From Gammaproteobacteria bacterium (GTDB lineage Bacteria; Pseudomonadota; Gammaproteobacteria; Pseudomonadales; Pseudohongiellaceae), in assembly GCA_030828385.1 (NCBI GenBank), contig JAURCS010000010.1, forward strand, positions 1-64,000: a stretch of 64,000 bases of DNA, given 5' to 3'. Shown in pieces: positions 1-64,000 of the stretch. The position numbers were made by a program, and so were the translations under genes. Each line of letters starts with the position of its first letter. The first letter of the stretch is position 1. The notes below the pieces were generated by a model that saw nothing but the letters and a program-made list of their open reading frames with translations, did not search any database and had not been told where the DNA came from.

Positions 1-816
1 CTGCTTTTTTGGTTAAGTAATATGGGTCAACTCCAATGCAATGACCTCCAACTAAACCAGGTCTAAATGGAAGAAAATTCCATTTAGTGCCAGCTGCTTC
101 AAGGACTTCTTCTGTGTCTATTCCGAGTCGATGAAAGATAATACTTAGCTCGTTAACCAGAGCAATATTCAAATCCCGCTGTGTGTTTTCAATGACTTTT
201 GAAGCCTCTGCCACTTTAATACTACTGGCAGGATGGGTTCCTGCGGTGATGATAGATTGGTAAAGGGTGTCAACAAAACCGGCGGCTTCTTTATTGGAGC
301 CTGCAGTGACTTTATGACGGATGACAGGCGATGTTTTTTGTCGCCAGGATTTATTCTTTCCGGACTGTATCCAACATAAAAGGATTCGTTAAGTTTGAAC
401 CCGGAGAATTCCTCAAGGATGGGAATGCAGACTTCTTCAGTGGCACCAGGAAACACCGTTGACTCATAAATAACAATATCGTTTTTAGAGAGAACCTTGC
501 CAACAAGCTGGCAGGTGTTTTTCAGAGCCGTTAAGTCCGGACGATTGTTTTTGTCAACCGGTGTGGGAACGGTAATAATATAAACGTTGTAATCTTTTAG
601 GTCAGCTGGGTCTACTGAGAAACTGCCATGAACTGCTTCCTTTAAATCTTTCTTGCTTAGATCTTTCATCGAATCTATGCCGTCTCTTAGCTGAGAGATT
701 CTTTCACTATTGATATCAAATCCCAGCGTAGGGTATTTTTTGGCAAATTCGACCATTAGTGGTAAACCCACATAACCCAGGCCAATAACGGCGATTCGTA
801 TATTATTTATGTCCAT
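1..816 (-). pseudogene. Nucleotide-sugar C6 dehydrogenase (TviB/WbpO type), frameshifted and cut by the window edge
   Basis: Oxidises C6 of a UDP-N-acetylhexosamine to the uronic acid, supplying capsule or O-antigen sugars in the cytoplasm. The N-terminal NAD-binding motif GLGYVGLP is clear, followed by TVPTPVD and [12 protein letters not shown]. The open frame then breaks near 311-313: on the coding strand it reads ATAAAGTCACTGCAGG, and one more A would restore IKVTAGS. In the shifted frame the protein continues convincingly with [31 protein letters not shown] and [15 protein letters not shown] to position 1. So this is one gene with a single-base deletion, and its 3' end lies outside the window. 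Start chosen at 816 because AAGGAAAC lies just upstream of ATG; an upstream ATG at 843 is also in frame. The exact sugar substrate cannot be told. The frameshift may be a sequencing error or a real mutation. Confidence 0.85.
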
Positions 817-950
817 TCTGTTTCCTTGAAGATTCTCGCGCATTATAGAAGAAATCCCGCTAACGTGTCTGGACTTATATACAATTAGCCCATGGCTGCT
901 TACTAGGCCGTGATATACTTATCAATCTTTAAATTTAACCCCATAGTGAT

Positions 951-1844
951 ATGTCGCAATTCAAAACCATTGGACTAACGGCAAGAAACAACATCGAAAT
1001 TGTTGATTCTCTTCAGGCTGTCATTCGGTTCCTTGAGCAAAACTCCGGCACCAACATTCTTCTCGATGAAAATATAGCCAATTTGCTTGATGGCAATAAA
1101 CACCCCCTGTTTTCTATGGATAAACTCGGCAGTAATTTTGACCTGGTGATCGTGGTAGGGGGGGATGGCAGCCTGTTGCAAGTGGCCTCCAGCCTTGCCG
1201 ATCATGATCTGCCCGTGACTGGTATAAATCGTGGAACACTAGGTTTTTTAACGGATATCCTGCCGGGCGATATTGAATCCACCTTGCAGCCAATACTGGA
1301 TGGGGAGTTTAAAATTGAGTCCAGGTTTCTCCTTGATTTATCAATAGGAGCTGGCGAACAGAGACATCTGGGATCAGCCCTGAATGACATTGTTTTACAT
1401 CCAGGCAAAGCAGTGCAAATGATCGAGTTTGAGCTGTATATTGATAATGAATTTGTCTATAACCAGGCCTCAGATGGACTTATAGTAGCAACACCGACTG
1501 GTTCTACCGCTTACGCGATGTCAGCAGGTGGTCCTATTATGCATCCTCGACTGGATGCAATGGTGCTGGTCCCTATTAACCCTCATAGTCTCAGTAGCCG
1601 GCCTATTGTTATAGAAGGTAATCGTGAGTTAACCCTTGTGGTTGGTGATCGCCATAATATTCTGCCACAACTGAGTTGTGATGGCTCTATGAGCCATAGC
1701 TGCTCCCCGGGAGACCGCATTATGATTCGCAAAAAACAAAAAGAGTTAAAGATACTACACCCTGCAGACTATGATTATTATGAAACCTGCCGCAGCAAAC
1801 TGGGCTGGTCTCACCGACCAACAAACAGATCCTTCAATCGATAA
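951..1844 (+). CDS. nadK: NAD kinase
   Basis: Phosphorylates NAD to NADP in the cytoplasm, the only route to NADP in most bacteria. The 297-residue length is usual for the gammaproteobacterial enzyme. The diagnostic GGDG motif is at about residues 68-71 (VVGGDGSLL), followed by the conserved GINRGTLGFLTD and, further on, ATPTGSTAYAMSAGGPI, which is the C-terminal NAD-binding signature. The ATG at 951 has only a weak ribosome-binding site. It is followed after 17 bases by a rhomboid gene and then a DUF1315 gene on the same strand, so a short operon is likely. Function is assigned with high confidence from the motifs. Confidence 0.97.
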   Translation: MSQFKTIGLTARNNIEIVDSLQAVIRFLEQNSGTNILLDENIANLLDGNKHPLFSMDKLGSNFDLVIVVGGDGSLLQVASSLADHDLPVTGINRGTLGFLTDILPGDIESTLQPILDGEFKIESRFLLDLSIGAGEQRHLGSALNDIVLHPGKAVQMIEFELYIDNEFVYNQASDGLIVATPTGSTAYAMSAGGPIMHPRLDAMVLVPINPHSLSSRPIVIEGNRELTLVVGDRHNILPQLSCDGSMSHSCSPGDRIMIRKKQKELKILHPADYDYYETCRSKLGWSHRPTNRSFNR

Positions 1845-1861
1845 GTCAGCTACTCTTCACT

Positions 1862-2752
1862 ATGTATAAAGTTCTGGATGTTTCAATACAGGAAGACCTG
1901 GGGCAATTCAGCAGGCTTTTGTGGCAAAGAAAAATCTCACACCGTATTTATGAAGTAGATACCCGGCAAATTCTCACAGTTCCCGATCAGAGCCAGGTGG
2001 TGACAGCGGGACATTTGTACCATCAATGGCAAAAAGGGGACGTGATGCCCGATGCCGGTGATTCATCAGATTTTGTTTCCTATTTTAGCCCCACAGATTT
2101 TCTGGGCAAAATGTTTAAGGCCTTTCGCCGAGCCCCATTTACACTCAGTTTAATAGTTGCCTGCATAATCCTTGCTTTCCTGGCGCCCTTGAATGCCATG
2201 ACAGACCTGACCAGGGCATTGCTTTACCCTGACTTTGGTTTTGGCACCCGGATTATTGATCTGGATAATGTCAGGGCAAATTTCTCCGCATTACAGTTTC
2301 TTAAGATAATTTCACCAATGTTGCTGCATGGTGGAATTATTCATCTGGCATTCAATATGCTCTGGTTATGGGAGTTTGGGCGCAGAATTGAGGCGGTGCA
2401 GGCAAGCTGGTCTTTGCTGCTACTGATAGTGTGTATTGCTCTTGTTTCAAACACAGTACAATACCTGTATGGCGGGTCCATATACTTCGGGGGGATGTCA
2501 GGGGTGGTGTACGGACTTTTTTCCTATATATGGATGTGGCAACTTTTTGATTCCCAAAAAAGACTGTCATTGCCGGGCCCGTTAATATTTTTCCTGCTGT
2601 TAAGCCTGGTAATTATTACAGTAATCAATCTGGATTTTATCGCCGATGAAGCGCATATTGGCGGATTGTTAACCGGCGTTGTATACGGCGCTTTTACAGC
2701 AACAATAAGCCGTTTGGCGCGCATTAAACCTACCAACAACAAGAAGCAGTAA
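1862..2752 (+). CDS. Rhomboid-family intramembrane serine protease (GlpG-like)
   Basis: Predicted inner-membrane protease that cleaves transmembrane segments of other proteins. About 100 N-terminal residues look cytosolic, like the GlpG N-terminal domain, followed by six hydrophobic segments. The catalytic serine sits in GMSGVVYG near residue 211 and the catalytic histidine in DEAHIGG near residue 263; the HLAFNMLWLWEFG stretch matches the conserved HxxxN region of the second membrane helix. All catalytic elements are present, so it should be active. It lies between nadK and a DUF1315 gene with very short gaps (17 and 4 bases), suggesting co-transcription. The substrate is unknown; membrane quality control is the known role of GlpG, but that is not shown here. 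Confidence 0.93.
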   Translation: MYKVLDVSIQEDLGQFSRLLWQRKISHRIYEVDTRQILTVPDQSQVVTAGHLYHQWQKGDVMPDAGDSSDFVSYFSPTDFLGKMFKAFRRAPFTLSLIVACIILAFLAPLNAMTDLTRALLYPDFGFGTRIIDLDNVRANFSALQFLKIISPMLLHGGIIHLAFNMLWLWEFGRRIEAVQASWSLLLLIVCIALVSNTVQYLYGGSIYFGGMSGVVYGLFSYIWMWQLFDSQKRLSLPGPLIFFLLLSLVIITVINLDFIADEAHIGGLLTGVVYGAFTATISRLARIKPTNNKKQ

Positions 2753-2756
2753 GGTC

Positions 2757-3062
2757 ATGCCAGAGAATTCAAATACAGATCCAAACCCCATTGCAGCCCT
2801 ACTGGCGACGATGACCCCCCAGATTCATCAGGCACTAAAAACGGCAGTAGAGCTTGGTCACTGGGAGAATGGTGAAAAATTGACAGCTCAACAGAAGGAG
2901 CATTGTCTGCAGGCTATCATCGCTTATGACAAGGCCTTTATATCACCGCAAGAACGGGTTGGCTTTATTAGCAGGGAAGGAAGTACATGCAGCAAACCCG
3001 AGGCCACACAGGGAGCGGGGCAATCAGATGATAAGAATCAAAAGCGCAATAATACCCATTGA
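2757..3062 (+). CDS. DUF1315 family protein (YeaC-like)
   Basis: Small soluble protein of 101 residues with no known function. The core, from TPQIHQALKTAVELGHW to AIIAYDKAF, matches the E. coli YeaC pattern (MTPEVYQRL...AVELGKW...LTxxQKExCLQA) as I remember it. The C-terminal 25 residues are polar and probably disordered. It begins 4 bases after the rhomboid stop codon, which makes translational coupling with that gene likely. No catalytic residues or metal ligands stand out. Identification of the family is confident; nothing can be said about its job beyond conservation and its place in the nadK-rhomboid run. Confidence 0.85.
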   Translation: MPENSNTDPNPIAALLATMTPQIHQALKTAVELGHWENGEKLTAQQKEHCLQAIIAYDKAFISPQERVGFISREGSTCSKPEATQGAGQSDDKNQKRNNTH

Positions 3063-3104
3063 AATTAAAGAATTTAATAATTACTACGATTAAGAAGGGC
3101 CTTC

Positions 3105-3983
3105 TTGATATGTATGATTCAAACCCCGGGAAAAATACCAAGAGTAAACAGCATGCCTGAAATACATCGGGGGCAATTACATAAAATGAGAAGCCGTCTG
3201 GATAATCCGGTTTCGTATTTTATGGTTCTCGGCGAGGAGACTTTTGCTCTAAATACTCTTATCGGCAAGAAACTCACGTTAGAATTCCTTGGCCAGATCA
3301 ATTGTGTGCACTGCGGACGAAACACTAACAAGAGTTTTAATCAGGGATATTGTTATCCCTGTTTTCAGAAACTGGCCCAATGTGATAGTTGTGTGATTTC
3401 TCCTGAAAAATGCCATTACGACGCAGGGACATGCCGCGAACCTGTTTGGGGCGATGAGTTCTGCATGCAGGATCATATTGTCTATCTCGCAAACTCTTCG
3501 AGTCTTAAAGTCGGAATAACACGTGCATCACAAGTACCTACGAGATGGATTGATCAGGGGGCAATCCAGGCACTCCCAATTATAAGAGTTCGCTCAAGGC
3601 AACAATCGGGATTTGCAGAGATTATATTCAAGCGTCACGTAGCAGATCGTACCAATTGGCGAAATATGCTGAAGGGGGATGTAGAAGAAATAAATCTTGA
3701 GGATGAGAGAGACCGATTAATGGGTTTGTGTGAAAAGGAATTTGAGGATCTTGTGCATCAGTTTGGTTTACATGCCATTGGCGTTTTAAATGGTGTGGAG
3801 CCAGTTTCAATTGACTACCCGGTAGAAAAATTTCCGGAAAAAGTATCATCCTTTAACCTTGATAAAGATCCTCGCGTAGAGGGGACCCTAACCGGAATCA
3901 AAGGCCAATATCTGATTTTTGACACGGGCGTAATTAACCTTCGTAAGTATTCGGGCTATCAGGTAGCTCTCGCTACAGACTAA
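3105..3983 (+). CDS. DUF2797 domain zinc-finger-like protein
   Basis: Conserved protein of unknown function, 292 residues from the TTG at 3105. It has an N-terminal cysteine cluster that looks like a zinc site: CVHCGRN, then CYPCF, CDSC and further cysteines in EKCHYDAGTC and EFCMQDH. This is followed by a conserved block containing VYLANSSSLKVGITR and QVPTRWIDQGA, which is characteristic of DUF2797. VGITR plus the paired histidines hint at a nuclease-like (GIY-YIG type) fold, but that is inference. The start is uncertain: TTG at 3105 has AGAAGGG 6 bases upstream, while ATG at 3114 and ATG at 3153 are in frame, and 3153 would best match the N-terminus expected for the family. It stands alone between a DUF1315 gene and pepN. 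Confidence 0.85.
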   Translation: MICMIQTPGKIPRVNSMPEIHRGQLHKMRSRLDNPVSYFMVLGEETFALNTLIGKKLTLEFLGQINCVHCGRNTNKSFNQGYCYPCFQKLAQCDSCVISPEKCHYDAGTCREPVWGDEFCMQDHIVYLANSSSLKVGITRASQVPTRWIDQGAIQALPIIRVRSRQQSGFAEIIFKRHVADRTNWRNMLKGDVEEINLEDERDRLMGLCEKEFEDLVHQFGLHAIGVLNGVEPVSIDYPVEKFPEKVSSFNLDKDPRVEGTLTGIKGQYLIFDTGVINLRKYSGYQVALATD

Positions 3984-4023
3984 TAGATCATTTCATTTTC
4001 GGGTTTTATTAACAGGATTTTTC

Positions 4024-6711
4024 ATGAAAGAAGCACAAGGTAAAACGATTTACCTGAAAGATTATCAGCCACCGGTTTTTGTGATAGAGGAGACACACCT
4101 TTGTTTTCAGCTCTTTGAAGACAAAACTCTTGTCCGCTCACATCTGGTCTTTAGCCGGAATCCTCATGCAGATGTTGACGCACCTGATGAGCTGGTCCTT
4201 GATGGTAGGGACTTACATCTTGAAAAACTGTCGCTTGATGGCAATGTTCTGGATCCATCTGCTTATAAGGTGACAGAGGACTCTCTTGTTATTCCGCAGG
4301 TTCCAGATAGTTTTACGCTGGAATGTGAAACCAGAATCATGCCTCAGGACAATACAAGTTTGGAGGGGCTATACAAATCCAGAGTAATGTTTTGCACCCA
4401 ATGTGAGCCAGAGGGTTTCAGAAAAATCACCTACTATCTTGACCGTCCTGATGTGCTTTCCAGTTTTACCACCAGAATTGAGGCAGATAAAACTCTTTAC
4501 CCGGTTTTGCTCTCCAATGGCAACAAAATCGATTGTGGTGAACTTGCTGACGGCAGGCATTGGGTTAGCTGGGAGGATCCTTTTAAAAAGCCCAGCTATC
4601 TTTTCGCTCTGGTAGCCGGAAACCTGAAAGCTGTTAATGACAATTTTACAACATGCTCAGGCAGAAAAGTTCAGCTGCAAATTTTTGTTGAGGACAAAGA
4701 TCTCGATAAATGTGACTTTGCCATGACATCGCTGAAAAAAGCCATGAAATGGGATGAGGATGTCTATGGACGCGAATACGATCTGGATATATTTATGATC
4801 GTAGCGGTAGATGATTTCAATATGGGGGCAATGGAAAACAAGGGTCTGAATATCTTCAATTCATCCTGCGTACTGGCAAATCCGGCGACTTCTACAGATC
4901 AGGCATTTCAACGCATAGAGGGGATTGTTGCGCACGAATATTTCCATAATTGGTCTGGCAACAGGGTTACGTGCCGTGACTGGTTTCAGCTGAGTTTAAA
5001 GGAAGGGTTTACGGTTTACCGCGATGCTGAATTTTCTGCTGATATGGGTTCACGGGCGGTGAATCGAATAGAGGAAGTTGGGTTTTTACGTACGGTTCAG
5101 TTCGCTGAAGATGCAGGGCCAATGGCGCACTCTGTCAGGCCGGAATCCTATATGGAAATTTCCAACTTTTATACCGTTACCATTTATGAAAAGGGTGCGG
5201 AAGTAGTCAGAATGCAGGCCAATTTACTTGGGCCGGAAAAATTCAGGCAGGGCACAGATCTGTACTTTGAGCGCTTTGATGGTAAAGCGGTTACTACTGA
5301 AGACTTTGTCCAGACTATGGAGGAGGTGTCCGGACTCGATCTAGGTCAATTCAGGCGCTGGTATACCCAGGCCGGGACACCCAGGCTCGAGGTAAAGGGT
5401 GAACATCGGGAAGAATCCAATAGCTTTGTGTTAACCGTAACGCAAAGTTGTAAGCCTACACCGTCACAGCCGGCAAAAGAGCCGTTTTATATTCCTCTCA
5501 GGGTTGGATTATTAAATTTAGCCGGTGAATCCATGACGCTGGAAGTTGAAGGGCTTGATCATAATTCGGTAGCAGATGACCTGGTGCTTCATGTCAGTGA
5601 AGCGCAGCAGGAATTTGTCTTTAACAATATTGATGAAAAGCCCGTGCCCGTACTGCTGCGTGGTTTTTCTGCCCCGGTAAAGCTTGCTTACCCGTATACC
5701 CGTGATGAACTGATGCTACTGATGCAGCATGAAAAAGATGGTTATGCTCGCTGGGAGGCTTCCCAGCAATTGTCTCTGCTGGTACTGAATGAACTAATCG
5801 CGGTGCATCAGAAAGGCTCGAATGACAAGAATGAATATATCGTAGATGAGAGAATCGTAGCGGCATTCAATAGTGTACTTGATGCAGCCCTGGCGGATCC
5901 TTCGCTGGATAAGGCGATGCTGGCAAACCTATTGCTATTGCCTTCAGAGTCCTACCTCGCTGAGTTAACAGATGTGGTAGATGTTGACGCTATTCATTTT
6001 GCCAGAGAGTTTTTACGTCGTTACCTTGCTGGCAAACTTGAAAATAAATTCATGGCTGTCTATGCAGCATGCAGCAACTCTGAAGAATACCTTTTTAATG
6101 CTCTAGAGATAGCCAGGCGTTATCTTAAAAATACCGTTCTTAATTATCTGGCTTGTCTGGATAAACCCGAGCATTGGGCTCTCATCAAAGAACAATATCA
6201 GCTGGCCAATAACATGACTGACAGTAGTGCCGCCTTACGTGCTGTTATAAATAACGCTTCAGAACTGAGTGCATCGCTGCGTGAGGAATTGATCCAGGGA
6301 TTTTATGAAACCTGGAAAAACGAATCCCTGGTTATCGAGCAATGGCTATCGATGCAATGTGCGACCAGCTCACCGGACAACCTTGCCAATGTAGAAAAGC
6401 TCATGACACATCCTGCATTTGATATCAGGAATCCGAACAAGGTGCGCAGTGTCATCGGGGCTTTTTGTCATAATAATGCAGTAGGCTTTCATAAACTCGA
6501 TGGCAGTGGTTATAAGTTTCTCGCGGATCAGGTAATAACCTTGAATACTATCAATCCGCAAATTGCTTCACGTTTACTAACCCCGCTGACCCGTCTTAAA
6601 AAATATGGACCAGAGAGACAGCAGATGATGCGGGCAGCACTAAAGCGCATACTTGATACCCCTGAATTATCCAGAGATGTCTTTGAGGTTGTCAGTAAAA
6701 GTCTTAAATAA
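4024..6711 (+). CDS. pepN: Aminopeptidase N (M1 family zinc metallopeptidase)
   Basis: Removes N-terminal residues from peptides in the cytoplasm, the last step of protein turnover. At 895 residues it is full length compared with E. coli PepN (about 870). The substrate N-terminus-binding motif GAMENKG lies near residue 268. The zinc site is HEYFHN near residue 303 with the third ligand in LKEGFTVYRD about 24 residues later, exactly the HExxH-x18-E arrangement. A tyrosine in the FYTVTIYEKGAEV region is the expected transition-state stabiliser. The long helical C-terminal domain is intact to residue 895. ATG at 4024 has AGGA 7 bases upstream. It appears to be transcribed by itself. Confidence 0.97.
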   Translation: MKEAQGKTIYLKDYQPPVFVIEETHLCFQLFEDKTLVRSHLVFSRNPHADVDAPDELVLDGRDLHLEKLSLDGNVLDPSAYKVTEDSLVIPQVPDSFTLECETRIMPQDNTSLEGLYKSRVMFCTQCEPEGFRKITYYLDRPDVLSSFTTRIEADKTLYPVLLSNGNKIDCGELADGRHWVSWEDPFKKPSYLFALVAGNLKAVNDNFTTCSGRKVQLQIFVEDKDLDKCDFAMTSLKKAMKWDEDVYGREYDLDIFMIVAVDDFNMGAMENKGLNIFNSSCVLANPATSTDQAFQRIEGIVAHEYFHNWSGNRVTCRDWFQLSLKEGFTVYRDAEFSADMGSRAVNRIEEVGFLRTVQFAEDAGPMAHSVRPESYMEISNFYTVTIYEKGAEVVRMQANLLGPEKFRQGTDLYFERFDGKAVTTEDFVQTMEEVSGLDLGQFRRWYTQAGTPRLEVKGEHREESNSFVLTVTQSCKPTPSQPAKEPFYIPLRVGLLNLAGESMTLEVEGLDHNSVADDLVLHVSEAQQEFVFNNIDEKPVPVLLRGFSAPVKLAYPYTRDELMLLMQHEKDGYARWEASQQLSLLVLNELIAVHQKGSNDKNEYIVDERIVAAFNSVLDAALADPSLDKAMLANLLLLPSESYLAELTDVVDVDAIHFAREFLRRYLAGKLENKFMAVYAACSNSEEYLFNALEIARRYLKNTVLNYLACLDKPEHWALIKEQYQLANNMTDSSAALRAVINNASELSASLREELIQGFYETWKNESLVIEQWLSMQCATSSPDNLANVEKLMTHPAFDIRNPNKVRSVIGAFCHNNAVGFHKLDGSGYKFLADQVITLNTINPQIASRLLTPLTRLKKYGPERQQMMRAALKRILDTPELSRDVFEVVSKSLK

Positions 6712-6825
6712 TTTTGTCTGAAGTGCTGGTTGCTATGAAAAATTGCTGAATTAGGCTTCAGTGCTGTTTTAAAAGTAGATCAACTATAACAATAATAAAA
6801 CAACAGTAGTTTTCAAGGGGGAAAG

Positions 6826-8202
6826 ATGAGTACTGATCCGCGTCAGGTAATCGATCATTCGGCTATGAGTCGGTTGCAGTACATCATAATCGGTTTAACA
6901 GTGGGGCTGAATGCACTTGATGGATTCGATGTTCTTGCTATCAGTTTTGCCGGACCGGGTATAGCAGCTGAATGGGAGCTCGGTAGCGCCGGTCTGGGCT
7001 TTGTACTCGCCATAGAGCTCATTGGCATGGTAGTGGGCTCAGTCTTGCTTGGAGGTGTTGCAGACAGGATAGGACGCAAACCAACAATCATGGGTTGCCT
7101 GTTTGCCATGGCCATCGGCATGTTTATGGTTACTACCACGTCGAGCCTGACAGAGTTATCCGTGTGGCGCGTCATTACGGGTCTGGGCATTGGCGGTATG
7201 CTGGCTGCGATTAATGCCATGGCCGCCGAATTTTCCAGTTTGAAAGAACGCGCAAGAATGATTGCCATCATGACTATCGGGTACCCCATGGGAGGGGTGG
7301 TTGGTGGGACGGTCGTCACCCAGTTAATGCAACACTTCGATTGGCGAGTGGTTTTCTATTTTGGTGCTGCAGTCACAGTTGTCTTTATTCCATTTATTCA
7401 TTTTGTGTTACCTGAGTCGGTTCACTGGCTGGCCAGAAAGCAGCCGGAAGGAGCCTTGGAAAAAATCAATGCAACCCTGAAACGACTGGGTCATTCTGCG
7501 GTGGATCAGCTGCCAAACATTGGCGAGGCAGCCAGAAAAGTATCAACGTCATTCCTGTTTTCAAAGGCTATGATAGCTACCACGATTCTGATTACGGCAA
7601 TCTATTTCCTCCACGTGATTACGCTGTACTTCATTTTGAAATGGACGCCAAACCTAGTGGTAGGTATGGGGTATCCACCTTATCTTGCAGGTGAGGCGCT
7701 GACCTGGGCCAGTATCGGTGGCGCCTTGGGTTGCGTTTTCTTTGGTGTGCTCAGTAGCCGATTCAGCTTGAAGTCCCTGACAATTTTCACCTTTGTTATG
7801 GCCTGGGTTTTTACTTCAATATTTGGTCGGGCACCAGAAGATTTAACCATGATCAAATTTTTTGTCGCCATGGCGGGGTTCTTTGTAAATGCGGGAATTG
7901 TTGGTGCATATGCCATCTTTGTGCATGTATTCCCGACTCATGCGAGAGCATCCGGCACCGGGTTTGCTATTGGCATCGGCAGGGGTGGGGCGGTGTTATC
8001 ACCAATCCTTGCCGGTTTCCTGCTGGAATTTGGACTGGACCTGCCAGCGTTATCGATGATTATGGCTGCAGGATCGGTTATTGCTGCTGTTCTCTTGCTG
8101 TTTTTGAACCTTGATGCTGGTAGCAGTTCAGAGGGCGCGGGCAATAAAGAAGAAACTTCCGCAGGTGCGGATGGTGGTAGTGAGAAACCGTCACCCACCT
8201 GA
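6826..8202 (+). CDS. MFS transporter, aromatic acid:H+ symporter (AAHS) type
   Basis: Inner-membrane secondary transporter with twelve predicted helices, 458 residues. The first helix carries GFDVLAISFAGPGIAAEW, matching the DGFD-containing signature of the PcaK/BenK/MhpT group, and the loop after helix 2 has GGVADRIGRKP, the general MFS motif. This suggests uptake of a benzoate- or hydroxybenzoate-like acid driven by protons; the actual substrate cannot be told, and no aromatic degradation genes lie nearby. The cytoplasmic C-terminal tail is rich in Ser, Gly, Glu and Lys. A strong AGGGGGAAAG ribosome-binding site precedes ATG 6826. It ends at a bidirectional terminator shared with acnB. Confidence 0.85.
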   Translation: MSTDPRQVIDHSAMSRLQYIIIGLTVGLNALDGFDVLAISFAGPGIAAEWELGSAGLGFVLAIELIGMVVGSVLLGGVADRIGRKPTIMGCLFAMAIGMFMVTTTSSLTELSVWRVITGLGIGGMLAAINAMAAEFSSLKERARMIAIMTIGYPMGGVVGGTVVTQLMQHFDWRVVFYFGAAVTVVFIPFIHFVLPESVHWLARKQPEGALEKINATLKRLGHSAVDQLPNIGEAARKVSTSFLFSKAMIATTILITAIYFLHVITLYFILKWTPNLVVGMGYPPYLAGEALTWASIGGALGCVFFGVLSSRFSLKSLTIFTFVMAWVFTSIFGRAPEDLTMIKFFVAMAGFFVNAGIVGAYAIFVHVFPTHARASGTGFAIGIGRGGAVLSPILAGFLLEFGLDLPALSMIMAAGSVIAAVLLLFLNLDAGSSSEGAGNKEETSAGADGGSEKPSPT

Positions 8203-8222
8203 TGTCATCTTTTATTTCAGAC

Positions 8223-8256
8223 AAAAAAAACCGCTGCAGGGCAGCGGTTTTTTTTT
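8223..8256. terminator. Bidirectional rho-independent terminator between the MFS gene and acnB
   Basis: ACCGCTGC, a 3-base loop AGG, then GCAGCGGT, flanked by an A-run on the left and a nine-base T-run on the right. The A-run becomes a U-tract on the other strand, so it can end transcripts from both convergent genes. Confidence 0.93.
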
Positions 8257-8268
8257 GCTTCATTTTTA

Positions 8269-10875
8269 TCAGGCTGTTTTGACATCCTGGATATTCTGCA
8301 GGGGAATGTTTTTGGCGTTGTCAGCACCCTGCATATACTGCTCAATTTCATTGAAATTCATATAGCGGTAAATTTCATCAGACATGGTATTCAGGCTATT
8401 CATGTAAGCCATATATTCTTCCATATTCGGGATTTTCCCCAGCGCCGAGCAGACAGCGGCCATTTCTGCCGATGCTAGAAAGACGTTGGCGCCATCACCC
8501 AGACGATTTGGGAAATTACGAGTAGAAGTTGAGACTACAGTCGATTTGGCAGCCACTCGTGCCTGATTACCCATGCACAGGGAGCAGCCTGGCATTTCTG
8601 TCCTGGCTCCGGCCTTGCCAAAAATTGAGTAATATCCTTCTTCGGTCAGTTGATGCTGATCCATTTTAGTAGGTGGTGCAATCCAAAGTCTTGTAGGCAG
8701 AGAACCATCGCCTGCAACTTGCTCCAGTACTTTGCCTGCTGCACGAAAGTTGCCAATATTAAGCATGCAGGAACCAATAAACACTTCATCAATTTTGGTT
8801 CCGGCCACTTCGGAAAGCGGTTTAACATCGTCCGGATCATTAGGGCAGGCCAACAGGGGTTCAGTAATCTCGTTCAGATCGATTTCAATAATTTCACGAT
8901 ACTCGGCATCGCTGTCGGCTTCCAGTAGCTCTGGATTGGCAACCCATTCTTCCATGGCACATGCGCGACGTTCCAGTGTCCTTGGATCGCCGTATCCTTG
9001 AGAGATCATCCAGCGTAACAAGGTAATATTGGATTTGAAATATTCGATAATCGGTTCTTTATTCAGCTTGATTGTACAACCGGCAGCGGAACGTTCTGCC
9101 GATGCATCAGACAGTTCAAAAGCTTGTTCGATTTTGAGGTCCGGCAACCCTTCTATTTCCAGAATGCGTCCAGAGTAAATATTTTTCTTACCTTTCTTTT
9201 CCACTGTGAGCAGACCTTTCTGAATAGCGGCATGGGGAATAGCATTGACCAGGTCACGCAGGGTAATTCCGGGCTGCATTTTTCCTTTAAAGCGCACCAG
9301 GACTGATTCTGGCATATCCAGCGGCATTACGCCGGTTGCGGCAGCAAAAGCAACCAGGCCAGAACCGGCAGGAAAGGAGATGCCAATGGGGAAACGGGTA
9401 TGGGAATCTCCTCCGGTACCGACGGTATCTGGTAACAACATGCGGTTAAGCCAGGAATGGATGATGCCGTCGCCTGGTCGCAGGGAAACACCACCCCGGG
9501 TCTGGATAAAGTCCGGCAAGGAATGCTGGGTATCAATATCCACAGGTTTTGGGTAGGCGGCGGTATGACAGAATGACTGCATCACCAGATCAGCGGTAAA
9601 GCCGAGGCAGGCCAGATCTTTCAATTCGTCTCTTGTCATAGGCCCGGTAGTATCCTGCGAACCTACCGTAGTCATGCGTGGCTCACAATAGGTGCCGGGA
9701 CGAATACCTTCGATGCCACAGGCTTTACCGACCATTTTTTGTGCCAGGGTGAAGCCTTTGTCACTTTCAATTGGTGCTTTGGGACGTCTGAAGCCTTCAA
9801 AAGGTCCCATTCCCAGTTTTTCTCGAGCACGTTCTGTCAGGCCACGGCCAATGATCATGGGAATACGGCCACCTGCCTGAACTTCGTCTAGCAACATGTC
9901 AGTCTTGAAATCAAAGGTGGCTATGACTTCGTCATTGCCATGCCGGGTGATTTTGCCTTCATAGGGATAGATATCAATGATATCCCCGGTTTCCATATGG
10001 CTGACGTCACATTCAATTGGTAGAGCACCGGCATCTTCCAGAGTATTAAAGAAAATAGGAGCAATCTGGCTACCAATGCAAATGCCGCCATTACGCTTAT
10101 TGGGAATATGAGGGATGTCGTCGCCCATGTGCCAGAGTACTGAATTGGCGGCGGATTTCCTTGATGAGCCGGTGCCTACAACATCTCCCACCAGGCAAAC
10201 CGGATGGCCTTTTTCTTTCAGTTCTTCAATCTGTTCCACAGCATTGGTGATACCTTCACGGGGCATTTTATACATGGCTAGTGCATGCAGAGGGATATCG
10301 GGGCGGGACCAGGCATCCGGCGCCGGGGAAAGATCATCGGTATTGGTTTCACCGGGAACCTTGAAGACGATAGTTGAGATGACTTCCGGTACTTTGGGTT
10401 TCGCCAGAAACCACTCTGCATCGGCCCATGACTGAAGCGTGCGCTTGGCATTAGCATTGCCGGCATCGGCTTTCTCAGCTACATCATGAAAGGCATCAAA
10501 CATGAGCATGGTATGGTTTAACTGGGTGGAGGCTTCTTCTCCCAACTCAGCATCATCGAGTAATTCCACCATTGTGGTGATGTTGTACCCGCCCAGCATG
10601 GTACCGAGCAGTTTTACTGCATCAAGGCTGGAGATCAGTGGAGAAGTGGCTTCACCCTTGGCTAACGCGGAAAGAAAACCGGCCTTTACATAAGCTGCTT
10701 CATCTACGCCAGCCGGGACACGGTTAGTAATCAGGTCAAGAAGAAACTCTTCTTCGCCCTTGGGCGGATTTTTAAGCAGCTCTATCAAACTGGCTGTTTG
10801 TTCAGCATCCAGGGGTTTGGGCACAATACCCAATTCGGCTCTTTCTTCCACATGGCTACGATAAGCTTCAAGCAC
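8269..10875 (-). CDS. acnB: Bifunctional aconitate hydratase 2 / 2-methylisocitrate dehydratase
   Basis: Converts citrate to isocitrate in the TCA cycle (and 2-methyl-cis-aconitate in the methylcitrate cycle) using a [4Fe-4S] cluster. The domain order is that of AcnB: HEAT-like N-terminal domain, then the swivel domain, then the cluster-binding domains. Cluster cysteines are in [10 protein letters not shown] near residue 703 and CSLCMGNQ near 762 and 765. Start placed at GTG 10875 because [13 protein letters not shown] aligns with the E. coli N-terminus and GAGGA lies 7-8 bases upstream; this gives 868 residues against 865 in E. coli. An in-frame TTG at 10908 would add 11 residues. AcnB is known to act as an RNA-binding regulator when iron is low. 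Confidence 0.97.
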
Positions 10876-11012
10876 TTCTGATTCCTCATGAATTGGTGAG
10901 TGGGGCAATATAACCAGATCTCATTCTGGCCCATAAATGCGGACAGAAATTTTACTCGATATGCCCGTTAAAGACTAGGTCAGCACTTCTTGAAGCGTTA
11001 CAATTGATTTCA

Positions 11013-11459
11013 ATGAATACTGTAAAAACCCCTTGTATAGGCATCTGTTCAACCACCTCATTTGGTGACAGGATTTGTCGAGGCTGCAAACGTTTTGGCT
11101 TTGAAGTCATCAACTGGAATCAATACAGTGAGCAGGAAAAGCGTGCTGTGTTAACCAGAATTGACCAGCTTACCAGTCAACGAATTGCCACACGCTTCCG
11201 TATATTCTCAGTAGAGAAATTGCAGCAGGCCCTTGATGATTATCGTTTTTTTTATGATCGGCAGATGTCGCCTTACTGCTGGCTACATAATTTGCTGCAA
11301 AAGCGGCTATACCGAATAAACAGCCTGTCAGAGCTGGGAGTTGAATTGATGCCTGACTATGTCGACGTTCCTGTGCAACAGCTGTTACAGGACATTAATG
11401 AAGAATTATTTACCCTGAGCGAAGCGCATTTTGAAAGGTACTTTAATAATTTCAGATAG
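11013..11459 (+). CDS. DUF1289 domain protein
   Basis: Small cytoplasmic protein with an N-terminal DUF1289 region: TPCIGIC followed by CRGCKRFGFEVINW, in which four closely spaced cysteines (CIGIC and CRGC) probably bind a metal, and the usual WNQYSEQEKRAVLTRI stretch. The C-terminal 90 residues are helical and not part of the core family. Function is unknown. ATG 11013 is preferred over TTG 11004, although neither has a good ribosome-binding site. It is divergent from acnB with about 140 bases between the starts, and it is followed closely by the NHL-repeat gene, whose start lies 34 bases after the stop. Confidence 0.8.
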   Translation: MNTVKTPCIGICSTTSFGDRICRGCKRFGFEVINWNQYSEQEKRAVLTRIDQLTSQRIATRFRIFSVEKLQQALDDYRFFYDRQMSPYCWLHNLLQKRLYRINSLSELGVELMPDYVDVPVQQLLQDINEELFTLSEAHFERYFNNFR

Positions 11460-11493
11460 TGCCAGTTTTGGCAGACAGGAAAGGAGAAGGTGG

Positions 11494-12612
11494 GTGAGCA
11501 GGAATTTAGTTCAGAGTTTATTTGTACTCCTGATTTTACAATCTGGATTAGCGCAATCTCAATCAGCATACCAGGTAGATGCTGATTGGCCAGCAATGCT
11601 GCCAGATTCACAAATTATCGGTCAGGTAGCTGGAATAGCTGTCGATGACAATGATTCAGTCTGGGTGTTACACCGGCCAAAATCACTGAGTAATGATGAA
11701 AAGGGGCTGGTACTGAATCCGCCCATATCGCTTTGCTGCAAGCCGGCTCCTTCTGTACTGCATTTCAGCGCTAATGGGGAATTACTTGATGCCTGGGGAG
11801 GCCCTACCTGGGATCAGACAAATCAGCAATGGCTACAATCTGAATCAGACTGGCCCATGACGGAGCACGGTATTTTCGTGGATAGCGAAGGGTTTGTATG
11901 GATAGGTGGTAATCAGGACGAGGGTGGTCAGCATATAGTCGTGAAATACAGCGCAGAGGGCAGGCATCTGCTGACAATTGGAATTCCCGGAGAAACGGCA
12001 GGTAGTAATGATACCGCGAGGTTGGGCAGACCCTCGGACATCGCCGTTGATATCAGTACCAGGGAAGTTTTTATTGCTGATGGCTATGGTAATCGCCGTA
12101 TTGCGGTTTTTAACAGTGATAGCGGTGACTACAAGCGCCATTGGGGAGCTTATGGCAACAGGCCGGATGACAGTTTGTTATCTGCCTATTCAGGGCTGGA
12201 TGCCCCGTCACAACAGTTTCGGGGTCCCGTTCATGCCGTGGTTATTGGACCGGATGACAGACTTTATGTTGCTGACAGAACTGGTAATCGAATTCAGGTT
12301 TTTGAAAAGGATGGTACGTTTGTAAAAGAAGCATTACTTGCTCCAATGACATTGGGTAATGGCGCGGTCTGGGATATTGCCATATCCCCCCTGGAAAATT
12401 TCCGATGGCTTTTTATTGCCGATGGAACCAATCGAAAAATCTGGCGTCTTGAAAGAGAGTCATTGGAGGTGAAAGATAGTTTTGGCCAGGGGGGGCGTCA
12501 GGCAGGACAGTTTGACTGGGTACATAATGTCGCTGTGGACTCCCAGGGCAACCTCTATACATCAGAGGTCAATAATGGCCGTCGAATACAAAAATTCAGT
12601 CCTGCGCGTTAA
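11494..12612 (+). CDS. Exported NHL-repeat beta-propeller protein
   Basis: Secreted protein of about 372 residues. GTG 11494 is chosen because AAGGAG lies 7 bases upstream and it yields a clean signal peptide (hydrophobic FVLLILQSGLA ending near AQSQS). An ORF-extending ATG at 11431 would overlap the DUF1289 gene and add a polar stretch before the signal. The mature part contains several NHL-type blades, visible as repeated patterns such as PSDIAVD...VFIADGYGNRRIAVF, LYVADRTGNRIQVF and NVAVDSQGNLYTSEVNNGRRIQKF. Such propellers usually serve as scaffolds, and some are lyases or binding proteins; no catalytic site is visible. It heads a run of four exported-protein genes, which suggests a common envelope role. 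Confidence 0.85.
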   Translation: MSRNLVQSLFVLLILQSGLAQSQSAYQVDADWPAMLPDSQIIGQVAGIAVDDNDSVWVLHRPKSLSNDEKGLVLNPPISLCCKPAPSVLHFSANGELLDAWGGPTWDQTNQQWLQSESDWPMTEHGIFVDSEGFVWIGGNQDEGGQHIVVKYSAEGRHLLTIGIPGETAGSNDTARLGRPSDIAVDISTREVFIADGYGNRRIAVFNSDSGDYKRHWGAYGNRPDDSLLSAYSGLDAPSQQFRGPVHAVVIGPDDRLYVADRTGNRIQVFEKDGTFVKEALLAPMTLGNGAVWDIAISPLENFRWLFIADGTNRKIWRLERESLEVKDSFGQGGRQAGQFDWVHNVAVDSQGNLYTSEVNNGRRIQKFSPAR

Positions 12613-12617
12613 GATTC

Positions 12618-12722
12618 TAAAAGTCTGGGTCAGCTGCATATTATTAGCAACGGGAAATTCTTCCTGCCCGGGTCGGGGTTCTGTAACATTCTTTCCAGAC
12701 TTGGGTATTCCATAGACTTTTA
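12618..12722 (+). repeat. Intergenic region with two mutually exclusive inverted repeats
   Basis: In the gap between the NHL gene and the next secreted-protein gene, TAAAAGTCT at 12618-12626 is a perfect complement of AGACTTTTA at 12714-12722. The overlapping AAGTCTGG at 12621-12628 is a perfect complement of CCAGACTT at 12695-12702. One 5' arm can therefore pair with either of two 3' arms. This could be a transcript-processing or attenuation structure, or chance. No long U-tract follows. Confidence 0.45.
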
Positions 12723-12763
12723 ATAATCCTCAGTTTATTCTCTTGCGTGTTAGGGGGATAAAA

Positions 12764-13588
12764 ATGATAAGAACTAACTTCATCTTAAGTCTGCTTGTGC
12801 TTGTAACGGGGCTGGTGCACGCCCAACCTGAACGCATTTCTCGAAGAGCGGATGGCTCGCCTGATATAAGTGGTATCTGGCAATCGCTGAATAATGCTAA
12901 CTGGAACCTTGAGGCTCAGGTAGCCGAGCAAGGCCCATTGGAGACACTGGGTGCCATTGGCGCTGTACCGCCCGGTCAAAGTGTTGTGACAGGTCTAACG
13001 ATTCCTTATCTTCAGGATGCACTGCGTCAACGTCAGCAAAACTATATCAACCGTCGTACTGAAGACCCTGAAGCCAAATGTTTCATGCCAGGGATTCCAC
13101 GCGCTGCTTATATTCCCCAACCTTTCCAGATATTCCAGACAGACACAGACATCATGATGGTTTATCAGTTTGCCGGAGCGGTCCGCACGATTTATATGGA
13201 TAACCATATGGAAGCGCCCATTGATAGCTGGATGGGCTGGTCAAACGGACACTGGGAAGGACAGACACTGGTTGTTGAAGTTAGCGGTTTAAACGCTAAT
13301 TGGCTCGATCGTTCAGGTAATTACTATACCAGCGCGGCGAAAATTACAGAGCGTTATACGCCATTAAGTCCATATCACTTGCACTACGAAGCAAGCATCG
13401 AAGATCCTGCGGTTTTTGAGGAAGCCTGGACAATAGAAATGCCTCTTTATCGCAGAATGGAAGAGGGTGCACGCCTGTTTGAATTCAAGTGCCCCGAATT
13501 CGCTGAGGAGATTATGTATGGCCATTTGAGCCGGGAAAATTATTTCCGTAATCTGGGAATTGATATCAATGGAGATCAGGATGAGTAA
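12764..13588 (+). CDS. Secreted protein of unknown function, paralogue of the next gene
   Basis: About 274 residues from ATG 12764, chosen because AGGGGG lies about 7 bases upstream and the product starts with a good signal peptide (MIRTNFILSLLVLVTGLVHA). An in-frame TTG at 12743 is less likely. I do not recognise an enzyme family. Features shared with the genes at 13581 and 26699 are: a cysteine after a spacer (EAKCFMPGIP), a central VRTIYMD block, GHWEGQTLVVEV, and ITERYTPLSP followed by EDPAVFEEAWTIEM, ending in a cysteine block (FEFKCPE). The DxSGIWQ motif after the signal is also typical of this kind of hypothetical protein. It overlaps the next gene by 8 bases (ATGAGTAA), so the two are translationally coupled. 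Confidence 0.8.
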   Translation: MIRTNFILSLLVLVTGLVHAQPERISRRADGSPDISGIWQSLNNANWNLEAQVAEQGPLETLGAIGAVPPGQSVVTGLTIPYLQDALRQRQQNYINRRTEDPEAKCFMPGIPRAAYIPQPFQIFQTDTDIMMVYQFAGAVRTIYMDNHMEAPIDSWMGWSNGHWEGQTLVVEVSGLNANWLDRSGNYYTSAAKITERYTPLSPYHLHYEASIEDPAVFEEAWTIEMPLYRRMEEGARLFEFKCPEFAEEIMYGHLSRENYFRNLGIDINGDQDE

Positions 13589-14579
13589 AGAGCGCTCACT
13601 TAATACCGCGATATTGGGAGGAATATTCCTGTTTTCTCTTTCCTCCTTTACTAATGCGCAGCAGGAAAGCTGGGAGATGCCCAGAACCAGTTGGGGTGAT
13701 CCGCTTATTCAGGGTTACTGGACAAATTCAACTACGGTGCCACTGCAGCGTCCGCAAGCCTTGGGGACTCAGGAATTTTATGAGCCTGAAGAGGTTGCAG
13801 AGATATTGCGTCAACGACTGGATACAGAGTATGCAAACACTGAGCGTGGCACAGCAGCCGATGTACATTACCAGTTTGATGATTACAGCATGAATAAAAC
13901 GCTAGACACAATCACCGCCAACATGCGTACATCGATTATTTTTGATCCCCCCAATGGCCGTTTGCCGGAGCCGACTAGCGACGCTCTGGCTCGGCTGGAT
14001 GAATATAATGCATGGCGCGAAGAGCACCAATGGGACAGTGCCAAGACCCGCGGTCTTTCGGAGAGATGCCTGATCTGGGGACAGGAAGGCCCACCTATAT
14101 TGCCGCTGGGCTATAACAGTACTTACCAGTTTATGCAGACTGAAGATTATGTGATTCTGCAACTGGAGATGATTCACGACGTGCGCATTATTCCGCTGGA
14201 TGGAGGGGATCCATCTGAAAACAGTTTGCCTCAATGGCTGGGTAACTCCAGGGCGCACTGGGAAGGTGATACGCTGGTGGTGGAAACCACAAGTTATTCA
14301 GGCAGAACTGATGCCAATGGCATGCGAGGGGTAAGTCTGGATACCAATACCTTTGTAGAGGAACGTTTTACCAGAATCTCTGAGTCTGAAATTAATTATG
14401 AATTCACTATCACTGATCCAACTGTCTGGAAGCAAAGCTGGTCAGGAACCTATCCCTTCAAGAAAATCGACGGGCCAATGTTTGAATATGCCTGTCATGA
14501 AGGTAATTATGGTATCGAGAATATTCTTAGTGGAAAGCGCATAGAAGAACTTGATGCAATGCAGGCAGCTAATCAATAA
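13581..14579 (+). CDS. Secreted protein of unknown function, second paralogue
   Basis: About 332 residues from ATG 13581, which sits inside the stop region of the previous gene and is preceded by GGAGATCAGG. The signal peptide runs to about SSFTNAQ. The family pattern is repeated: SERCLIWGQEGPP with a cysteine, VRIIPLD, AHWEGDTLVVETTSY, VEERFTRISESEINYEFTI and TDPTVWKQSW, then a cysteine in FEYACHEGNYG. It is longer than its neighbour because of an insertion before the first cysteine, containing repeats of Arg and Glu. Together with the upstream paralogue and the DUF6152 gene downstream it forms a tight operon. No enzymatic residues can be pointed to; a structural or ligand-binding role in the periplasm is one guess. 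Confidence 0.8.
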   Translation: MSKERSLNTAILGGIFLFSLSSFTNAQQESWEMPRTSWGDPLIQGYWTNSTTVPLQRPQALGTQEFYEPEEVAEILRQRLDTEYANTERGTAADVHYQFDDYSMNKTLDTITANMRTSIIFDPPNGRLPEPTSDALARLDEYNAWREEHQWDSAKTRGLSERCLIWGQEGPPILPLGYNSTYQFMQTEDYVILQLEMIHDVRIIPLDGGDPSENSLPQWLGNSRAHWEGDTLVVETTSYSGRTDANGMRGVSLDTNTFVEERFTRISESEINYEFTITDPTVWKQSWSGTYPFKKIDGPMFEYACHEGNYGIENILSGKRIEELDAMQAANQ

Positions 14580-14627
14580 TCAGAGCGGTCAGCGCTAAAA
14601 AGCACAACTGTTGAGGGAGTAAAGACC

Positions 14628-15020
14628 ATGATCAAGCACTTCTTTAAAGTCATGATATTAACGGGAAGTATTTATACCATTGGTGCCGAAGCACATCATG
14701 CTTTTGCACAGGAGTTCAGTGTTGACCTGCCGGTAAGCTTAAAAGGCGTTGTCACCAAGGTTGAGCTGATTAATCCGCACTCATGGATTCATATCTCGGT
14801 AACTGACGAAAACGGAGAAGAAGTCAGCTGGATGATTGAAGGGGGAAGTCCCAATTCTTTATTCAGGCAGGGTGTCACCAAGAATACCATTCCTGTTGGT
14901 GCTGAACTGGAAGTGTTTGGCTATCAGGCTCGTGACAGAACCAACAAGGCTGTAGGGCGCGATATTTCATTTGCCGATGGCACGCCACTATTTTTTCGTG
15001 GCACCCAGTTGCCCGAGTAA
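14628..15020 (+). CDS. DUF6152 family exported protein
   Basis: 130-residue exported protein. The signal peptide ends at the motif AEA, and the mature protein is predicted to begin with His-His (HHAFAQEF). Core features are LKGVVTKVELINPHSWIHISV, with the conserved NPH, and DENGEEVSWMIEGG, followed by a small beta-rich C-terminus with GxELEVFGYQARD. This matches the DUF6152 pattern. GAGGGAG upstream of ATG 14628 supports the start. It is the last gene of the four-gene exported run, 48 bases after its neighbour. An N-terminal histidine produced by signal cleavage can bind copper in other families, which makes a metal role possible but untested. A second family member lies at 26267-26677. Confidence 0.85.
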   Translation: MIKHFFKVMILTGSIYTIGAEAHHAFAQEFSVDLPVSLKGVVTKVELINPHSWIHISVTDENGEEVSWMIEGGSPNSLFRQGVTKNTIPVGAELEVFGYQARDRTNKAVGRDISFADGTPLFFRGTQLPE

Positions 15021-15033
15021 TGGCAGGGTTTCT

Positions 15034-15768
15034 TCAGATAGCAAACTCTTCCAGAGTGTAACCATCAGGGGTAATTTTCAGAGCCCAGCCGCTACTGTCC
15101 CAATCTCCCAGTACAATGCGCTTTCCATGCTCGCCATACAGGTCGAGCTCATGGATTGCCGGCCGGTGGGTATGGCCATGAATCAGGATGGATTGTCGGT
15201 TTTCAGCCAGCACCTTGGTCACTTCGGTGGGCGTAACGTCCATGATGTCAGCAGCCTTGTTGCTACTCAGATCCTTGCTTTGCTGCCGCGCCTGCGCTGC
15301 AAATGTCTGTCTTTCGGCGATAGATTTGGCTAAAAAAGCCTGTTGCCAGTCGGGGTTTCTAACCATATTACGAAAAGCCATATAGCTTTCATCCCGGGTG
15401 CAAAGTGAATCACCATGCATCAATAAATACTGCTGGTTAAAACAATTCAGCGTATAAGGTTCAGGTATAAGTACAGCCTGACTTAGCCGGCAAAACTCCT
15501 TGCCGAGTAAAAAATCCCTATTGCCATGCATGATGAAAATATCAGTGCCTGAATCAGTAAGTAAAGAAAGCTCTTTGCTCACTTGCCAGGGAAAAGCGGC
15601 GGGATCATCGTCACCGATCCAGAGGTTGAAGAAATCTCCAAGAATGAACAACTGTCGAGCAGAGTTGGCGTTTGTTTTCAGAAAAGACCTGAATGCCTCA
15701 AAGACATCAGGTCTTTCAGAAGAGAGGTGAAGGTCCGATATACAATAAATGCAATCAGTCTTCGTCAT
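15034..15768 (-). CDS. lpxH: UDP-2,3-diacylglucosamine diphosphatase
   Basis: Cleaves UDP-2,3-diacylglucosamine to lipid X and UMP, the fourth step of lipid A synthesis, at the inner face of the inner membrane. The calcineurin-like metallophosphatase motifs appear in order: [32 protein letters not shown] and HGHTHRP. Start placed at ATG 15768, giving 244 residues, because it gives [14 protein letters not shown] and fits the usual length (about 240); the ATG overlaps the end of ppiB by 14 bases, a common coupled arrangement. A further in-frame ATG at 15813 lies well inside ppiB. The downstream DUF6152 gene converges with only 13 bases between stop codons. Confidence 0.96.
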
Positions 15769-16258
15769 CTGTGATGGTAACCGAGTTGATAACGATATCT
15801 TCTTTTGGCACATCCTGATGGCCCATCATGGAACCGGTGTCACAGCCCTTTATCTTGTTAACAATATCCATTCCTTCTGCGACTTTACCAAAAACGGCAT
15901 AGCCCCAGCCTTGAGGCGTTTTGGCAGTATGATTGAGAAAGGTATTGTCAGCGACATTAATAAAAAACTGTGCTGTGGCAGAATGTGGATCCATGGTTCT
16001 TGCCATGGCAATGGTGCCGGCATCATTGGTCAGACCATTATCCGCTTCATTCTGGATGGGTTCGCCGGATTCTTTCTGGCGCATGCCTGGCTCAAAACCG
16101 CCTCCCTGAACCATGAAGTTATCTATAACACGATGAAAAATCGTACCGTCATAGTGGCCGGAACGAGCATGATTAAGAAAGTTTTTAGCACTCAAGGGGG
16201 CTTTTTCGTGGTCTAGTTCCAGCGAGATATCTCCAGCTGAGGTATGAAGAACGATCAT
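15755..16258 (-). CDS. ppiB: Peptidyl-prolyl cis-trans isomerase B (cytosolic cyclophilin)
   Basis: Speeds up cis-trans rotation at proline bonds during protein folding. The 167-residue product has no signal peptide, as expected for PpiB rather than PpiA. Cyclophilin landmarks are present: [18 protein letters not shown] with the catalytic Arg in [14 protein letters not shown] with QFFI, and [18 protein letters not shown] lies upstream of ATG 16258. It is co-transcribed with lpxH and divergent from glnS, an order also seen in other gammaproteobacteria such as Pseudomonas. Nothing unusual is seen in the sequence. Confidence 0.96.
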
Positions 16259-16383
16259 TGGGTTTCCTTCGTTTGTAGGGTTGGTTCTGGATTACTAATT
16301 TTTATCACCAATCCAGTGTAGTTAGTAAAAATGAGACGGGCTATAATAAGCCCTTTAAGCCTTATTAGAAAGTCGAACCCTGA

Positions 16384-18075
16384 ATGAATGACTCAACAAG
16401 CACACCTGAAAGTTCAACCCCATCAAATTTTATCCAGCAGATTATTCGGGAAGACCTGAAGAACCAAAAAAATGAGGGCGGTGTTCTTACCCGTTTTCCT
16501 CCGGAACCCAATGGCTATCTTCATATTGGTCATGCCAAGTCGATCTGCATTAATTTTGGTACTGCCAGGGATTTTTCAGGCCTTTGCAATCTGCGCTTTG
16601 ATGATACAAATCCGGAAAAAGAAGACATGGAATATGTTGACTCAATCAAGGAGAGCATTCGCTGGCTCGGGTTTGACTGGGAAGATCGGGAGTATTACGC
16701 GTCCAATTATTTTGACCAGCTCTTTGACTTTGCGCTAGAGCTGATTAAAAAAAACAAGGCCTATGTTTGCAGTCTAAGTCAGGAGCAGGCCCGAGAATAT
16801 CGGGGAACGCTAACAGCCCCTGGCAGGAACAGCCCGGATCGAAATCGTTCTGTAGAAGAAAACCTTGATTTGTTCGCGCGAATGAAGGCGGGTGAGTTTG
16901 ATGATGGCGCCTATACCTTGCGTGCAAAAATAGATATGGCGTCACCCAATATGAATATGCGTGACCCGGTGCTTTATCGCATTCGGCGCCTGCATCATCA
17001 CCATCGCACTGGCGACAAATGGTGCATTTATCCGATGTATGACTATACCCATTGTATTTCCGATGCCCTGGAAAATATTACGCATTCGCTTTGCACTCTG
17101 GAATTTGAGGATCATCGCCCCCTGTACGACTGGGTCCTTGACGAACTGGACGGTGTTCCCCATCCCCAGCAGATTGAATTTGCCCGGCTGAATATCAATT
17201 ATACGGTGATGAGTAAACGCAAACTCAAGCAACTGGTGGATGAAAAGCTTGTGACTGGTTGGGATGACCCAAGAATGCCAACTCTTGATGGTATGCGTCG
17301 TCGTGGTTATACCCCGGCCTCAATACGCAACTTCTGTGAGATGGTGGGGGTCACTAAATCAAATAGCGTTGTTGATGTTGGCATGCTGGAACATAGCCTG
17401 CGTGATGATCTCGATAAAAGCTCACCTAGAGCAATGTGTGTATTGCACCCGTTAAAGGTGGTTATTGAGAATGTTCCTGAAGGGCACAAAGAGGAAATGA
17501 CTCTGCCAAGGCATCCTAAAGATGAATCCATGGGGGAGAGGAAAATCTCGTTTACCAGAACGATTTACATTGATCATAACGATTTCGAAGAAGTACCGCC
17601 TCCGGGTTTTAAGCGCTTGATAGCTGGAGGTGAAGTCAGATTACGTGGTTGCTATGTCATCAAGTGTGAAGAAGTGATCAAGGATGCGGAAGGCAATATC
17701 CAGGAGCTCAGGTGCTCCTATGATGTGGCTACTCTGGGTGCCAAACCGGAAGGACGCAAGGTCAAAGGGGTGATTCACTGGGTTCCTGCAGATGAATCCA
17801 TCGATGTTGAGGTCAGGCTTTATGATCGCCTTTTCAGTCATGAAGCCCCGGACAGTGCTGAGGGTGATTATCGTGATTTTATCAATCCTGAGTCGCTCAT
17901 GGTGCTGCGCGGTTGTAAGGCAGAGCCCAGTCTTGTTAACGCTGTGGCGGAAGAACGTTTCCAATTTGAGAGGGAAGGTTATTTCTGTGTCGACAAAATT
18001 GATTCAGCGCCGCAACAACCGGTGTTTAACCTTACCGTTGGTTTGAGAGATACCTGGGCCAGGAAACAAGGCTGA
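16384..18075 (+). CDS. glnS: Glutaminyl-tRNA synthetase
   Basis: Class I aminoacyl-tRNA synthetase that charges tRNA-Gln. The product has 563 residues, close to the E. coli enzyme (about 554). The HIGH motif appears as [16 protein letters not shown] near residue 45, and the KMSKS-like motif as VMSKRKL near residue 278. The FDDTNPEKE motif used in glutamate/glutamine enzymes is present ([11 protein letters not shown]), and the C-terminal beta-barrel anticodon-binding region is complete. There is a short divergent spacer of 125 bases to ppiB. Because a real GlnRS is present, charging does not need the Glu-tRNA amidotransferase route for glutamine. Confidence 0.98.
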
Positions 18076-18157
18076 AGACAGTCTCAACATTGTTTTATTC
18101 ATAAAAGAACAGGCAAGCAGTATTGGCGTCAATACTTAACAAGAGCAGAGTTAAATC

Positions 18158-19546
18158 GTGTTACAAATTTACAACACCCTGACACAGCAAAAAGAAAAAT
18201 TTACCCCCATTGAGGCGGGCAAGGTCAAGATGTATGTCTGCGGCATCACTACCTATGATTATTGCCACCTGGGACATGGTCGCATGCTGGTAGTGTTTGA
18301 TGTCATAGTGAGGTTTCTGCGTGCCAGTGGCCTTGATGTGACTTACGTTCGCAATATTACTGATATTGATGACAAGATAATCAATCGTGCCAATGAGCTT
18401 GGGATTGCCTTTGATGAACTGGCCGGTAAATTTATCGACATCATGCACGAAGATGAAAAGGCTCTGAATATATTGCCACCGGATATTGAGCCGCGAGCAA
18501 CCGGCCATATGGGTGAAATTATCCAGATGGTGGAAACTCTCATCGCAAAAGGCATTGCTTACGCGGCTGACAACGGCGATGTTTATTATTCCGTAAAGGA
18601 GTTTCCCGACTATACCAAGCTTAGCCATAGAAACCTCGATGAACTACTGGCAGGCGCCAGGATTGAAGTGGAAACAGCGAAAAAGGATCCCAGGGATTTC
18701 GTCCTGTGGAAAGCTGCCAAGGAAGGGGAGCCGGGGTGGGATTCCCCCTGGGGTTTTGGGCGTCCGGGGTGGCATATTGAATGCTCCGCCATGTCCACCA
18801 AGTGCCTGGGTAATACCTTTGATATTCATGGTGGTGGTAGCGACCTGATCTTTCCCCACCATGAAAATGAAATCGCCCAGTCTGAAGGCGCTACGGGGGA
18901 AGAATTTGCCCGTGTCTGGATACATAATGGTTCCCTGAGAATCGATAATGAAAAAATGTCCAAATCCCTGAATAACTTTTTTACCATCAGGGATGTCCTG
19001 GCGGAATACCCAGCTGAAGTTGTCAGGTTCTTCCTCGTCTCGAGTCATTACAGAAGCGCAATCAACTATTCCCGGGATAACCTCCAGCAGTCCTATAGCG
19101 CCCTGGAGCGGCTCTACAACGCTCTCAAAGGCCTTGATTACCAGACAATGAATGCGAAGCAGGGGACTGATTATGAAACTCGCTTTAATGCTGCCATGGA
19201 AGATGATTTTAATAGCCCTGAAGCTATCAGCGTCCTGTATGAGCTAGCCAGGGATATAAACAGGCTCAAGCAGAGCGGGGATGATGACGCCTTACCCCTG
19301 GCGGCGCTTCTGGTTAAACTTGGCACGATACTGGGGGTATTGCAGCAATTACCGCAGGATTTTCTTCGTGAAGGCAGTGATGATGTTGATGCTGACTATA
19401 TTGATGGGCTCATAGAACAGCGCAATACTGCCAGGGCAGAAAAGAATTGGGCGGTGGCAGATGAAATTCGGGATAAATTAAGCGCCCTTAATGTTATTGT
19501 GGAAGATAAGGACGGTAAGTCCAGCTGGCGTATAGATAGGGATTAA
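18158..19546 (+). CDS. cysS: Cysteinyl-tRNA synthetase
   Basis: Class I aminoacyl-tRNA synthetase charging tRNA-Cys, 462 residues, full length. The zinc and HIGH region is CGITTYDYCHLGHGRM, with the first zinc-binding cysteine at residue 28. The KMSKS loop is EKMSKSLNNF, and the other zinc ligands lie in HIECSAM and HHENEIAQSE. The start is a GTG at 18158, with a weak AGAG upstream; translation from it gives MLQIYNTLTQQKE, which fits the family N-terminus. It follows glnS by 82 bases in the same direction, and a three-tRNA cluster follows it. No irregularity was noted. Confidence 0.98.
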   Translation: MLQIYNTLTQQKEKFTPIEAGKVKMYVCGITTYDYCHLGHGRMLVVFDVIVRFLRASGLDVTYVRNITDIDDKIINRANELGIAFDELAGKFIDIMHEDEKALNILPPDIEPRATGHMGEIIQMVETLIAKGIAYAADNGDVYYSVKEFPDYTKLSHRNLDELLAGARIEVETAKKDPRDFVLWKAAKEGEPGWDSPWGFGRPGWHIECSAMSTKCLGNTFDIHGGGSDLIFPHHENEIAQSEGATGEEFARVWIHNGSLRIDNEKMSKSLNNFFTIRDVLAEYPAEVVRFFLVSSHYRSAINYSRDNLQQSYSALERLYNALKGLDYQTMNAKQGTDYETRFNAAMEDDFNSPEAISVLYELARDINRLKQSGDDDALPLAALLVKLGTILGVLQQLPQDFLREGSDDVDADYIDGLIEQRNTARAEKNWAVADEIRDKLSALNVIVEDKDGKSSWRIDRD

Positions 19547-19626
19547 CCAAGGTATTAATCGCGTATTTTATTGACGCAGTAAGCAAGCATGAGTATCATG
19601 CCGCCTTTTCGCACGGAGCGAGAATC

Positions 19627-19703
19627 CGGGGTATAGCGCAGTCTGGTAGCGCGCCTGCTTTGGGAGCAGGATGTCGGGAGTTCGAATCTCTCTACCCCGA
19701 CCA
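19627..19703 (+). tRNA. tRNA-Pro (anticodon TGG)
   Basis: 77 bases including encoded CCA. The acceptor arms CGGGGTA and TACCCCG pair, the T-arm contains GTTCGAATC, and the anticodon loop TTTGGGA between CCTGC and GCAGG gives TGG, reading proline codons. It is the first of three tRNA genes after cysS. Confidence 0.96.
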
Positions 19704-19755
19704 TTTTTTTTTGCCTGTACTGGGCATTTTCAGTAATGTGTAGTCCCAGATGAGA

Positions 19756-19832
19756 GCGCCCGTAGCTCATTTGGATAGAGCATCGGCCTTCTAAGCCGAG
19801 GGTAGCAGGTTCGAATCCTGCCGGGCGTGCCA
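19756..19832 (+). tRNA. tRNA-Arg (anticodon TCT)
   Basis: 77 bases including CCA. The acceptor arms GCGCCCG and CGGGCGT pair with a G.U first pair, the T-arm is GGTTCGAATCC, and the anticodon loop CTTCTAA between TCGGC and GCCGA gives TCT, reading AGA/AGG arginine codons. Confidence 0.95.
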
Positions 19833-19913
19833 TTTTTTAGTGAATACTGATACCGAGTGGCAATCTGAAGCTAAATCAGTAAACTTGATAAGACTTCAGA
19901 CAAAACGATTAAT

Positions 19914-19990
19914 GGTGGCCGTAGCTCAGCTGGTAGAGCCCCTGACTGTGACTCAGGTTGTCGTGGGTTCGAGCCCCATCGGCCACCCCA
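19914..19990 (+). tRNA. tRNA-His (anticodon GTG)
   Basis: 77 bases with the extra 5' G typical of tRNA-His and an encoded CCA (GGTGGCC pairs with GGCCACC). The anticodon loop CTGTGAC gives GTG. It is followed about 30 bases later by a strong terminator that ends the tRNA transcript. Confidence 0.96.
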
Positions 19991-20014
19991 TTTATCTGGT
20001 ATTAATCCAGTAAC

Positions 20015-20048
20015 AAAAAAAGCCCCGCATTTGCGGGGCTTTTTTTTT
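20015..20048 (+). terminator. Rho-independent terminator of the tRNA cluster
   Basis: AGCCCCGC, loop ATTT, GCGGGGCT, followed by a run of nine to ten T and preceded by seven A. It ends the Pro-Arg-His transcript, and on the other strand the A-run gives a U-tract that could also end transcription from the convergent side, but the gene at 20059 reads into it and would terminate here too. Confidence 0.93.
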
Positions 20049-20058
20049 ATCTTTATTT

Positions 20059-20670
20059 TCATTCCTGCTTTTTCTTCTTCCTACATATGCTACTTGAGGA
20101 AATACCAAGCAGGGACGCTGCTTTAACTTGACTGCCTTGATTCAAAGAGACGGCATGTTCAACAATCATATTTTCTATTGATGATGTCAATGACTTTAAA
20201 GACAAATCGGAATTACCATTGGTTATTGAAAGTTCTGTATTAATTAAGAATTGTTTGATTTCTGTTGATATTTGGTTAAATGATTCTCTTTCCTTTGAGA
20301 AAGGAAGCTTCATTAATAAGACAAAAAGCGATTCTTCCTTTTCTAACTGAAGCAACGCTAATAGGAAATAAGTGATCATTATCGGGAAAATAATTGATGC
20401 ATTAAATTTAACTCCGAACTGCATCAAAGTTAAAGTCATTAAGGCTATTACCAGAAAAGGTGTAATTGCAACAAGCAAAACCATTGACCGCCGAGCATTG
20501 GTTTTGATTTTATTTTTGGTGCCTTTGAGTAATAGGGCTAATGATAAAACAATCGTTGATATTAGATAAATTTGAACTAACCAGTAAAATTGGCCTGCTT
20601 CTCTGGTATATGAATAAGAAATAAATTCAAAACCTGAAATCAAAAAGTTGGTATTTAGTACTAAAAACAC
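20059..20670 (-). CDS. Membrane protein with C-terminal Fis-type helix-turn-helix, probably 5'-truncated
   Basis: 203 residues from a GTG at 20670. The N-terminal half has about four hydrophobic segments resembling the later part of the 7TM region found at the N-terminus of some histidine kinases (Gly...YWLVQIYLIS, then charged NARRS, then LVAITPFLVIALMTL). A polar linker follows, and the last 35 residues look like a Fis-type HTH (NQGSQVKAASLLGISSSSICR, cf. the KAAxLLGISRxTLxRK pattern). Reading upstream, the frame stays open for about 35 codons with no ATG and then meets a stop, so the first membrane helices seem missing. The gene is noticeably AT-rich compared with its neighbours. It may be the remnant of an acquired membrane-bound regulator. 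No partner gene is adjacent. Confidence 0.55.
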   Translation of the reverse strand: MFLVLNTNFLISGFEFISYSYTREAGQFYWLVQIYLISTIVLSLALLLKGTKNKIKTNARRSMVLLVAITPFLVIALMTLTLMQFGVKFNASIIFPIMITYFLLALLQLEKEESLFVLLMKLPFSKERESFNQISTEIKQFLINTELSITNGNSDLSLKSLTSSIENMIVEHAVSLNQGSQVKAASLLGISSSSICRKKKKQE

Positions 20671-20892
20671 TAAAAAGGCACAAGTTATCGATATTACCTT
20701 TATAACAAGATTATTGTTTACCTTATCAAAGCCGGAAATTTTCAGTGCTTGAAAGAATATGCCTGATTATCAGGTCTACCGCAGATTCTCTGGGAATTAG
20801 CCGTTTTGTTGGGCATGTCCATGCCAGTAAGGGCACCTTAAAACCTCAGGGTTTAAAGGCTCTGTAAAGGGATTTATAGGAGTTTAAAGGCA

Positions 20893-21090
20893 ATGAACAA
20901 TCACACACCAGCAGTAAAGGTCACCTTGGAAATTAATCAGGAGACTAACCTGGAAGAGCTGATGGCGCATCTGTGTCTGATGCAAAGAAATATGCCGTCA
21001 GACGCTATTGTATCCGATGATGCCTTGTCCGATTTTTCAATACACGAAGGGGAACTGGAGCCGATTAATTCAAAATTTGATGGTTTATAG
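20893..21090 (+). CDS. Small hypothetical protein
   Basis: 65 residues, acidic, with no signal peptide or membrane segment. TATAGGAG lies about 10 bases upstream of ATG 20893, and AAAGG even closer, which supports translation. The sequence (EINQETNLEELMAHLCLMQRNMPSDAIVSDDAL) has a short amphipathic helix and no recognisable domain. It stands alone between the AT-rich HTH remnant and the convergent dUTPase gene. It may be real, but the only support is the ribosome-binding site and codon pattern; I do not know a family for it. Confidence 0.45.
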   Translation: MNNHTPAVKVTLEINQETNLEELMAHLCLMQRNMPSDAIVSDDALSDFSIHEGELEPINSKFDGL

Positions 21091-21201
21091 ACTTTTTTGC
21101 TTTCATAACCGCCATTCCTGTAACTTTCCTCTTAAGCCGTAACTCTTTTTATTTGCTCGTAAGCCGAATTAACCCGGAAATTTTGTCCTGGAACCGGCTT
21201 A

Positions 21202-21858
21202 TCAGGTGGTTCCCTGATATCTATCCTTCAGGGATTCATATAGTAAAGGTTTGAAGTCTTCATGCTCTGAGTCAAGATCGGACATTACTTCGACGAGATG
21301 CTCGTTATCTTCGCGTCCATGCCAGGTTTTGGTGTAGGTGCCTTCCTTGTAGCCATGATCCTGGCGGAAAAAGTTCAGTACATTTTTCCCTACATATTGG
21401 CAAAACAGATCATTCCAGTCCATTTTGCAGTCTGCCAGCAAGGCTTCGAACAGAACCACGCTTATTCTGCCTGCCGCAGCCAGTCCAATACACAGTTCAA
21501 GCTTTTGTAAGGTATCCAACTCATTGATAATTATTGTGTTATTGTCAAAATGAAGGGTGTTGTTCTCTGCCATCAGCGTAAGCAGGGCTGCCCGTGATTT
21601 TTCCTGATCTCCGGAGTGCTCAAGAAGCAGATGGGAAAGGGTGAAGTGCCAGATATCTACCAATTCCATCTGCAGCTGTTCGAGGTCGCACTCCTGCTTT
21701 TTCCACCATTTCCAGCCATGATGCTCAATGGCTTCAGCGCCTTCCACTACAACAGCCCTCAGATAGGGATAGGCAGCTTCAACCCATTGTGGATTGACCC
21801 TGGCATTCATGTTTGCCTGCAGCTCAAGCATTATCTGGGCCTGGGATTCTTTCAGCAT
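21202..21858 (-). CDS. dUTP diphosphatase, dimeric all-alpha type (dUTPase_2)
   Basis: Predicted to hydrolyse dUTP to dUMP, keeping uracil out of DNA. It belongs to the all-alpha NTP pyrophosphatase group and not to the trimeric Dut family. Metal-binding patterns are VVEGAEAIEHHGWKWWK near residue 37 and LQMELVDIWHFTLSH near residue 62, matching the ExxE...ExxD arrangement, and DWNDLFCQYVGKNVLNFFRQDHGYKEGTY further on. The length of 218 residues fits the group. AGGAATACC lies upstream of ATG 21858. This type is scattered among gammaproteobacteria, often as an alternative to Dut. The assignment to the superfamily is firm; the substrate is inferred from the family. Confidence 0.82.
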   Translation of the reverse strand: MLKESQAQIMLELQANMNARVNPQWVEAAYPYLRAVVVEGAEAIEHHGWKWWKKQECDLEQLQMELVDIWHFTLSHLLLEHSGDQEKSRAALLTLMAENNTLHFDNNTIIINELDTLQKLELCIGLAAAGRISVVLFEALLADCKMDWNDLFCQYVGKNVLNFFRQDHGYKEGTYTKTWHGREDNEHLVEVMSDLDSEHEDFKPLLYESLKDRYQGTT

Positions 21859-21934
21859 CTTAGGTATTCCTGTATAAAATTTACACGTTGGCTAAAAACT
21901 CTTTGGTGGGTTGCGGTGTTTTTAGCGCAGCCAA

Positions 21935-22531
21935 TTAAAAAATATTGTTAATACTATCGTGACGCTCGGGTTCACCCCAGTGTTGTACCAGTAATTTACG
22001 GTCTGTTTTGGTTAAAAGCTCCAGATTGCGGTAACCAAGCGTGTTCCAGACAGCGCGGGGGGCTTCCAGTCGGTCGGTAAGTGATTCAATATCGGCAAGG
22101 GTTTTATCGGCTTTGTTACTTACGCTGACCAGATCGCCAAGCACTGCTGTCCGGTATAAATCCTTGAGAGACTCTTCTGATTGCGCTGGCTCCTGTTTGA
22201 GTCGTGCCCTCAAGGTAATGAGGCTCTGACGAAATGCCAGCATTTTGGGGTACTGCCTCTTACTGAGGGCCAAGGCTTCCTTGAACGAGCCGGAATCTCT
22301 TAATGCTTTTATCTCATCAGACCACGAGGGCTTTCTTGAGGGCACCTGTCCGATTTCGGCAATGACATTGATTTCATGCCTGCGATCAACACGGGTGTCA
22401 ATATCCAAAGGGCTTAAGGGATTGCTGGATTCGGCAATTTCGAGAGATTTACGTATTTGATACTGATGCAGGCACCAGATGATTATGGCAGTTAAAGCAA
22501 GAGAAGAGAGTATTAGCAAAAAGGTTGTCAT
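21935..22531 (-). CDS. Membrane-anchored hypothetical protein
   Basis: 198 residues with one N-terminal transmembrane segment (about residues 3-22) and a soluble, mostly helical, charged remainder. No catalytic motif or domain was recognised. A proline and charge-rich linker (SSNPLSPLDID, then RVDRRHEINVIAEIG) is followed by two helices with ALALSKRQYPKMLAFRQSLI and long polar helices. It lies 76 bases upstream of the dUTPase gene on the same strand, so the two may share a transcript. A role cannot be proposed from the sequence. Confidence 0.6.
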   Translation of the reverse strand: MTTFLLILSSLALTAIIIWCLHQYQIRKSLEIAESSNPLSPLDIDTRVDRRHEINVIAEIGQVPSRKPSWSDEIKALRDSGSFKEALALSKRQYPKMLAFRQSLITLRARLKQEPAQSEESLKDLYRTAVLGDLVSVSNKADKTLADIESLTDRLEAPRAVWNTLGYRNLELLTKTDRKLLVQHWGEPERHDSINNIF

Positions 22532-22696
22532 ACCGGAATTATCTGGATAAACATTTCTCTAATTCTAGCAAGGCGGACTGTTAGGGTCGAGAAAGCAAAA
22601 TTTTATTATTGTTTACATTAATCTGAAACCTGGACTACATTGAGTAGAGACACAGGGACATGTCAGCTTCCGGAAGCTTTTTAATGCAATAATTTA

Positions 22697-22744
22697 ATTC
22701 AATAATTCAATAATTCAATAATTCAATAATTCAATAATTCAATA
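22697..22744. repeat. Six tandem copies of the 8-bp unit ATTCAATA
   Basis: Perfect head-to-tail copies of ATTCAATA, preceded by a degenerate partial copy. They lie in the 329-base gap (22532-22860) that separates the divergent hypothetical gene from the ABC transporter, about 75 bases upstream of the candidate -10 box. Such units can gain or lose copies by replication slippage and can change promoter spacing; an 8-bp step is not a whole helical turn. Apart from this repeat and the promoter candidate, nothing else is seen in that gap. Confidence 0.9.
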
Positions 22745-22817
22745 ACTGTAACTGCTCACCCTGTGTTTGGTACCGCAACTATTGTAAAACAAGTAGGGCT
22801 AGCCTGGCATTTTTTTG

Positions 22818-22823
22818 TATAAT
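22818..22823 (+). promoter_or_regulatory. Candidate -10 element for the ABC transporter operon
   Basis: A perfect TATAAT lies 38 bases before the ATG at 22861. The -35 region at the usual 17-base spacing (AGGGCT) is poor, so an activator or weak promoter is implied. It also argues against starting the ATPase gene at the ATG that overlaps this element (22822). Confidence 0.5.
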
Positions 22824-22860
22824 GGCGCGCTTAGTTCACCAATTCTGCCGTAGTTTCAGC

Positions 22861-23787
22861 ATGACACCTGCAATATCGATTAAAGATCTCTACAAAACCT
22901 ATGATAATGGCTTCGAAGCACTCAAGGGAATTAGCCTTGACGTTGCCGAAGGCGATTTTTTTGCCCTGCTTGGCGCCAATGGCGCCGGAAAATCAACAAC
23001 CATTGGAGTATTGTCGACTCTGGTCAGGAAAACCTCGGGTTCTGTGCAGGTTTTTGGCAAAAATGTAGATACCAACAGTTATGAAACCAAACTTGATCTG
23101 GGGGTAGTTCCCCAGGAAGTAAACTTCAACCATTTCGAGAAAGTATTCGATATTGTTGTTACCCAGGGTGGCTATTACGGCCTGCCAGTCAAATTAGCCA
23201 AGGAAAGAGCAGAGAAGTACCTAAGGCAGCTTGGCCTGTGGGACAAGCATGACCAGCAGGCACGTAATCTGTCGGGCGGGATGAAGCGTCGACTGCTGAT
23301 TGCCCGGGCGCTTGTTCATGAGCCAAGGTTATTGTTACTGGATGAGCCTACCGCGGGGGTGGACATTGAGCTCAGGCGATCCACCTGGGAGTTTTTACAG
23401 GAAATAAACCGGGGAGGTACCACAATTATCCTCACCACCCATTATCTGGAAGAAGCAGAAACACTGTGCCGCAATATCGCCATGATCGATGCCGGGGTGA
23501 TTGTTGAAAATACCAGCATGAAGTCCTTGCTTAGAAAACTGCATCAGGAATATTTTCTACTGGATTTGCGTGAAGAATTATCTGAGGCCCCGGTATTGGA
23601 CGGATATAACTGTGAATTAAAAGATCCGGCAATTCTGGAAGTTGCTCTGGAAAGTAATCAGGATCTTAATGATGTGTTTGCCAAGCTCCAGGCATTGAAT
23701 ATCCAGGTGAAAAGCATGCGTAATAAATCCAACCGTCTGGAGCAACTTTTTGTTTCACTACTGCAGAAACCGGAGCAAGTTGCCTGA
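22861..23787 (+). CDS. ABC transporter ATP-binding protein (YadG-like)
   Basis: ATPase subunit of an ABC-2 type exporter, 308 residues. Walker A is GANGAGKST, the signature is NLSGGMKRRLL, and Walker B is LLLLDEPTAG, followed by the switch histidine in LTTHYLEEAE. A C-terminal extension of about 90 residues is typical of the YadG/CcmA-like exporters. Start set at ATG 22861 (MTPAISIKDLYKTYD), because an ATG 39 bases upstream would overlap a TATAAT box. The stop codon overlaps the next gene's ATG (TGATG), so the two subunits are coupled. The cargo is unknown. Confidence 0.93.
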   Translation: MTPAISIKDLYKTYDNGFEALKGISLDVAEGDFFALLGANGAGKSTTIGVLSTLVRKTSGSVQVFGKNVDTNSYETKLDLGVVPQEVNFNHFEKVFDIVVTQGGYYGLPVKLAKERAEKYLRQLGLWDKHDQQARNLSGGMKRRLLIARALVHEPRLLLLDEPTAGVDIELRRSTWEFLQEINRGGTTIILTTHYLEEAETLCRNIAMIDAGVIVENTSMKSLLRKLHQEYFLLDLREELSEAPVLDGYNCELKDPAILEVALESNQDLNDVFAKLQALNIQVKSMRNKSNRLEQLFVSLLQKPEQVA

Positions 23788-24569
23788 TGCATTCACTACC
23801 ACTGAATTATAAACTTACTGCTTTCAAGACCATCGTCTGGAAAGAAGTCAGGCGCTTTTTGCGAATCTGGGTTCAGACCCTGGTGCCGCCAGTCATCACC
23901 ATTTCCTTGTATTTTGTTATTTTTGGCAATCTCATTGGCAGCCGTATTGGTGAAATGGGCGGCGTGAGTTATATGCAATTTGTAGTGCCCGGATTGATCA
24001 TGATGTCGATTGTGACCAACTCCTATGCCAATGTGGTGTCTTCGTTTTTTAGTCAGAAATACCAGCGTAGCATTGAAGAATTACTGGTCTCTCCAGTTCC
24101 CAATTATGTCATCCTGGCAGGCTTTGTCATCGGTGGTGTTTCAAGAGGGCTGGCAATCGGGGTGATTGCAACAATCATGTCATTGTTTTTCAGCGGCCTG
24201 CACATGCACAATATCGTTATTACCCTGCTGGTAGTGCTTATGTCTTCCATCGTTTTTTCTCTGGGCGGTTTTATCAATGCCATCTATGCGAATAAATTTG
24301 ATGATATTACTATCATTCCCACCTTTGTATTAACGCCTCTGATCTATTTGGGGGGCGTGTTTTACTCAGTAGATTTACTGCCCGATTTCTGGCGTCTGAT
24401 TTCACAGATCAATCCAATTTTCTACATGGTTAATGCTTTCAGATATGGCATCCTCGGAGTGTCTGATGTTAACGTGGTTTTTGCTTTCATGATGCTGGTG
24501 CTGTTTACCGTAACGCTTTTCGTTTTTGCCCTGTTTTTACTGCGCAGGGGTAAAGGCTTAAGGCACTGA
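23787..24569 (+). CDS. ABC-2 type transporter permease (YadH-like)
   Basis: Inner-membrane permease of 260 residues with six predicted helices and the ABC-2 fold. FRRFLRIWVQTLVPP-like basic residues precede helix 1 (VRRFLRIWVQTLVPP), and PxxFLGGVFYSVDLLPDFW-like text (LGGVFYSVDLLP) marks the conserved late loop, followed by NPIFYMVNAFRYG. It overlaps the ATPase gene by one base and surely forms the exporter with it. YadGH-type exporters have no firmly established substrate, so function stays open. Its stop is 18 bases before queF, suggesting that queF may be read from the same transcript. Confidence 0.93.
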   Translation: MHSLPLNYKLTAFKTIVWKEVRRFLRIWVQTLVPPVITISLYFVIFGNLIGSRIGEMGGVSYMQFVVPGLIMMSIVTNSYANVVSSFFSQKYQRSIEELLVSPVPNYVILAGFVIGGVSRGLAIGVIATIMSLFFSGLHMHNIVITLLVVLMSSIVFSLGGFINAIYANKFDDITIIPTFVLTPLIYLGGVFYSVDLLPDFWRLISQINPIFYMVNAFRYGILGVSDVNVVFAFMMLVLFTVTLFVFALFLLRRGKGLRH

Positions 24570-24587
24570 CAGGTTAAAGATCATCTG

Positions 24588-25415
24588 ATGACTGACAATC
24601 CCCTGGGCAAGCCAACTGTCTATCCACAGCATTATCAACCCGAGCTTCTGGTTAGTATTCCACGACAGGAAAACAGAACTGCGCTTGGTGTGGCGGATGA
24701 CAAGCTCCCTTTTCGGGGAGCTGATATCTGGAATGCCTATGAGATATCCTGCCTGAACCATAAGGGCAAACCCCAGATATTTATTGGGCGTTTTATTTTC
24801 GCTATTACCTCCCCAAACCTTGTGGAATCAAAATCTCTCAAGCTGTATTTAAATTCGCTCAATCAAAGCAGATTTGACTCCCTCAGCCAGCTGGCAGAAA
24901 CCATTCACAGTGATCTTTGCGGCGCGTCAGGCAGCAACGTTGAGGTATCTCTACAGTTGCCCTCAGACATAATCATGCCGGATTTGCCCGCAGGAGTTTG
25001 CCTGGATGAATTGGATATTTCGGCAGATGAATTTGAGGCAAACAAGGCGCTACTGATGGTGACAGATGACAGTCTGTTTGAAGAAGTGACTGATGAGGTG
25101 CTTTTTAGCAATCTGTTTCGCTCAAACTGCCCAATTACCAACCAGCCAGATTGGGCAACGGTAACCATCTGCTACCAGGGTAGAAAAATTCCCCACGAGG
25201 CCTTACTGAAATACCTGGTTTCCTATCGTCAGCACAATGATTATCATGAAAACTGTGTTGAACGAATATTTTGTGATCTGATGGAAATATATAGCCCACA
25301 GTCACTTACCGTAGAAGCAAACTTTTTACGTCGGGGTGGACTGGATATCAATCCGGTGAGGACGACAGAAACAGGATTGAACTATCAGGCTTTTCCTCGC
25401 TACACACGGCAGTAA
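24588..25415 (+). CDS. queF: NADPH-dependent 7-cyano-7-deazaguanine reductase
   Basis: Reduces preQ0 to preQ1 in queuosine tRNA modification. At 275 residues it is the longer bimodular type II QueF, as in E. coli. The catalytic cysteine is in the RSNCPITNQPDW motif near residue 180, and the substrate/NADPH motif appears as SYRQHNDYHENCVERI. The QueF-specific Glu occurs in the YHE segment. It lies downstream of the ABC exporter on the same strand, and no other queuosine genes are in the window. The start ATG has no strong ribosome-binding site but yields the expected N-terminus (NPLGKPTVYPQHYQPELL). Confidence 0.97.
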   Translation: MTDNPLGKPTVYPQHYQPELLVSIPRQENRTALGVADDKLPFRGADIWNAYEISCLNHKGKPQIFIGRFIFAITSPNLVESKSLKLYLNSLNQSRFDSLSQLAETIHSDLCGASGSNVEVSLQLPSDIIMPDLPAGVCLDELDISADEFEANKALLMVTDDSLFEEVTDEVLFSNLFRSNCPITNQPDWATVTICYQGRKIPHEALLKYLVSYRQHNDYHENCVERIFCDLMEIYSPQSLTVEANFLRRGGLDINPVRTTETGLNYQAFPRYTRQ

Positions 25416-25454
25416 ATTTCGGATTAACCTTTGAGACAACGGACAGGAACTATT

Positions 25455-26000
25455 TTGGACGCGCTAGAGGCATTGCAAAACAGAACAGCATCTCCACGCC
25501 TGGTTGAGCCGGCACCTTCCAGGCAGGAACTACAGGAGATTTTGAAAGCAGGGCTGCGTGCACCTGATCACGGGATGTTAAGACCCTGGCATTTTCTTTT
25601 GATAAGTGGGGAAGGGCGTGAAAAACTGGGGCAGGTATTCGCTGACAACCTGGAGCCAGAAAATGATCAGGAAAAAGATAAAATGCTCAATTCGCCCCTG
25701 CGTGCACCTTTGATCATAGTCGCTGCAACTCAATTCAAGGATCATCCCAAGGTCCCGAAAGTAGAGCAGGTTTGCGCAACAGCGGCGGCAGTTCAGAATA
25801 TGTCTGTGGCGATCCATGCGCTAGGGTATTCATCGATCTGGCGCACAGGCAAGGCAGCTTTTAATTCCGGGGTCAAAGAAGCCCTGGGTTTTAAAGCAAC
25901 AGATGAGATTGTTGGTTATCTGTATGTTGGTACCCCGACCCTGGCAAACAGGCCGGTGCCTGAAAACAATATTGATGACTATGTAAGCAGCTGGGGTTAG
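25455..26000 (+). CDS. Nitroreductase family protein (YdjA-like)
   Basis: Small FMN-dependent NAD(P)H oxidoreductase of 181 residues, which reduces nitro compounds or quinones in the cytoplasm. The start is a TTG at 25455, chosen because it gives MDALEALQNRTASPRLVEPAP, very like the start of E. coli YdjA, and AGGA lies about 6 bases upstream; an in-frame TTG at 25431 would add eight residues. Flavin-binding regions RASPRLVEPAP and APDHGMLRPWHFLL are visible, and the C-terminal GYLYVGTP is typical. The physiological substrate is unknown. It follows queF by 39 bases and precedes a tRNA-Ser gene. Confidence 0.88.
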   Translation: MDALEALQNRTASPRLVEPAPSRQELQEILKAGLRAPDHGMLRPWHFLLISGEGREKLGQVFADNLEPENDQEKDKMLNSPLRAPLIIVAATQFKDHPKVPKVEQVCATAAAVQNMSVAIHALGYSSIWRTGKAAFNSGVKEALGFKATDEIVGYLYVGTPTLANRPVPENNIDDYVSSWG

Positions 26001-26095
26001 CGCTATTTCTTAATTGATTCTTGAGTTTAAGAGGCGCTTCCTATAGAGTGCCTCCCTTTCAAATTTCAGACATTTGAGAATTTCATAAAGACTTT

Positions 26096-26185
26096 GGTGA
26101 GGTGTCCGAGAGGCCGATGGAGCACGCTTGGAAAGCGTGTAACGGGTTAAACCGTTCGAGGGTTCGAATCCCTCCCTCACCGCCA
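26096..26185 (+). tRNA. tRNA-Ser (anticodon GGA)
   Basis: 90 bases with a long variable arm (CGTGTAACGGGTTAAACCG region), as expected for serine, and encoded CCA. The acceptor arms GGTGAGG and CCTCACC pair, and the loop TTGGAAA between CACGC and GCGTG gives GGA, reading TCC/TCT codons. Confidence 0.96.
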
Positions 26186-26190
26186 AATAA

Positions 26191-26216
26191 AAAACCCGGC
26201 TATTGCCGGGTTTTTT
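26191..26216 (+). terminator. Rho-independent terminator after tRNA-Ser
   Basis: CCCGGC, loop TATT, GCCGGG, then six T; an A-run precedes it. It ends the tRNA-Ser transcript and can also end transcription from the reverse-strand DUF6152 gene. Confidence 0.93.
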
Positions 26217-26266
26217 GTTATTACCCCAGGGTAATTTTATTCAGGCAATAAAAGGGAAACTCTTTT

Positions 26267-26677
26267 CTAGAACATAGAACCGCCAGCAACCACCGGGGTG
26301 CCATCTTCGCGCGTCGGGTGATTACCGCCACCTTCTATTAAAATCCCATAGACACCTTCTTTTCTGGCCGGATTGCCATGGACAATGATGGTCTCACCAG
26401 GCGTAAAGGTTTCAGAGCTATACCCCTGACGCTGTAAATGGACCACTGCTGCGCCACCATAGCTGACATCCCAGTTTCTGAGTACGCCATTTTCATCCTC
26501 CGCCTCGATTGTGAGATAGGGATGGGGGTTCACAAAGGCCCATTCCTTGACCGTACCTTTTAATTCAAGCAGCTGATCTTCGTGATAGATGCCTCGGGTA
26601 CTGTGATGGGCTGAGACCTGGCCTGCCATGCAGATCCAGACCAGTGACATTAGAAAAATTCTCTTATTCAGGTTCAT
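26267..26677 (-). CDS. DUF6152 family exported protein, second copy
   Basis: About 136 residues. ATG 26677 is preferred (GGAG about 9 bases upstream) over TTG 26683. The signal peptide ends at VSA, so the mature protein would begin HHSTRGIY, again His-His. The core LKGTVKEWAFVNPHPYLTIEA, DENGVLRNWDVSYGG and GETIIVHGNPARKEGV shows the same order and NPH motif as the gene at 14628, although identity is low. It lies directly downstream of a protein related to the secreted family at 12764 and 13581, so the same pairing occurs twice in this window. Confidence 0.85.
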   Translation of the reverse strand: MNLNKRIFLMSLVWICMAGQVSAHHSTRGIYHEDQLLELKGTVKEWAFVNPHPYLTIEAEDENGVLRNWDVSYGGAAVVHLQRQGYSSETFTPGETIIVHGNPARKEGVYGILIEGGGNHPTREDGTPVVAGGSMF

Positions 26678-26698
26678 GATCAATTGCTCCAGGAAATT

Positions 26699-27457
26699 TT
26701 AGTACTTGATTCGTTCAACTTCAGGATCTTCAGGGTATTTTGAAACCTCAAAGCGCAGACTGCGTCTGGCACCGTCAAGCTCGCAAGTCCAGGCATCCCC
26801 CATATCGGCAACAGGTGCGGAGCGCACCTGGAAGGTCCAGGGTTCTTTCAGAAAAAACGGATCGGAGGTGCTGACTTCAAGAATGAGATCATCGCCATCA
26901 CGGGAAAATCGCTCTGTGACCTGTTTCTGAGTGGAAGAAGGGATGCGGAAATCCGCGTTAAGCCCCTGTGGATCAAAGGTGAATTTGCTGGTAGTTACGA
27001 TAAGCGCCCCGTCCTCATATTTGCCCACAGCATGGCCAAAATAGAAGAATTCATTAATGGCCGGTTCCGGATGATCATGACCTTCCAGCCAGATAGTCCG
27101 AACCACGTCATCCTTGCCATAATAAATACGCACACGATCATCAAGTTGTTCTAATCGATAATTGTAGGGATCGGTATACATATGAGGAATCGGCATAGGA
27201 GCGCAGTCATATTTTGGCTGGGCCATTTCATCTATGGCTGCCTGATAGGCCAGTGCTCTGTCAGTCAACTTGGGATCGTTTTCTTGGAGGGTCATGCAGC
27301 TTAGAAAACCTCCGCCCGGACATTGGCCAAAAGACCAGAGACCATCAAGATCCGGAATGTCCCGGGATGCGGCCTGGGAAATTCCCGATAGTGTCATGAT
27401 GCCTGCTGCGCAGGTTATTCTAAATAGTGTGGATAATTGAATGGATAGTAATTTCAC
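26699..27457 (-). CDS. Secreted protein of unknown function, third paralogue
   Basis: About 252 residues from a GTG at 27457, placed there because AGGAGGGG lies just upstream and the following sequence (LLSIQLSTLFRITCAAGIM) forms a signal peptide; an in-frame ATG at 27529 would add 24 residues with no clear signal. Family marks are a cysteine in YDCAPMPIP, VRTIWLEGH, YEDGALIVTTSKFTFD, VTERFSRDGDDLILEVST and SDPFFLKEPWTF, then a cysteine near the C-terminus (WTCELDGARRSL). It shares a transcript with the DUF6152 gene 21 bases downstream. Function unknown; its repeated association with DUF6152 suggests a shared envelope task. Confidence 0.8.
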   Translation of the reverse strand: MKLLSIQLSTLFRITCAAGIMTLSGISQAASRDIPDLDGLWSFGQCPGGGFLSCMTLQENDPKLTDRALAYQAAIDEMAQPKYDCAPMPIPHMYTDPYNYRLEQLDDRVRIYYGKDDVVRTIWLEGHDHPEPAINEFFYFGHAVGKYEDGALIVTTSKFTFDPQGLNADFRIPSSTQKQVTERFSRDGDDLILEVSTSDPFFLKEPWTFQVRSAPVADMGDAWTCELDGARRSLRFEVSKYPEDPEVERIKY

Positions 27458-27755
27458 TTCCCCTCCTGATTTTCCCAAATGAATGTTTTTTATATTTATT
27501 AATAGTGGTTTAAACATTTTAAACGTCATTATTATGACAATTCAGGTGTGCTGTTGCCTGAGTTTACATACTGTGTAGCTGCTTCAAGATACTTATATGA
27601 CGGCTCTTTTGTTGCGAAGCACCCAAGCAGTATAAAAGCCCATATGACAATTGGCTACTCTTTACACATTTATTCCACAGCTATTATTCAACGTGGGAGC
27701 GGGGGGGGATATGGAATCTATGGTGTGTCAGGACAAATGAAATTAGACTAGGCGA

Positions 27756-28436
27756 ATGTGTGGCCGATTTCAGATTTTAAAAAACAAGAAATCCAGGAAA
27801 CTTCTGGAAAAGCTTGATGTGGATGAAGCGGAAATTCTGTTTTCCAGGGACAAAGCGCCAGGTAGCCGAATATCAATTATTCAGCGTGAAAAGGACAGAA
27901 ATATTGTTACTCAGGCGATATGGTGGTTATTGATTGATCCGGAAACGGGCAAACCAAACTACAAATATGCTTCATTCAATTCCCGCTCAGACAAGCTCGA
28001 CAGCCCACATGCCATCGCCTATGAACCCTTTCGTGAGTCACGCTGCATTATTCCCGCAACCGCTTTCATAGAAGGCAAGGGTGACAAAAAAACCTATCAC
28101 AAGATTGAGCTGGAAAATGAGGCCATAGCCTTCGGTGGCCTGCATCGGGAAACGATCCATAAAACTACCGGTGAAATCATTCACAGCGCTTCAATTATCA
28201 CCTTACCCCCCTTGCCTGAATGGGAGAATATTCATCCAAAGTCGATACCGTTGATGCTGCCCATGCAAGACGCTAATCTCATCAATCAGTGGCTTGCGCC
28301 ATCCTTCCACCAGGTAGAGGCGTTCCGTGATCTTCTTGCGCCTGCGCTAAGGGTCAACCAGATACTAACCCCTATTGAAAAACCCAGTCTTTGGAATGAG
28401 AAAGGGGACAGCTTTACCTTGAAGGCTCATCAATAA
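27756..28436 (+). CDS. SOS response-associated peptidase (SRAP/YedK family)
   Basis: Forms a covalent bond with abasic sites in single-stranded DNA and so protects them during replication. The Met-Cys-Gly-Arg-Phe start is diagnostic because Cys2 becomes the N-terminal catalytic residue after removal of Met. The conserved asparagine region is FNSRSDKL, the glutamate appears as PATAFIEGKGDKK (usually FYEW), and the histidine as IHPKSIPLML. The glutamate site is a variant of the usual FYEW text. Length (226) is normal for the family. It stands alone and converges on a terminator for the GST gene. The chemistry is well established in the family, and only the variant motif is unusual here. Confidence 0.93.
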   Translation: MCGRFQILKNKKSRKLLEKLDVDEAEILFSRDKAPGSRISIIQREKDRNIVTQAIWWLLIDPETGKPNYKYASFNSRSDKLDSPHAIAYEPFRESRCIIPATAFIEGKGDKKTYHKIELENEAIAFGGLHRETIHKTTGEIIHSASIITLPPLPEWENIHPKSIPLMLPMQDANLINQWLAPSFHQVEAFRDLLAPALRVNQILTPIEKPSLWNEKGDSFTLKAHQ

Positions 28437-28463
28437 AAAAGGCCGGGATTTGAAGTCCCGGCC
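28435..28463 (-). terminator. Rho-independent terminator for the GST gene
   Basis: On the reverse strand GGCCGGGA, a loop, TCCCGGCC is followed by six T. The eight-base stem makes it strong. On the forward strand there is no T-run after the hairpin, so it serves the reverse gene. Confidence 0.88.
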
Positions 28464-28494
28464 CAAGCTCACGCTGCTCAAGGGTTTTCAGGTA

Positions 28495-29148
28495 TTAACC
28501 AGTCTTATCCAGAGGAATTGCCTCAATCTCTTTCTGCGCCTGTTCAAGCCACCATTGCAGATGGGGGTTGTCCAGCAGCATATCGATGTACTCATTTGTC
28601 TTGCCGCTTAATTCTGCCCCATAGGCGCGCAAGGAAATAGACGCCGGAGCAAGAAAACAATCGGCGATGGAGAATTGTCCAAATAGATAGTCACCACCGT
28701 CACCATATTTGCGTCGGCAGCAATAGATAATGGCATCAAGTCTTGCTATTTCCCTTTCCAGATTTTCATCAGGGTTCATCTTTACGCGAATATGACAATT
28801 CATAGGCCATTCACGTTTAAAATGCTGAAAATCACTGTGTAATTCTGCGCATACGGAGCGGGCCGCAGCTTTCTTTTTCATATGCGCGGGCCAGCCTCGG
28901 TTTTCCAGAAATGTTTCAGAGATATACTCGCAAATAGGCAGTGAATCCCAAACCTTCACATCGTTATGAATAAGTACCGGCACTTTCAGTGATGGAGAGA
29001 ATATGCCAATTTTTTCCGCCGCATCATCCTTGAACAGATCAATGGCGATTTCAGTATAGGGCACTTCAAACTCCTGCAATAACAACCAGGGGCGAAGCGA
29101 ACTGGGAGAGAAGTTTTTGTTCCCGGTAATTAAATGCAATTCCGTCAT
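28495..29148 (-). CDS. Glutathione S-transferase family protein
   Basis: Two-domain cytosolic GST of 217 residues. The N-terminal thioredoxin-like domain has NKNFSPSSLRPWLLL, where a serine early in the motif is the probable glutathione-activating residue, and VPVLIHND with the cis-proline; the ESISEY-like region (SLPICEYISE) is the usual glutathione gamma-glutamyl binder. Start at ATG 29148, because AAGGACAT lies upstream, not at 29169. Substrate unknown; the family handles electrophiles or isomerisations. It is transcribed separately from its neighbours and has its own terminator. Confidence 0.9.
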   Translation of the reverse strand: MTELHLITGNKNFSPSSLRPWLLLQEFEVPYTEIAIDLFKDDAAEKIGIFSPSLKVPVLIHNDVKVWDSLPICEYISETFLENRGWPAHMKKKAAARSVCAELHSDFQHFKREWPMNCHIRVKMNPDENLEREIARLDAIIYCCRRKYGDGGDYLFGQFSIADCFLAPASISLRAYGAELSGKTNEYIDMLLDNPHLQWWLEQAQKEIEAIPLDKTG

Positions 29149-29181
29149 GGTATATGTCCTTCGCATCAAAGCGTTTTAAGT

Positions 29182-30009
29182 TTAGCGTTTAACTGTCTGT
29201 TCGCTATTTCTGGTCAGCAAGCTCTTGCCCGATGAAATGATTTTTAATACGACCCGGCGATCAAAAAAGTTATCTTCGAGAGAGTCCGATTGACTTAATG
29301 GGCGATTTTCACCAAAGGCATTGGTTTGCATTGATCGATCCATAATGCCAAGTGTTTTAAGATGTGTTTCTACTGCCTGAACCCTGCGCTGGGAAAGCGC
29401 CAGATTAATAGTAGAGTCACCGCGGCGATCGGCATGGCCAGTGATGCCAATAACAGCGCTGGGCATGGAGTTCACCAAAGAAACAAATTCACTTAGCTTC
29501 TCATCATAAAGGGGTTCGATCGCTGTTGAATTGGTTTTGAAATGCAGGGAAATTTCAGTGTCGTTGCAGCATTCGGTAAAAGCATTCTGCTCTTTAATTG
29601 ATAAGCTCTGTGCATCAACACTGGTATTACGATATCGCATTGTCTGTGATTCATGCTCGGCAACTTGATAGCGGGCTTCCAATGCACGATAGTCGGCTTG
29701 CAAAGTAAGCAGTTCCTGTTTTTGTTGAATTAATTCCTCGGATAAAAAAACGTTTTCTTTTTTGGCGATCGTTTTATCGCTAACCCAGCCACCAAAGGCG
29801 GCAGTTAAAATTGCTCCGAAAGGTCCGCCAAGAACGCCGCCGATAACGGCGCCACTGATTATGCCAGTGGCTTCATGTTTTGTACGGTCGCTATCATTTA
29901 ATTTACCAGCACTTTCTGCTGCTGCGAATAATGGCGCCGACAACAAAATTGATGAGCTCATCAGGACAATACTGCCGATACCTCCGATGATTGATTTTTT
30001 ATACTTCAT
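29182..30009 (-). CDS. pdsO: OmpA-family protein of the proteobacterial dedicated sortase system (PdsO-like)
   Basis: Envelope protein of 275 residues. Start is ATG 30009, with GGAGAAAAAGT upstream; the longer frame to 30153 lacks a signal-like start. The N-terminus has a signal peptide, then a glycine-zipper segment (IISGAVIGGVLGGPFGAIL), a coiled-coil (LIQQKQELLTLQADYRALEARY), and a C-terminal OmpA-like peptidoglycan-binding domain with GHADRRGDSTINLALSQRRV. This order is that of PdsO as I recall it. It is divergent from pdsR-pdsS, the matching response regulator and kinase. It would tie the outer membrane to the cell wall or help to sense it. Neither a sortase nor a substrate gene is visible in the window. 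Confidence 0.75.
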   Translation of the reverse strand: MKYKKSIIGGIGSIVLMSSSILLSAPLFAAAESAGKLNDSDRTKHEATGIISGAVIGGVLGGPFGAILTAAFGGWVSDKTIAKKENVFLSEELIQQKQELLTLQADYRALEARYQVAEHESQTMRYRNTSVDAQSLSIKEQNAFTECCNDTEISLHFKTNSTAIEPLYDEKLSEFVSLVNSMPSAVIGITGHADRRGDSTINLALSQRRVQAVETHLKTLGIMDRSMQTNAFGENRPLSQSDSLEDNFFDRRVVLKIISSGKSLLTRNSEQTVKR

Positions 30010-30128
30010 ACTTTTTCTCCAGAAAATTTGTTTTAAAAGAATTGTTATCGGTTTTTTTTCACCTTGATTGTCATTTAACGACCCGCGTCTAGCTTTTCTG
30101 GGAACAAAAGGGGCTGTCTGCTGATTAA

Positions 30129-30148
30129 TTATGGCAAGATTATGGCAA
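30129..30148. promoter_or_regulatory. Direct repeat TTATGGCAA x2, candidate PdsR box
   Basis: Two identical TTATGGCAA units start at 30129 and 30140, an 11-base period of about one helical turn. They lie in the 279-base divergent region between pdsO (start 30009) and pdsR (start 30289). OmpR-type regulators typically bind such direct repeats. No binding data exist here, so this is a candidate only. Confidence 0.45.
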
Positions 30149-30288
30149 TACAAGCTTTACAGCCTATAGTCATGCAAGCGGAGCGGGAATTCAGGTATAG
30201 TCAAAAACTTGTTTTTTACTGCTGCTCCAGAGCAGCGTGATACACCCATATTGTTTCAGTTATAACTGTCGAGGCATTGAAGAGCCCA

Positions 30289-30981
30289 ATGAGTAAACGC
30301 ATCGCTATAGTCGAGGATGAAGCAGCCATCCGGGAAAATTATGCGGATGTCCTGCGAAAGCAGGGCTATGAAGTATTAACTTATCCAAACAGAAAAAAAG
30401 CACAGGAAGCTTTTTCCATGCGCCTGCCTGACCTTGCCATTATTGATATCGGTCTTGAAGAGGAGATTGATGGGGGATTTATCCTCTGCCAATCTCTGCG
30501 CTCCATGTCACTGACCTTGCCTATTATATTTCTTACTGCTCGGGACAATGATATTGATACTGTGAGTGGATTGCGCATGGGCGCAGATGATTACCTGACC
30601 AAGGACATCAGTCTGCCTCATCTTACTGCCAGAATTGCTGCCTTGTTTCGACGTCAGGATGCCATGGATCAGCCCACCTCTCCTGAAAGTTTGCTGGAAA
30701 GAGGGGATCTTGTGATGGACCTGAGTAGGCTGACAGTAAACTGGAAGCAGCAGACAGTGTTACTTACAGTGACAGAGTTCTGGATGTTACATGCACTGGT
30801 CAAGTTTCCCGGCCATGTAAAAAGTCGGGATGCTTTGATGCAGGAGTCCAAAATATTTGTTGATAACAGTACCATTACTTCTCATGTGAAACGTATGCGC
30901 AAAAAGTTCATCCAGAGTGATGCAGACTTTGACTGCATCGATACGGTTTATGGTATGGGTTATCGCTGGACTAACCCATAA
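30289..30981 (+). CDS. pdsR: Response regulator, OmpR family (PdsR-like)
   Basis: DNA-binding response regulator of 230 residues. The receiver domain has acidic pocket VEDEAA, phosphoacceptor aspartate near residue 53 (AIIDIGLEEE), the conserved threonine/alanine in LTARDN, and the lysine in DDYLTKDI. The C-terminal winged helix ends with ITSHVKRMRKKF and YGMGYRW, typical of OmpR. ATG 30289 is preferred to TTG 30277 because it has GAAGAG just upstream and matches the family N-terminus. The next gene is a histidine kinase, 15 bases downstream, so they form a two-component pair. It is named PdsR from this context and from overall likeness; a general OmpR regulator is the alternative. Confidence 0.75.
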   Translation: MSKRIAIVEDEAAIRENYADVLRKQGYEVLTYPNRKKAQEAFSMRLPDLAIIDIGLEEEIDGGFILCQSLRSMSLTLPIIFLTARDNDIDTVSGLRMGADDYLTKDISLPHLTARIAALFRRQDAMDQPTSPESLLERGDLVMDLSRLTVNWKQQTVLLTVTEFWMLHALVKFPGHVKSRDALMQESKIFVDNSTITSHVKRMRKKFIQSDADFDCIDTVYGMGYRWTNP

Positions 30982-30996
30982 GGGTACAGCATACAT

Positions 30997-33189
30997 ATGG
31001 TGGGAGTTCTCAGGCATTTAATCAGTATCCGCTTAAAGCTGGTTTTACTTTCCAGTTTTCTGCTGGTGATTCCTTTTCTGGGTTATCGCTATATCCTGGA
31101 AATGGAGCAGTACCTGAGTCGCGGACAGGAACAAACGGTTCTGGGAACTGCCAGAGCGCTGGCTACAGCCTTGAGTGAGCGCCCCGAACTATTTAATGAA
31201 AGCACCTACAGCAGGGCGCAGGATAATCAGGACCTTTATGTCTATCCGGTTTTTCAACCGCTGAGTGTAGACGATGGCAGTTTGCAGGATTGGCGCGATT
31301 ACCAGCAGTATGAACAGCATTACCGTGAATCCAGTCTTATCCCGAACCCCGAGAACCAGCTAAGCAGCTTTCGCGGCATTGATAATCAGGGTGATCCCTT
31401 AAGTTTCAGGCTCATGCTCGGAGAGCATAATCAGGCTCTGTATGCCTACCTGAGAGTGCTCGATGAACACATTGTCTTCAGGAGTCGTGAAGGCTTAAGA
31501 GTTGATCGCAGTGACTCCCTGCGTATTTCGCTGGTTAATCGCGATGGCGTTTTTCAACGTTATGTCATAGCGCCTTATGACGATGAGCTGATCTATCCCT
31601 TTCGTATCGGTAGCGATATTACGGATTTCTCTGCATTGGAATATGAGCCACGTATTAGCGGACGCTGGCAGCGTATTCCCGAAGGCTATGAGATGGAATT
31701 ACGCTTTCCGCTCGACATGATTGGCAACAAAATGAGCCTGTCAGTTTATGACGTTGATAACCCGGAAACACATTCAGTAGCAGCAATCGTTTCTACTTCT
31801 GCCAGTAGCAATCTCGCAGCACTGGGTTCATTAAGACGACCCACTCCCGAGATTGACCGCATTGTAGCGGGTATGGGCTATTCCAATTCACGGGTGCAGG
31901 TTGTTGACCGCAGCCAGCGTGTTCTGCTTAGTGTGGGAGATATTCAAACCGCCACCGGATTGCTGTTGTCTGAGGATGGCGGTGAGGAAGATAGCGGCTT
32001 TCTGGGGTGGCTCGAAGACACGGTCCTGCATCCCTTGTATTACCGCGTACTCACTCGCCCAACAACAGACTTTGTGGATGAACTCTATCAGGATGGTCTG
32101 GTTGATGGGGATCACCTGGTGCCAGCCTTAACAGGACAGGCGACAACCCGTTACCGTGCGCTGGATAATAATACTACGCGAATTCTCGAGGCAGCCTATC
32201 CCATTGTTGCTGAAGGCCAGGTGCTTGGCGCTGTTATCGTAGATCAGAATATGAACGGGATCAGAACGTTCAGAAATCAGGCGCTTGAAACGCTTTTTGA
32301 TACCATGCTGGGAATTCTGTTATTGACCATGACTGCCTTGTTTCTTTTTGCCACCAGCCTGTCCAGCCGCATTCGTGGTTTAAGAAACCAGGCAGAAAAA
32401 ATTATCGACGATTCCGGGCGCATAACCAATACCATTGCTGCGTCACGCAGTGCTGATGAAATAGGCGATCTGTCGCGCTCCTTTGCCAGCATTGTCGATC
32501 GCTTGAGTCAGTACACCCATTATCTTGAAAACATGTCATCACGTTTGTCTCATGAGCTCAGGACGCCAGTGACCGTGGTGCGTTCCTCACTGGAAAATCT
32601 CAGTCTTGTGTCAGAGGAAGAAGATGCGCAGATCTATATTCAACGTGCAGAAGAAGGGATTTCGCGTTTGAATCTGATTCTTACCAATATGAGTGAAGCG
32701 TCAAGACTGGAGCAGATACTGCAATCGTCAGACAAGGAAAAAACGGATATTGGCAAAGTAATTGATGCCTGTGTGCAGGAATATCAACAGATTTATCCGG
32801 GTATTGAGTTTGAAAGCAAGATCTCATTAAGCCCTGTACGAATTATGGGTAATGCGGATTATATTGCCCAGCTCATGGACAAGCTGATAGCCAATGCGGT
32901 GGAGTTTTCTACTCCTGGAAAGGCCATACGGGTAGCTTGTTACGCAGATAATGGAGAGGCCGTGGTGAGTGTTGCTAATTCGGGACCTTATCTGGATCAC
33001 GCTATGAAGGACAGAATTTTTGACTCAATGGTATCCCTCAGGCCGGAAGGGAAAAAGACACAACCACATCTGGGGATGGGCTTGCATATTGCACGCATGA
33101 TTGCCGAGTTTCACAAAGGTTATATCGAGGCAGACAACCTGATTGAAGAAGAAGGGGTGATGGTGGTGTTAAGAATTCCGCTTCTATAG
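30997..33189 (+). CDS. pdsS: Sensor histidine kinase of the dedicated sortase system (PdsS-like)
   Basis: Inner-membrane sensor kinase of 730 residues. One N-terminal helix (about residues 10-30), a long periplasmic region of about 400 residues with a carbohydrate-binding-like first part, a second membrane helix near residue 440, then a HAMP-like region. The H-box is SHELRTPVTVV with histidine 519, the N-box is LIANAVEFS, and the G-box appears in HLGMGLHIARMI. The large periplasmic region starting with LYVYPVFQPLSVDDGSLQDW resembles PdsS, as I recall. It is paired with pdsR. The signal it senses is unknown. Confidence 0.75.
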   Translation: MVGVLRHLISIRLKLVLLSSFLLVIPFLGYRYILEMEQYLSRGQEQTVLGTARALATALSERPELFNESTYSRAQDNQDLYVYPVFQPLSVDDGSLQDWRDYQQYEQHYRESSLIPNPENQLSSFRGIDNQGDPLSFRLMLGEHNQALYAYLRVLDEHIVFRSREGLRVDRSDSLRISLVNRDGVFQRYVIAPYDDELIYPFRIGSDITDFSALEYEPRISGRWQRIPEGYEMELRFPLDMIGNKMSLSVYDVDNPETHSVAAIVSTSASSNLAALGSLRRPTPEIDRIVAGMGYSNSRVQVVDRSQRVLLSVGDIQTATGLLLSEDGGEEDSGFLGWLEDTVLHPLYYRVLTRPTTDFVDELYQDGLVDGDHLVPALTGQATTRYRALDNNTTRILEAAYPIVAEGQVLGAVIVDQNMNGIRTFRNQALETLFDTMLGILLLTMTALFLFATSLSSRIRGLRNQAEKIIDDSGRITNTIAASRSADEIGDLSRSFASIVDRLSQYTHYLENMSSRLSHELRTPVTVVRSSLENLSLVSEEEDAQIYIQRAEEGISRLNLILTNMSEASRLEQILQSSDKEKTDIGKVIDACVQEYQQIYPGIEFESKISLSPVRIMGNADYIAQLMDKLIANAVEFSTPGKAIRVACYADNGEAVVSVANSGPYLDHAMKDRIFDSMVSLRPEGKKTQPHLGMGLHIARMIAEFHKGYIEADNLIEEEGVMVVLRIPLL

Positions 33190-33206
33190 ATGGAGAGAAT
33201 AAGGAC

Positions 33207-33228
33207 TAAAACCCGCACTTAGGTTTTA
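33207..33228. terminator. Weak hairpin between pdsS and the convergent MATE gene
   Basis: TAAAACC, an 8-base loop, GGTTTTA. It overlaps the last codons of the MATE gene. The AT-rich stem and its flanking T make it a possible but weak terminator. Confidence 0.35.
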
Positions 33229-34602
33229 TTCTGACATCACCGCTTTCAGATTTTCAGGGTCTCGCCATTTATTGCTCCTTAACCTTCCCAGAAAAACCAT
33301 ACAGATGGCCAAGACCATTAATACAAAGCCCATCCAGGATACTTTGGGGCCAAAATTATAGACTTTGATAACAAAAAACTGTGCTACCAGCATGGCCCAG
33401 TGCAGGGAGGTTGAGGCAAACATAATCCATCGAGTATCGCCGGCGCCGCGCAATACTCCGGCGGCGACCTGCAGTACGCCTTCACACAGGACATAGCAAC
33501 TCAGGCCGATCATCATGAAGCGGGCCAGATCACGAATTTCTTCTGCCTGATCGTCGTAAAAAATAAACATTTCAACAAACGGTTCGCGGAAAATAATAAA
33601 TGTTGTCGCAAGAAAAAGTGAATAGCCGATACCAAGGATATAACCGGCACTGGTGACCTCGTTTGTCCGGTCCATGTCGCCTGCGCCCACAAAACGACCA
33701 ATCAGGCTCATCACCGCAATATTCAAGCCCAGCAGAGGTACGAAAGAGAGGATGTCCCAGTTAAAAACGATGGTGGCAGAGGCTGCTTCCGGTATACCGT
33801 AAGACTGGAACATCAGCAAAAACAGATTAAAAGCCGCAATATTGAGAAACATTTCCATGCCGGAGGGAAAGCCCAAACGCAGATATCGGCGCGTGATACT
33901 TTGATCGAAAATGAAGGATTGAACAGTGGAGTATTTTTCCCGTAATTCACGCTTGAGGTAATAGGCCAGATAAATAGCAATGGCAAAAGCGGTACTGATG
34001 ATTGAGCCCCAAGCTGCTCCTGCTATACCCATCGCAGGCAAGCCCAGATGACCAAAAACAAGGGCCCAGGTGAGAGGAACATTAAGGACGATGCCAATAA
34101 CATCACAGGTCATGACAACGCGGGTAAGACCTATACCGGAGAAAAAAGATGACAGGCAAACCTTAAACAGGCTTAACACCGCACCGGCCATCATGATGGT
34201 GAAATAAATTTCCTCCAGCTCAACCTGCGCGGGGTCATGCCCCATAGCGGCAAACATGGGGCGCAACAACAAGGTGATGATGAAAAGAACGGGGATCAGG
34301 GCAACTGACATAAGAATACCCTGGCTGATGACCAGCGAACATTTATGAAACTCACCTGCGCCAAGATATTGCGCCACCAGTGCATTGGCATAGGCAAGAA
34401 TGCCATTGAAAAGAGAAATGGCAAACCAGAAGGCAACGCCACCCCCCAGCGCCGCGGCCATGTGAGTGGGGCTTATCTGGGCTAGGAACCAGCGGTCGGT
34501 AAAAATCATGATGGCAAAAGCACCCTGGGATACGACCATGGGCAAGGCCATTTTCATCAGAACGATGAGGGTGGTGGGATTATATTGCCAGTCTTTAAGC
34601 AT
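33226..34602 (-). CDS. MATE family efflux transporter
   Basis: Multidrug and toxic-compound extrusion pump, 458 residues with twelve predicted helices, two homologous halves. Conserved features include ALGGGVAFWFAISLFNGI, NALVAQYLGAGE in the first half and MSLIGRFVGAGDMDRTNE in the second, where small residues and acidic side chains line the cation path. Such pumps use Na+ or H+ to expel cationic drugs or metabolites. It is probably transcribed alone, ending against the pdsS stop. The substrate cannot be inferred. No fused domain or truncation is seen. Confidence 0.9.
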   Translation of the reverse strand: MLKDWQYNPTTLIVLMKMALPMVVSQGAFAIMIFTDRWFLAQISPTHMAAALGGGVAFWFAISLFNGILAYANALVAQYLGAGEFHKCSLVISQGILMSVALIPVLFIITLLLRPMFAAMGHDPAQVELEEIYFTIMMAGAVLSLFKVCLSSFFSGIGLTRVVMTCDVIGIVLNVPLTWALVFGHLGLPAMGIAGAAWGSIISTAFAIAIYLAYYLKRELREKYSTVQSFIFDQSITRRYLRLGFPSGMEMFLNIAAFNLFLLMFQSYGIPEAASATIVFNWDILSFVPLLGLNIAVMSLIGRFVGAGDMDRTNEVTSAGYILGIGYSLFLATTFIIFREPFVEMFIFYDDQAEEIRDLARFMMIGLSCYVLCEGVLQVAAGVLRGAGDTRWIMFASTSLHWAMLVAQFFVIKVYNFGPKVSWMGFVLMVLAICMVFLGRLRSNKWRDPENLKAVMSE

Positions 34603-34721
34603 TCAGGCGCGGGCCAACAGCATTGAGCATGAGAATTAATTCACTCAGTGGTGAAGTTGAAGGATTGTAGGGGAGTGCTGTCGGGATTGCCAGAAGTCCA
34701 CAAGGGTCATTACGCGCTGGA

Positions 34722-35747
34722 TTACTGCGCCAGTTTTTCCCGGTCGTGGGGCGCCATAAAATCCAGCTCTGGCCCAATGGGCACTATAAGCGTGGGGTTT
34801 ACGGTCTCATGACTGCCATAGTAGTGGGCCTTGTTGTATTCGATATCGACGGTCTCTGCGATGCCAGGCATCTGGTAAATATCGCGGGTATAGCCCCACA
34901 GATTGGGATAATCCCTGATGCGCTTGAGGGCGCACTTAAAGTGACTGACATAGACAGAATCAAAACGAACCAGGGTGGGAAATAACCTGACATCTGCTTC
35001 GGTAATTCTGTTTCCACACAAAAAACGTCTGCTACCTAATTTCTCCTCGAGTTGATCCAGGGTTTCAAATAACGGCAACACAGCCTCTTCATAGGCTTCC
35101 TGCGTAGTGGCAAACCCCGATCGGTATACCCCGTTATTCACATTGGGGTAAATCCAGTCGTTAAGGGAATCAATGGCTTCACGCAGGTTCTGCGGGTATA
35201 AATCCAGATTTCTGGCTACAGGGTCCTCAATAAAATCATTAAATTCGCTATTAAACATCCGCATGATTTCTGCTGACTCATTGCTGACAATGGTCTGACG
35301 CTGTTTATCCCATAACACCGGTACCGTAGCGCGATCCCCATAATCTGGATCAACCAGGCGATAAAGCTCAAACAGATACTCGATATACTCGTCATCATCC
35401 TTATGTTCAACATCGGCAAGGAAAAGGCGCCCCTGTTCGGGTTCAAAGGTCCAGCTGTCCGGGCCCATATAGGAGCGGGAATTGGAGACACTGATCGTGC
35501 TCTCAAGTTTTTTCAGCTTACGCGTAATGAGAGTTCTGTGGGCCCAGGGACAGGCCATGGAAATAAAGAGGTGATAGCGTCCGGGTTCAGCATTAAAGCC
35601 GCCTATACCGGTTATACCGGCTTGACCATCCCGGGTAACCCAGTTACGGAACAGGGAGTCGTGACGCACAAAACGGCCGTCAGTAGCACTGGTGTCATAC
35701 CATTCATTTTTCCAGGCCTTAGCGGTTTTCAGCGTTGCTTTTTTCAT
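34722..35747 (-). CDS. Glutathionyl-hydroquinone reductase (YqjG/ECM4 type)
   Basis: Reduces glutathionyl-hydroquinones to hydroquinones, part of quinone and aromatic compound handling. The 341 residues match the long GST-like Xi class. The catalytic cysteine lies in FISMACPWAHRT near residue 57, and later DYGDRATVPVLWDKQ and NESAEIMRMF follow the family. The C-terminal helical domain has ADVRLFPTLVRFD. It is between MATE and the GntR-PurM gene and has no clear ribosome-binding site at ATG 35747. It is distinct from the small GST at 28495. Confidence 0.92.
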   Translation of the reverse strand: MKKATLKTAKAWKNEWYDTSATDGRFVRHDSLFRNWVTRDGQAGITGIGGFNAEPGRYHLFISMACPWAHRTLITRKLKKLESTISVSNSRSYMGPDSWTFEPEQGRLFLADVEHKDDDEYIEYLFELYRLVDPDYGDRATVPVLWDKQRQTIVSNESAEIMRMFNSEFNDFIEDPVARNLDLYPQNLREAIDSLNDWIYPNVNNGVYRSGFATTQEAYEEAVLPLFETLDQLEEKLGSRRFLCGNRITEADVRLFPTLVRFDSVYVSHFKCALKRIRDYPNLWGYTRDIYQMPGIAETVDIEYNKAHYYGSHETVNPTLIVPIGPELDFMAPHDREKLAQ

Positions 35748-35812
35748 AGTATGTTATTAAATCGGCAGCAGCAGGGCGGGGAAGCAAAAAGCCTGACAAT
35801 CACTGGTACGCA

Positions 35813-37288
35813 TTAACCCTGATACTCGAATACCTCGTTGGCATGAGTTAGTGATAGCCGATTACCGGTAGTACTGGGTTCTGTGCGCCCAATAATTTGG
35901 GCATCAATATTAAAACTGTTGGCAACCTTGATTACGGTCTCAGCCTGCTCAGCTTCACAATAGACTTCCATTCGGTGTCCCATGTTAAAGACCTTGTACA
36001 TTTCCTTCCACTGGGTCTTTGATGCGTTCTGGATTGCCTTGAAGATGGGGGGCGTCGGAAACAGCTTGTCCTTGATGAAATGAATGCCGTTGACCGTTTT
36101 TCCATCCAGAGTATAGTCGGGATTATCTGATGCCGGATTCCCGCCAAATTTCATGCACTTGGTCTGGGCTCCTCCGGAACAGTGAATCAGGCCGCGAATA
36201 AGGCCAGGGTGTTCGTCCAGTAATTTATAGATGACCGGGGCATAGGTGCGCGTCGGGCTTAACAGCGCCTCCCCAACACTCAGGCTGGAGTCTGGCAAAG
36301 GGTCTTCCAGTTTATAGGGACCGCAATACATCAATTCTTTGGAGACATTGCCATCAAATGATTCAGGATAATTCTCGGCATAATAATGGCTGAGCATGTC
36401 ATGTCTGGCGCTGGTCAGGCCATTGCTGCCAATACCGCTGTTTTCTTTATCCTCGTAACTTGACTGCCCAGTAGAGGACAGGCCGACAATCACCAGGCCG
36501 GGTTGAATCTGCTCGCCGCTAATCACTTCTTTTTTCTTCATCACGGAGACGGCAACACTGTCCACAACAATGGTGCCGGTCAGGTCGCCCACATCAGCTG
36601 TCTCTCCACCACCACTATAAATATTGACGCCAAAATCCCTTAACTGGGCAAGAAATTTTTCACTGCCTTCTATCAGGGCGCCGACCACCTCACCAGGGCA
36701 GTTCAGGGCATTACGATTAACAGTATTGGAAATCAATATGCGGCCATTGACGCCAACGCAGAGCAGGTCATCCAGGTTCATCACAATGGAGTCCTGTGAA
36801 ATACCGTGAAACACACTGGTGTCGCCGGTTTCCTTATAGGCCAGATAGCCAATGATGGACTTGGTGCCACTCCCATCGGCGTGAATCACATTGCATTGAT
36901 CGGGGTTGCCGGTGAGGTAATCTTCAGTGATTTTGCAAAAGGCTTTGCTGAACAGACCATGATCAAGGTGATCGACAACATTATGCACCTCTGTTTTATC
37001 CGATGAGACCCCTCTAGCCTGATAGCGGCTGGCACTATCACTGACGGCAACTGATTCAGCTACATGATAACCACTGCGATCCTGAGCTACGATGAGCCCA
37101 CGAAACTCCAGCTGACGCATGGCTTTAGCCACGGTATTGGTGGCCAGCTCATACTCAGTTGCCAGAGAGCGGATGCTGGGTAATTTCTCCCCCGGTTTAA
37201 GATCGGCGGTGTTTATCTGGAAATGAATCTGGTCAATGATTTGCTGAAAAACCGGAGTAGGGGCTGTCGGATCGAGTTCAAGTTTCAT
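35813..37288 (-). CDS. Fusion of GntR-type winged-helix regulator and PurM-like AIR synthase
   Basis: 491 residues with two parts. Residues 1-77 are a GntR-type DNA-binding domain: [14 protein letters not shown], then [28 protein letters not shown] and [14 protein letters not shown], closest to the short YtrA-like class. Residues about 88-490 look like the long PurM form of Bacteroidota: HADGSGTKS (136-144), NLDDLLCVG (171-179), [10 protein letters not shown] (226-235), GSNGLTSAR (287-295), SPTRTYAP (344-351), CSGGAQTK (370-377) and VFNMGHRME (433-441). All expected PurM motifs remain, so catalysis is possible. PurM makes AIR from FGAM in purine synthesis. An inverted repeat lies 40-70 bases upstream. 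Such a fusion suggests purine-linked autoregulation. A cyclase that lost regulation, or a binding-only sensor, are alternatives. Confidence 0.85.
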
Positions 37289-37322
37289 GGTTATTTAGGG
37301 TCTTTTCTGGATTAATGCGCTG

Positions 37323-37360
37323 TTCAACTGTATCACAACTATGATACAGGCTGAGTTGAA
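37323..37360. promoter_or_regulatory. Candidate operator of the GntR-PurM gene
   Basis: A perfect inverted repeat, CTGTATCA (37328-37335), six-base spacer, TGATACAG (37342-37349), flanked by TTCAA (37323-37327) and TTGAA (37356-37360), which also pair. It lies 35-72 bases upstream of the fusion gene and 22 bases past the next gene's stop. GntR-family regulators of this class bind such palindromes. Confidence 0.65.
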
Positions 37361-37381
37361 GCAGCACAAGAAAAGAAAATA

Positions 37382-38041
37382 TTATTCGATGGGCATTCGA
37401 GCGGGCCTGTCAGCAGGAATATGCTGGTCAATGGCAGTGAGAATGATGGCTGCCATGGCGTAATCGGCCATGATGGCAGAAATCTCCAGCGCGCCTTGTT
37501 GCCCGAACAGTGACACAGCCTCGGCCCAGGTTTCAGCACTGAGGCGGTGTTTGCGGAGTAATTCACGGCCATAACGAATAATCAGATCAGGGGCAGCAGG
37601 CAGACCCGCAGGATCACCATGATTCTTGATGATGTCGATAGTGCTTTGGGGAACGCCTTCAGCAAGCGCCAAAGGTTCATGGGCAGCCCATTCATATTGC
37701 TGGTCAAACTCCCGTGCGGCGACAAGAATCGCCGTTTCGATATTGGCGCGGCCGATAAGGCTTTCGTAGCGCAAATACTGGTTGATCAGATCCATGCCCT
37801 CTGCCACCAAAGGCATGTGCACGGAGAAGGCGGCGGGACCGTAGACGGGGCCGGTATTATCCAGTCCTACCACCTTGTCATAAACTCGTTTGCCATAATC
37901 ATCCAGCTCATCCGGGTTAACCGGGGGGAGGCGTGACAGGGTGTCACTGCGGACATCGTCTGGTAATGGCATCTCCTGAGCGCATAGCGTGCCTGATCCC
38001 AATAAAAACACCATCCAAAAAGGTAAAATTGCTAATTTCAT
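37382..38041 (-). CDS. Exported carboxymuconolactone-decarboxylase-like protein
   Basis: 219-residue protein with an N-terminal signal peptide (LAILPFWMVFLLGSGTLCA). The core matches the CMD family: LIGRANIETAILVAAREFDQQYEWAAHEPLALAEGVP and a repeated helical pattern to the C-terminus. The AhpD-type CxxC is absent, so disulfide reductase activity is unlikely. Many members of this clade are exported and of unknown function; decarboxylation or peroxidase-like activity is not shown. It is upstream of the GntR-PurM gene on the same strand, separated by the operator, so it is probably transcribed separately. Confidence 0.82.
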   Translation of the reverse strand: MKLAILPFWMVFLLGSGTLCAQEMPLPDDVRSDTLSRLPPVNPDELDDYGKRVYDKVVGLDNTGPVYGPAAFSVHMPLVAEGMDLINQYLRYESLIGRANIETAILVAAREFDQQYEWAAHEPLALAEGVPQSTIDIIKNHGDPAGLPAAPDLIIRYGRELLRKHRLSAETWAEAVSLFGQQGALEISAIMADYAMAAIILTAIDQHIPADRPARMPIE

Positions 38042-38308
38042 GAGAGCCCCTCTATTTGATTATTATCAACTTGATTATTGTTTTAGACCTTATAGTAACC
38101 AAAGTAGGGCGGGGAAGTCTTTAGAAACCGGCAAGGGTTCTGAAGTGCAAAGGATGACAAAATTCCTCTTTGTTCTGGCTTGCAGCGCGAAGTTGCTGAC
38201 AGGAGAATTTCCCGTTGTTGAGGGTTATCCCTAGATTTACAATGAAAATATGAGTGGTAATGGATGCTTTTCTTAACTGTTGTGAAATTCAATTATTGAG
38301 GCAAAAAT

Positions 38309-38572
38309 ATGAAATTTAAAATACTGCTAACGACTATTGTTGCAATAGCCATGTCTTTTTACGGAACTCAGGTTCTGGCAGGCCGTGATGGCAATGGTGA
38401 AAAGGGTAAAGGTATAACCATGGATGTATGCCATGTTACTGGGGATTCCAGAGATTTTGCTTTCCTCATTTCGGTGCCGCTTTCTGCCCTTAAAGCCCAC
38501 TTGGATCATGGAGATCATGAACCTGATTCTCAGGGATCTTGTGAAGATGATCCAACGATTCCACCAATTTAA
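38309..38572 (+). CDS. Small exported protein with a histidine-rich core
   Basis: 87 residues. A signal peptide (about residues 1-24, ending at VLAGRDG) precedes a mature part with VCHVTG and SALKAHLDHGDHEP followed by a second cysteine (GSCEDDP). This resembles a small domain seen in various bacteria with a CHV...AHLxHGD pattern, where the histidines and two cysteines could bind a metal or form a disulfide. GAGG lies about 8 bases upstream of the ATG. It ends in a strong terminator and probably has its own transcript. The function is unknown to me. Confidence 0.75.
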   Translation: MKFKILLTTIVAIAMSFYGTQVLAGRDGNGEKGKGITMDVCHVTGDSRDFAFLISVPLSALKAHLDHGDHEPDSQGSCEDDPTIPPI

Positions 38573-38594
38573 ACAAAGGGGCAGTCGCAAAAAA

Positions 38595-38622
38595 AACCAG
38601 GCGTATACGCCTGGTTTTTTTT
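38595..38622 (+). terminator. Rho-independent terminator of the small exported protein gene
   Basis: AACCAGGCGT is directly followed by its complement ACGCCTGGTT, then a T-run of eight, and preceded by eight A. The palindrome works on both strands. Confidence 0.93.
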
Positions 38623-38649
38623 GTCTGGAATTATTGAGATCATGACTGT

Positions 38650-39522
38650 GTGATCAATCCTGGAAAAATTCAGCACTTACTCGACACCGCACTGGAACTG
38701 GCCGTGCCGGTTGCAAGCATGCGTCTGGCAATGGGCGGCAGTATTAATGAGTCCTATCTGGTTACACTGACAGACCAGCGCGAAATATTTGTCAAAACCC
38801 ATCGAAGAGACCGCATTGCGGGCATGTATGCCGCGGAATTCAATGCCCTGAAGCTGTTGTCGCGCTCCAGAACGTTAATAGTCCCGAAACCGCTCTATCA
38901 GGACGAGGACTTTCTGGTGATGGAGGCTTTCAGGGAAGGAGCACCGGCAGCGGACTGGCAGGAGCAGATCGGGCGCGGCCTGGCGTATTTGCACCACAGT
39001 ACCCGACAACGCCAATATGGTTTTGACATGGACAGTTACCTGGGCACCTTCAAACAATCCAACCAGTGGCACGATGACTGGATCGGATTCTGGCGCGATC
39101 GGCGCATCGATCCCCAGTTAACTTTATTGAGAGTGCTGTTACCCGGTCAGGATCCGCTTCTGAAAGCCGCAGATAAACTCATAACTTAGCTTGATAGGGT
39201 GCATGCCTGTGATCCGGAGCCCGCTGTGTTTCTTCATGGCGATCTGTGGTCAGGCAATACGGCGGCCAATGAAAAGGGCGAGCCGGTGATCTTTGATCCA
39301 GCCAGCTATTACGGTCAGCGCGAAGCAGAATTTGGCATGATGCGTCTGTTTGGCGGCTTGGGACCAAAATGTGAAGCAGCCTACCAGGAAGTCTGGCCTT
39401 TCCAGCCGGGTTATGAGCGCCGCATCGAGGTTTACCGTTTGTATCACCAGCTAAATCATCTAAACCTGTTTGGCAGTGCTTATTACAATGACTGTCTGGC
39501 CACAATCCAGCGCCTGATTTAG
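38650..39522 (+). pseudogene. Fructosamine/ketosamine-3-kinase (YniA-like) with an in-frame amber stop
   Basis: Phosphorylates ketosamines formed by protein glycation, and so helps deglycation. The first 179 codons (GTG start at 38650) give the ATP-binding lobe (GGSINESYLVTL, VKTHRR). A TAG at 39187-39189 follows KLIT, and the same frame then continues with LDRVHAC and the catalytic HGDLWSGN and FDPASYYG to 39522. The whole would be 290 codons, the usual length, so this is one gene with a single nonsense codon (for example from CAG or AAG) or a base-calling error. The second half could be started from GTG 39199, but would lack the ATP lobe. Confidence 0.88.
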
Positions 39523-39540
39523 CGTGGTCTATGCCTGGTT

Positions 39541-41763
39541 TTATCCCGCCAGCGTTTCTCTAACGCGCTCCGGCGTGAAGGGATACATGGTCATCCGTTT
39601 CCCCGTGGCATCAAAAAAGGCATTGGCTATTGCTGCGGCCGCAGCCGCCATCACCTCTTCGCCTGCACCTGAAGGCGCTTCATTCAGGCGCTGGACGATG
39701 ATCGGGGTAATTTCCGGGCACTGCTCAAAGCGCAGAATCGGGTAAGAGGCCCAGTCCAGAGAGGTGACATTGGTTTTGTTGAAGGTGACTTCTTCCAGCA
39801 GCATCCTGCTGGCTGTCTGTACCAACTGTCCGATGATCTGGTTCTCCACATTGGAGGTATTCACTACCAGTCCGGCATCGATTGCGCCATAGAGATGGAG
39901 GACTTTAACTTCGCCACTGCGTTTGTTTACCTCGATCTCTGCCACTGCGCCACCATAGGAGGCAAGATGAGTGCCGACACCAATACCTCGACCTCTGACG
40001 ATAGAGGCATTTGACAGATTTTCTGCAGCGGGGCGTGACTGCCAGTTGGCAGCTTCGGCGGCGGCATTCAGGACACCGAGCCAGTGATACTCTGAAATAT
40101 TCTGCTGACGGAATTGCCAGGGGTCCATGCCCAGTTGAAAGGCAAGATCATCGATAGCCTGCTCAGAGACAAAGGAAAAGGATAAATCCACTGGTGAGCG
40201 CAACCAGGCGCCCTTCAGGTAGTCCAGACCGGGGACATGGTGATTGAGCAAATAACGGTTGGGAATATCATACATACCACCCAGCGTGCGCGGATTTATC
40301 TGCTGAGCCGGGAAGGGTGGCCATTCTGCCGCCGGCGTGCCCTTGGCTGTTTGTTCACTGGTTTCTATCAGGCTCCAGTGATGCTGCCAGCCCTCATATT
40401 CGTAACTGACCAGCTTGCCATTGCTGTCAGCCGAGATTCGGGTTTTTCCAATATGCGCTGGACCATAGGTATCCCAGCCGTGTTCATCCCAGCGCATGAA
40501 CTGAACCCGCACTGGCTGGCCAGCCATGCTCGACATAAGCGCGGCGGCCTGGGCAACATCGTCCCAGCAGCTGTGACCGAAAGTCCCGGCGCCATCATGA
40601 AACTGCACGCGAACCTGTTCAGTATCCATGCCAAGCAGGTTGGCAATGCTGGTTCGCGTATTATAGATATCCTGGCTTGAGCACATCACCAAGGCAGAAT
40701 TCTGACTTACATCGGCCACGGCGCAGTTGGGAGCAAAAGGCACATGAGCCTGATAGGGGCCATGGGCTTTAAATTCAGACCTGGCAAAGGCTGTATTGAA
40801 GGCACTTACATCGCCTTCCTCAACCGCAACCCTCTCGTTAGTCATGCCTTTTTCCATCCGCTCGAACAGGCTTTCATTGCCCGGCAGGCTGCCGGGCTGT
40901 TCCCAGCTGACCTCGAGCTGCTGTGCTGCTTTAACGGCATCCCATTCGGTTTGCGCCACTACCCCAACGAAATTGTTTTGTCTTAACACTCGCGCTCCCG
41001 GGATTGACACAATAGAGTCTTCGTTGATGCCGGTAACCTGGACGCCATCTTTATAGGCACCCTGACCACGGGGGCGGACAATGCGGCCATGCAGCATGTT
41101 TGGCAGGCGTACATGCTGGATATAACGGTATATCCCTTTGGCTTTAAGGGGGAAGTCGTTGCGTGGATAAGGAGTCCCTACCAGCTTGTAATCATCAGGA
41201 CTTTTGACCGGAGCATTGCCGGTAAAAGCCAGGTTGAATTGCCTGTTACCAATGAGCTCGCCGTAGCTGGTGGAAAGTGCGTTGTTCCGGGTGCTGGATA
41301 TGATCCCGTTTTCCACCTGTAGACTGTCTGCTTCTACCTGCAACTGTGTGGCAGCCATTTGTAGCAGGGCCTGCCTGGCCTCTGCCGCGGCACGTTGTAT
41401 CTGGGGACCACCCACGCGCATGGCTGAGCTGGAGTAGGTACCGCCCTGATTGGGTGTGATATGGGTATCAAGGCCAATAGTGCTCACCTGTGTCATGGAC
41501 AAATCCAGTTCTTCTGCAGCTACCTGTAACAGGGCAGTAGAGCAGCCCTGGCCCAGTTCGGCGAAGCCGATAAAAACCGTGGCGCTATTATCCTGATGAA
41601 TAGCAATCCAGCTATCGATTTGCTCAGGGTCCGGTGGGCCGGCTAGCAGACTTTGGTTTTGTCCAAAGGACGCTTTCTGGAAGTTGAAATTGATGATTAG
41701 GGCGCCACCAGCTTTGAGCAGGCTACGGCGCTTTAAAGGAACTGAAGTCAGAATTTTTTTCAT
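39541..41763 (-). CDS. Molybdopterin-binding subunit, isoquinoline 1-oxidoreductase type (IorB-like)
   Basis: Large subunit of a molybdenum hydroxylase in the aldehyde oxidase/isoquinoline oxidoreductase group, 740 residues. ATG 41763 overlaps the iorA-like stop by 4 bases (ATGA), giving a Tat-type signal (KRRSLLKAGG). Motifs: GFAELGQGCSTALLQVAAEEL, NQGGTYSSSAMRVGG, FHDGAGTFGHSCW and, at the C-terminus, NEAPSGAGEEVMAAAAAAIANA with the likely active glutamate in GAGEEV. The enzyme would be periplasmic or membrane-attached and oxidise an aldehyde or N-heterocycle. The usual third (cytochrome) subunit is not adjacent, so electrons may pass to a separate carrier. Confidence 0.88.
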   Translation of the reverse strand: MKKILTSVPLKRRSLLKAGGALIINFNFQKASFGQNQSLLAGPPDPEQIDSWIAIHQDNSATVFIGFAELGQGCSTALLQVAAEELDLSMTQVSTIGLDTHITPNQGGTYSSSAMRVGGPQIQRAAAEARQALLQMAATQLQVEADSLQVENGIISSTRNNALSTSYGELIGNRQFNLAFTGNAPVKSPDDYKLVGTPYPRNDFPLKAKGIYRYIQHVRLPNMLHGRIVRPRGQGAYKDGVQVTGINEDSIVSIPGARVLRQNNFVGVVAQTEWDAVKAAQQLEVSWEQPGSLPGNESLFERMEKGMTNERVAVEEGDVSAFNTAFARSEFKAHGPYQAHVPFAPNCAVADVSQNSALVMCSSQDIYNTRTSIANLLGMDTEQVRVQFHDGAGTFGHSCWDDVAQAAALMSSMAGQPVRVQFMRWDEHGWDTYGPAHIGKTRISADSNGKLVSYEYEGWQHHWSLIETSEQTAKGTPAAEWPPFPAQQINPRTLGGMYDIPNRYLLNHHVPGLDYLKGAWLRSPVDLSFSFVSEQAIDDLAFQLGMDPWQFRQQNISEYHWLGVLNAAAEAANWQSRPAAENLSNASIVRGRGIGVGTHLASYGGAVAEIEVNKRSGEVKVLHLYGAIDAGLVVNTSNVENQIIGQLVQTASRMLLEEVTFNKTNVTSLDWASYPILRFEQCPEITPIIVQRLNEAPSGAGEEVMAAAAAAIANAFFDATGKRMTMYPFTPERVRETLAG

Positions 41764-42293
41764 ACGACCCCCTCCATGCTGCTGTCCCCTGCGGATTGCC
41801 GGGCAAGTTGAATTGTTCGTGACGCTTTCTTTATTGCGCTGATAATCTTTGGGTAGGTGCCGCAACGGCAAAGATGGCCATTCATGGCAGAGCGAATTTC
41901 AGCGTCACTGGGATCCGCATTATTCAGCAGAAGTTCCGTCGCCTTGATGATCATACCGTTATAGCAATACCCGCATTGCAGTGCCTGTTCCTCTACCAGG
42001 GCATCCTGGACCGGGGTGGTTTGGGGAACCGACGCAAGTCCGGTTTGCGCTGCGTAGAAGGCGCTAATACCTTCCAGTGTGGTGATGGCTTTATCTTTTA
42101 AACTGGCAATCGGGGTAACGCAGGCACGTGTTTCGACCCCATCAACGAGGATAGAACAGGAGCCACACTGCGCCAGTCCGCAACCAAATCTGGGGCCCTG
42201 TAATTGCAATTCATCACTCAGCACATAGAGCAAAGGCGTATCGTCTCCAGCCTGGACCTCAATGCTAACCCCGTTAATTGTCAGACTTGTCAT
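41760..42293 (-). CDS. [2Fe-2S] subunit of an isoquinoline 1-oxidoreductase type enzyme (IorA-like)
   Basis: Small electron-transfer subunit, 177 residues. The plant-type [2Fe-2S] cluster is in RFGCGLAQCGSCSILVDG with a fourth cysteine at VETRAC, and the second cluster in QCGYCYNGMIIKA and NGHLCRCGTYP. GGAGATACG is just upstream of ATG 42293. It is the first gene of the pair and overlaps the large subunit. The two-cluster design is that of xanthine-oxidase-like enzymes. The substrate is unknown. Confidence 0.92.
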   Translation of the reverse strand: MTSLTINGVSIEVQAGDDTPLLYVLSDELQLQGPRFGCGLAQCGSCSILVDGVETRACVTPIASLKDKAITTLEGISAFYAAQTGLASVPQTTPVQDALVEEQALQCGYCYNGMIIKATELLLNNADPSDAEIRSAMNGHLCRCGTYPKIISAIKKASRTIQLARQSAGDSSMEGVV

Positions 42294-42527
42294 CAGCGTA
42301 TCTCCATAAAAAGATCAGAGCTCATACTATTATGAATGCTCAACGACTTCATCTCTGAAATCGCAAGAAAGAATAGAGCAGGAAAAGGGGGGAGTAAGGC
42401 TGGGGAGTGCAGCAGGAATTGCTTATCGAATTCCAGGCCTCATAAGATGTGTTTTAGTGATATCCCAGCGCGAGCTGATATGGATGCGCTGGCCCTTTAG
42501 CTTGAAAAAAGAACTAGTGGATTAGTT

Positions 42528-42938
42528 TTAACAACTAATGCTTGCCATTAATTCGATTCGCTTATCATTGGATACTGTAAAACCATTATTGCTGTACCAG
42601 TGACGCAGAGTTCGATCATCCCCCTTGATTTCACCGGTGAGTTTTTTGATATTGCTATCCTTGCAGTACTTGATGATTTCCTTGAGCAACGAAGTACCGA
42701 GACCTTGCTGGCGATAATTCTGGGCAATTTCTATCATCTTCAGTTCGTACGCACTGAGACTGTCATGATCCAGCGTGTCGGCAGATTTGCCGGCAGCTTT
42801 ATTCGGGAAAGCAGTTTTTCTGAGTCGGGCATAGCCAATGGGAGACACGTGATCATAGACCCTGAAAATAAGCTTTTCTCCGATAAAGGAAGGCGGCAAG
42901 GTATATATCGCGGTCTGTTGTTTGGTTTCAGTGTTCAC
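42528..42938 (-). CDS. GNAT family N-acetyltransferase
   Basis: 136 residues with the GNAT acetyl-CoA binding pattern near the middle: IEIAQNYRQQGLGTSLLKEIIKYC, in which QNYRQQGLG is the Q/RxxGxG loop, followed by DDRTLRHWYSNNGF. The start is a GTG at 42938, matching a normal N-terminus (MNTETKQQTAIYTL). Substrate, whether protein, amino acid or antibiotic, is unknown. It lies alone, divergent from rsmJ. The intergenic stretch 42294-42527 between it and the oxidoreductase holds no further gene I can see. Confidence 0.85.
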   Translation of the reverse strand: MNTETKQQTAIYTLPPSFIGEKLIFRVYDHVSPIGYARLRKTAFPNKAAGKSADTLDHDSLSAYELKMIEIAQNYRQQGLGTSLLKEIIKYCKDSNIKKLTGEIKGDDRTLRHWYSNNGFTVSNDKRIELMASISC

Positions 42939-43032
42939 GTATCTGATTGCTCTAAAATTAAATAAGCAATAATAACAATAGCTTGCAAAATTATTTTAAA
43001 GTAAAGTACTAAAAATATATTTTCACTAAGTA

Positions 43033-43851
43033 ATGATAATGCAGTTAGTCGTCCAAAAGTGTGAACTGGTAGACATTTCCAGTCTTGATCATCTCTTAAA
43101 TATAAAGGATTTAGAGGTGTTCCTTGACAGTGACATTTTACCAGCTGACTTCTCCGGGTACATCCTGCACGTCGATCAAAATGGACTCTCACTAAGTTCT
43201 TCGATAAATCCCACTGCATCGCCGACGCGTGTCGATTTTAGTGACGAGGCTTTGCAATATCGCCTGCAGACATCGAAACGATCAGAGGGCTTGCTCAAGG
43301 CCATTGGCCTGGACAAATATTCCCTGCCACTGAAGGTAATGGATGCGACAGCCGGGCTGGGCACTGATGCCTACATCATGGCAGCTATGGGGTGTGAAAT
43401 AATGATGTTTGAGAAGTCGGCAGTAATCGCTGCACTGCTTGAGGACGGACTTGCCCGTGCCCACACAGCAATTGACCCTGTCATTCGAAGGGATGTGGGA
43501 AGGATGTCACTAAATTTTGCAGATGCCGGTGACTATCTTTCCGATATGCATGATAAGTGTGCTGCCTCCCAAGGCAGTTCTGATACGATTACCAAACCTG
43601 ATGTTATTTATCTGGATCCCATGTTTCCGCCCAGACAAAAAACGGCAAAAGTAAAAAAGGATATGGCACTGCTGCAAAAACTACTGCCAATCAATGAAGA
43701 CATTGACTCACTGCTTGAAAAAGCACTGGGCTGTGCCGAGAAGAGAGTGGTGCTTAAGCGTCCAGGTAAATTAAGTAAACAGGCAAGCCCTAAACCTGAT
43801 TTTCAGGTGCCGGGCAAATCATGTCATTTCCAGGTTTTTCTGATCAAGTAA
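43033..43851 (+). CDS. rsmJ: 16S rRNA (guanine-1516-N2)-methyltransferase
   Basis: Methylates G1516 in 16S rRNA late in 30S assembly. Class I methyltransferase features: SAM-binding VMDATAGLGTDAYIMAAMG (near residue 102), and the catalytic YLDPMFPPRQKTAKVKKDM, very like the DPMFPPRQKSALVKK text in YhiQ. The 272 residues are close to the E. coli length (about 250). Translation may start at 43033 or at the second ATG at 43039. It is convergent with dapE; no clear terminator is seen in the 60-base gap between them. Confidence 0.94.
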   Translation: MIMQLVVQKCELVDISSLDHLLNIKDLEVFLDSDILPADFSGYILHVDQNGLSLSSSINPTASPTRVDFSDEALQYRLQTSKRSEGLLKAIGLDKYSLPLKVMDATAGLGTDAYIMAAMGCEIMMFEKSAVIAALLEDGLARAHTAIDPVIRRDVGRMSLNFADAGDYLSDMHDKCAASQGSSDTITKPDVIYLDPMFPPRQKTAKVKKDMALLQKLLPINEDIDSLLEKALGCAEKRVVLKRPGKLSKQASPKPDFQVPGKSCHFQVFLIK

Positions 43852-43911
43852 TTTTTGAGTGGGAAGGATCAGTCCCGGAATCTGGCGCAGGGGTGCAACA
43901 CAGCAAATAAA

Positions 43912-45039
43912 TCAGTGTAGTATTTTTGCCAGAATTGCCTCATAAATTTGTGAAAGCCTCTCAAGGTCATCCACCAGCACTTCTTCATTTGCCTTGTGTA
44001 TGGTCTTGTTACAAGGGCCAATTTCCACCACTTGCGCGCCAGCAGGGGCTATAAAGCGGCCATCGCTGGTGCCACCGCCGGTGGACAGTTCGGTTTCCAC
44101 CCTGGTTACTGTATAGATAGCCTGTTTCACTGCCTCTGTCAGTATTCCTTCTTCTGTTATGAAGGGATTGCCTGATAGTTGCCATTCAATACTGTAGTCA
44201 CTGTAATGCCGGTTAAATATGGCCTCGGTTTGCTGTTGTAATAACTCGGAGGTAACTTCAGTGGAGAAACGAAAATTAAACAGAGCTTTCATTTCTCCGG
44301 GAACCACGTTGTTGGTACCTTCTCCGGCATGGATGTTGGAGATCTGAAAACTGGTAGGTGGAAAGTAATCGTTACCCTGATCCCATTCAACAGCACAAAG
44401 CTCTGCCAGTGCTGGCATGAAATGATGAATTGGATTGCTGGCCAGATCAGGATAGGCGACGTGTCCTTCCGTACCATGAACAGTTAGCGTGCCATTGAGT
44501 GAGCCGCGGCGACCATTGCGAATGATGTCCCCAAGAACTTCATTGCTGGAAGGTTCGCCAACAATGCAGTAATCAATTGACTCGTTTCTGGCCTGCAGTG
44601 TTTCGATGACTCGCCGCGTCCCGTCCACCGCAATGCTTTCTTCATCGCTGGTGATGAGGAATGCAATACTACCTGGATACTCCGGGTTATCTGTAATAAA
44701 GCGCTCACAGGCAGTTACCATTGCTGCGATAGAGCCTTTCATGTCGGCAGCCCCTCTGCCAAATAAGCGGCCATCACGCACTTCCGGCTGGAAGGGCTCG
44801 GACTGCCATTGTTTGAGGTCGCCTGCCGGGACTACATCGGTGTGTCCGGCAAAACACAAGAGTGGGGCTTCGGTGCCGCGGCGTGCCCAAAAATTTGAGA
44901 CCTGGCCAAATGGCATTTTTTCTATGGAAAACCCCATTTTTTCCAGGCGTTCAGCCAGCAAAGCCTGACAGCCCATATCTTCCGGGCTGACGGATTTTTT
45001 GCTGATCAGATCACAGGTTAGATCCAGAGTTGCCGTCAT
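43912..45039 (-). CDS. dapE: Succinyl-diaminopimelate desuccinylase
   Basis: Zinc enzyme that removes succinate from N-succinyl-LL-diaminopimelate, making precursors for lysine and peptidoglycan. M20 family motifs: [11 protein letters not shown] with the first zinc histidine, [13 protein letters not shown], then [13 protein letters not shown] with the general base glutamates, GGGTSDGRF and [14 protein letters not shown]. Length 375 is usual. ATG 45039 has a weak ribosome-binding site, and 32 bases separate it from dapD. It is the last gene of the reverse-strand run map-glnD-yffB-dapD-dapE. Confidence 0.97.
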
Positions 45040-45071
45040 GTTATGGGTATCCAGGTCAAAAAGCTCAGTGT

Positions 45072-46088
45072 CTAGTTATGGGAGTGGAGTTCGCTATTCA
45101 GTTCTACCGTAGACTTATTGGTACGGCACTCCACTGCTCCGGTAACAGAGTTTCGAATGAAGAGAAGATCGTTTTTAAGCGACAGTGCTCTTGCCTTGAC
45201 CACCTCTACCGGATTGAGCCCACTGTCCATGACTGTGACCTTGGAGTTGGCAGTAATATATAACCCGGATTCTATGGTGCAGCGGTCACCGAGAGGGAAG
45301 CCCAGCCCGGCATTTGCCCCGATAAGGCAGTTTTTGCCGACAGAAATGACTTCGGTGCCTCCACCTGACAGCGTCCCCATAATGCTGCAACCGCCGCCAA
45401 GATCGCTGTGATCACCAACAAATACGCCAGCAGAGATACGACCTTCTATCATGGCAGTACCTTCAGTACCGGCATTAAAGTTTACAAAGCCTTCATGCAT
45501 GATCGTGGTGCCTTCGCCAATATAGGCGCCCAGTCTGACTCTGGCCGTATCGGCAATACGAACACCAGTTGGAACAACATAATTTGTCATTTTTGGAAAC
45601 TTGTCCACAGACAATACATCTATTGTTTCATTTTGCAAGCGCGCTTCCATTTGCCTGATGGCAAGTTCTTCTATCGCCATGGCGCCGCGATTTGTCCATG
45701 CTACATTGGGCAGTATGCCAAACATGCCGTCGAGATTGACCTGGTGCGGTTTTACCAGACGATGGGAAAGCAGGTGCAATTTTAGATATACCTCAGGCAC
45801 AGTTTGCGGTTTTTCATCGTTTTCAAGGATGACAGCCACAAGCGGCTCATGGTGCTCCTGGAGGATGCCCAGAAGTCGTGTAATTTCTTCATCTTTGATT
45901 TGCGTGGAGAGCAGTGATACCTGCACTGAAGGAACTTCTGTGGTCAGGTTGCCGCCCTCATAATTAAGTGCCTTCAAGAGGGGAGCCAGTAATTCCTCTG
46001 AGGGATTAAGCCAGGGATCCGGGTAGTACACTTCCAGATAATTTCCTGAAGAATCCTTGGTACCTATACCCAATGCAAAACTAAACAT
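45072..46088 (-). CDS. dapD: Tetrahydrodipicolinate N-succinyltransferase (long form)
   Basis: Adds a succinyl group to tetrahydrodipicolinate in the succinylase branch of lysine synthesis. 338 residues, the long form seen in Pseudomonas rather than the 274-residue form of E. coli. The C-terminal left-handed beta-helix hexapeptides are visible ([27 protein letters not shown], then [24 protein letters not shown] and [16 protein letters not shown]). AGGA lies about 10 bases upstream of ATG 46088. The next gene on the strand is dapE, and yffB is upstream. Confidence 0.97.
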
Positions 46089-46158
46089 GGCTGAATATTC
46101 CTGTAATTAGTGAGTTAAATAATGGTCTTATTTGAATGGTAACGTCAAAAAAAGCGAA

Positions 46159-46500
46159 TTATAGCAGGCTTTTATAGTCCGCTTCGTTAAAGCCAACAAT
46201 CTTTGTGTGATCAGAAATCAGCACGGGGCGTTTTATAACGGAGGTGTTTTCCTGCATGATTTTGATAGCGCTGGTTTCATTGATATTGTTTTTAAGCTGA
46301 TCTTCCAGTTTGCGCCAGGTTGTGCCACGCTTGTTGATTAATGTCTCGTAACCAAATTCCTTGCACCAGTTTTGCAGGGTTTTCCTATCGATACCGGCTT
46401 TCTTGTAATCGTGAAACTCATAGGCAATATTTTTATCGTCCAGCCATTTTCTGGCTCTCTTGATGGTGTCACAGTTCGGGATGCCATAAAGTGTTGTCAT
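46159..46500 (-). CDS. yffB: ArsC/Spx-like thioredoxin-fold protein (YffB)
   Basis: 113-residue protein of the ArsC superfamily. MTTLYGIPNCDTIKRARKWL has a single cysteine in PNCDT, as in YffB and in the family of arsenate-reductase-related proteins; the usual catalytic arginine region is INKRGTTWRKL. It probably uses glutathione or protects thiols; arsenate reduction is not shown. In related bacteria it sits between dapC and dapD; here it lies directly next to glnD with no dapC. The ATG at 46500 has a weak ribosome-binding site. Confidence 0.9.
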   Translation of the reverse strand: MTTLYGIPNCDTIKRARKWLDDKNIAYEFHDYKKAGIDRKTLQNWCKEFGYETLINKRGTTWRKLEDQLKNNINETSAIKIMQENTSVIKRPVLISDHTKIVGFNEADYKSLL

Positions 46501-46548
46501 AAAGGCTGCTCGTTTTTTCTAAGAATTATAGTTGCGTAAGATTTTATT

Positions 46549-49251
46549 TTAGGGAGTAATTTCAGCGTCCAGGTTTTTTTTGATCTCATCCTGCAGTAGC
46601 TGGCCTGCTTCCATATCGGTGATTGGGTGGTTTTCTGAATCAGTGATGAAAAAGACGTCCTCAACATTCTCGCCAAGCGTGGTTATTTTTGCATTGTGCA
46701 GTGTGATATCCATTTCCACAAAAATACCTGCCACCTTTGCCAACAGTCCGGGTCTATCTGTACACAGCACTTCGAGAATAGAGTATGGCGTGTGCTCGTG
46801 ATTGCTCAGAGTGGTTTCTGTCCTGTGGCTGAATTGTCTGTGCTTTCTTGACGGACGATGCTTTTCAGTCGGTTTGAGTGCCTTGGTAGAACTCACATAA
46901 TTATTAAGTGTTTTGTTGATTTCTTCCATTCGCTGGGGGTTTTTTCCAATCGGTTTACCATCGCTCTCCAGCACCATGAAGTTGGTCATTGAATAATCAC
47001 TGTCAGTTGTATAGATGCGTGCATCCTGAATATTCAGATTTAGTCGATCGAGTGCTGTCGCAATATTGGCAAACAGGAAATGGGAATTCTGTGTATAGAT
47101 GAAAATCTGTGAGGCACCTTCGTTTTTGTTTTCAGCATTGTTCTTGATGAGAATAAGTGGCGCGACATTGCTTTTATGATTGGCAATAGCGATAGTTTGC
47201 CAGGTAATGTCCTGGGGGGACTCACGTAGAAAATAATCTTCGCTGGGATTATTCCAGATATCCTTGACCTGCTTGCCGGTCAGCCCGGCACTTTCAAGCA
47301 ACGCAATGGCGCTTTTCTGATTTTCCTTAATCAGCTCAGCCTTGCCTACGGTTTCTTCCAGCCCCTGGCTCAGCGCACGCTTGGTCAATTGATAAAGGTT
47401 GCGTAACAGAGAGGCGCGCCAGGTGTTCCAGAGAGTTGAATTGGTGCCATTGATGTCTGCAACAGTTAGTACATATAAATAATCCAGTCGGGTTTGATCG
47501 CCTACGTTTAGCGCAAATTTCTTTACAACTTCCGGATCTTGAATATCTTCACGTTGAGCAACACTGGACATTGTAAGGTGGTGCTCTACCAGCCAGGACA
47601 CCAAAGCAGTATCCCATTTGCCCAGACGGTGACGCCGACAGAATAATTCGGCATCACGCTTACCCAGTTGTGAGTGGTCACCACCTCGGCCTTTAGCAAT
47701 ATCATGGTAAAGACCAGCTATGTACAATAACTCCACTTTTGGCAGGCGATGAAACAAGGCTGCTGCGACAGGAAACTTTTCTGCAGCTTCAGGGTGTCTA
47801 AAACGTCGCATATTTTCCATCACCTGCAGAGTGTGATCATCAACGGTATAGACATGGAAAAGGTCATATTGCATCTGACCGATAATACGGCCAAATTCCG
47901 GCAGGTAAGCAGATAGTATGCCGTAACGTTTCATTTCCCTGAGTCGGCCAACCATCATGTGGGGGGAACGCAGAAGTTCCATGAACATTGAAATATTGCG
48001 AATATCACGGCGATATTCATTATCAATTAAATGCCGGTTGTTTCTGATCAGTCGAATAGTGGCTGCTCGAATCCCTTCAATTTTTTCGTTTTGCGCCAGC
48101 AGGACAAATATTTCTATGAGTGCGAAAGGAGTGTTTTCAAAAACATTTTTATTTTTTACTTCTATGTAATTGTTACGTATTTGAAATCTATTATTGATAG
48201 AGACGATTTTTGCCCGCTCCTTGGAGCGGATTATCTCTTCGTCAAAAAGCTGTAAAAGAACATCATTCAGCTCGCGCAGGGTTAAAACCACACGGTAATA
48301 TTTCTTCATCAGTTTTTCTATACCGAGACTGCTTTTATCATCCTTGTAGCCGAAGATTTCTGCGAGTGTGCGTTGATGCTCGAACAGCAGGCGATCTTCT
48401 CTGCGGCCGCTAACCATGTGCAGACCATAGCGGATTTTCCATAGAAAGTTTCTTCCCTTGATAAGATCCTGATATTCGTTTTCTTCAAGAAACTTGCGTT
48501 TTACCAGATCAAGAAAGTTTGTTGCGCCAAAATGTCGTTTGGAAATCCAGCCTATGGTCTGGATATCGCGTAACCCCCCTGGTGCTTCTTTAAGATTCGG
48601 TTCCAGCGCATAGTCGATGTCGTTTTGTTTGCGATGCCGATTGGTCTGCTCATCTTTTTTAGCCTGAAAAAACTGTTTTGGTTGCCAGACCTTTTTCTTT
48701 TCAATTTGAGACATGACGGTATCCAGCAATGCGGAATTTCCGCAAAGGGTTCTTGACTCAATAAGTGAGGTGGCTACGGTGATGTCCTTGGCAGCCTCCT
48801 GCTGGTTTTCCTTGATTGACCGAACACTCTGGCCAATTTCCAGGTTAATGTCCCATAGGAGGGTAAGAAATTGCTCGATATCGTCCTTATATTTTGACTT
48901 GTCGCTTTTCGTCAGAAGAATCTGGATGTCAATATCAGAATATGGGTGCAACTCGGCGCGACCATAGCCTCCCACGGCAATCAGACTAATGTCCTCGGCA
49001 TCTTTCCAGTCATATTGTTGCCAGGCATGTATTAATAGCTGATCAACAAACCAGGCCTCATCCTTGATAATGCTTTCTATGTCATTTTTCTGCAGGAAAC
49101 GCTCATCAAGAATCTTTCGGGCATTTCCAACAGCTTCGCGATAGCAGTTGATTTTTGAGGAACTTGCAGCCAGAGATTCAGTGAATTGTTCGGCGCTGAA
49201 AAGTTTTTTCCGGTTTCGGGTAAGCGGGGTAGTGTGAGTTTTTATAGTCAA
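46549..49251 (-). CDS. glnD: [Protein-PII] uridylyltransferase/uridylyl-removing enzyme
   Basis: Bifunctional sensor of glutamine that adds UMP to PII proteins and removes it. 900 residues. The nucleotidyltransferase domain has GGYGRAELHPYSDIDIQIL near residue 93, the HD domain has YHDIAKGRGGDHSQLG near residue 517 (removing activity), and two ACT domains lie at the C-terminus (EVLCTDRPGLLAKVAG and FLFANIATALDRL). The start is TTG 49251, immediately after the map stop, with AAGGAAGAG upstream; no better ATG is close by. It is downstream of map and upstream of yffB. Confidence 0.96.
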   Translation of the reverse strand: MTIKTHTTPLTRNRKKLFSAEQFTESLAASSSKINCYREAVGNARKILDERFLQKNDIESIIKDEAWFVDQLLIHAWQQYDWKDAEDISLIAVGGYGRAELHPYSDIDIQILLTKSDKSKYKDDIEQFLTLLWDINLEIGQSVRSIKENQQEAAKDITVATSLIESRTLCGNSALLDTVMSQIEKKKVWQPKQFFQAKKDEQTNRHRKQNDIDYALEPNLKEAPGGLRDIQTIGWISKRHFGATNFLDLVKRKFLEENEYQDLIKGRNFLWKIRYGLHMVSGRREDRLLFEHQRTLAEIFGYKDDKSSLGIEKLMKKYYRVVLTLRELNDVLLQLFDEEIIRSKERAKIVSINNRFQIRNNYIEVKNKNVFENTPFALIEIFVLLAQNEKIEGIRAATIRLIRNNRHLIDNEYRRDIRNISMFMELLRSPHMMVGRLREMKRYGILSAYLPEFGRIIGQMQYDLFHVYTVDDHTLQVMENMRRFRHPEAAEKFPVAAALFHRLPKVELLYIAGLYHDIAKGRGGDHSQLGKRDAELFCRRHRLGKWDTALVSWLVEHHLTMSSVAQREDIQDPEVVKKFALNVGDQTRLDYLYVLTVADINGTNSTLWNTWRASLLRNLYQLTKRALSQGLEETVGKAELIKENQKSAIALLESAGLTGKQVKDIWNNPSEDYFLRESPQDITWQTIAIANHKSNVAPLILIKNNAENKNEGASQIFIYTQNSHFLFANIATALDRLNLNIQDARIYTTDSDYSMTNFMVLESDGKPIGKNPQRMEEINKTLNNYVSSTKALKPTEKHRPSRKHRQFSHRTETTLSNHEHTPYSILEVLCTDRPGLLAKVAGIFVEMDITLHNAKITTLGENVEDVFFITDSENHPITDMEAGQLLQDEIKKNLDAEITP

Positions 49252-49252
49252 G

Positions 49253-50026
49253 TTAGAATTGCTCTTCCTTTCGACGTGTCAATACATCACAGCCGTCCGC
49301 TGTAACGGCCAGGGTATGCTCCCATTGCGCAGAAAGGCGTCGGTCGCGCGTTGTTACCGTCCAGCCATCCTTGCGGGAAAGTTTGGTGTGTCGGGTGCCA
49401 GCATTGATCATGGGTTCTATTGTAAAAGTCATGCCTTCTTCAATGACCATGCCTGTTTTTGGGGTTCCATAATGAAGTACCTGGGGTTCTTCATGGAATA
49501 TTCGGCCAATGCCATGACCGCAATATTCTCTTACTACAGAATAATGATTGGACTCTGCATATTGCTGAATAATATTGCCGATATCACCGAGGGTAGTCCC
49601 GGGGCGGACAATGTCTATTGCCTTGTAAAGGCATTCCTGGGTTATTTTTACCAGTTTCTCGGCATGGGGGGGCACTTCGCCAACCAGAAACATCTTGCTG
49701 GTATCGCCATGAAAACCATCCTTTATTACCGTTATATCAATATTAATGATGTCGCCTTGCTTTAACCGCTGGGTATCGCTGGGGATGCCATGACAAATAA
49801 CATAATTTGGTGATGTGCAGATAGATTTCGGAAAGCCGTTGTAGTTCAGCGGGGCAGGGATGGCCTGCTGGACGTTAACGATGTAGTCATGGCAGATCCT
49901 GTCGAGCTCACCGGTACTGACACCTGCCATAACATGAGGTTCTATCATTTCCAGAACTTCAGCCGCCAGCCTGCCAGCGGTTCGCATCAGCTCAATTTCT
50001 TCAGGAGTTTTGATTGTTACAGCCAT
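49253..50026 (-). CDS. map: Methionine aminopeptidase type I
   Basis: Removes the N-terminal methionine of new proteins. 257 residues. The two-metal site is visible: INIDITVIKDGFHGDTSKMF (two aspartates), HGIGRIFHEEPQV (histidine) and EGMTFTIEPMIN plus WEHTLAVTADG (glutamates). KSICTSPNYVICHG marks the substrate histidine. It is divergent from rpsB, an arrangement common in gammaproteobacteria, and followed directly by glnD. No oddity was noted. Confidence 0.97.
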   Translation of the reverse strand: MAVTIKTPEEIELMRTAGRLAAEVLEMIEPHVMAGVSTGELDRICHDYIVNVQQAIPAPLNYNGFPKSICTSPNYVICHGIPSDTQRLKQGDIINIDITVIKDGFHGDTSKMFLVGEVPPHAEKLVKITQECLYKAIDIVRPGTTLGDIGNIIQQYAESNHYSVVREYCGHGIGRIFHEEPQVLHYGTPKTGMVIEEGMTFTIEPMINAGTRHTKLSRKDGWTVTTRDRRLSAQWEHTLAVTADGCDVLTRRKEEQF

Positions 50027-50194
50027 GGTATTTTCGAAGCAAAAAAGTCTATTTTATTTCAACTGGGTCCACAAAGGAATTAACCTTTTGATTTATCTTT
50101 GCACAGGGCTTACGTACGGAGAGAGTCAGTAGTTAACCGTGTCTGACGAAGGTGCCGATAGTAGCGCTTAACTCACGGATAACTAAAGATAATC

Positions 50195-50223
50195 TTTAAG
50201 TTGCCACGGCTTTATGGTATAAA
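50195..50223 (+). promoter_or_regulatory. Candidate rpsB promoter in the map-rpsB spacer
   Basis: TTTAAG (50195-50200), 17-base spacer, TATAAA (50218-50223). It would give a leader of about 200 bases before the rpsB ATG, in keeping with the known S2 autoregulated leader of gammaproteobacteria; I cannot identify the S2 binding motif itself. The 406-base spacer (50027-50432) also contains a repeated TTTAA stretch (about 50266-50290) and presumably a map promoter, but no further gene. Confidence 0.45.
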
Positions 50224-50432
50224 GCCGCACGTTTTCCCCAAGGGGCTGAAACGAAATCAGTAAATTTAATTTAATTTAACTAAACTTAAACTGTCACACA
50301 TATATCAGCACTTTGAACTGGGTGCCACAAATCTGTTAAATATCAGTTAGTTACGATTAGCTAAAAAGTATTTTTCAACAGGTTGCAGGTTGGTTTCAGA
50401 GGATATATGGAGGCTTAACCCAAGGACATAGT

Positions 50433-51476
50433 ATGACTTCTGTAAGCATGAAAGACATGTTGCAGGCTGGTGTGCATTTCGGACACCAATGCCGCTACTG
50501 GAACCCCAAAATGGATCAATATATTTTCGGGGCCCGCAATAAAATCCATATCATTAATCTCGAACACACACTCCCTGCACTTAACCAGGCACTGGACCAG
50601 GTAAAGCGTATGGCCGAGCGCAAGCAAAAAGTACTTTTCGTTGGTACCAAGCGAGCAGCAAGTAAAATTATCAAAACTGAAGCGATCCGTGCTTCGATGC
50701 CCTATGTAGATAACCGCTGGCCGGGCGGAATGTTAACTAACTACAAGACCATCCGGGCATCAGTCAAAAAGCTCAAGGATCTGGAAATTCAGTCAACTGA
50801 CGGCACCTTTGAAAAGCTGACCAAAAAAGAAGCATTGATGCGCCGCCGTGACCAGGAAAAACTGGAAAAAAGTATCGGTGGTATTAAGGATATGGGCGGT
50901 TTGCCTGATGCACTTTTTGTCATTGATGTTGATCATGAGCGTATTGCCATTACCGAAGCCAATAAATTGGGTATTCCGGTGATTGGTGTAGTTGATACAA
51001 ACAGTGACCCCGAAGGAATAGACGTGGTAATTCCGGGTAACGATGATGCCATTCGTGCGATCAACCTCTATGTTGCAGCACTTGCCGATGCCTGTATAGA
51101 AGGACATGGCAAAGCGCTTTCTGAGGCGGAAGCCAAGAAAGGCGAATTTGTTGAGCTTGATGACGATTCTGCTGATTCAAAAATCAAGGTTAAAGCTAAA
51201 GCCAAGGCCAAAGCTGATGTTGAAGAATCACCTGAACAAGAAGTAGAAGCGGTTGCTCCAGAAGCAGAAGCGGCACCTGAAGTTGCTGAAGCGGAAGAAA
51301 CTCCTGCTAAAGCCGCGCCTAAAGCGAAAGCTGCGCCTAAAGCCAAAGCCGCGGCTAAAGCGAAAGCTGCTCCTAAAGCGAAAGCCAAGGCCAAAGCAGA
51401 ACCAAAAGCTAAAGCAGCGCCTAAAGCCAAGGCTAAAACCAAAGCCAAGGCTAAAGCCAAAGCTAAAGCCGAGTAA
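50433..51476 (+). CDS. rpsB: Ribosomal protein S2 with long acidic and Lys/Ala-rich tail
   Basis: Small-subunit ribosomal protein, needed for S1 binding to the ribosome. The core (residues 1-246) is standard: [35 protein letters not shown] and [21 protein letters not shown]. Beyond it come about 100 extra residues: a basic patch ([12 protein letters not shown], 250-261), an acidic stretch rich in E, A and P (263-289), and a highly repetitive tail of PKAKA-type units (291-347). Most bacterial S2 proteins have 230-260 residues. The tail resembles bacterial histone-H1-like Lys/Ala proteins. AAGGA lies upstream of the ATG. It forms the rpsB-tsf unit; a hairpin follows in the gap. Confidence 0.96.
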
Positions 51477-51503
51477 TATTGCAAATATCTCAGCGATAAA
51501 TGA

Positions 51504-51538
51504 TTTTCGGGGACTGCCGCTATGCAGCCCCCGGAAAA
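51504..51538 (+). other. Intergenic hairpin in the rpsB-tsf spacer
   Basis: CGGGGACTGC pairs with GCAGCCCCCG across a six-base loop with one A-C mismatch, flanked by TTTT on the left and AAAA on the right that can pair too. There is no U-run after it, so it is likely an mRNA stability or partial attenuation element, as occurs between rpsB and tsf in related bacteria. Confidence 0.6.
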
Positions 51539-51570
51539 CTCAAGTTTAGAATAAGTGAGGGAGGCCAGAC

Positions 51571-52443
51571 ATGGCAGAAATTACAACTTCATTAGTGAAA
51601 GAATTAAGAGAACGTACCGGCCTTGGCATGATGGATTGCAAAAAAGCCCTGCAGGCTGCAGATGGCAATATTGAAAAAGCAATCGAGGATATGCGCAAGG
51701 AAAGTGGGCTTAAAGCAGCTAAAAAGGCCGGTAGAACTGCCGCAGAAGGCCTGGTCCTGACCCGAATTGCTGATGACAATAGTTATGGCGTGATGGTTGA
51801 AGTTAACAGTGAAACAGACTTTGCCGCTCGTGAAGACAATTTTGCCGATTTTGCCAACACCGTTGTGGAAACTGTTTTCTCTAAAAAAACCACAGATATT
51901 GATGCTTTGATGGCATCCGGACTTGAACAGTCAAGGTTGGCGCTGGTTCAGAAAATAGGTGAAAACATCAGTGTGCGTCGAGCCGTGATGCAGGAATCAG
52001 AAGGTGCCATTGTTGGTTGTTATGTTCACTCAAATAACAAGATTGCCGTGCTAGTAAGCTTGCGTGGCGGTGATGCTGATCTTGCCAGAGACGTGGCCAT
52101 GCATATTGCCGCTGTTAACCCGATGGTTGTTTCTGCAGAAGATGTTCCTGCCGAAGTTCTAGGCAAGGAAAGTGAAATCTATACCGCACAGGCTGCTGAA
52201 AGTGGCAAGCCAGCTGACATCGTAGAAAAAATGGTCAGCGGCAGGCTGAGAAAGTTTGTTGAGGAAGTTAGTCTTCTTGACCAGGCTTTTGTCAAAGAAC
52301 CTGACATCAAAGTGGGCAGCCTGGTAAAAGATGCTGGTGCTGAAGTACTTTCCTTTGTCCGTTATGAAGTTGGTGAAGGAATCGAAAAGAAAGAAGAAGA
52401 TTTTGCTGCTGAAGTTGCTGCCCAGTTAAAGCCTAAAGATTAA
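51571..52443 (+). CDS. tsf: Elongation factor Ts
   Basis: Guanine-nucleotide exchange factor that reloads EF-Tu with GTP. 290 residues, near the E. coli length (283). The N-terminal UBA-like domain ([34 protein letters not shown]) and the conserved [10 protein letters not shown] signature ([13 protein letters not shown]) are present, then the core domain to [25 protein letters not shown] lies about 7 bases before ATG 51571. It is co-transcribed with rpsB, and pyrH follows at 76 bases. Confidence 0.98.
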
Positions 52444-52519
52444 CAGCAAATTGGGCAGGTTAGATAGTGAGTAAAATCGGCTGCGGTGCAGTTTAACAAG
52501 TTCAATAGGGGCTGGAGAA

Positions 52520-53248
52520 ATGGCAACTAAAATCCGCAAGTACGACAGGATACTGTTAAAACTGAGTGGTGAAGCCCTGACCGGAAGTGCTGAGTTCGGT
52601 ATTGACCCCAAAGTACTTGACCGCATGGCCATGGAAATTGGCCAGTTGGTGGAAATTGGTGTGCAGGTTGGGCTTGTTATAGGTGGTGGTAATCTTTTTC
52701 GTGGGGCGGAGTTAAGTGCCGCCGGAATGGAGAGGGTTACCGGCGACCATATGGGTATGCTGGCAACCGTGATGAATGCGCTGGCAATGCGTGACGCGCT
52801 GGAGAGAGCCAGTATCTCTACCAGAGTAATGTCAGCTATACCTATGAGTGGTGTTGTTGAGCATTATGATCGACGCACTGCGATCAGACATCTTAAAGAT
52901 GGCGACGTGGTTATTTTTTCAGCCGGTACCGGCAATCCGTTTTTTACAACAGATTCTTCTGCCTGCTTGCGTGGCATTGAAATTAATGCCGATCTTGTCC
53001 TCAAGGCAACTAAAGTGGATGGCGTGTATTCTGCAGATCCTGTGAAAGAGCCAGGCGCAGAAAAATATGATCGTCTCACTTTTGATGAAGTGTTGGATAA
53101 AAAACTGGGTGTCATGGATCTTACTGCCATATGTTTAAGCAGAGACCATAATTTGCCGGTACGTGTATTCAATATGAACAAAGCTGAAGCTCTATTTAAT
53201 ATTATTGTTGGTAAGGACGAAGGTACCTTGATAGAGAGGGGAGAATAA
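52520..53248 (+). CDS. pyrH: UMP kinase
   Basis: Phosphorylates UMP to UDP, a key step to all pyrimidine nucleotides. 242 residues, a member of the amino-acid kinase fold. Motifs: [13 protein letters not shown] near the start, [50 protein letters not shown] and [26 protein letters not shown] precedes ATG 52520 at a short distance. It ends 1 base before frr. The enzyme is known to be allosterically controlled by GTP and UTP. Confidence 0.98.
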
Positions 53249-53249
53249 G

Positions 53250-53807
53250 ATGATTGATGAAATTATTGCTGATGCCAGAGAACGAATGGAGAAAAGTCTG
53301 CATAGTCTGGAGTCAGCTTTTAACAAGATTCGGACAGGCCGTGCACATCCCGGAATTCTTGATAGTGTGATGGTTAACTATTACGGAACTGAAACACCTA
53401 TACAGCAAGTAGCAAATATCACCATTGAAGATGCCAGGACTATCGCTGTAACTCCCTGGGAAAAAAATCTTCTGGGCGATGTTGAAAAAGCAATTATGAA
53501 ATCTGATCTTGGACTGAACCCTTCCAATAATGGTGATGTGATCAGGTTGCCAATGCCGGCACTTACCGAAGAGACGCGAAAAGAATATACCAAACAGGCC
53601 AAACAAGAGGCGGAAAATGGTCGCATTGCTGTGCGTAATATACGCCGTGATGCCAACAGCCAGACCAAAGACCTGTTGAAAGAAAAAGCTATCAGCGAAG
53701 ACGAAGAAAGAAAAGCTGAGCAAGATATACAAAAACTTACAGACAGCTTTATAGCGCAGATTGATGCCAAATACGACGAGAAGGAAGTTGATCTTTTAAC
53801 GATCTGA
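53250..53807 (+). CDS. frr: Ribosome recycling factor
   Basis: Splits the post-termination ribosome together with EF-G. The 185-residue product matches the universal length. The tRNA-like three-helix bundle begins with ADARERMEKSLHSLESAFNKIRTGRAHPGIL, the VNYYGTETPIQQVANITIEDARTIAVTPWEK region is present, and the NGRIAVRNIRRDAN stretch appears late. A strong GAGGGGAG ribosome-binding site precedes ATG 53250, which starts just after the pyrH stop. Nothing unusual was noted. Confidence 0.98.
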   Translation: MIDEIIADARERMEKSLHSLESAFNKIRTGRAHPGILDSVMVNYYGTETPIQQVANITIEDARTIAVTPWEKNLLGDVEKAIMKSDLGLNPSNNGDVIRLPMPALTEETRKEYTKQAKQEAENGRIAVRNIRRDANSQTKDLLKEKAISEDEERKAEQDIQKLTDSFIAQIDAKYDEKEVDLLTI

Positions 53808-53826
53808 TTCCTGGTCACCACTTTCT

Positions 53827-54599
53827 ATGTCACCTTCAAAAAGCATTTCTATCTGGGCTGACAATAAGCGCAAAGATAACTTGCCCCGCCATATTGCAGT
53901 GATTATGGATGGTAATAATCGCTGGTCCAAACAACATAATAAAAACGGGGTTTCCGGTCATCGCGCTGGAGCGGTAGCTGCGAGGAACCTTGTTGAACAT
54001 TGTCTGAATAAAAATATTGAAGTTCTCACCTTGTTTGTTTTCAGTAGTGAAAACTGGTTGCGCCCCAAAAAAGAAGTTAATAGTCTGATGGCGCTTTTTT
54101 TGAATGTGCTGCAGAAAAATGAAATCAGTAAGCTGCATAAAAAAAATATAAAAGTTCGTGGTTCATAGGAAGCAGAGAGCGTTTTGCCAGCAAGTTAATA
54201 ACGCTAATGGAAAATGCAGAAAAATTAACTGCAAATAATACTGGTATGACCGTTGTAGTGGCAGCCGATTATGGTGGTCATTGGGATATGGCAAACGCCG
54301 CAAAAGTTGTCGCCGAAAAAGTAGAACTAGGAGAAATTAAGGCAAAGGCTGTCAATGAAGAAGTAGTGGGGGCTCATATGGCCTTGGCTGACCTGCCTAT
54401 GCCGGACCTGTGTATTAGAACAGGTGGTGAGCAGCGTATCAGTAATTTTTTTTTGTGGCAGCTTGCCTACACAGAATTATACTTCATCGAGACCTACTGG
54501 CCAGATTTCGACGAGAAGGAGTTTGAAAAGGCGCTGGAAGATTTCGCCGGAAGACAACGTCGTTTCGGCAAAGTCAGTGATCAGTTGGAATCAATCTGA
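53827..54599 (+). pseudogene. uppS: Undecaprenyl-diphosphate synthase, interrupted by a frameshift
   Basis: Makes the lipid carrier for peptidoglycan and O-antigen, and is normally essential. The first frame (53827-54168) has HIAVIMDGNNRWSKQHN, GHRAGAVAARNLVEHC and LFVFSSENW, then ends at NIKVRGS with a stop. Another frame begins right there and continues without gap: FIGSRERFASKLITLMENAEKLT, then ADYGGHWDMANA, LCIRTGGEQRISNFFLWQLAYTELYF and WPDFDE. Relative to the expected NIKVR-FIG junction there are two extra bases (cgtGGttc near 54160). Either a 2-base insertion, a sequencing error, or -1 recoding explains this. The whole gene is otherwise full length. Confidence 0.9.
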
Positions 54600-54601
54600 C
54601 T

Positions 54602-55432
54602 ATGTTAGCCCAGCGAGTCGCAACATCAATTGTTCTCCTTGGTCTGATTCTCTCAGCAGTTTTTTATTTTCCGCAGAATTATTTTGTGTTGTTTATAACC
54701 CTGGTCATGGGTGTAGCGATTTGGGAATGGTCTGCTCTTGCCGGACTTTCATCGATGCCTGCTCGCTCATGCTATGTGCTGGCAATGTTAATGCTGATGG
54801 CTCTCATCAGTTTATCTGAGTCCCCGCTCACAATCGTCCTTTACCTGGGGGTTTTGTTCTGGATAGTTGCCTTCTTGCTAATTTTGATCTTTCCGGCTGG
54901 AAAATCTTTATGGGCAAGTAATCCGGTATTAATTCTGGCCGGGATCCCTCTGTTTGTTCCAGGATGGCTCGCCTTTGGCATATTGCGTGGGCAGGAGTAT
55001 TTTGAGTTCCATATTCTTCTCCTGTTCTTTCTGGTAGCGGCTGCCGATATTGGTGCCTATTTTGCTGGCCGCAAATTTGGCAAACATAAACTTGCTGTGC
55101 TGGTAAGTCCCAATAAAACCTGGGAAGGTTTTTTTGGCGGGATGCTTGCGTGCATATTGCTGGTCATTGTTACGGTGCTGATTTTTTCTGACGAACTGGC
55201 AGAAATGAATTTTACTTACTGGTTGAAACTGGTCGTTAGCGCGACATTGATTTCAGTATTCAGCGTGGTTGGTGATTTGCTTGAAAGTATGATCAAGCGT
55301 TATCGCAACGTAAAAGACAGCGGGAAAATACTTCCGGGACATGGTGGAATACTCGATCGTATCGACGGCTTGACCTCAGCCGCCCCCTTATATGTGATCC
55401 TCGCACTGCAACTGGGTAGCGGAATTATATGA
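54602..55432 (+). CDS. cdsA: Phosphatidate cytidylyltransferase
   Basis: Makes CDP-diacylglycerol, the precursor of all phospholipids, in the inner membrane. 276 residues with about eight membrane helices. The C-terminal signature is present: SPNKTWEGFFGG, then SVVGDLLESMIKRYRNVKDSGKILPGHGGILDRIDGL, with the aspartates and lysine in the active-site pattern. ATG 54602 follows the uppS stop by two bases. It overlaps dxr by four bases (ATGA). The position after uppS is normal. Confidence 0.97.
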   Translation: MLAQRVATSIVLLGLILSAVFYFPQNYFVLFITLVMGVAIWEWSALAGLSSMPARSCYVLAMLMLMALISLSESPLTIVLYLGVLFWIVAFLLILIFPAGKSLWASNPVLILAGIPLFVPGWLAFGILRGQEYFEFHILLLFFLVAAADIGAYFAGRKFGKHKLAVLVSPNKTWEGFFGGMLACILLVIVTVLIFSDELAEMNFTYWLKLVVSATLISVFSVVGDLLESMIKRYRNVKDSGKILPGHGGILDRIDGLTSAAPLYVILALQLGSGII

Positions 55433-56607
55433 AACAGCTACAGTCAGTTTCAATTCTGGGTTCCACGGGTTCAATAGGTGTTAACACCTTGAGTGTTATT
55501 GCTCAAAACAGTGATCGTTATCGCGTATTTGCCCTTTCCGCGAATTCCAATGTAAAACTATTGGAAAAACAATGCCGGGAATACCTGCCTGATTATGCCG
55601 TAATGTATGACACTACCGCTGCAAAACAGCTTGCGTCTGCATTATCAGATACCAATATAACGGTGTTATCCGGCATACAGGGCCTTGAATACATTGCCAG
55701 CCATGATGAAACCGATTGTGTGATGGCCGCAATAGTAGGCGGTATCGGTTTAGCTCCGACATTTGCGGCGGTCAAAGCGGGAAAAAAAGTATTGTTGGCC
55801 AACAAGGAAGCCCTGGTTATGGCCGGCCATCTTTTTATGGATAGTGTTCGGCAGCATAATGCGATGCTATTGCCAATAGATAGTGAGCATAATGCAATGT
55901 TTCAGTGCTTGCCTGTCAATCAAAAAGCACAGTTCAGTAATGATTCCGGCAATGGCTTCAGCAAAATCGTGCTGACGGGGTCGGGAGGCCCATTTCTGGA
56001 TACCGGGAAAGAGATGCTGGCATCGGTTACCCCGGATCAGGCTTGTGCCCATCCAAACTGGGAAATGGGGAGAAAAATTTCAGTAGATTCAGCAACTATG
56101 GTTAATAAAGCGCTGGAGCTGATCGAAGCCTGTTTTCTTTTTGGCCTTGATGAGTCCCTTATTGAAATAATAATTCATCCGCAAAGTATTATTCACTCAA
56201 TGGTTTACTACCGTGATGGTTCGGTACTGGCACAAATGGGAAATCCCGATATGCGAACCCCGATTTCCTATGGGTTAGCCTGGCCTAATAGAATTAGCGC
56301 CGGAGTTGAAGAGCTCGACCTGGCAATGATTTCCAGCCTTGATTTCTTGCGACCCGATCTGGAAAGGTTTCCATGTCTCAGACTTGGCAGAAAAGTAGCT
56401 GCAACGGGGGATTCTGCGCCCATTATTTTCAATGCGGCTAACGAAATTGCAGTAGCAGCTTTTTTGGCTGGCAATCTCAGATTTGACCAAATTCCTGCTA
56501 TCATAGACGGCACCCTGCAGAAGCAGGCAGTGTGTGGCGTTTCAACGTTGGAAGAGGTGCTGGAAGAAGACCGCAAAGCGCGTAAATTAGCTACCGAATT
56601 GTTGTAG
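55429..56607 (+). CDS. dxr: 1-Deoxy-D-xylulose-5-phosphate reductoisomerase
   Basis: Second enzyme of the non-mevalonate isoprenoid pathway, converting DXP to MEP with NADPH. 392 residues. The NADPH-binding motif is GSTGSIGVNTL near the start, VLLANKEALVMAGHLFM carries the conserved lysine and glutamate of the metal/substrate region, PIDSEHNAMFQCL and SVDSATMVNKALELIEACFLF include the remaining metal and substrate ligands. It is translationally coupled to cdsA. The following 323 bases hold no gene. Confidence 0.97.
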   Translation: MKQLQSVSILGSTGSIGVNTLSVIAQNSDRYRVFALSANSNVKLLEKQCREYLPDYAVMYDTTAAKQLASALSDTNITVLSGIQGLEYIASHDETDCVMAAIVGGIGLAPTFAAVKAGKKVLLANKEALVMAGHLFMDSVRQHNAMLLPIDSEHNAMFQCLPVNQKAQFSNDSGNGFSKIVLTGSGGPFLDTGKEMLASVTPDQACAHPNWEMGRKISVDSATMVNKALELIEACFLFGLDESLIEIIIHPQSIIHSMVYYRDGSVLAQMGNPDMRTPISYGLAWPNRISAGVEELDLAMISSLDFLRPDLERFPCLRLGRKVAATGDSAPIIFNAANEIAVAAFLAGNLRFDQIPAIIDGTLQKQAVCGVSTLEEVLEEDRKARKLATELL

Positions 56608-56930
56608 TCAAAACCGGGCTAACGAAGCATTAAAGCTCAAAGGCTGGATACAGGAAAGGTGGATGCTGTTGCCAGAAAAAATTAATGGCAATTGCAGACA
56701 AAAAGCTGAAAAAATCTCCGTATTCTGGATAATCTGCTCGCTATTGGTTGTCCAAGGTAGTTGTAAAAACAGTTCTCTATTCAATGTACCCGGGTAAGAG
56801 CTATTTAATTAGCACAAGGTGAGTGGAACGAAGGAATAAAATCTTCAATTGTCTTGTAATGAGACACACAGACAAACTGACGAATTAATAATACCGATAT
56901 ATAAATACAGAAAATGGTGCAGTTCCTTAT
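56608..56930. other. Non-coding gap between dxr and rseP
   Basis: Just over 320 bases with no convincing gene, although neighbours on both sides are tightly packed. It is AT-rich near rseP. I see no clear terminator and only weak promoter-like text (GGAAC near 56823 with poor spacing to a TCAA-like -10), so a separate rseP promoter is possible but unproven. Confidence 0.6.
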
Positions 56931-58376
56931 ATGGAAATGGTTGGCAGTATAATTTTTGACGTGATTGCCATGTTGGTGACACTGGGAATACTCGTTACTT
57001 TTCATGAGTACGGGCATTTCTGGGTGGCTCGAAAATGTGGTGTCAGGGTTGAAAAGTTCTCCATTGGTTTTGGCAAGCCCTTGTTACGCTGGCGTGGTAA
57101 AAGGGTGCCCGCAGAAAATAACGGGAACTCCAATGCGGCCATTGAAGATGAGCCCGGCACTGAATTTGTAATTGCAGCCCTGCCTCTGGGGGGCTATGTA
57201 AAAATGCTTGGGGAACAGGATACCGAGATTCCTGAGGATCAGAAAAAATTTGCCTTTAATCATAAGTCTCTTTCCCAAAAAACCGCTATTGTTGCCGCCG
57301 GTCCAGCAGCTAATTTTTTGCTGGCAATCCTCCTTTACTGGATCATGTTCATGTCCGGTATCAGGGATTTTGCACCCATCGTCGGGCAGATAGATGAAGC
57401 GTCATCTGCAGACCTAGCCGGCTTGCAGTATGGTGATGAAATAATCAAAGTCGATGGTAAGGAAACCCGCACATGGCAGGATGTCAGAAAGCAGCTACTT
57501 GATCGTCTTGGAGAAAGCGGTAATTTGCAGTTAACCGTAATCAATGAAGACTCAAGCCAAAGTAGAGACATTACTATCTCCCTGATGGAATGGTTGCAAG
57601 GGGCAACTGAACCTGATGTGCTTGGTTCGCTTGGAATAACTCCAATATTTATGGATATCCCACCACGTATCGGGCAACTGGAACAGGGTGGTAGAGCTTT
57701 AGAAGCAGGTTTTGAAAGTGGCGATCTGGTGTTATCTGTTGATGGGCTGGCGGTTAATGGCTGGGATGAATGGGTCACTTTTATTCGTGAAAGCCCGGAG
57801 CAGAATTTAAATGTTGTCATTGAACGCGACCAGCGAACTGTTGAAATTTTACTCATGCCAGCAGAAAGGCGAGATGAAAATAATGAACTCGTTCTGGATG
57901 AGAATGGTAATTCCCAGGGCTATATCGGCGCAGGAGTAGAACTGCCCGTATTACCCCAGGAAATGATACGTGAAATAAAATTCAACCCCTTTGCAGCACT
58001 AGTTGAAGCGGTCAAGGAGACCTGGGAAAACAGTGTTTTCGTATTGGTCGCAATAAAGAAAATGCTGATAGGTCTGATGTCTGTAAATAACATCAGTGGA
58101 CCTATTACCATCGCCAAAATCGCTGGAGATTCAGCCAGTGATGGGCTGGAATATTTTATAGGGTTTCTCGCTATTCTCAGTATCAGTCTGGGAGTAATGA
58201 ATTTGCTACCTATTCCTGTTCTGGATGGTGGGCATCTTTTTTACTATGCCATTGAAGCAATTAGTCGCAAGCCCTTGCCCGACTATGTCCAGGAAATGGG
58301 CTTGCGTTTTGGTTTGATTATAATTGCAGGCATCATGTTTATTGCCTTCTACAATGATATAAATCGTCTGTTTTAA
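56931..58376 (+). CDS. rseP: Site-2 protease RseP (regulated intramembrane proteolysis)
   Basis: Inner-membrane zinc metalloprotease that cuts the anti-sigma factor RseA during envelope stress. 481 residues, near the usual 450. The HExxH zinc site lies at residues 25-29 (TFHEYGHFWVA), and the third ligand is in LLPIPVLDGGHLFYY near residue 426. Two PDZ domains lie between, with the GLxxGD-like segments AGLQYGDEIIKVDGK and ALEAGFESGDLVLSVDG. A strong ribosome-binding site was not found; ATG 56931 gives a normal start. It precedes bamA by 8 bases. Confidence 0.96.
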   Translation: MEMVGSIIFDVIAMLVTLGILVTFHEYGHFWVARKCGVRVEKFSIGFGKPLLRWRGKRVPAENNGNSNAAIEDEPGTEFVIAALPLGGYVKMLGEQDTEIPEDQKKFAFNHKSLSQKTAIVAAGPAANFLLAILLYWIMFMSGIRDFAPIVGQIDEASSADLAGLQYGDEIIKVDGKETRTWQDVRKQLLDRLGESGNLQLTVINEDSSQSRDITISLMEWLQGATEPDVLGSLGITPIFMDIPPRIGQLEQGGRALEAGFESGDLVLSVDGLAVNGWDEWVTFIRESPEQNLNVVIERDQRTVEILLMPAERRDENNELVLDENGNSQGYIGAGVELPVLPQEMIREIKFNPFAALVEAVKETWENSVFVLVAIKKMLIGLMSVNNISGPITIAKIAGDSASDGLEYFIGFLAILSISLGVMNLLPIPVLDGGHLFYYAIEAISRKPLPDYVQEMGLRFGLIIIAGIMFIAFYNDINRLF

Positions 58377-58384
58377 GGCTAACA

Positions 58385-61117
58385 ATGATTCTGAAGTACA
58401 AAACTACAATTTTGTCATGGTTTTTTTTGGTTTTACTGATACCTCTATCGGTAACAGCGCAAGTGGCTCCTTCGGCAATTCCTCAAACTTTTACCGTCTC
58501 GGATATTCGGCTGGAAGGGCTTCAGCGAATTTCTGCAACCAATGTGTTCGCACTGCTAAATATCAGTGTTGGCGATCAGCTTACCCCTCAGGATTTTGCC
58601 AATATCATTCGTGATATCGCTGCTTCGGAAAATTTTGCTGATGTTGAACTATTAAGAGAAGGAAATGTGCTGATTATTCGCCTGGAAGAAAGGTCCACTA
58701 TCAGCGATATCCAACTTGAGGGCAACAAACTGATTCCTACTGAAGCTTTGCTCGAAAATATGAGCAATGGTGGTCTTTCTATAGGTCAGGTTTTTCAGCC
58801 ATCAACTCTTGATGGGATGCGACTGGCTTTACAGGAACAGTATGTAGGGCAGGGGAGATATGGCGCCAGCGTTGAAACCGAAGTTGTGGAACAGCCGCGA
58901 AACAGGGTTGCTCTGAATATCAATATTAATGAAGGTGATGCCGCAAAAATTATCCATATAAATATTGTCGGCAACACGGTCTTTGATGATGAAGAGCTGC
59001 TTGACCTGTTTGAGCTGAGAACATCGAATTTACTTTCCTGGATTCGTAAAGATGACCAGTACGCCCGTGAAAAAATTAATGGTGATATAGAACGACTGAC
59101 ATCCTATTACATGGATCAGGGTTATATTAATTTTGATATCACCTCGACCCAGGTCTCGGTAACGCCAGCCAAGGATGAGGTCTATATCACTATCAATATT
59201 TCTGAAGGTGATATTTATACTATTGATGAAGTTGAGTTAGCTGGTGATCTGGTAGATTCTGAAGATATTCTCAGATTGATGATTCAGTTGCGCAAAGGGC
59301 AGGTTTTTTCCCAGCAGCTTGTAACGAGCACTTCTGAATTTATGACGCAACTGCTTGGTAACAGGGGCTACTTCTTTGCAGAAGTCGAAGGGGTGCCATC
59401 GATTGATGAGGAAAACAAAACGGTAGATGTTACTTTTTTTGTTATTCCTGGAAATCGGACCTATGTGAATCGCATCAGTTTTTATGGCAACACTAATACG
59501 GCTGATGAAGTACTACGAAGAGAAATGCGTCAGATGGAAGGGGCACCTGCTTCAAACGTTGCCCTGGAACAATCCAAGGTGCGACTTGAGCAGCTGGGGT
59601 ATTTTGCCACCGTAGACTATGAAACTTCCGAAGTACCTGGTACTGCTGACCAGATTGACGTTGATTATACTGTAGAAGAACAGCTTTCAGGCCAGATTGG
59701 CGGCAGCCTGGGATTCGGACAGGTTCAGGGGCTTGTTTTGTCGGCGAACCTGCAGCAAGCCAACTTTTTGGGAACGGGCAAGAGTATCGGGGTGGGGGTC
59801 AATACCAGTGCGTTTAGTACCAGTTATCAGTTCAATTATTTTGATCCTTATTACACCATTGATGGCGTGAGCAGGGGGTTCGGTGTTTCCTATACCACAT
59901 CTGACTTCGCGGAATTGAACCTGGCCTCCTACAGTACCAACCAGTTTAATTCCAGTGTCACTTATGGTTACCCCATGGGAGAGACCCAGCGTTTGTCTTT
60001 TAACTTTGGTTTCACCAATACCGTTATTGATGAAGGCTTTGGCCCGGTTCAGGAAATTAAATCCAGCCCGGATCTCATTCCTGGCATTAATAATTATGTT
60101 GTTGTTCCTCCCCGTAACCAATCCTATTTTGATCCCGTTACCGGGCAAATATTTCCCATAGCAGATGCTGTTGTTGCACCTATTTCAGACCTGCCTGCCA
60201 CTGCATTTAATCAAAATCAGGGTTTTCTTGACCGTGACGGCAATAAGTTTAATAACCTGAATCTTTCAATTACCTGGAGTGAATCTACTTTAAACCGGGG
60301 CTTGTTACCGACAGCAGGGCAGGCGCAGAGTCTGTCAGCCGAGCTGGTTATTCCAGGTAGCGACCTTTCGTTTTACCGCCTCAGGTATGTCTTTGATAAA
60401 TATATACCAATCAGGGGTGAATGGATTGGTCGTATAAATGCCAACCTGGGTTATGGTAATGGTTATGGTTCTACTGAGCAGTTACCGTTTTTTCAGAACT
60501 TCTATGCTGGTGGACTGGGAACGGTTAGAGGCTTTGAAAGAAATACTCTGGGGCCAAGGGCTACTTTTCCGGAACGTTACAGAACCGCCAATACGCAATT
60601 TGTGAAAGATGCCAACGGTAATATTGCCACAGACGCTTTCGGTCAACCGGTACTTGATCTAAGGTCAGATGTGGCCTATCTGCTTAAACAGGTGCTGGAT
60701 GAAAACGGACAGCCGGTATTTGACGAGACCGGTCAGCCGGTACTTGCAAATTCCCTCGCCTCCGAACGTTTGTTCCAGGGGAGGCCTCAGCCTTTTGGTG
60801 GTAATATTCAGACTACTGCGTCATTAGAACTTATTTTTCCCCTGCCATTTATAGAAGATCGCAGCAGGGTGCGCTCAGCAGTCTTTGTTGATGTCGGGAA
60901 CGTATTTTCATCCTATTGCACCGAGGATCAGGAACTGGATCAGAGAAGTAATTGCGTGGGATTTGATGTGGGTGAATTGCGTTACTCGGCTGGACTATCT
61001 GTTAGCTGGTTTTCCGGGGCGTTCGGGATGATGACATTCAGCCTGGCCAAACCTTTCAATACGTCTGTTATTGATGAAACCGAGATTTTCCAGTTTACGC
61101 TGGGCAATACCTTTTAA
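58385..61117 (+). CDS. bamA: Outer membrane protein assembly factor BamA
   Basis: Inserts beta-barrel proteins into the outer membrane. A signal peptide (to about residue 27) and five POTRA domains precede a C-terminal barrel with the conserved LGTVRGF near residue 712 and a final phenylalanine (GNTF). The length of 910 residues exceeds E. coli BamA (810). The extra residues sit partly in the barrel: an insert of about 60 residues near 560-620 (PVTGQIFPIADAVVAP region) and about 40 in the loop after VRGF, where three GQPV motifs occur. The gene precedes skp and lies in the lipid A operon. Confidence 0.96.
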   Translation: MILKYKTTILSWFFLVLLIPLSVTAQVAPSAIPQTFTVSDIRLEGLQRISATNVFALLNISVGDQLTPQDFANIIRDIAASENFADVELLREGNVLIIRLEERSTISDIQLEGNKLIPTEALLENMSNGGLSIGQVFQPSTLDGMRLALQEQYVGQGRYGASVETEVVEQPRNRVALNININEGDAAKIIHINIVGNTVFDDEELLDLFELRTSNLLSWIRKDDQYAREKINGDIERLTSYYMDQGYINFDITSTQVSVTPAKDEVYITINISEGDIYTIDEVELAGDLVDSEDILRLMIQLRKGQVFSQQLVTSTSEFMTQLLGNRGYFFAEVEGVPSIDEENKTVDVTFFVIPGNRTYVNRISFYGNTNTADEVLRREMRQMEGAPASNVALEQSKVRLEQLGYFATVDYETSEVPGTADQIDVDYTVEEQLSGQIGGSLGFGQVQGLVLSANLQQANFLGTGKSIGVGVNTSAFSTSYQFNYFDPYYTIDGVSRGFGVSYTTSDFAELNLASYSTNQFNSSVTYGYPMGETQRLSFNFGFTNTVIDEGFGPVQEIKSSPDLIPGINNYVVVPPRNQSYFDPVTGQIFPIADAVVAPISDLPATAFNQNQGFLDRDGNKFNNLNLSITWSESTLNRGLLPTAGQAQSLSAELVIPGSDLSFYRLRYVFDKYIPIRGEWIGRINANLGYGNGYGSTEQLPFFQNFYAGGLGTVRGFERNTLGPRATFPERYRTANTQFVKDANGNIATDAFGQPVLDLRSDVAYLLKQVLDENGQPVFDETGQPVLANSLASERLFQGRPQPFGGNIQTTASLELIFPLPFIEDRSRVRSAVFVDVGNVFSSYCTEDQELDQRSNCVGFDVGELRYSAGLSVSWFSGAFGMMTFSLAKPFNTSVIDETEIFQFTLGNTF

Positions 61118-61291
61118 CCGAAGATGCCTCAGGTTTAGGCAGCTAATGAACTATTCGAACCTGCCAGGAAAACCCTGTAGAATACCCGGGTTGGCTAGTT
61201 ACCCGAAAAAGATTTTTTATTATCTGAGAATAAAATCAGTCATTCGAGCGTCTAATTGATTATCGAACTCATTATTTTTTGGAGAAATACG

Positions 61292-61810
61292 TTGAATAAA
61301 GTTATTGGTAGTTTGTTATTTACTGTTGTTATGGCTTTCGGGGCGAGTGCTGCTTTTGCCCAGGATACCGGCGGGCTTAAAATAGCGGTACTTGATATGT
61401 CGACAGCCCTGATGAATTCTGAAGTGGCAAAAGTGGTCAATGATGAGCTGCAGCAGGAAACTTCAGGAGATCAGGAGAAAGTCAGAAGCCTGGCAACTCA
61501 GGCTCAGACTTTACAGGAGCAGATCCAGCAGGATGGTGAGGTTATGAGTGAAGCTGAACAACGTCGTATTGTTGGAGAGCTCCAGGAATTACAGAACCAG
61601 TATCAGTTCCTGGTTCAAAAAATCCAGACTCTTATTAATGAAAGACAACAGCAATTCCAGCAAAGCTATGCACCAAATCTTGTGCAGGCTATTACTGAAG
61701 TTGTAGAAGAGGATGGATATGACATCGTGTTTCGAGCGGAAGCCGCACTTCATTATGGCAATGCTATTAATATTACGGCGAGAGTCACTGAAAAGCTGAA
61801 TCAGCAATAA
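61292..61810 (+). CDS. skp: Periplasmic chaperone Skp (OmpH)
   Basis: Trimeric chaperone holding outer membrane proteins on their way to BamA. The start is a TTG at 61292, not the in-frame codon at 61256, because GGAG lies 7 bases upstream and a signal peptide follows directly (NKVIGSLLFTVVMAFGASAAFA). The mature product begins QDTGGLKIAVLDMSTALMNSEV and is followed by a long coiled-coil rich in Q, E and K, typical of the tentacle helices. Length 172 (with signal) is normal. It is between bamA and lpxD. Confidence 0.9.
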   Translation: MNKVIGSLLFTVVMAFGASAAFAQDTGGLKIAVLDMSTALMNSEVAKVVNDELQQETSGDQEKVRSLATQAQTLQEQIQQDGEVMSEAEQRRIVGELQELQNQYQFLVQKIQTLINERQQQFQQSYAPNLVQAITEVVEEDGYDIVFRAEAALHYGNAINITARVTEKLNQQ

Positions 61811-61927
61811 CAGAGTCCAGAAGCTCCAGCGGGTTGTCGATTTTCCATGATTTCTGCAAGCCGAGGCCATTGAAATCCATCAATGCTCCGGCAGGCTACT
61901 GACGGCTAGTAACGGCTACAAAAAAGA

Positions 61928-62983
61928 GTGGAAGAGAATAGAAAAGAATACACACTTGGCACACTGGCAGAGCTTCTGGGTATTTCCCTGCAAGGGGATC
62001 CGGAGGTAAAGGTCTCGGGTATTGCCACTCTTGCTGAGGCGAAAGCCGGTGAGTTAAGTTTCTATCACAACCCCGCCTATATTTATGATTTAAAAACAAC
62101 CAGTGCTGCTGTGGTAATTTTATCAACAGCAGCTGCCGATGACTGTTCTGCCAATAAACTTCTAACCGATAATCCCTATCTGGCTTATGCCAAAGCTAGC
62201 CGTCTATTTGAAACTTCCTCTGCCTCCCCGGGTGAAATTCATTCTAGTGCTGTCATCGACAGTTCTGCACGAATCGGCAAGCAGGTCTCAATAGGTCCCA
62301 ATGCAGTTGTTGAAGCCAATGTCCGTATTGGTGATCACAGTATTATTGGCGCAAATACCGTCATTGGGAAAAACAGTTGTGTGGGAGAGAATGCCTTACT
62401 ATATCCCAATGTCACGCTTTATCATGATGTGATTGTCGGCACTAACGCCATCATTCATGCTGGTGTAGTCATTGGTAGTGATGGCTTCGGTTTTGCACGC
62501 GACGATAAGGTTCAGGTGAAAATAGCTCAGCTCGGCGGAGTCAGCATAGGCAATGACGTTGAAATAGGCGCCGGTAGCACCATCGATCGCGGTGCACTTG
62601 ACGATACTGTGATTGAAAATGGCGTCAAAATTGATAACCAGGTGCAAATTGCACACAATGTCAGGGTAGGTGAAAACACGGTTATTTGTGGTTGCAGTGC
62701 TGTTGCCGGTAGCTCAAGCATTGGCAAAAATTGTATAATCGCCGGCGCAGTCGGGATTATCAATCACATCACAATCGTCGATGAAGTGACCGTGACAGCC
62801 ATGTCACTGGTGAATAAGTCTATTACCAGGAAAGGGTGCTATTCTTCTGGAACCGGTCTGTCTGAATCATCACTATGGAAGAAAAATATTGTGCATTTTC
62901 GCCATCTTGATAAGCTGAACAATCGCCTGAAGACTATTGAAAATGCTGCAAACATTAAGAATAGTAAAAATAATAAGAATTAA
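61928..62983 (+). CDS. lpxD: UDP-3-O-acylglucosamine N-acyltransferase
   Basis: Adds the second hydroxyacyl chain in lipid A synthesis. 351 residues. The N-terminal uridine-binding domain (TLGTLAELLGISLQGD) precedes the left-handed beta-helix with hexapeptide repeats (VSIGPNAVVEANVRIGDHSIIGANTVIG). The catalytic histidine lies in NQVQIAHNVRVG near residue 241. The start is GTG 61928, with poor upstream ribosome-binding text. It follows skp by 117 bases and is followed by fabZ. Confidence 0.95.
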   Translation: MEENRKEYTLGTLAELLGISLQGDPEVKVSGIATLAEAKAGELSFYHNPAYIYDLKTTSAAVVILSTAAADDCSANKLLTDNPYLAYAKASRLFETSSASPGEIHSSAVIDSSARIGKQVSIGPNAVVEANVRIGDHSIIGANTVIGKNSCVGENALLYPNVTLYHDVIVGTNAIIHAGVVIGSDGFGFARDDKVQVKIAQLGGVSIGNDVEIGAGSTIDRGALDDTVIENGVKIDNQVQIAHNVRVGENTVICGCSAVAGSSSIGKNCIIAGAVGIINHITIVDEVTVTAMSLVNKSITRKGCYSSGTGLSESSLWKKNIVHFRHLDKLNNRLKTIENAANIKNSKNNKN

Positions 62984-63066
62984 CAGAATTTAATTATGAA
63001 TCTTGACCAGTATCTTGCAAAAGCGGTATTGGAAAATTAACCCCCCAAGTAGAGCAGGAATTCCTT

Positions 63067-63504
63067 ATGATGGATATTGGTGATATTAAAGAGTATTTAC
63101 CCCAAAGGTACCCATTCCTGATGGTTGATCGCGTAGTCGAACTCGAATTGGGGAAACGTATCAAGGCATACAAAAATGTGACTACCAACGAGGAGTTTTT
63201 CGAAGGCCATTTCCCGAGTAAGCCCATTATGCCGGGCGTAATGATCATTGAGGCGTTGGCTCAGGCCGCAGGCGTTCTCGGATTTAAATCCCAGGAAAAA
63301 AAGCCCAAGGATGGCTATTTGTACTATTTTGTAGGAGCAGACAAAGTGCGCTTGAAACGTCCCGTAGTACCGGGTGATCAGCTTATTCTTGAAGCAGAAA
63401 TGGGGCCGGTTCGCAGAGGTATTTACAGGTTCGTATGTCGTGCTTCGGTAGACGGAGCTACGGTCTGCGAAGCCACAATCCTGTGTGCTGAAAGGAAGGA
63501 ATAA
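63067..63504 (+). CDS. fabZ: 3-hydroxyacyl-[ACP] dehydratase
   Basis: Removes water from beta-hydroxyacyl-ACP in fatty acid synthesis; the same substrates feed LpxA and LpxD. The hot-dog fold protein has 145 residues with the catalytic histidine and glutamate in [28 protein letters not shown] precedes ATG 63067. The stop overlaps the lpxA ATG by 1 base, so the two are coupled, as in other gammaproteobacteria. Confidence 0.96.
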
Positions 63505-64000
63505 TGATTGGCAATGAGCCTGTAATCGATCCTTCCGCAAAAATAGGCAAGGATGTCACGATTGGGCCCTGGACGGTTATCGGCCCGGAAGTTGAAATTG
63601 GTGATGGCTGCGACATTGCATCCCATGTTGTCATTAAAAGTCATACCCGTGTTGGGAAAAACAACCGAATTTTCCAGTTTGCCTCTGTAGGAGAGGATCC
63701 CTCAGACAAAAAATACCATGGCGAAGTCAGCTGGCTTGAAATGGGAGACAATAATATTGTCCGTGAAGGGGCAACTCTGCATCGAGGTACTGAGTCTGGC
63801 GGAGGAATTACGCGTATAGGCTCCGATAATCTCTTCATGCCCTACACCCATGTGGCCCATGACTGTATTCTGGGTAATCATATTATCTTTTCCAACAATG
63901 CCGCGGTCAGTGGTCATGTGATCGTAGAAGACTGGGCTATATTGAGTGGCTATGCCGGTGTTTATCAGTTTCTCAGAATAGGGGCGCATAGTTTTGTCGG
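63504..64000 (+). CDS. lpxA: UDP-N-acetylglucosamine acyltransferase, partial
   Basis: First committed step of lipid A synthesis. ATG 63504 with GGAAGGAAT just upstream. The visible 165 codons give PSAKIGKDVTIGPWTVIGPEVEIG, then FASVGEDPSDKKYHGE, REGATLHRGTESGGG and the catalytic histidine in THVAHDCILGN, and stop at the window end before the C-terminal helices. The order lpxD-fabZ-lpxA is standard. lpxB would be expected next. Confidence 0.95.
   Translation, partial: MIGNEPVIDPSAKIGKDVTIGPWTVIGPEVEIGDGCDIASHVVIKSHTRVGKNNRIFQFASVGEDPSDKKYHGEVSWLEMGDNNIVREGATLHRGTESGGGITRIGSDNLFMPYTHVAHDCILGNHIIFSNNAAVSGHVIVEDWAILSGYAGVYQFLRIGAHSFV

Follow-up and report, generated by a model that had tools for sequence, protein, structure and literature searches.

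A GntR-type DNA-binding domain fused to a long-type AIR synthase (PurM): a putative purine trigger enzyme with a candidate operator upstream of its own gene

The stretch of 64,000 nucleotides analysed here (the window) encodes a protein in which a GntR-type winged helix is followed by a long-type PurM (AIR synthase), and a palindromic candidate operator is located directly upstream of its gene. Judged from sequence, we consider it probable that this protein is a bifunctional AIR synthase with its own gene as the sole target of repression, and hence a purine trigger enzyme of the PutA kind. The evidence comprises the conservation of both halves of the protein, the intact PurM residues, the lack of another recognisable PurM in the genome of the window, and a site of high quality that occurs once in each fusion genome searched, at the fused gene.

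Architecture of the fusion protein

The gene and the domains of its product are located as follows.

35813..37288, minus strand: gntR-purM fusion gene, 491 aa (ATG at 37288, stop codon 35813-35815)
37058..37288, minus strand: GntR winged-helix domain, residues 1-77 (Pfam GntR at 15-76)
37028..37057, minus strand: linker, residues 78-87
35816..37027, minus strand: long-type PurM (AIR synthase) domain, residues 88-491 (from Pfam, PDB matches and kept columns)

The frame is open throughout 37288..35813, without an internal stop in the translation. In a profile search with the 491-aa product, Pfam GntR (PF00392) was found at residues 15-76 (E 2.4e-14, 53.2 bits against a cut-off of 27), AIRS at residues 128-247 (3.9e-6) and AIRS_C at residues 412-472 (2.5e-7), the latter two also above their cut-offs. 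Residues 86-473 match PDB 3mdo (1.9e-133) and residues 85-482 match 3kiz (1.6e-130) by sequence; both structures were deposited as (putative) PurM and exceed the E. coli type in length. The N-terminus matches GntR-type PDB chains, e.g. 6sbs (9e-10). The Pfam and PDB matches bear out the domain borders given in the initial annotation (GntR 1-77, a 10-residue linker, PurM 88-491) and the motifs that it listed, and together with the conserved columns described below (80 of 84) they agree with its description as a long-type PurM with intact motifs, preceded by a YtrA-like GntR winged helix. After residue 88 only AIRS domains were found by Pfam, and the listed MocR-type models match within residues 3-122 only. 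The reduced two-helix C-terminal domain of the YtrA subfamily is absent, as PurM starts at residue 85-88.

Purifying selection acts on both halves. The dN/dS ratio was 0.02-0.23 for GntR residues 1-77 (8 of 12 pairs; dS was saturated in 4) and 0.02-0.13 for the PurM half (9 of 12 pairs), and in several pairs the codon comparison showed a linker looser than both halves. Among 42 fused proteins, the GntR residues P12, Q16, F23, L36, S38, R40, A49, N51, T52, A56, L60, R71 and V76 are the same in at least 97%, the helix-turn-helix residues are nearly invariant, and the stretch from position 76 to R88 comprises 6-20 residues. A genome scan, which was limited by its search pattern and gives a lower bound, yielded 79 loci: 43 fused, 34 with an unfused long-type PurM and 2 undecided at contig ends. 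The recurrence of the same fusion in 43 of these 79 loci contradicts a frameshift or an assembly join between two genes, a concern raised in the initial annotation. It is very improbable that the fusion is an assembly error or that the GntR half is a leftover without a function in DNA binding: no point in favour of either was found, and a leftover would fit neither the near-invariance of the helix-turn-helix residues nor a candidate binding site that tracks the presence of the domain rather than that of the enzyme (see below).

The PurM half and its place in purine synthesis

In a conservation alignment without L038, L056, L079, L095 and L098, 84 columns show at least 97% invariance across 33 unfused proteins, and 80 of them are retained in at least 95% of the 42 fused proteins, including D138, G141, T142, K143 and G227-A231; alignment A1, of 73 rows, also left out L043 and L053. 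Key residues of E. coli PurM, taken from PMC5919458, align as D94=D174, H247=H369, T249=S371 and R259=F381. Ser and Phe are also found at the T249 and R259 positions in the PDB alignments of 3mdo and 3kiz, and hence the differences at S371 and F381 are not caused by the fusion. Against the canonical equivalog TIGR00878 the protein scores 98.6 bits, below the cut-off of 236.35, as do all four unfused long-type genes tested; the full-length match to 3mdo and 3kiz and the conserved columns place it among the long-type PurM proteins. The window protein and its two nearest relatives (L021 and L022) carry about 17 additional PurM residues (about 382-405), which are lacking in the other 72 aligned proteins. 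Only Lys252 was specific to the fused proteins at the thresholds used: it is Lys in 42 of 42 fused proteins, Arg in 19 of 19 unfused Verrucomicrobiota and Lys in 2 of 13 other unfused proteins. An interface model built on fused-specific residues was rejected, since Lys252 alone is too little.

The initial annotation proposed a count of further purM genes, and in the genome of the window (completeness 100) none other was recognised, leaving the fusion as the only PurM found. Besides the fusion, TIGR00878 finds one weak hit (E 2.2e-4), which, judged by its neighbours (presumably NusB-like and PgpA-like genes), looks like ThiL. Matches to PurN, PurL and PurE were obtained in 21 of 21 genomes searched, that of the window among them. 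PurN exceeded its cut-off in 15 of the 21, the window's genome being just below (147.6 vs 150.1 bits). With these matches present, FGAM is expected to be made and AIR to be consumed, and since the fusion is the only candidate between FGAM and AIR, we predict that the PurM half is very likely an active AIR synthase that converts FGAM and ATP to AIR.

Within the family, 24 of 138 genomes carry the fusion (in G003 in two contig pieces). A canonical PurM over the cut-off is missing in 21 of the 24; G038, G039 and G073 have both. Among the 114 fusion-free family genomes, 99 have a canonical PurM and 15 do not, many of the 15 being incomplete. Two of the 15 belong to genera with the fusion: G013, a 95% complete genome of the window's genus, has PurL, PurN and PurE matches and neither kind of PurM, and G005 also has neither a fused nor a canonical PurM. 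A canonical PurM is absent from 15 of 17 further genomes reached via fused loci (present in those of L058 and L059) and from four genomes with unfused long-type genes, the completeness not being given for either set. The fusion is hence not the sole enzyme of the AIR step everywhere: in five genomes (G038, G039, G073 and those from which L058 and L059 derive) a canonical PurM is present as well, and these may represent real duplicates or mixed genome bins. PurN (L131:5666-6256, G000:C88, and relatives) scored 131-164 bits in 17 fusion-only genomes vs 234-251 bits in three with canonical PurM, and in the window's genome it is encoded on a different contig from the fusion. The purMN pair as a whole may have been replaced from another source.

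The PurM half might also be a catalytically dead sensor, AIR being supplied by an unrecognised enzyme. Such a role would resemble that of the aminotransferase-like sensory domain of MocR-type GntR regulators, as described in PMC5320631, and the score under the equivalog cut-off is in line with it. However, four unfused relatives also score low and their genomes lack a canonical PurM, no PurM candidate exists besides the ThiL-like gene, the invariant columns are kept and purifying selection is strong. We regard a dead sensor as quite improbable.

The candidate operator and the direction of control

Three sequence elements precede the fused gene.

37328..37349, no strand: candidate operator, a perfect palindrome (CTGTATCA-N6-TGATACAG) located 39 bp ahead of the start codon
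37341..37346, minus strand: -10-like hexamer TATCAT within the left arm of the operator (consensus match only)
37364..37369, minus strand: -35-like hexamer TTGTGC, separated from the downstream TATCAT by 17 bp (agrees with TTGACA at 3 of 6 positions)

All 44 fused genes compared (43 loci and the window's own) are directly preceded by the palindrome CTGTATCA-N6-TGATACAG, with no more than 4 mismatches over its 16 fixed positions. Mismatches numbered 0 in 17 sites, 1 in 16, 2 in 7, 3 in 2 and 4 in 2, so that 33 of 44 sites have 0-1. Upstream of the unfused purM genes the best match has 6-8 mismatches in 34 of 34, that is, the palindrome is found in none. L056 and L098, cut by contig ends, were dropped from this count. 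None of the same-length tiles of the same locus (18-60 each) scores as well in 43 of 44 cases; in L060, 1 of 60 does. Because the pattern was derived from the window and its relatives, the fused loci are no blind test, and the unfused loci and fusion-free genomes serve as the controls. In a whole-genome search, exactly one site with 0-1 mismatches, just upstream of the fusion, was found in 18 of 18 fusion genomes (mostly the more complete of the 24 in the family), and none of the 18 fusion-free relatives searched (out of 114) holds any such site. The site travels with the GntR domain, not with the enzyme. This candidate operator before the protein's own gene, which the initial annotation did not notice, lends good support to the view taken there that the protein acts as a regulator; as a sequence feature, it provides the palindromic operator upstream of a regulated gene that is looked for in the GntR family.

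Arm positions 2-5 are complementary in 43-44 of 44 sites, and variant sites such as those of L052 and L060 stay symmetric. This complementarity would fit a symmetric dimer; E. coli PurM is a homodimer (PMC5919458). GT occupies positions 3-4 and AC positions 19-20 of the 22-bp site; for the YtrA subfamily, PMC4494728 describes a long palindrome with GT and AC distant from the centre.

A wider regulon was considered and rejected, as sites with 2 mismatches are at background level: 15 beyond the own-gene sites in the 18 fusion genomes vs 29 in the 18 fusion-free genomes. Three of these 15 look alike (L159, L160 and L161, from G053, G051 and G050 of genus g7), and one lies 2.3 kb from purE. The copies fall within related reading frames of 572-758 residues, where they encode the same residues WYQQSD, and not in a promoter; their recurrence is probably due to chance. 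The single site with 0-1 mismatches per fusion genome, at the protein's own gene, points to a regulon of one gene.

The left arm of the operator, CTGTATCAT, contains TATCAT. Upstream of it, a spacer of 17 bp gives the highest agreement with TTGACA (mean 2.55 of 6, vs 0.93-1.93 at the other spacers from 8 to 29); 10 of 44 rows have at least 4 matches at 17 bp, and no other spacer has more than 5 such rows. These -35 averages include a wrong row for L062, whose site was missed there as a start codon further upstream was chosen; the operator count finds it. Many loci have a weak -35 box, that of the window matches poorly, and a stricter promoter scan of the window listed no promoter at the operator. 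In 4 of 5 Myxococcota-labelled loci, 0-2 bp separate the end of the site from the start codon as drawn. Since one arm of the operator also contains a -10-like hexamer, and 17 bp is the spacer with the best -35-like match, repression of the own gene is favoured; an overlap with a -10-like hexamer is the usual position of a repressor.

The neighbours of gntR-purM in the window are a GST-like gene, a MATE-like gene and one further gene. A fructosamine-kinase-like gene at 38650-39525 on the plus strand has an in-frame stop at 39187-39189, beyond which, by eye, the frame looks like the same protein continuing. A divergent gene, which we take to be HisH-like, is present in 19 of the 43 fused loci scanned, the window's own excluded (L036, L037, L040, L042-L054, L061, L079 and L099); the intergenic region between it and gntR-purM contains the operator. 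In 18 loci a hisF-like gene is found close to the fusion. No hisF other than the copy next to the fusion exceeds the cut-off in G350 and G490, and in G369 an over-cut-off hisF is on another contig. The HisH-like and hisF-like neighbours link genes of purine and histidine synthesis.

Where the divergent pair is present, the operator between the genes could serve both, which raises the alternative that the fusion protein activates its own promoter or mainly serves the divergent gene. This is unlikely, if less so than a dead sensor, given that the site overlaps the -10-like hexamer and, in the Myxococcota-labelled loci mentioned above, abuts the start codon, and that the window has no such divergent neighbour.

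Distribution and evolutionary history

The fused loci were found at 57-96% identity and derive mostly from gammaproteobacterial metagenome bins; the other labels are Polyangiaceae, Myxococcales or Deltaproteobacteria (five), Planctomycetota (one) and Acidobacteria (two). Labels of single bins are unsafe, as illustrated by L032, which is labelled Klebsiella pneumoniae and groups with other gammaproteobacterial bins on the PurM tree. The labels of L032, L056, L033 and L039 (Klebsiella pneumoniae, Planctomycetaceae, Acidobacteria) are odd against their gammaproteobacterial-like sequences, probably owing to errors of binning or labelling. L053 and L079 are separate contigs from the same bin. Among 390 genomes drawn from the order, 8 matches at E <= 1e-60 were obtained, of which 7 start from residue 1 and one, apparently unfused, from residue 73; the fusion is hence uncommon across the order. 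The possibility, voiced in the initial annotation, that the same fusion is broadly a known family held in part: the fusion is widespread among the loci scanned, but the Pfam and NCBIfam scans returned no model for the whole GntR-PurM architecture.

Two further candidates were rejected. A precursor with separate, adjacent GntR and PurM genes was hinted at by the tblastn rows for L066, L082 and L096, but no GntR match was found next to any unfused gene at E 1e-3; inspection by eye of the upstream frames of these three loci showed no GntR either. Spread on plasmids was dismissed after 6 of 72,556 plasmid records matched at E 1e-20, all of them beginning at the PurM half (residue 88-89), and no fusion was seen among them.

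On the PurM tree (76 rows, with L038, L056, L079 and L098 dropped and the root assumed with Bacteroidota outside), the fused proteins do not form one side of a branch, and 4 changes are needed. The unfused gammaproteobacterial L077 and L095 come first, followed by the fused gammaproteobacterial lineages, within which the unfused Verrucomicrobiota and the fused Myxococcota and one Planctomycetota are nested. This order fits one gain and three losses of the fusion, some forks being weakly supported (such as 85/85 and 89/65). As the nested unfused genes of Verrucomicrobiota have no operator, the GntR domain and the operator seem to have been lost together there. In a weak comparison over 85 columns, the fused GntR halves cluster apart from 18 of the 20 other GntR domains taken from the family, with two outsiders on very long branches inside.

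Proposed mechanism

In the mechanism that we favour, autorepression by an active enzyme, the PurM half would convert FGAM and ATP to AIR and would be the one recognisable enzyme that the cell has for this reaction. The PurM dimer would bring the GntR halves together as a pair, which would bind the one palindrome overlapping the -10-like region of the gene's own promoter. The bound protein would then repress transcription of its gene; the genome search found no second site as good. The enzyme thus probably controls its own production.

The initial annotation suggested that a purine intermediate (FGAM, AIR or ATP) sets DNA binding, which is plausible. That substrate binding loosens the DNA-bound form, so that an enzyme busy with FGAM leaves the promoter and more is made as flux rises, has in our estimate somewhat less than an even chance. 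The full version of this reading is more tentative still: an idle sole AIR synthase would sit on its own promoter and leave it when occupied by FGAM and ATP, with a regulon of one gene and one origin of the fusion, which would have spread between phyla and been undone in Verrucomicrobiota by joint loss of domain and operator. If so, one polypeptide would measure purine flux and set its own dose.

A simple homeostat, in which the active enzyme is an autorepressor without any metabolite effect and protein concentration alone sets repression, is a narrower form of the favoured mechanism, and their probabilities overlap; we give it about the same standing as the loosening by substrate. It would agree with the one good site at the own gene, with a linker of variable length (6-20 residues) that gives no hint of a tightly coupled interface, and with Lys252 as the single fused-specific PurM position. 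However, a plain autorepressor would need no fusion to an enzyme, the fusion is old and kept, and PutA responds to its substrate (PMC8249747).

Comparison with known systems

Autorepression by an active AIR synthase would make the fusion a predicted trigger enzyme, one protein that catalyses and controls expression. BirA, NadR, PepA, PutA and PyrH are the trigger enzymes of E. coli listed in PMC8249747; PurM is not on that list. According to the same paper, PutA binds only the putA/putP spacer and represses without proline. Similar to PutA, the fusion is a metabolic enzyme with a DNA-binding part that appears to bind one region including its own gene. Unlike PutA-type trigger enzymes, it combines a GntR-type DNA-binding domain with a biosynthetic enzyme, and its only target found in the window's genome is its own gene.

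Like the MocR/GabR subfamily, the fusion places a complete domain of an enzyme fold behind a GntR winged helix. The linker in MocR/GabR proteins is longer than in the fusion. In contrast to their aminotransferase-like sensory domain (PMC5320631), the fusion carries a PurM that is very probably active. With the YtrA subfamily it shares a winged helix with almost no other regulatory domain and a long palindrome with GT and AC distant from the centre; the C-terminal part of YtrA proteins is reduced to about 50 residues, and they are mostly encoded with ABC transporter genes (PMC4494728), whereas the fusion has PurM in that place. Its enzyme half resembles the long-type PurM of Bacteroidota and Verrucomicrobiota (3mdo, 3kiz), with residues 86-482 aligning throughout and the same invariant residues. 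In contrast to the fusion, the 34 unfused long-type PurM proteins lack a GntR domain and their genes lack the operator.

A search of open-licence papers found no description of a GntR-PurM fusion, in keeping with the initial annotation, which knew of none. If the proposed mechanism is true, de novo purine synthesis joins the short list of pathways with trigger enzymes, and the fusion extends the range of GntR architectures past the six subfamilies that PMC4494728 counts. The system is small, with one protein, one 22-bp site and one gene, and offers natural fused and unfused versions to compare; this makes it directly testable how, in general, the catalytic state of an enzyme is relayed to a DNA-binding domain across a linker of only 6-20 residues. 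An enzyme doubling as a transcription factor is of a known kind; such a PurM, and a GntR protein with such a partner, are, as far as could be seen, new.
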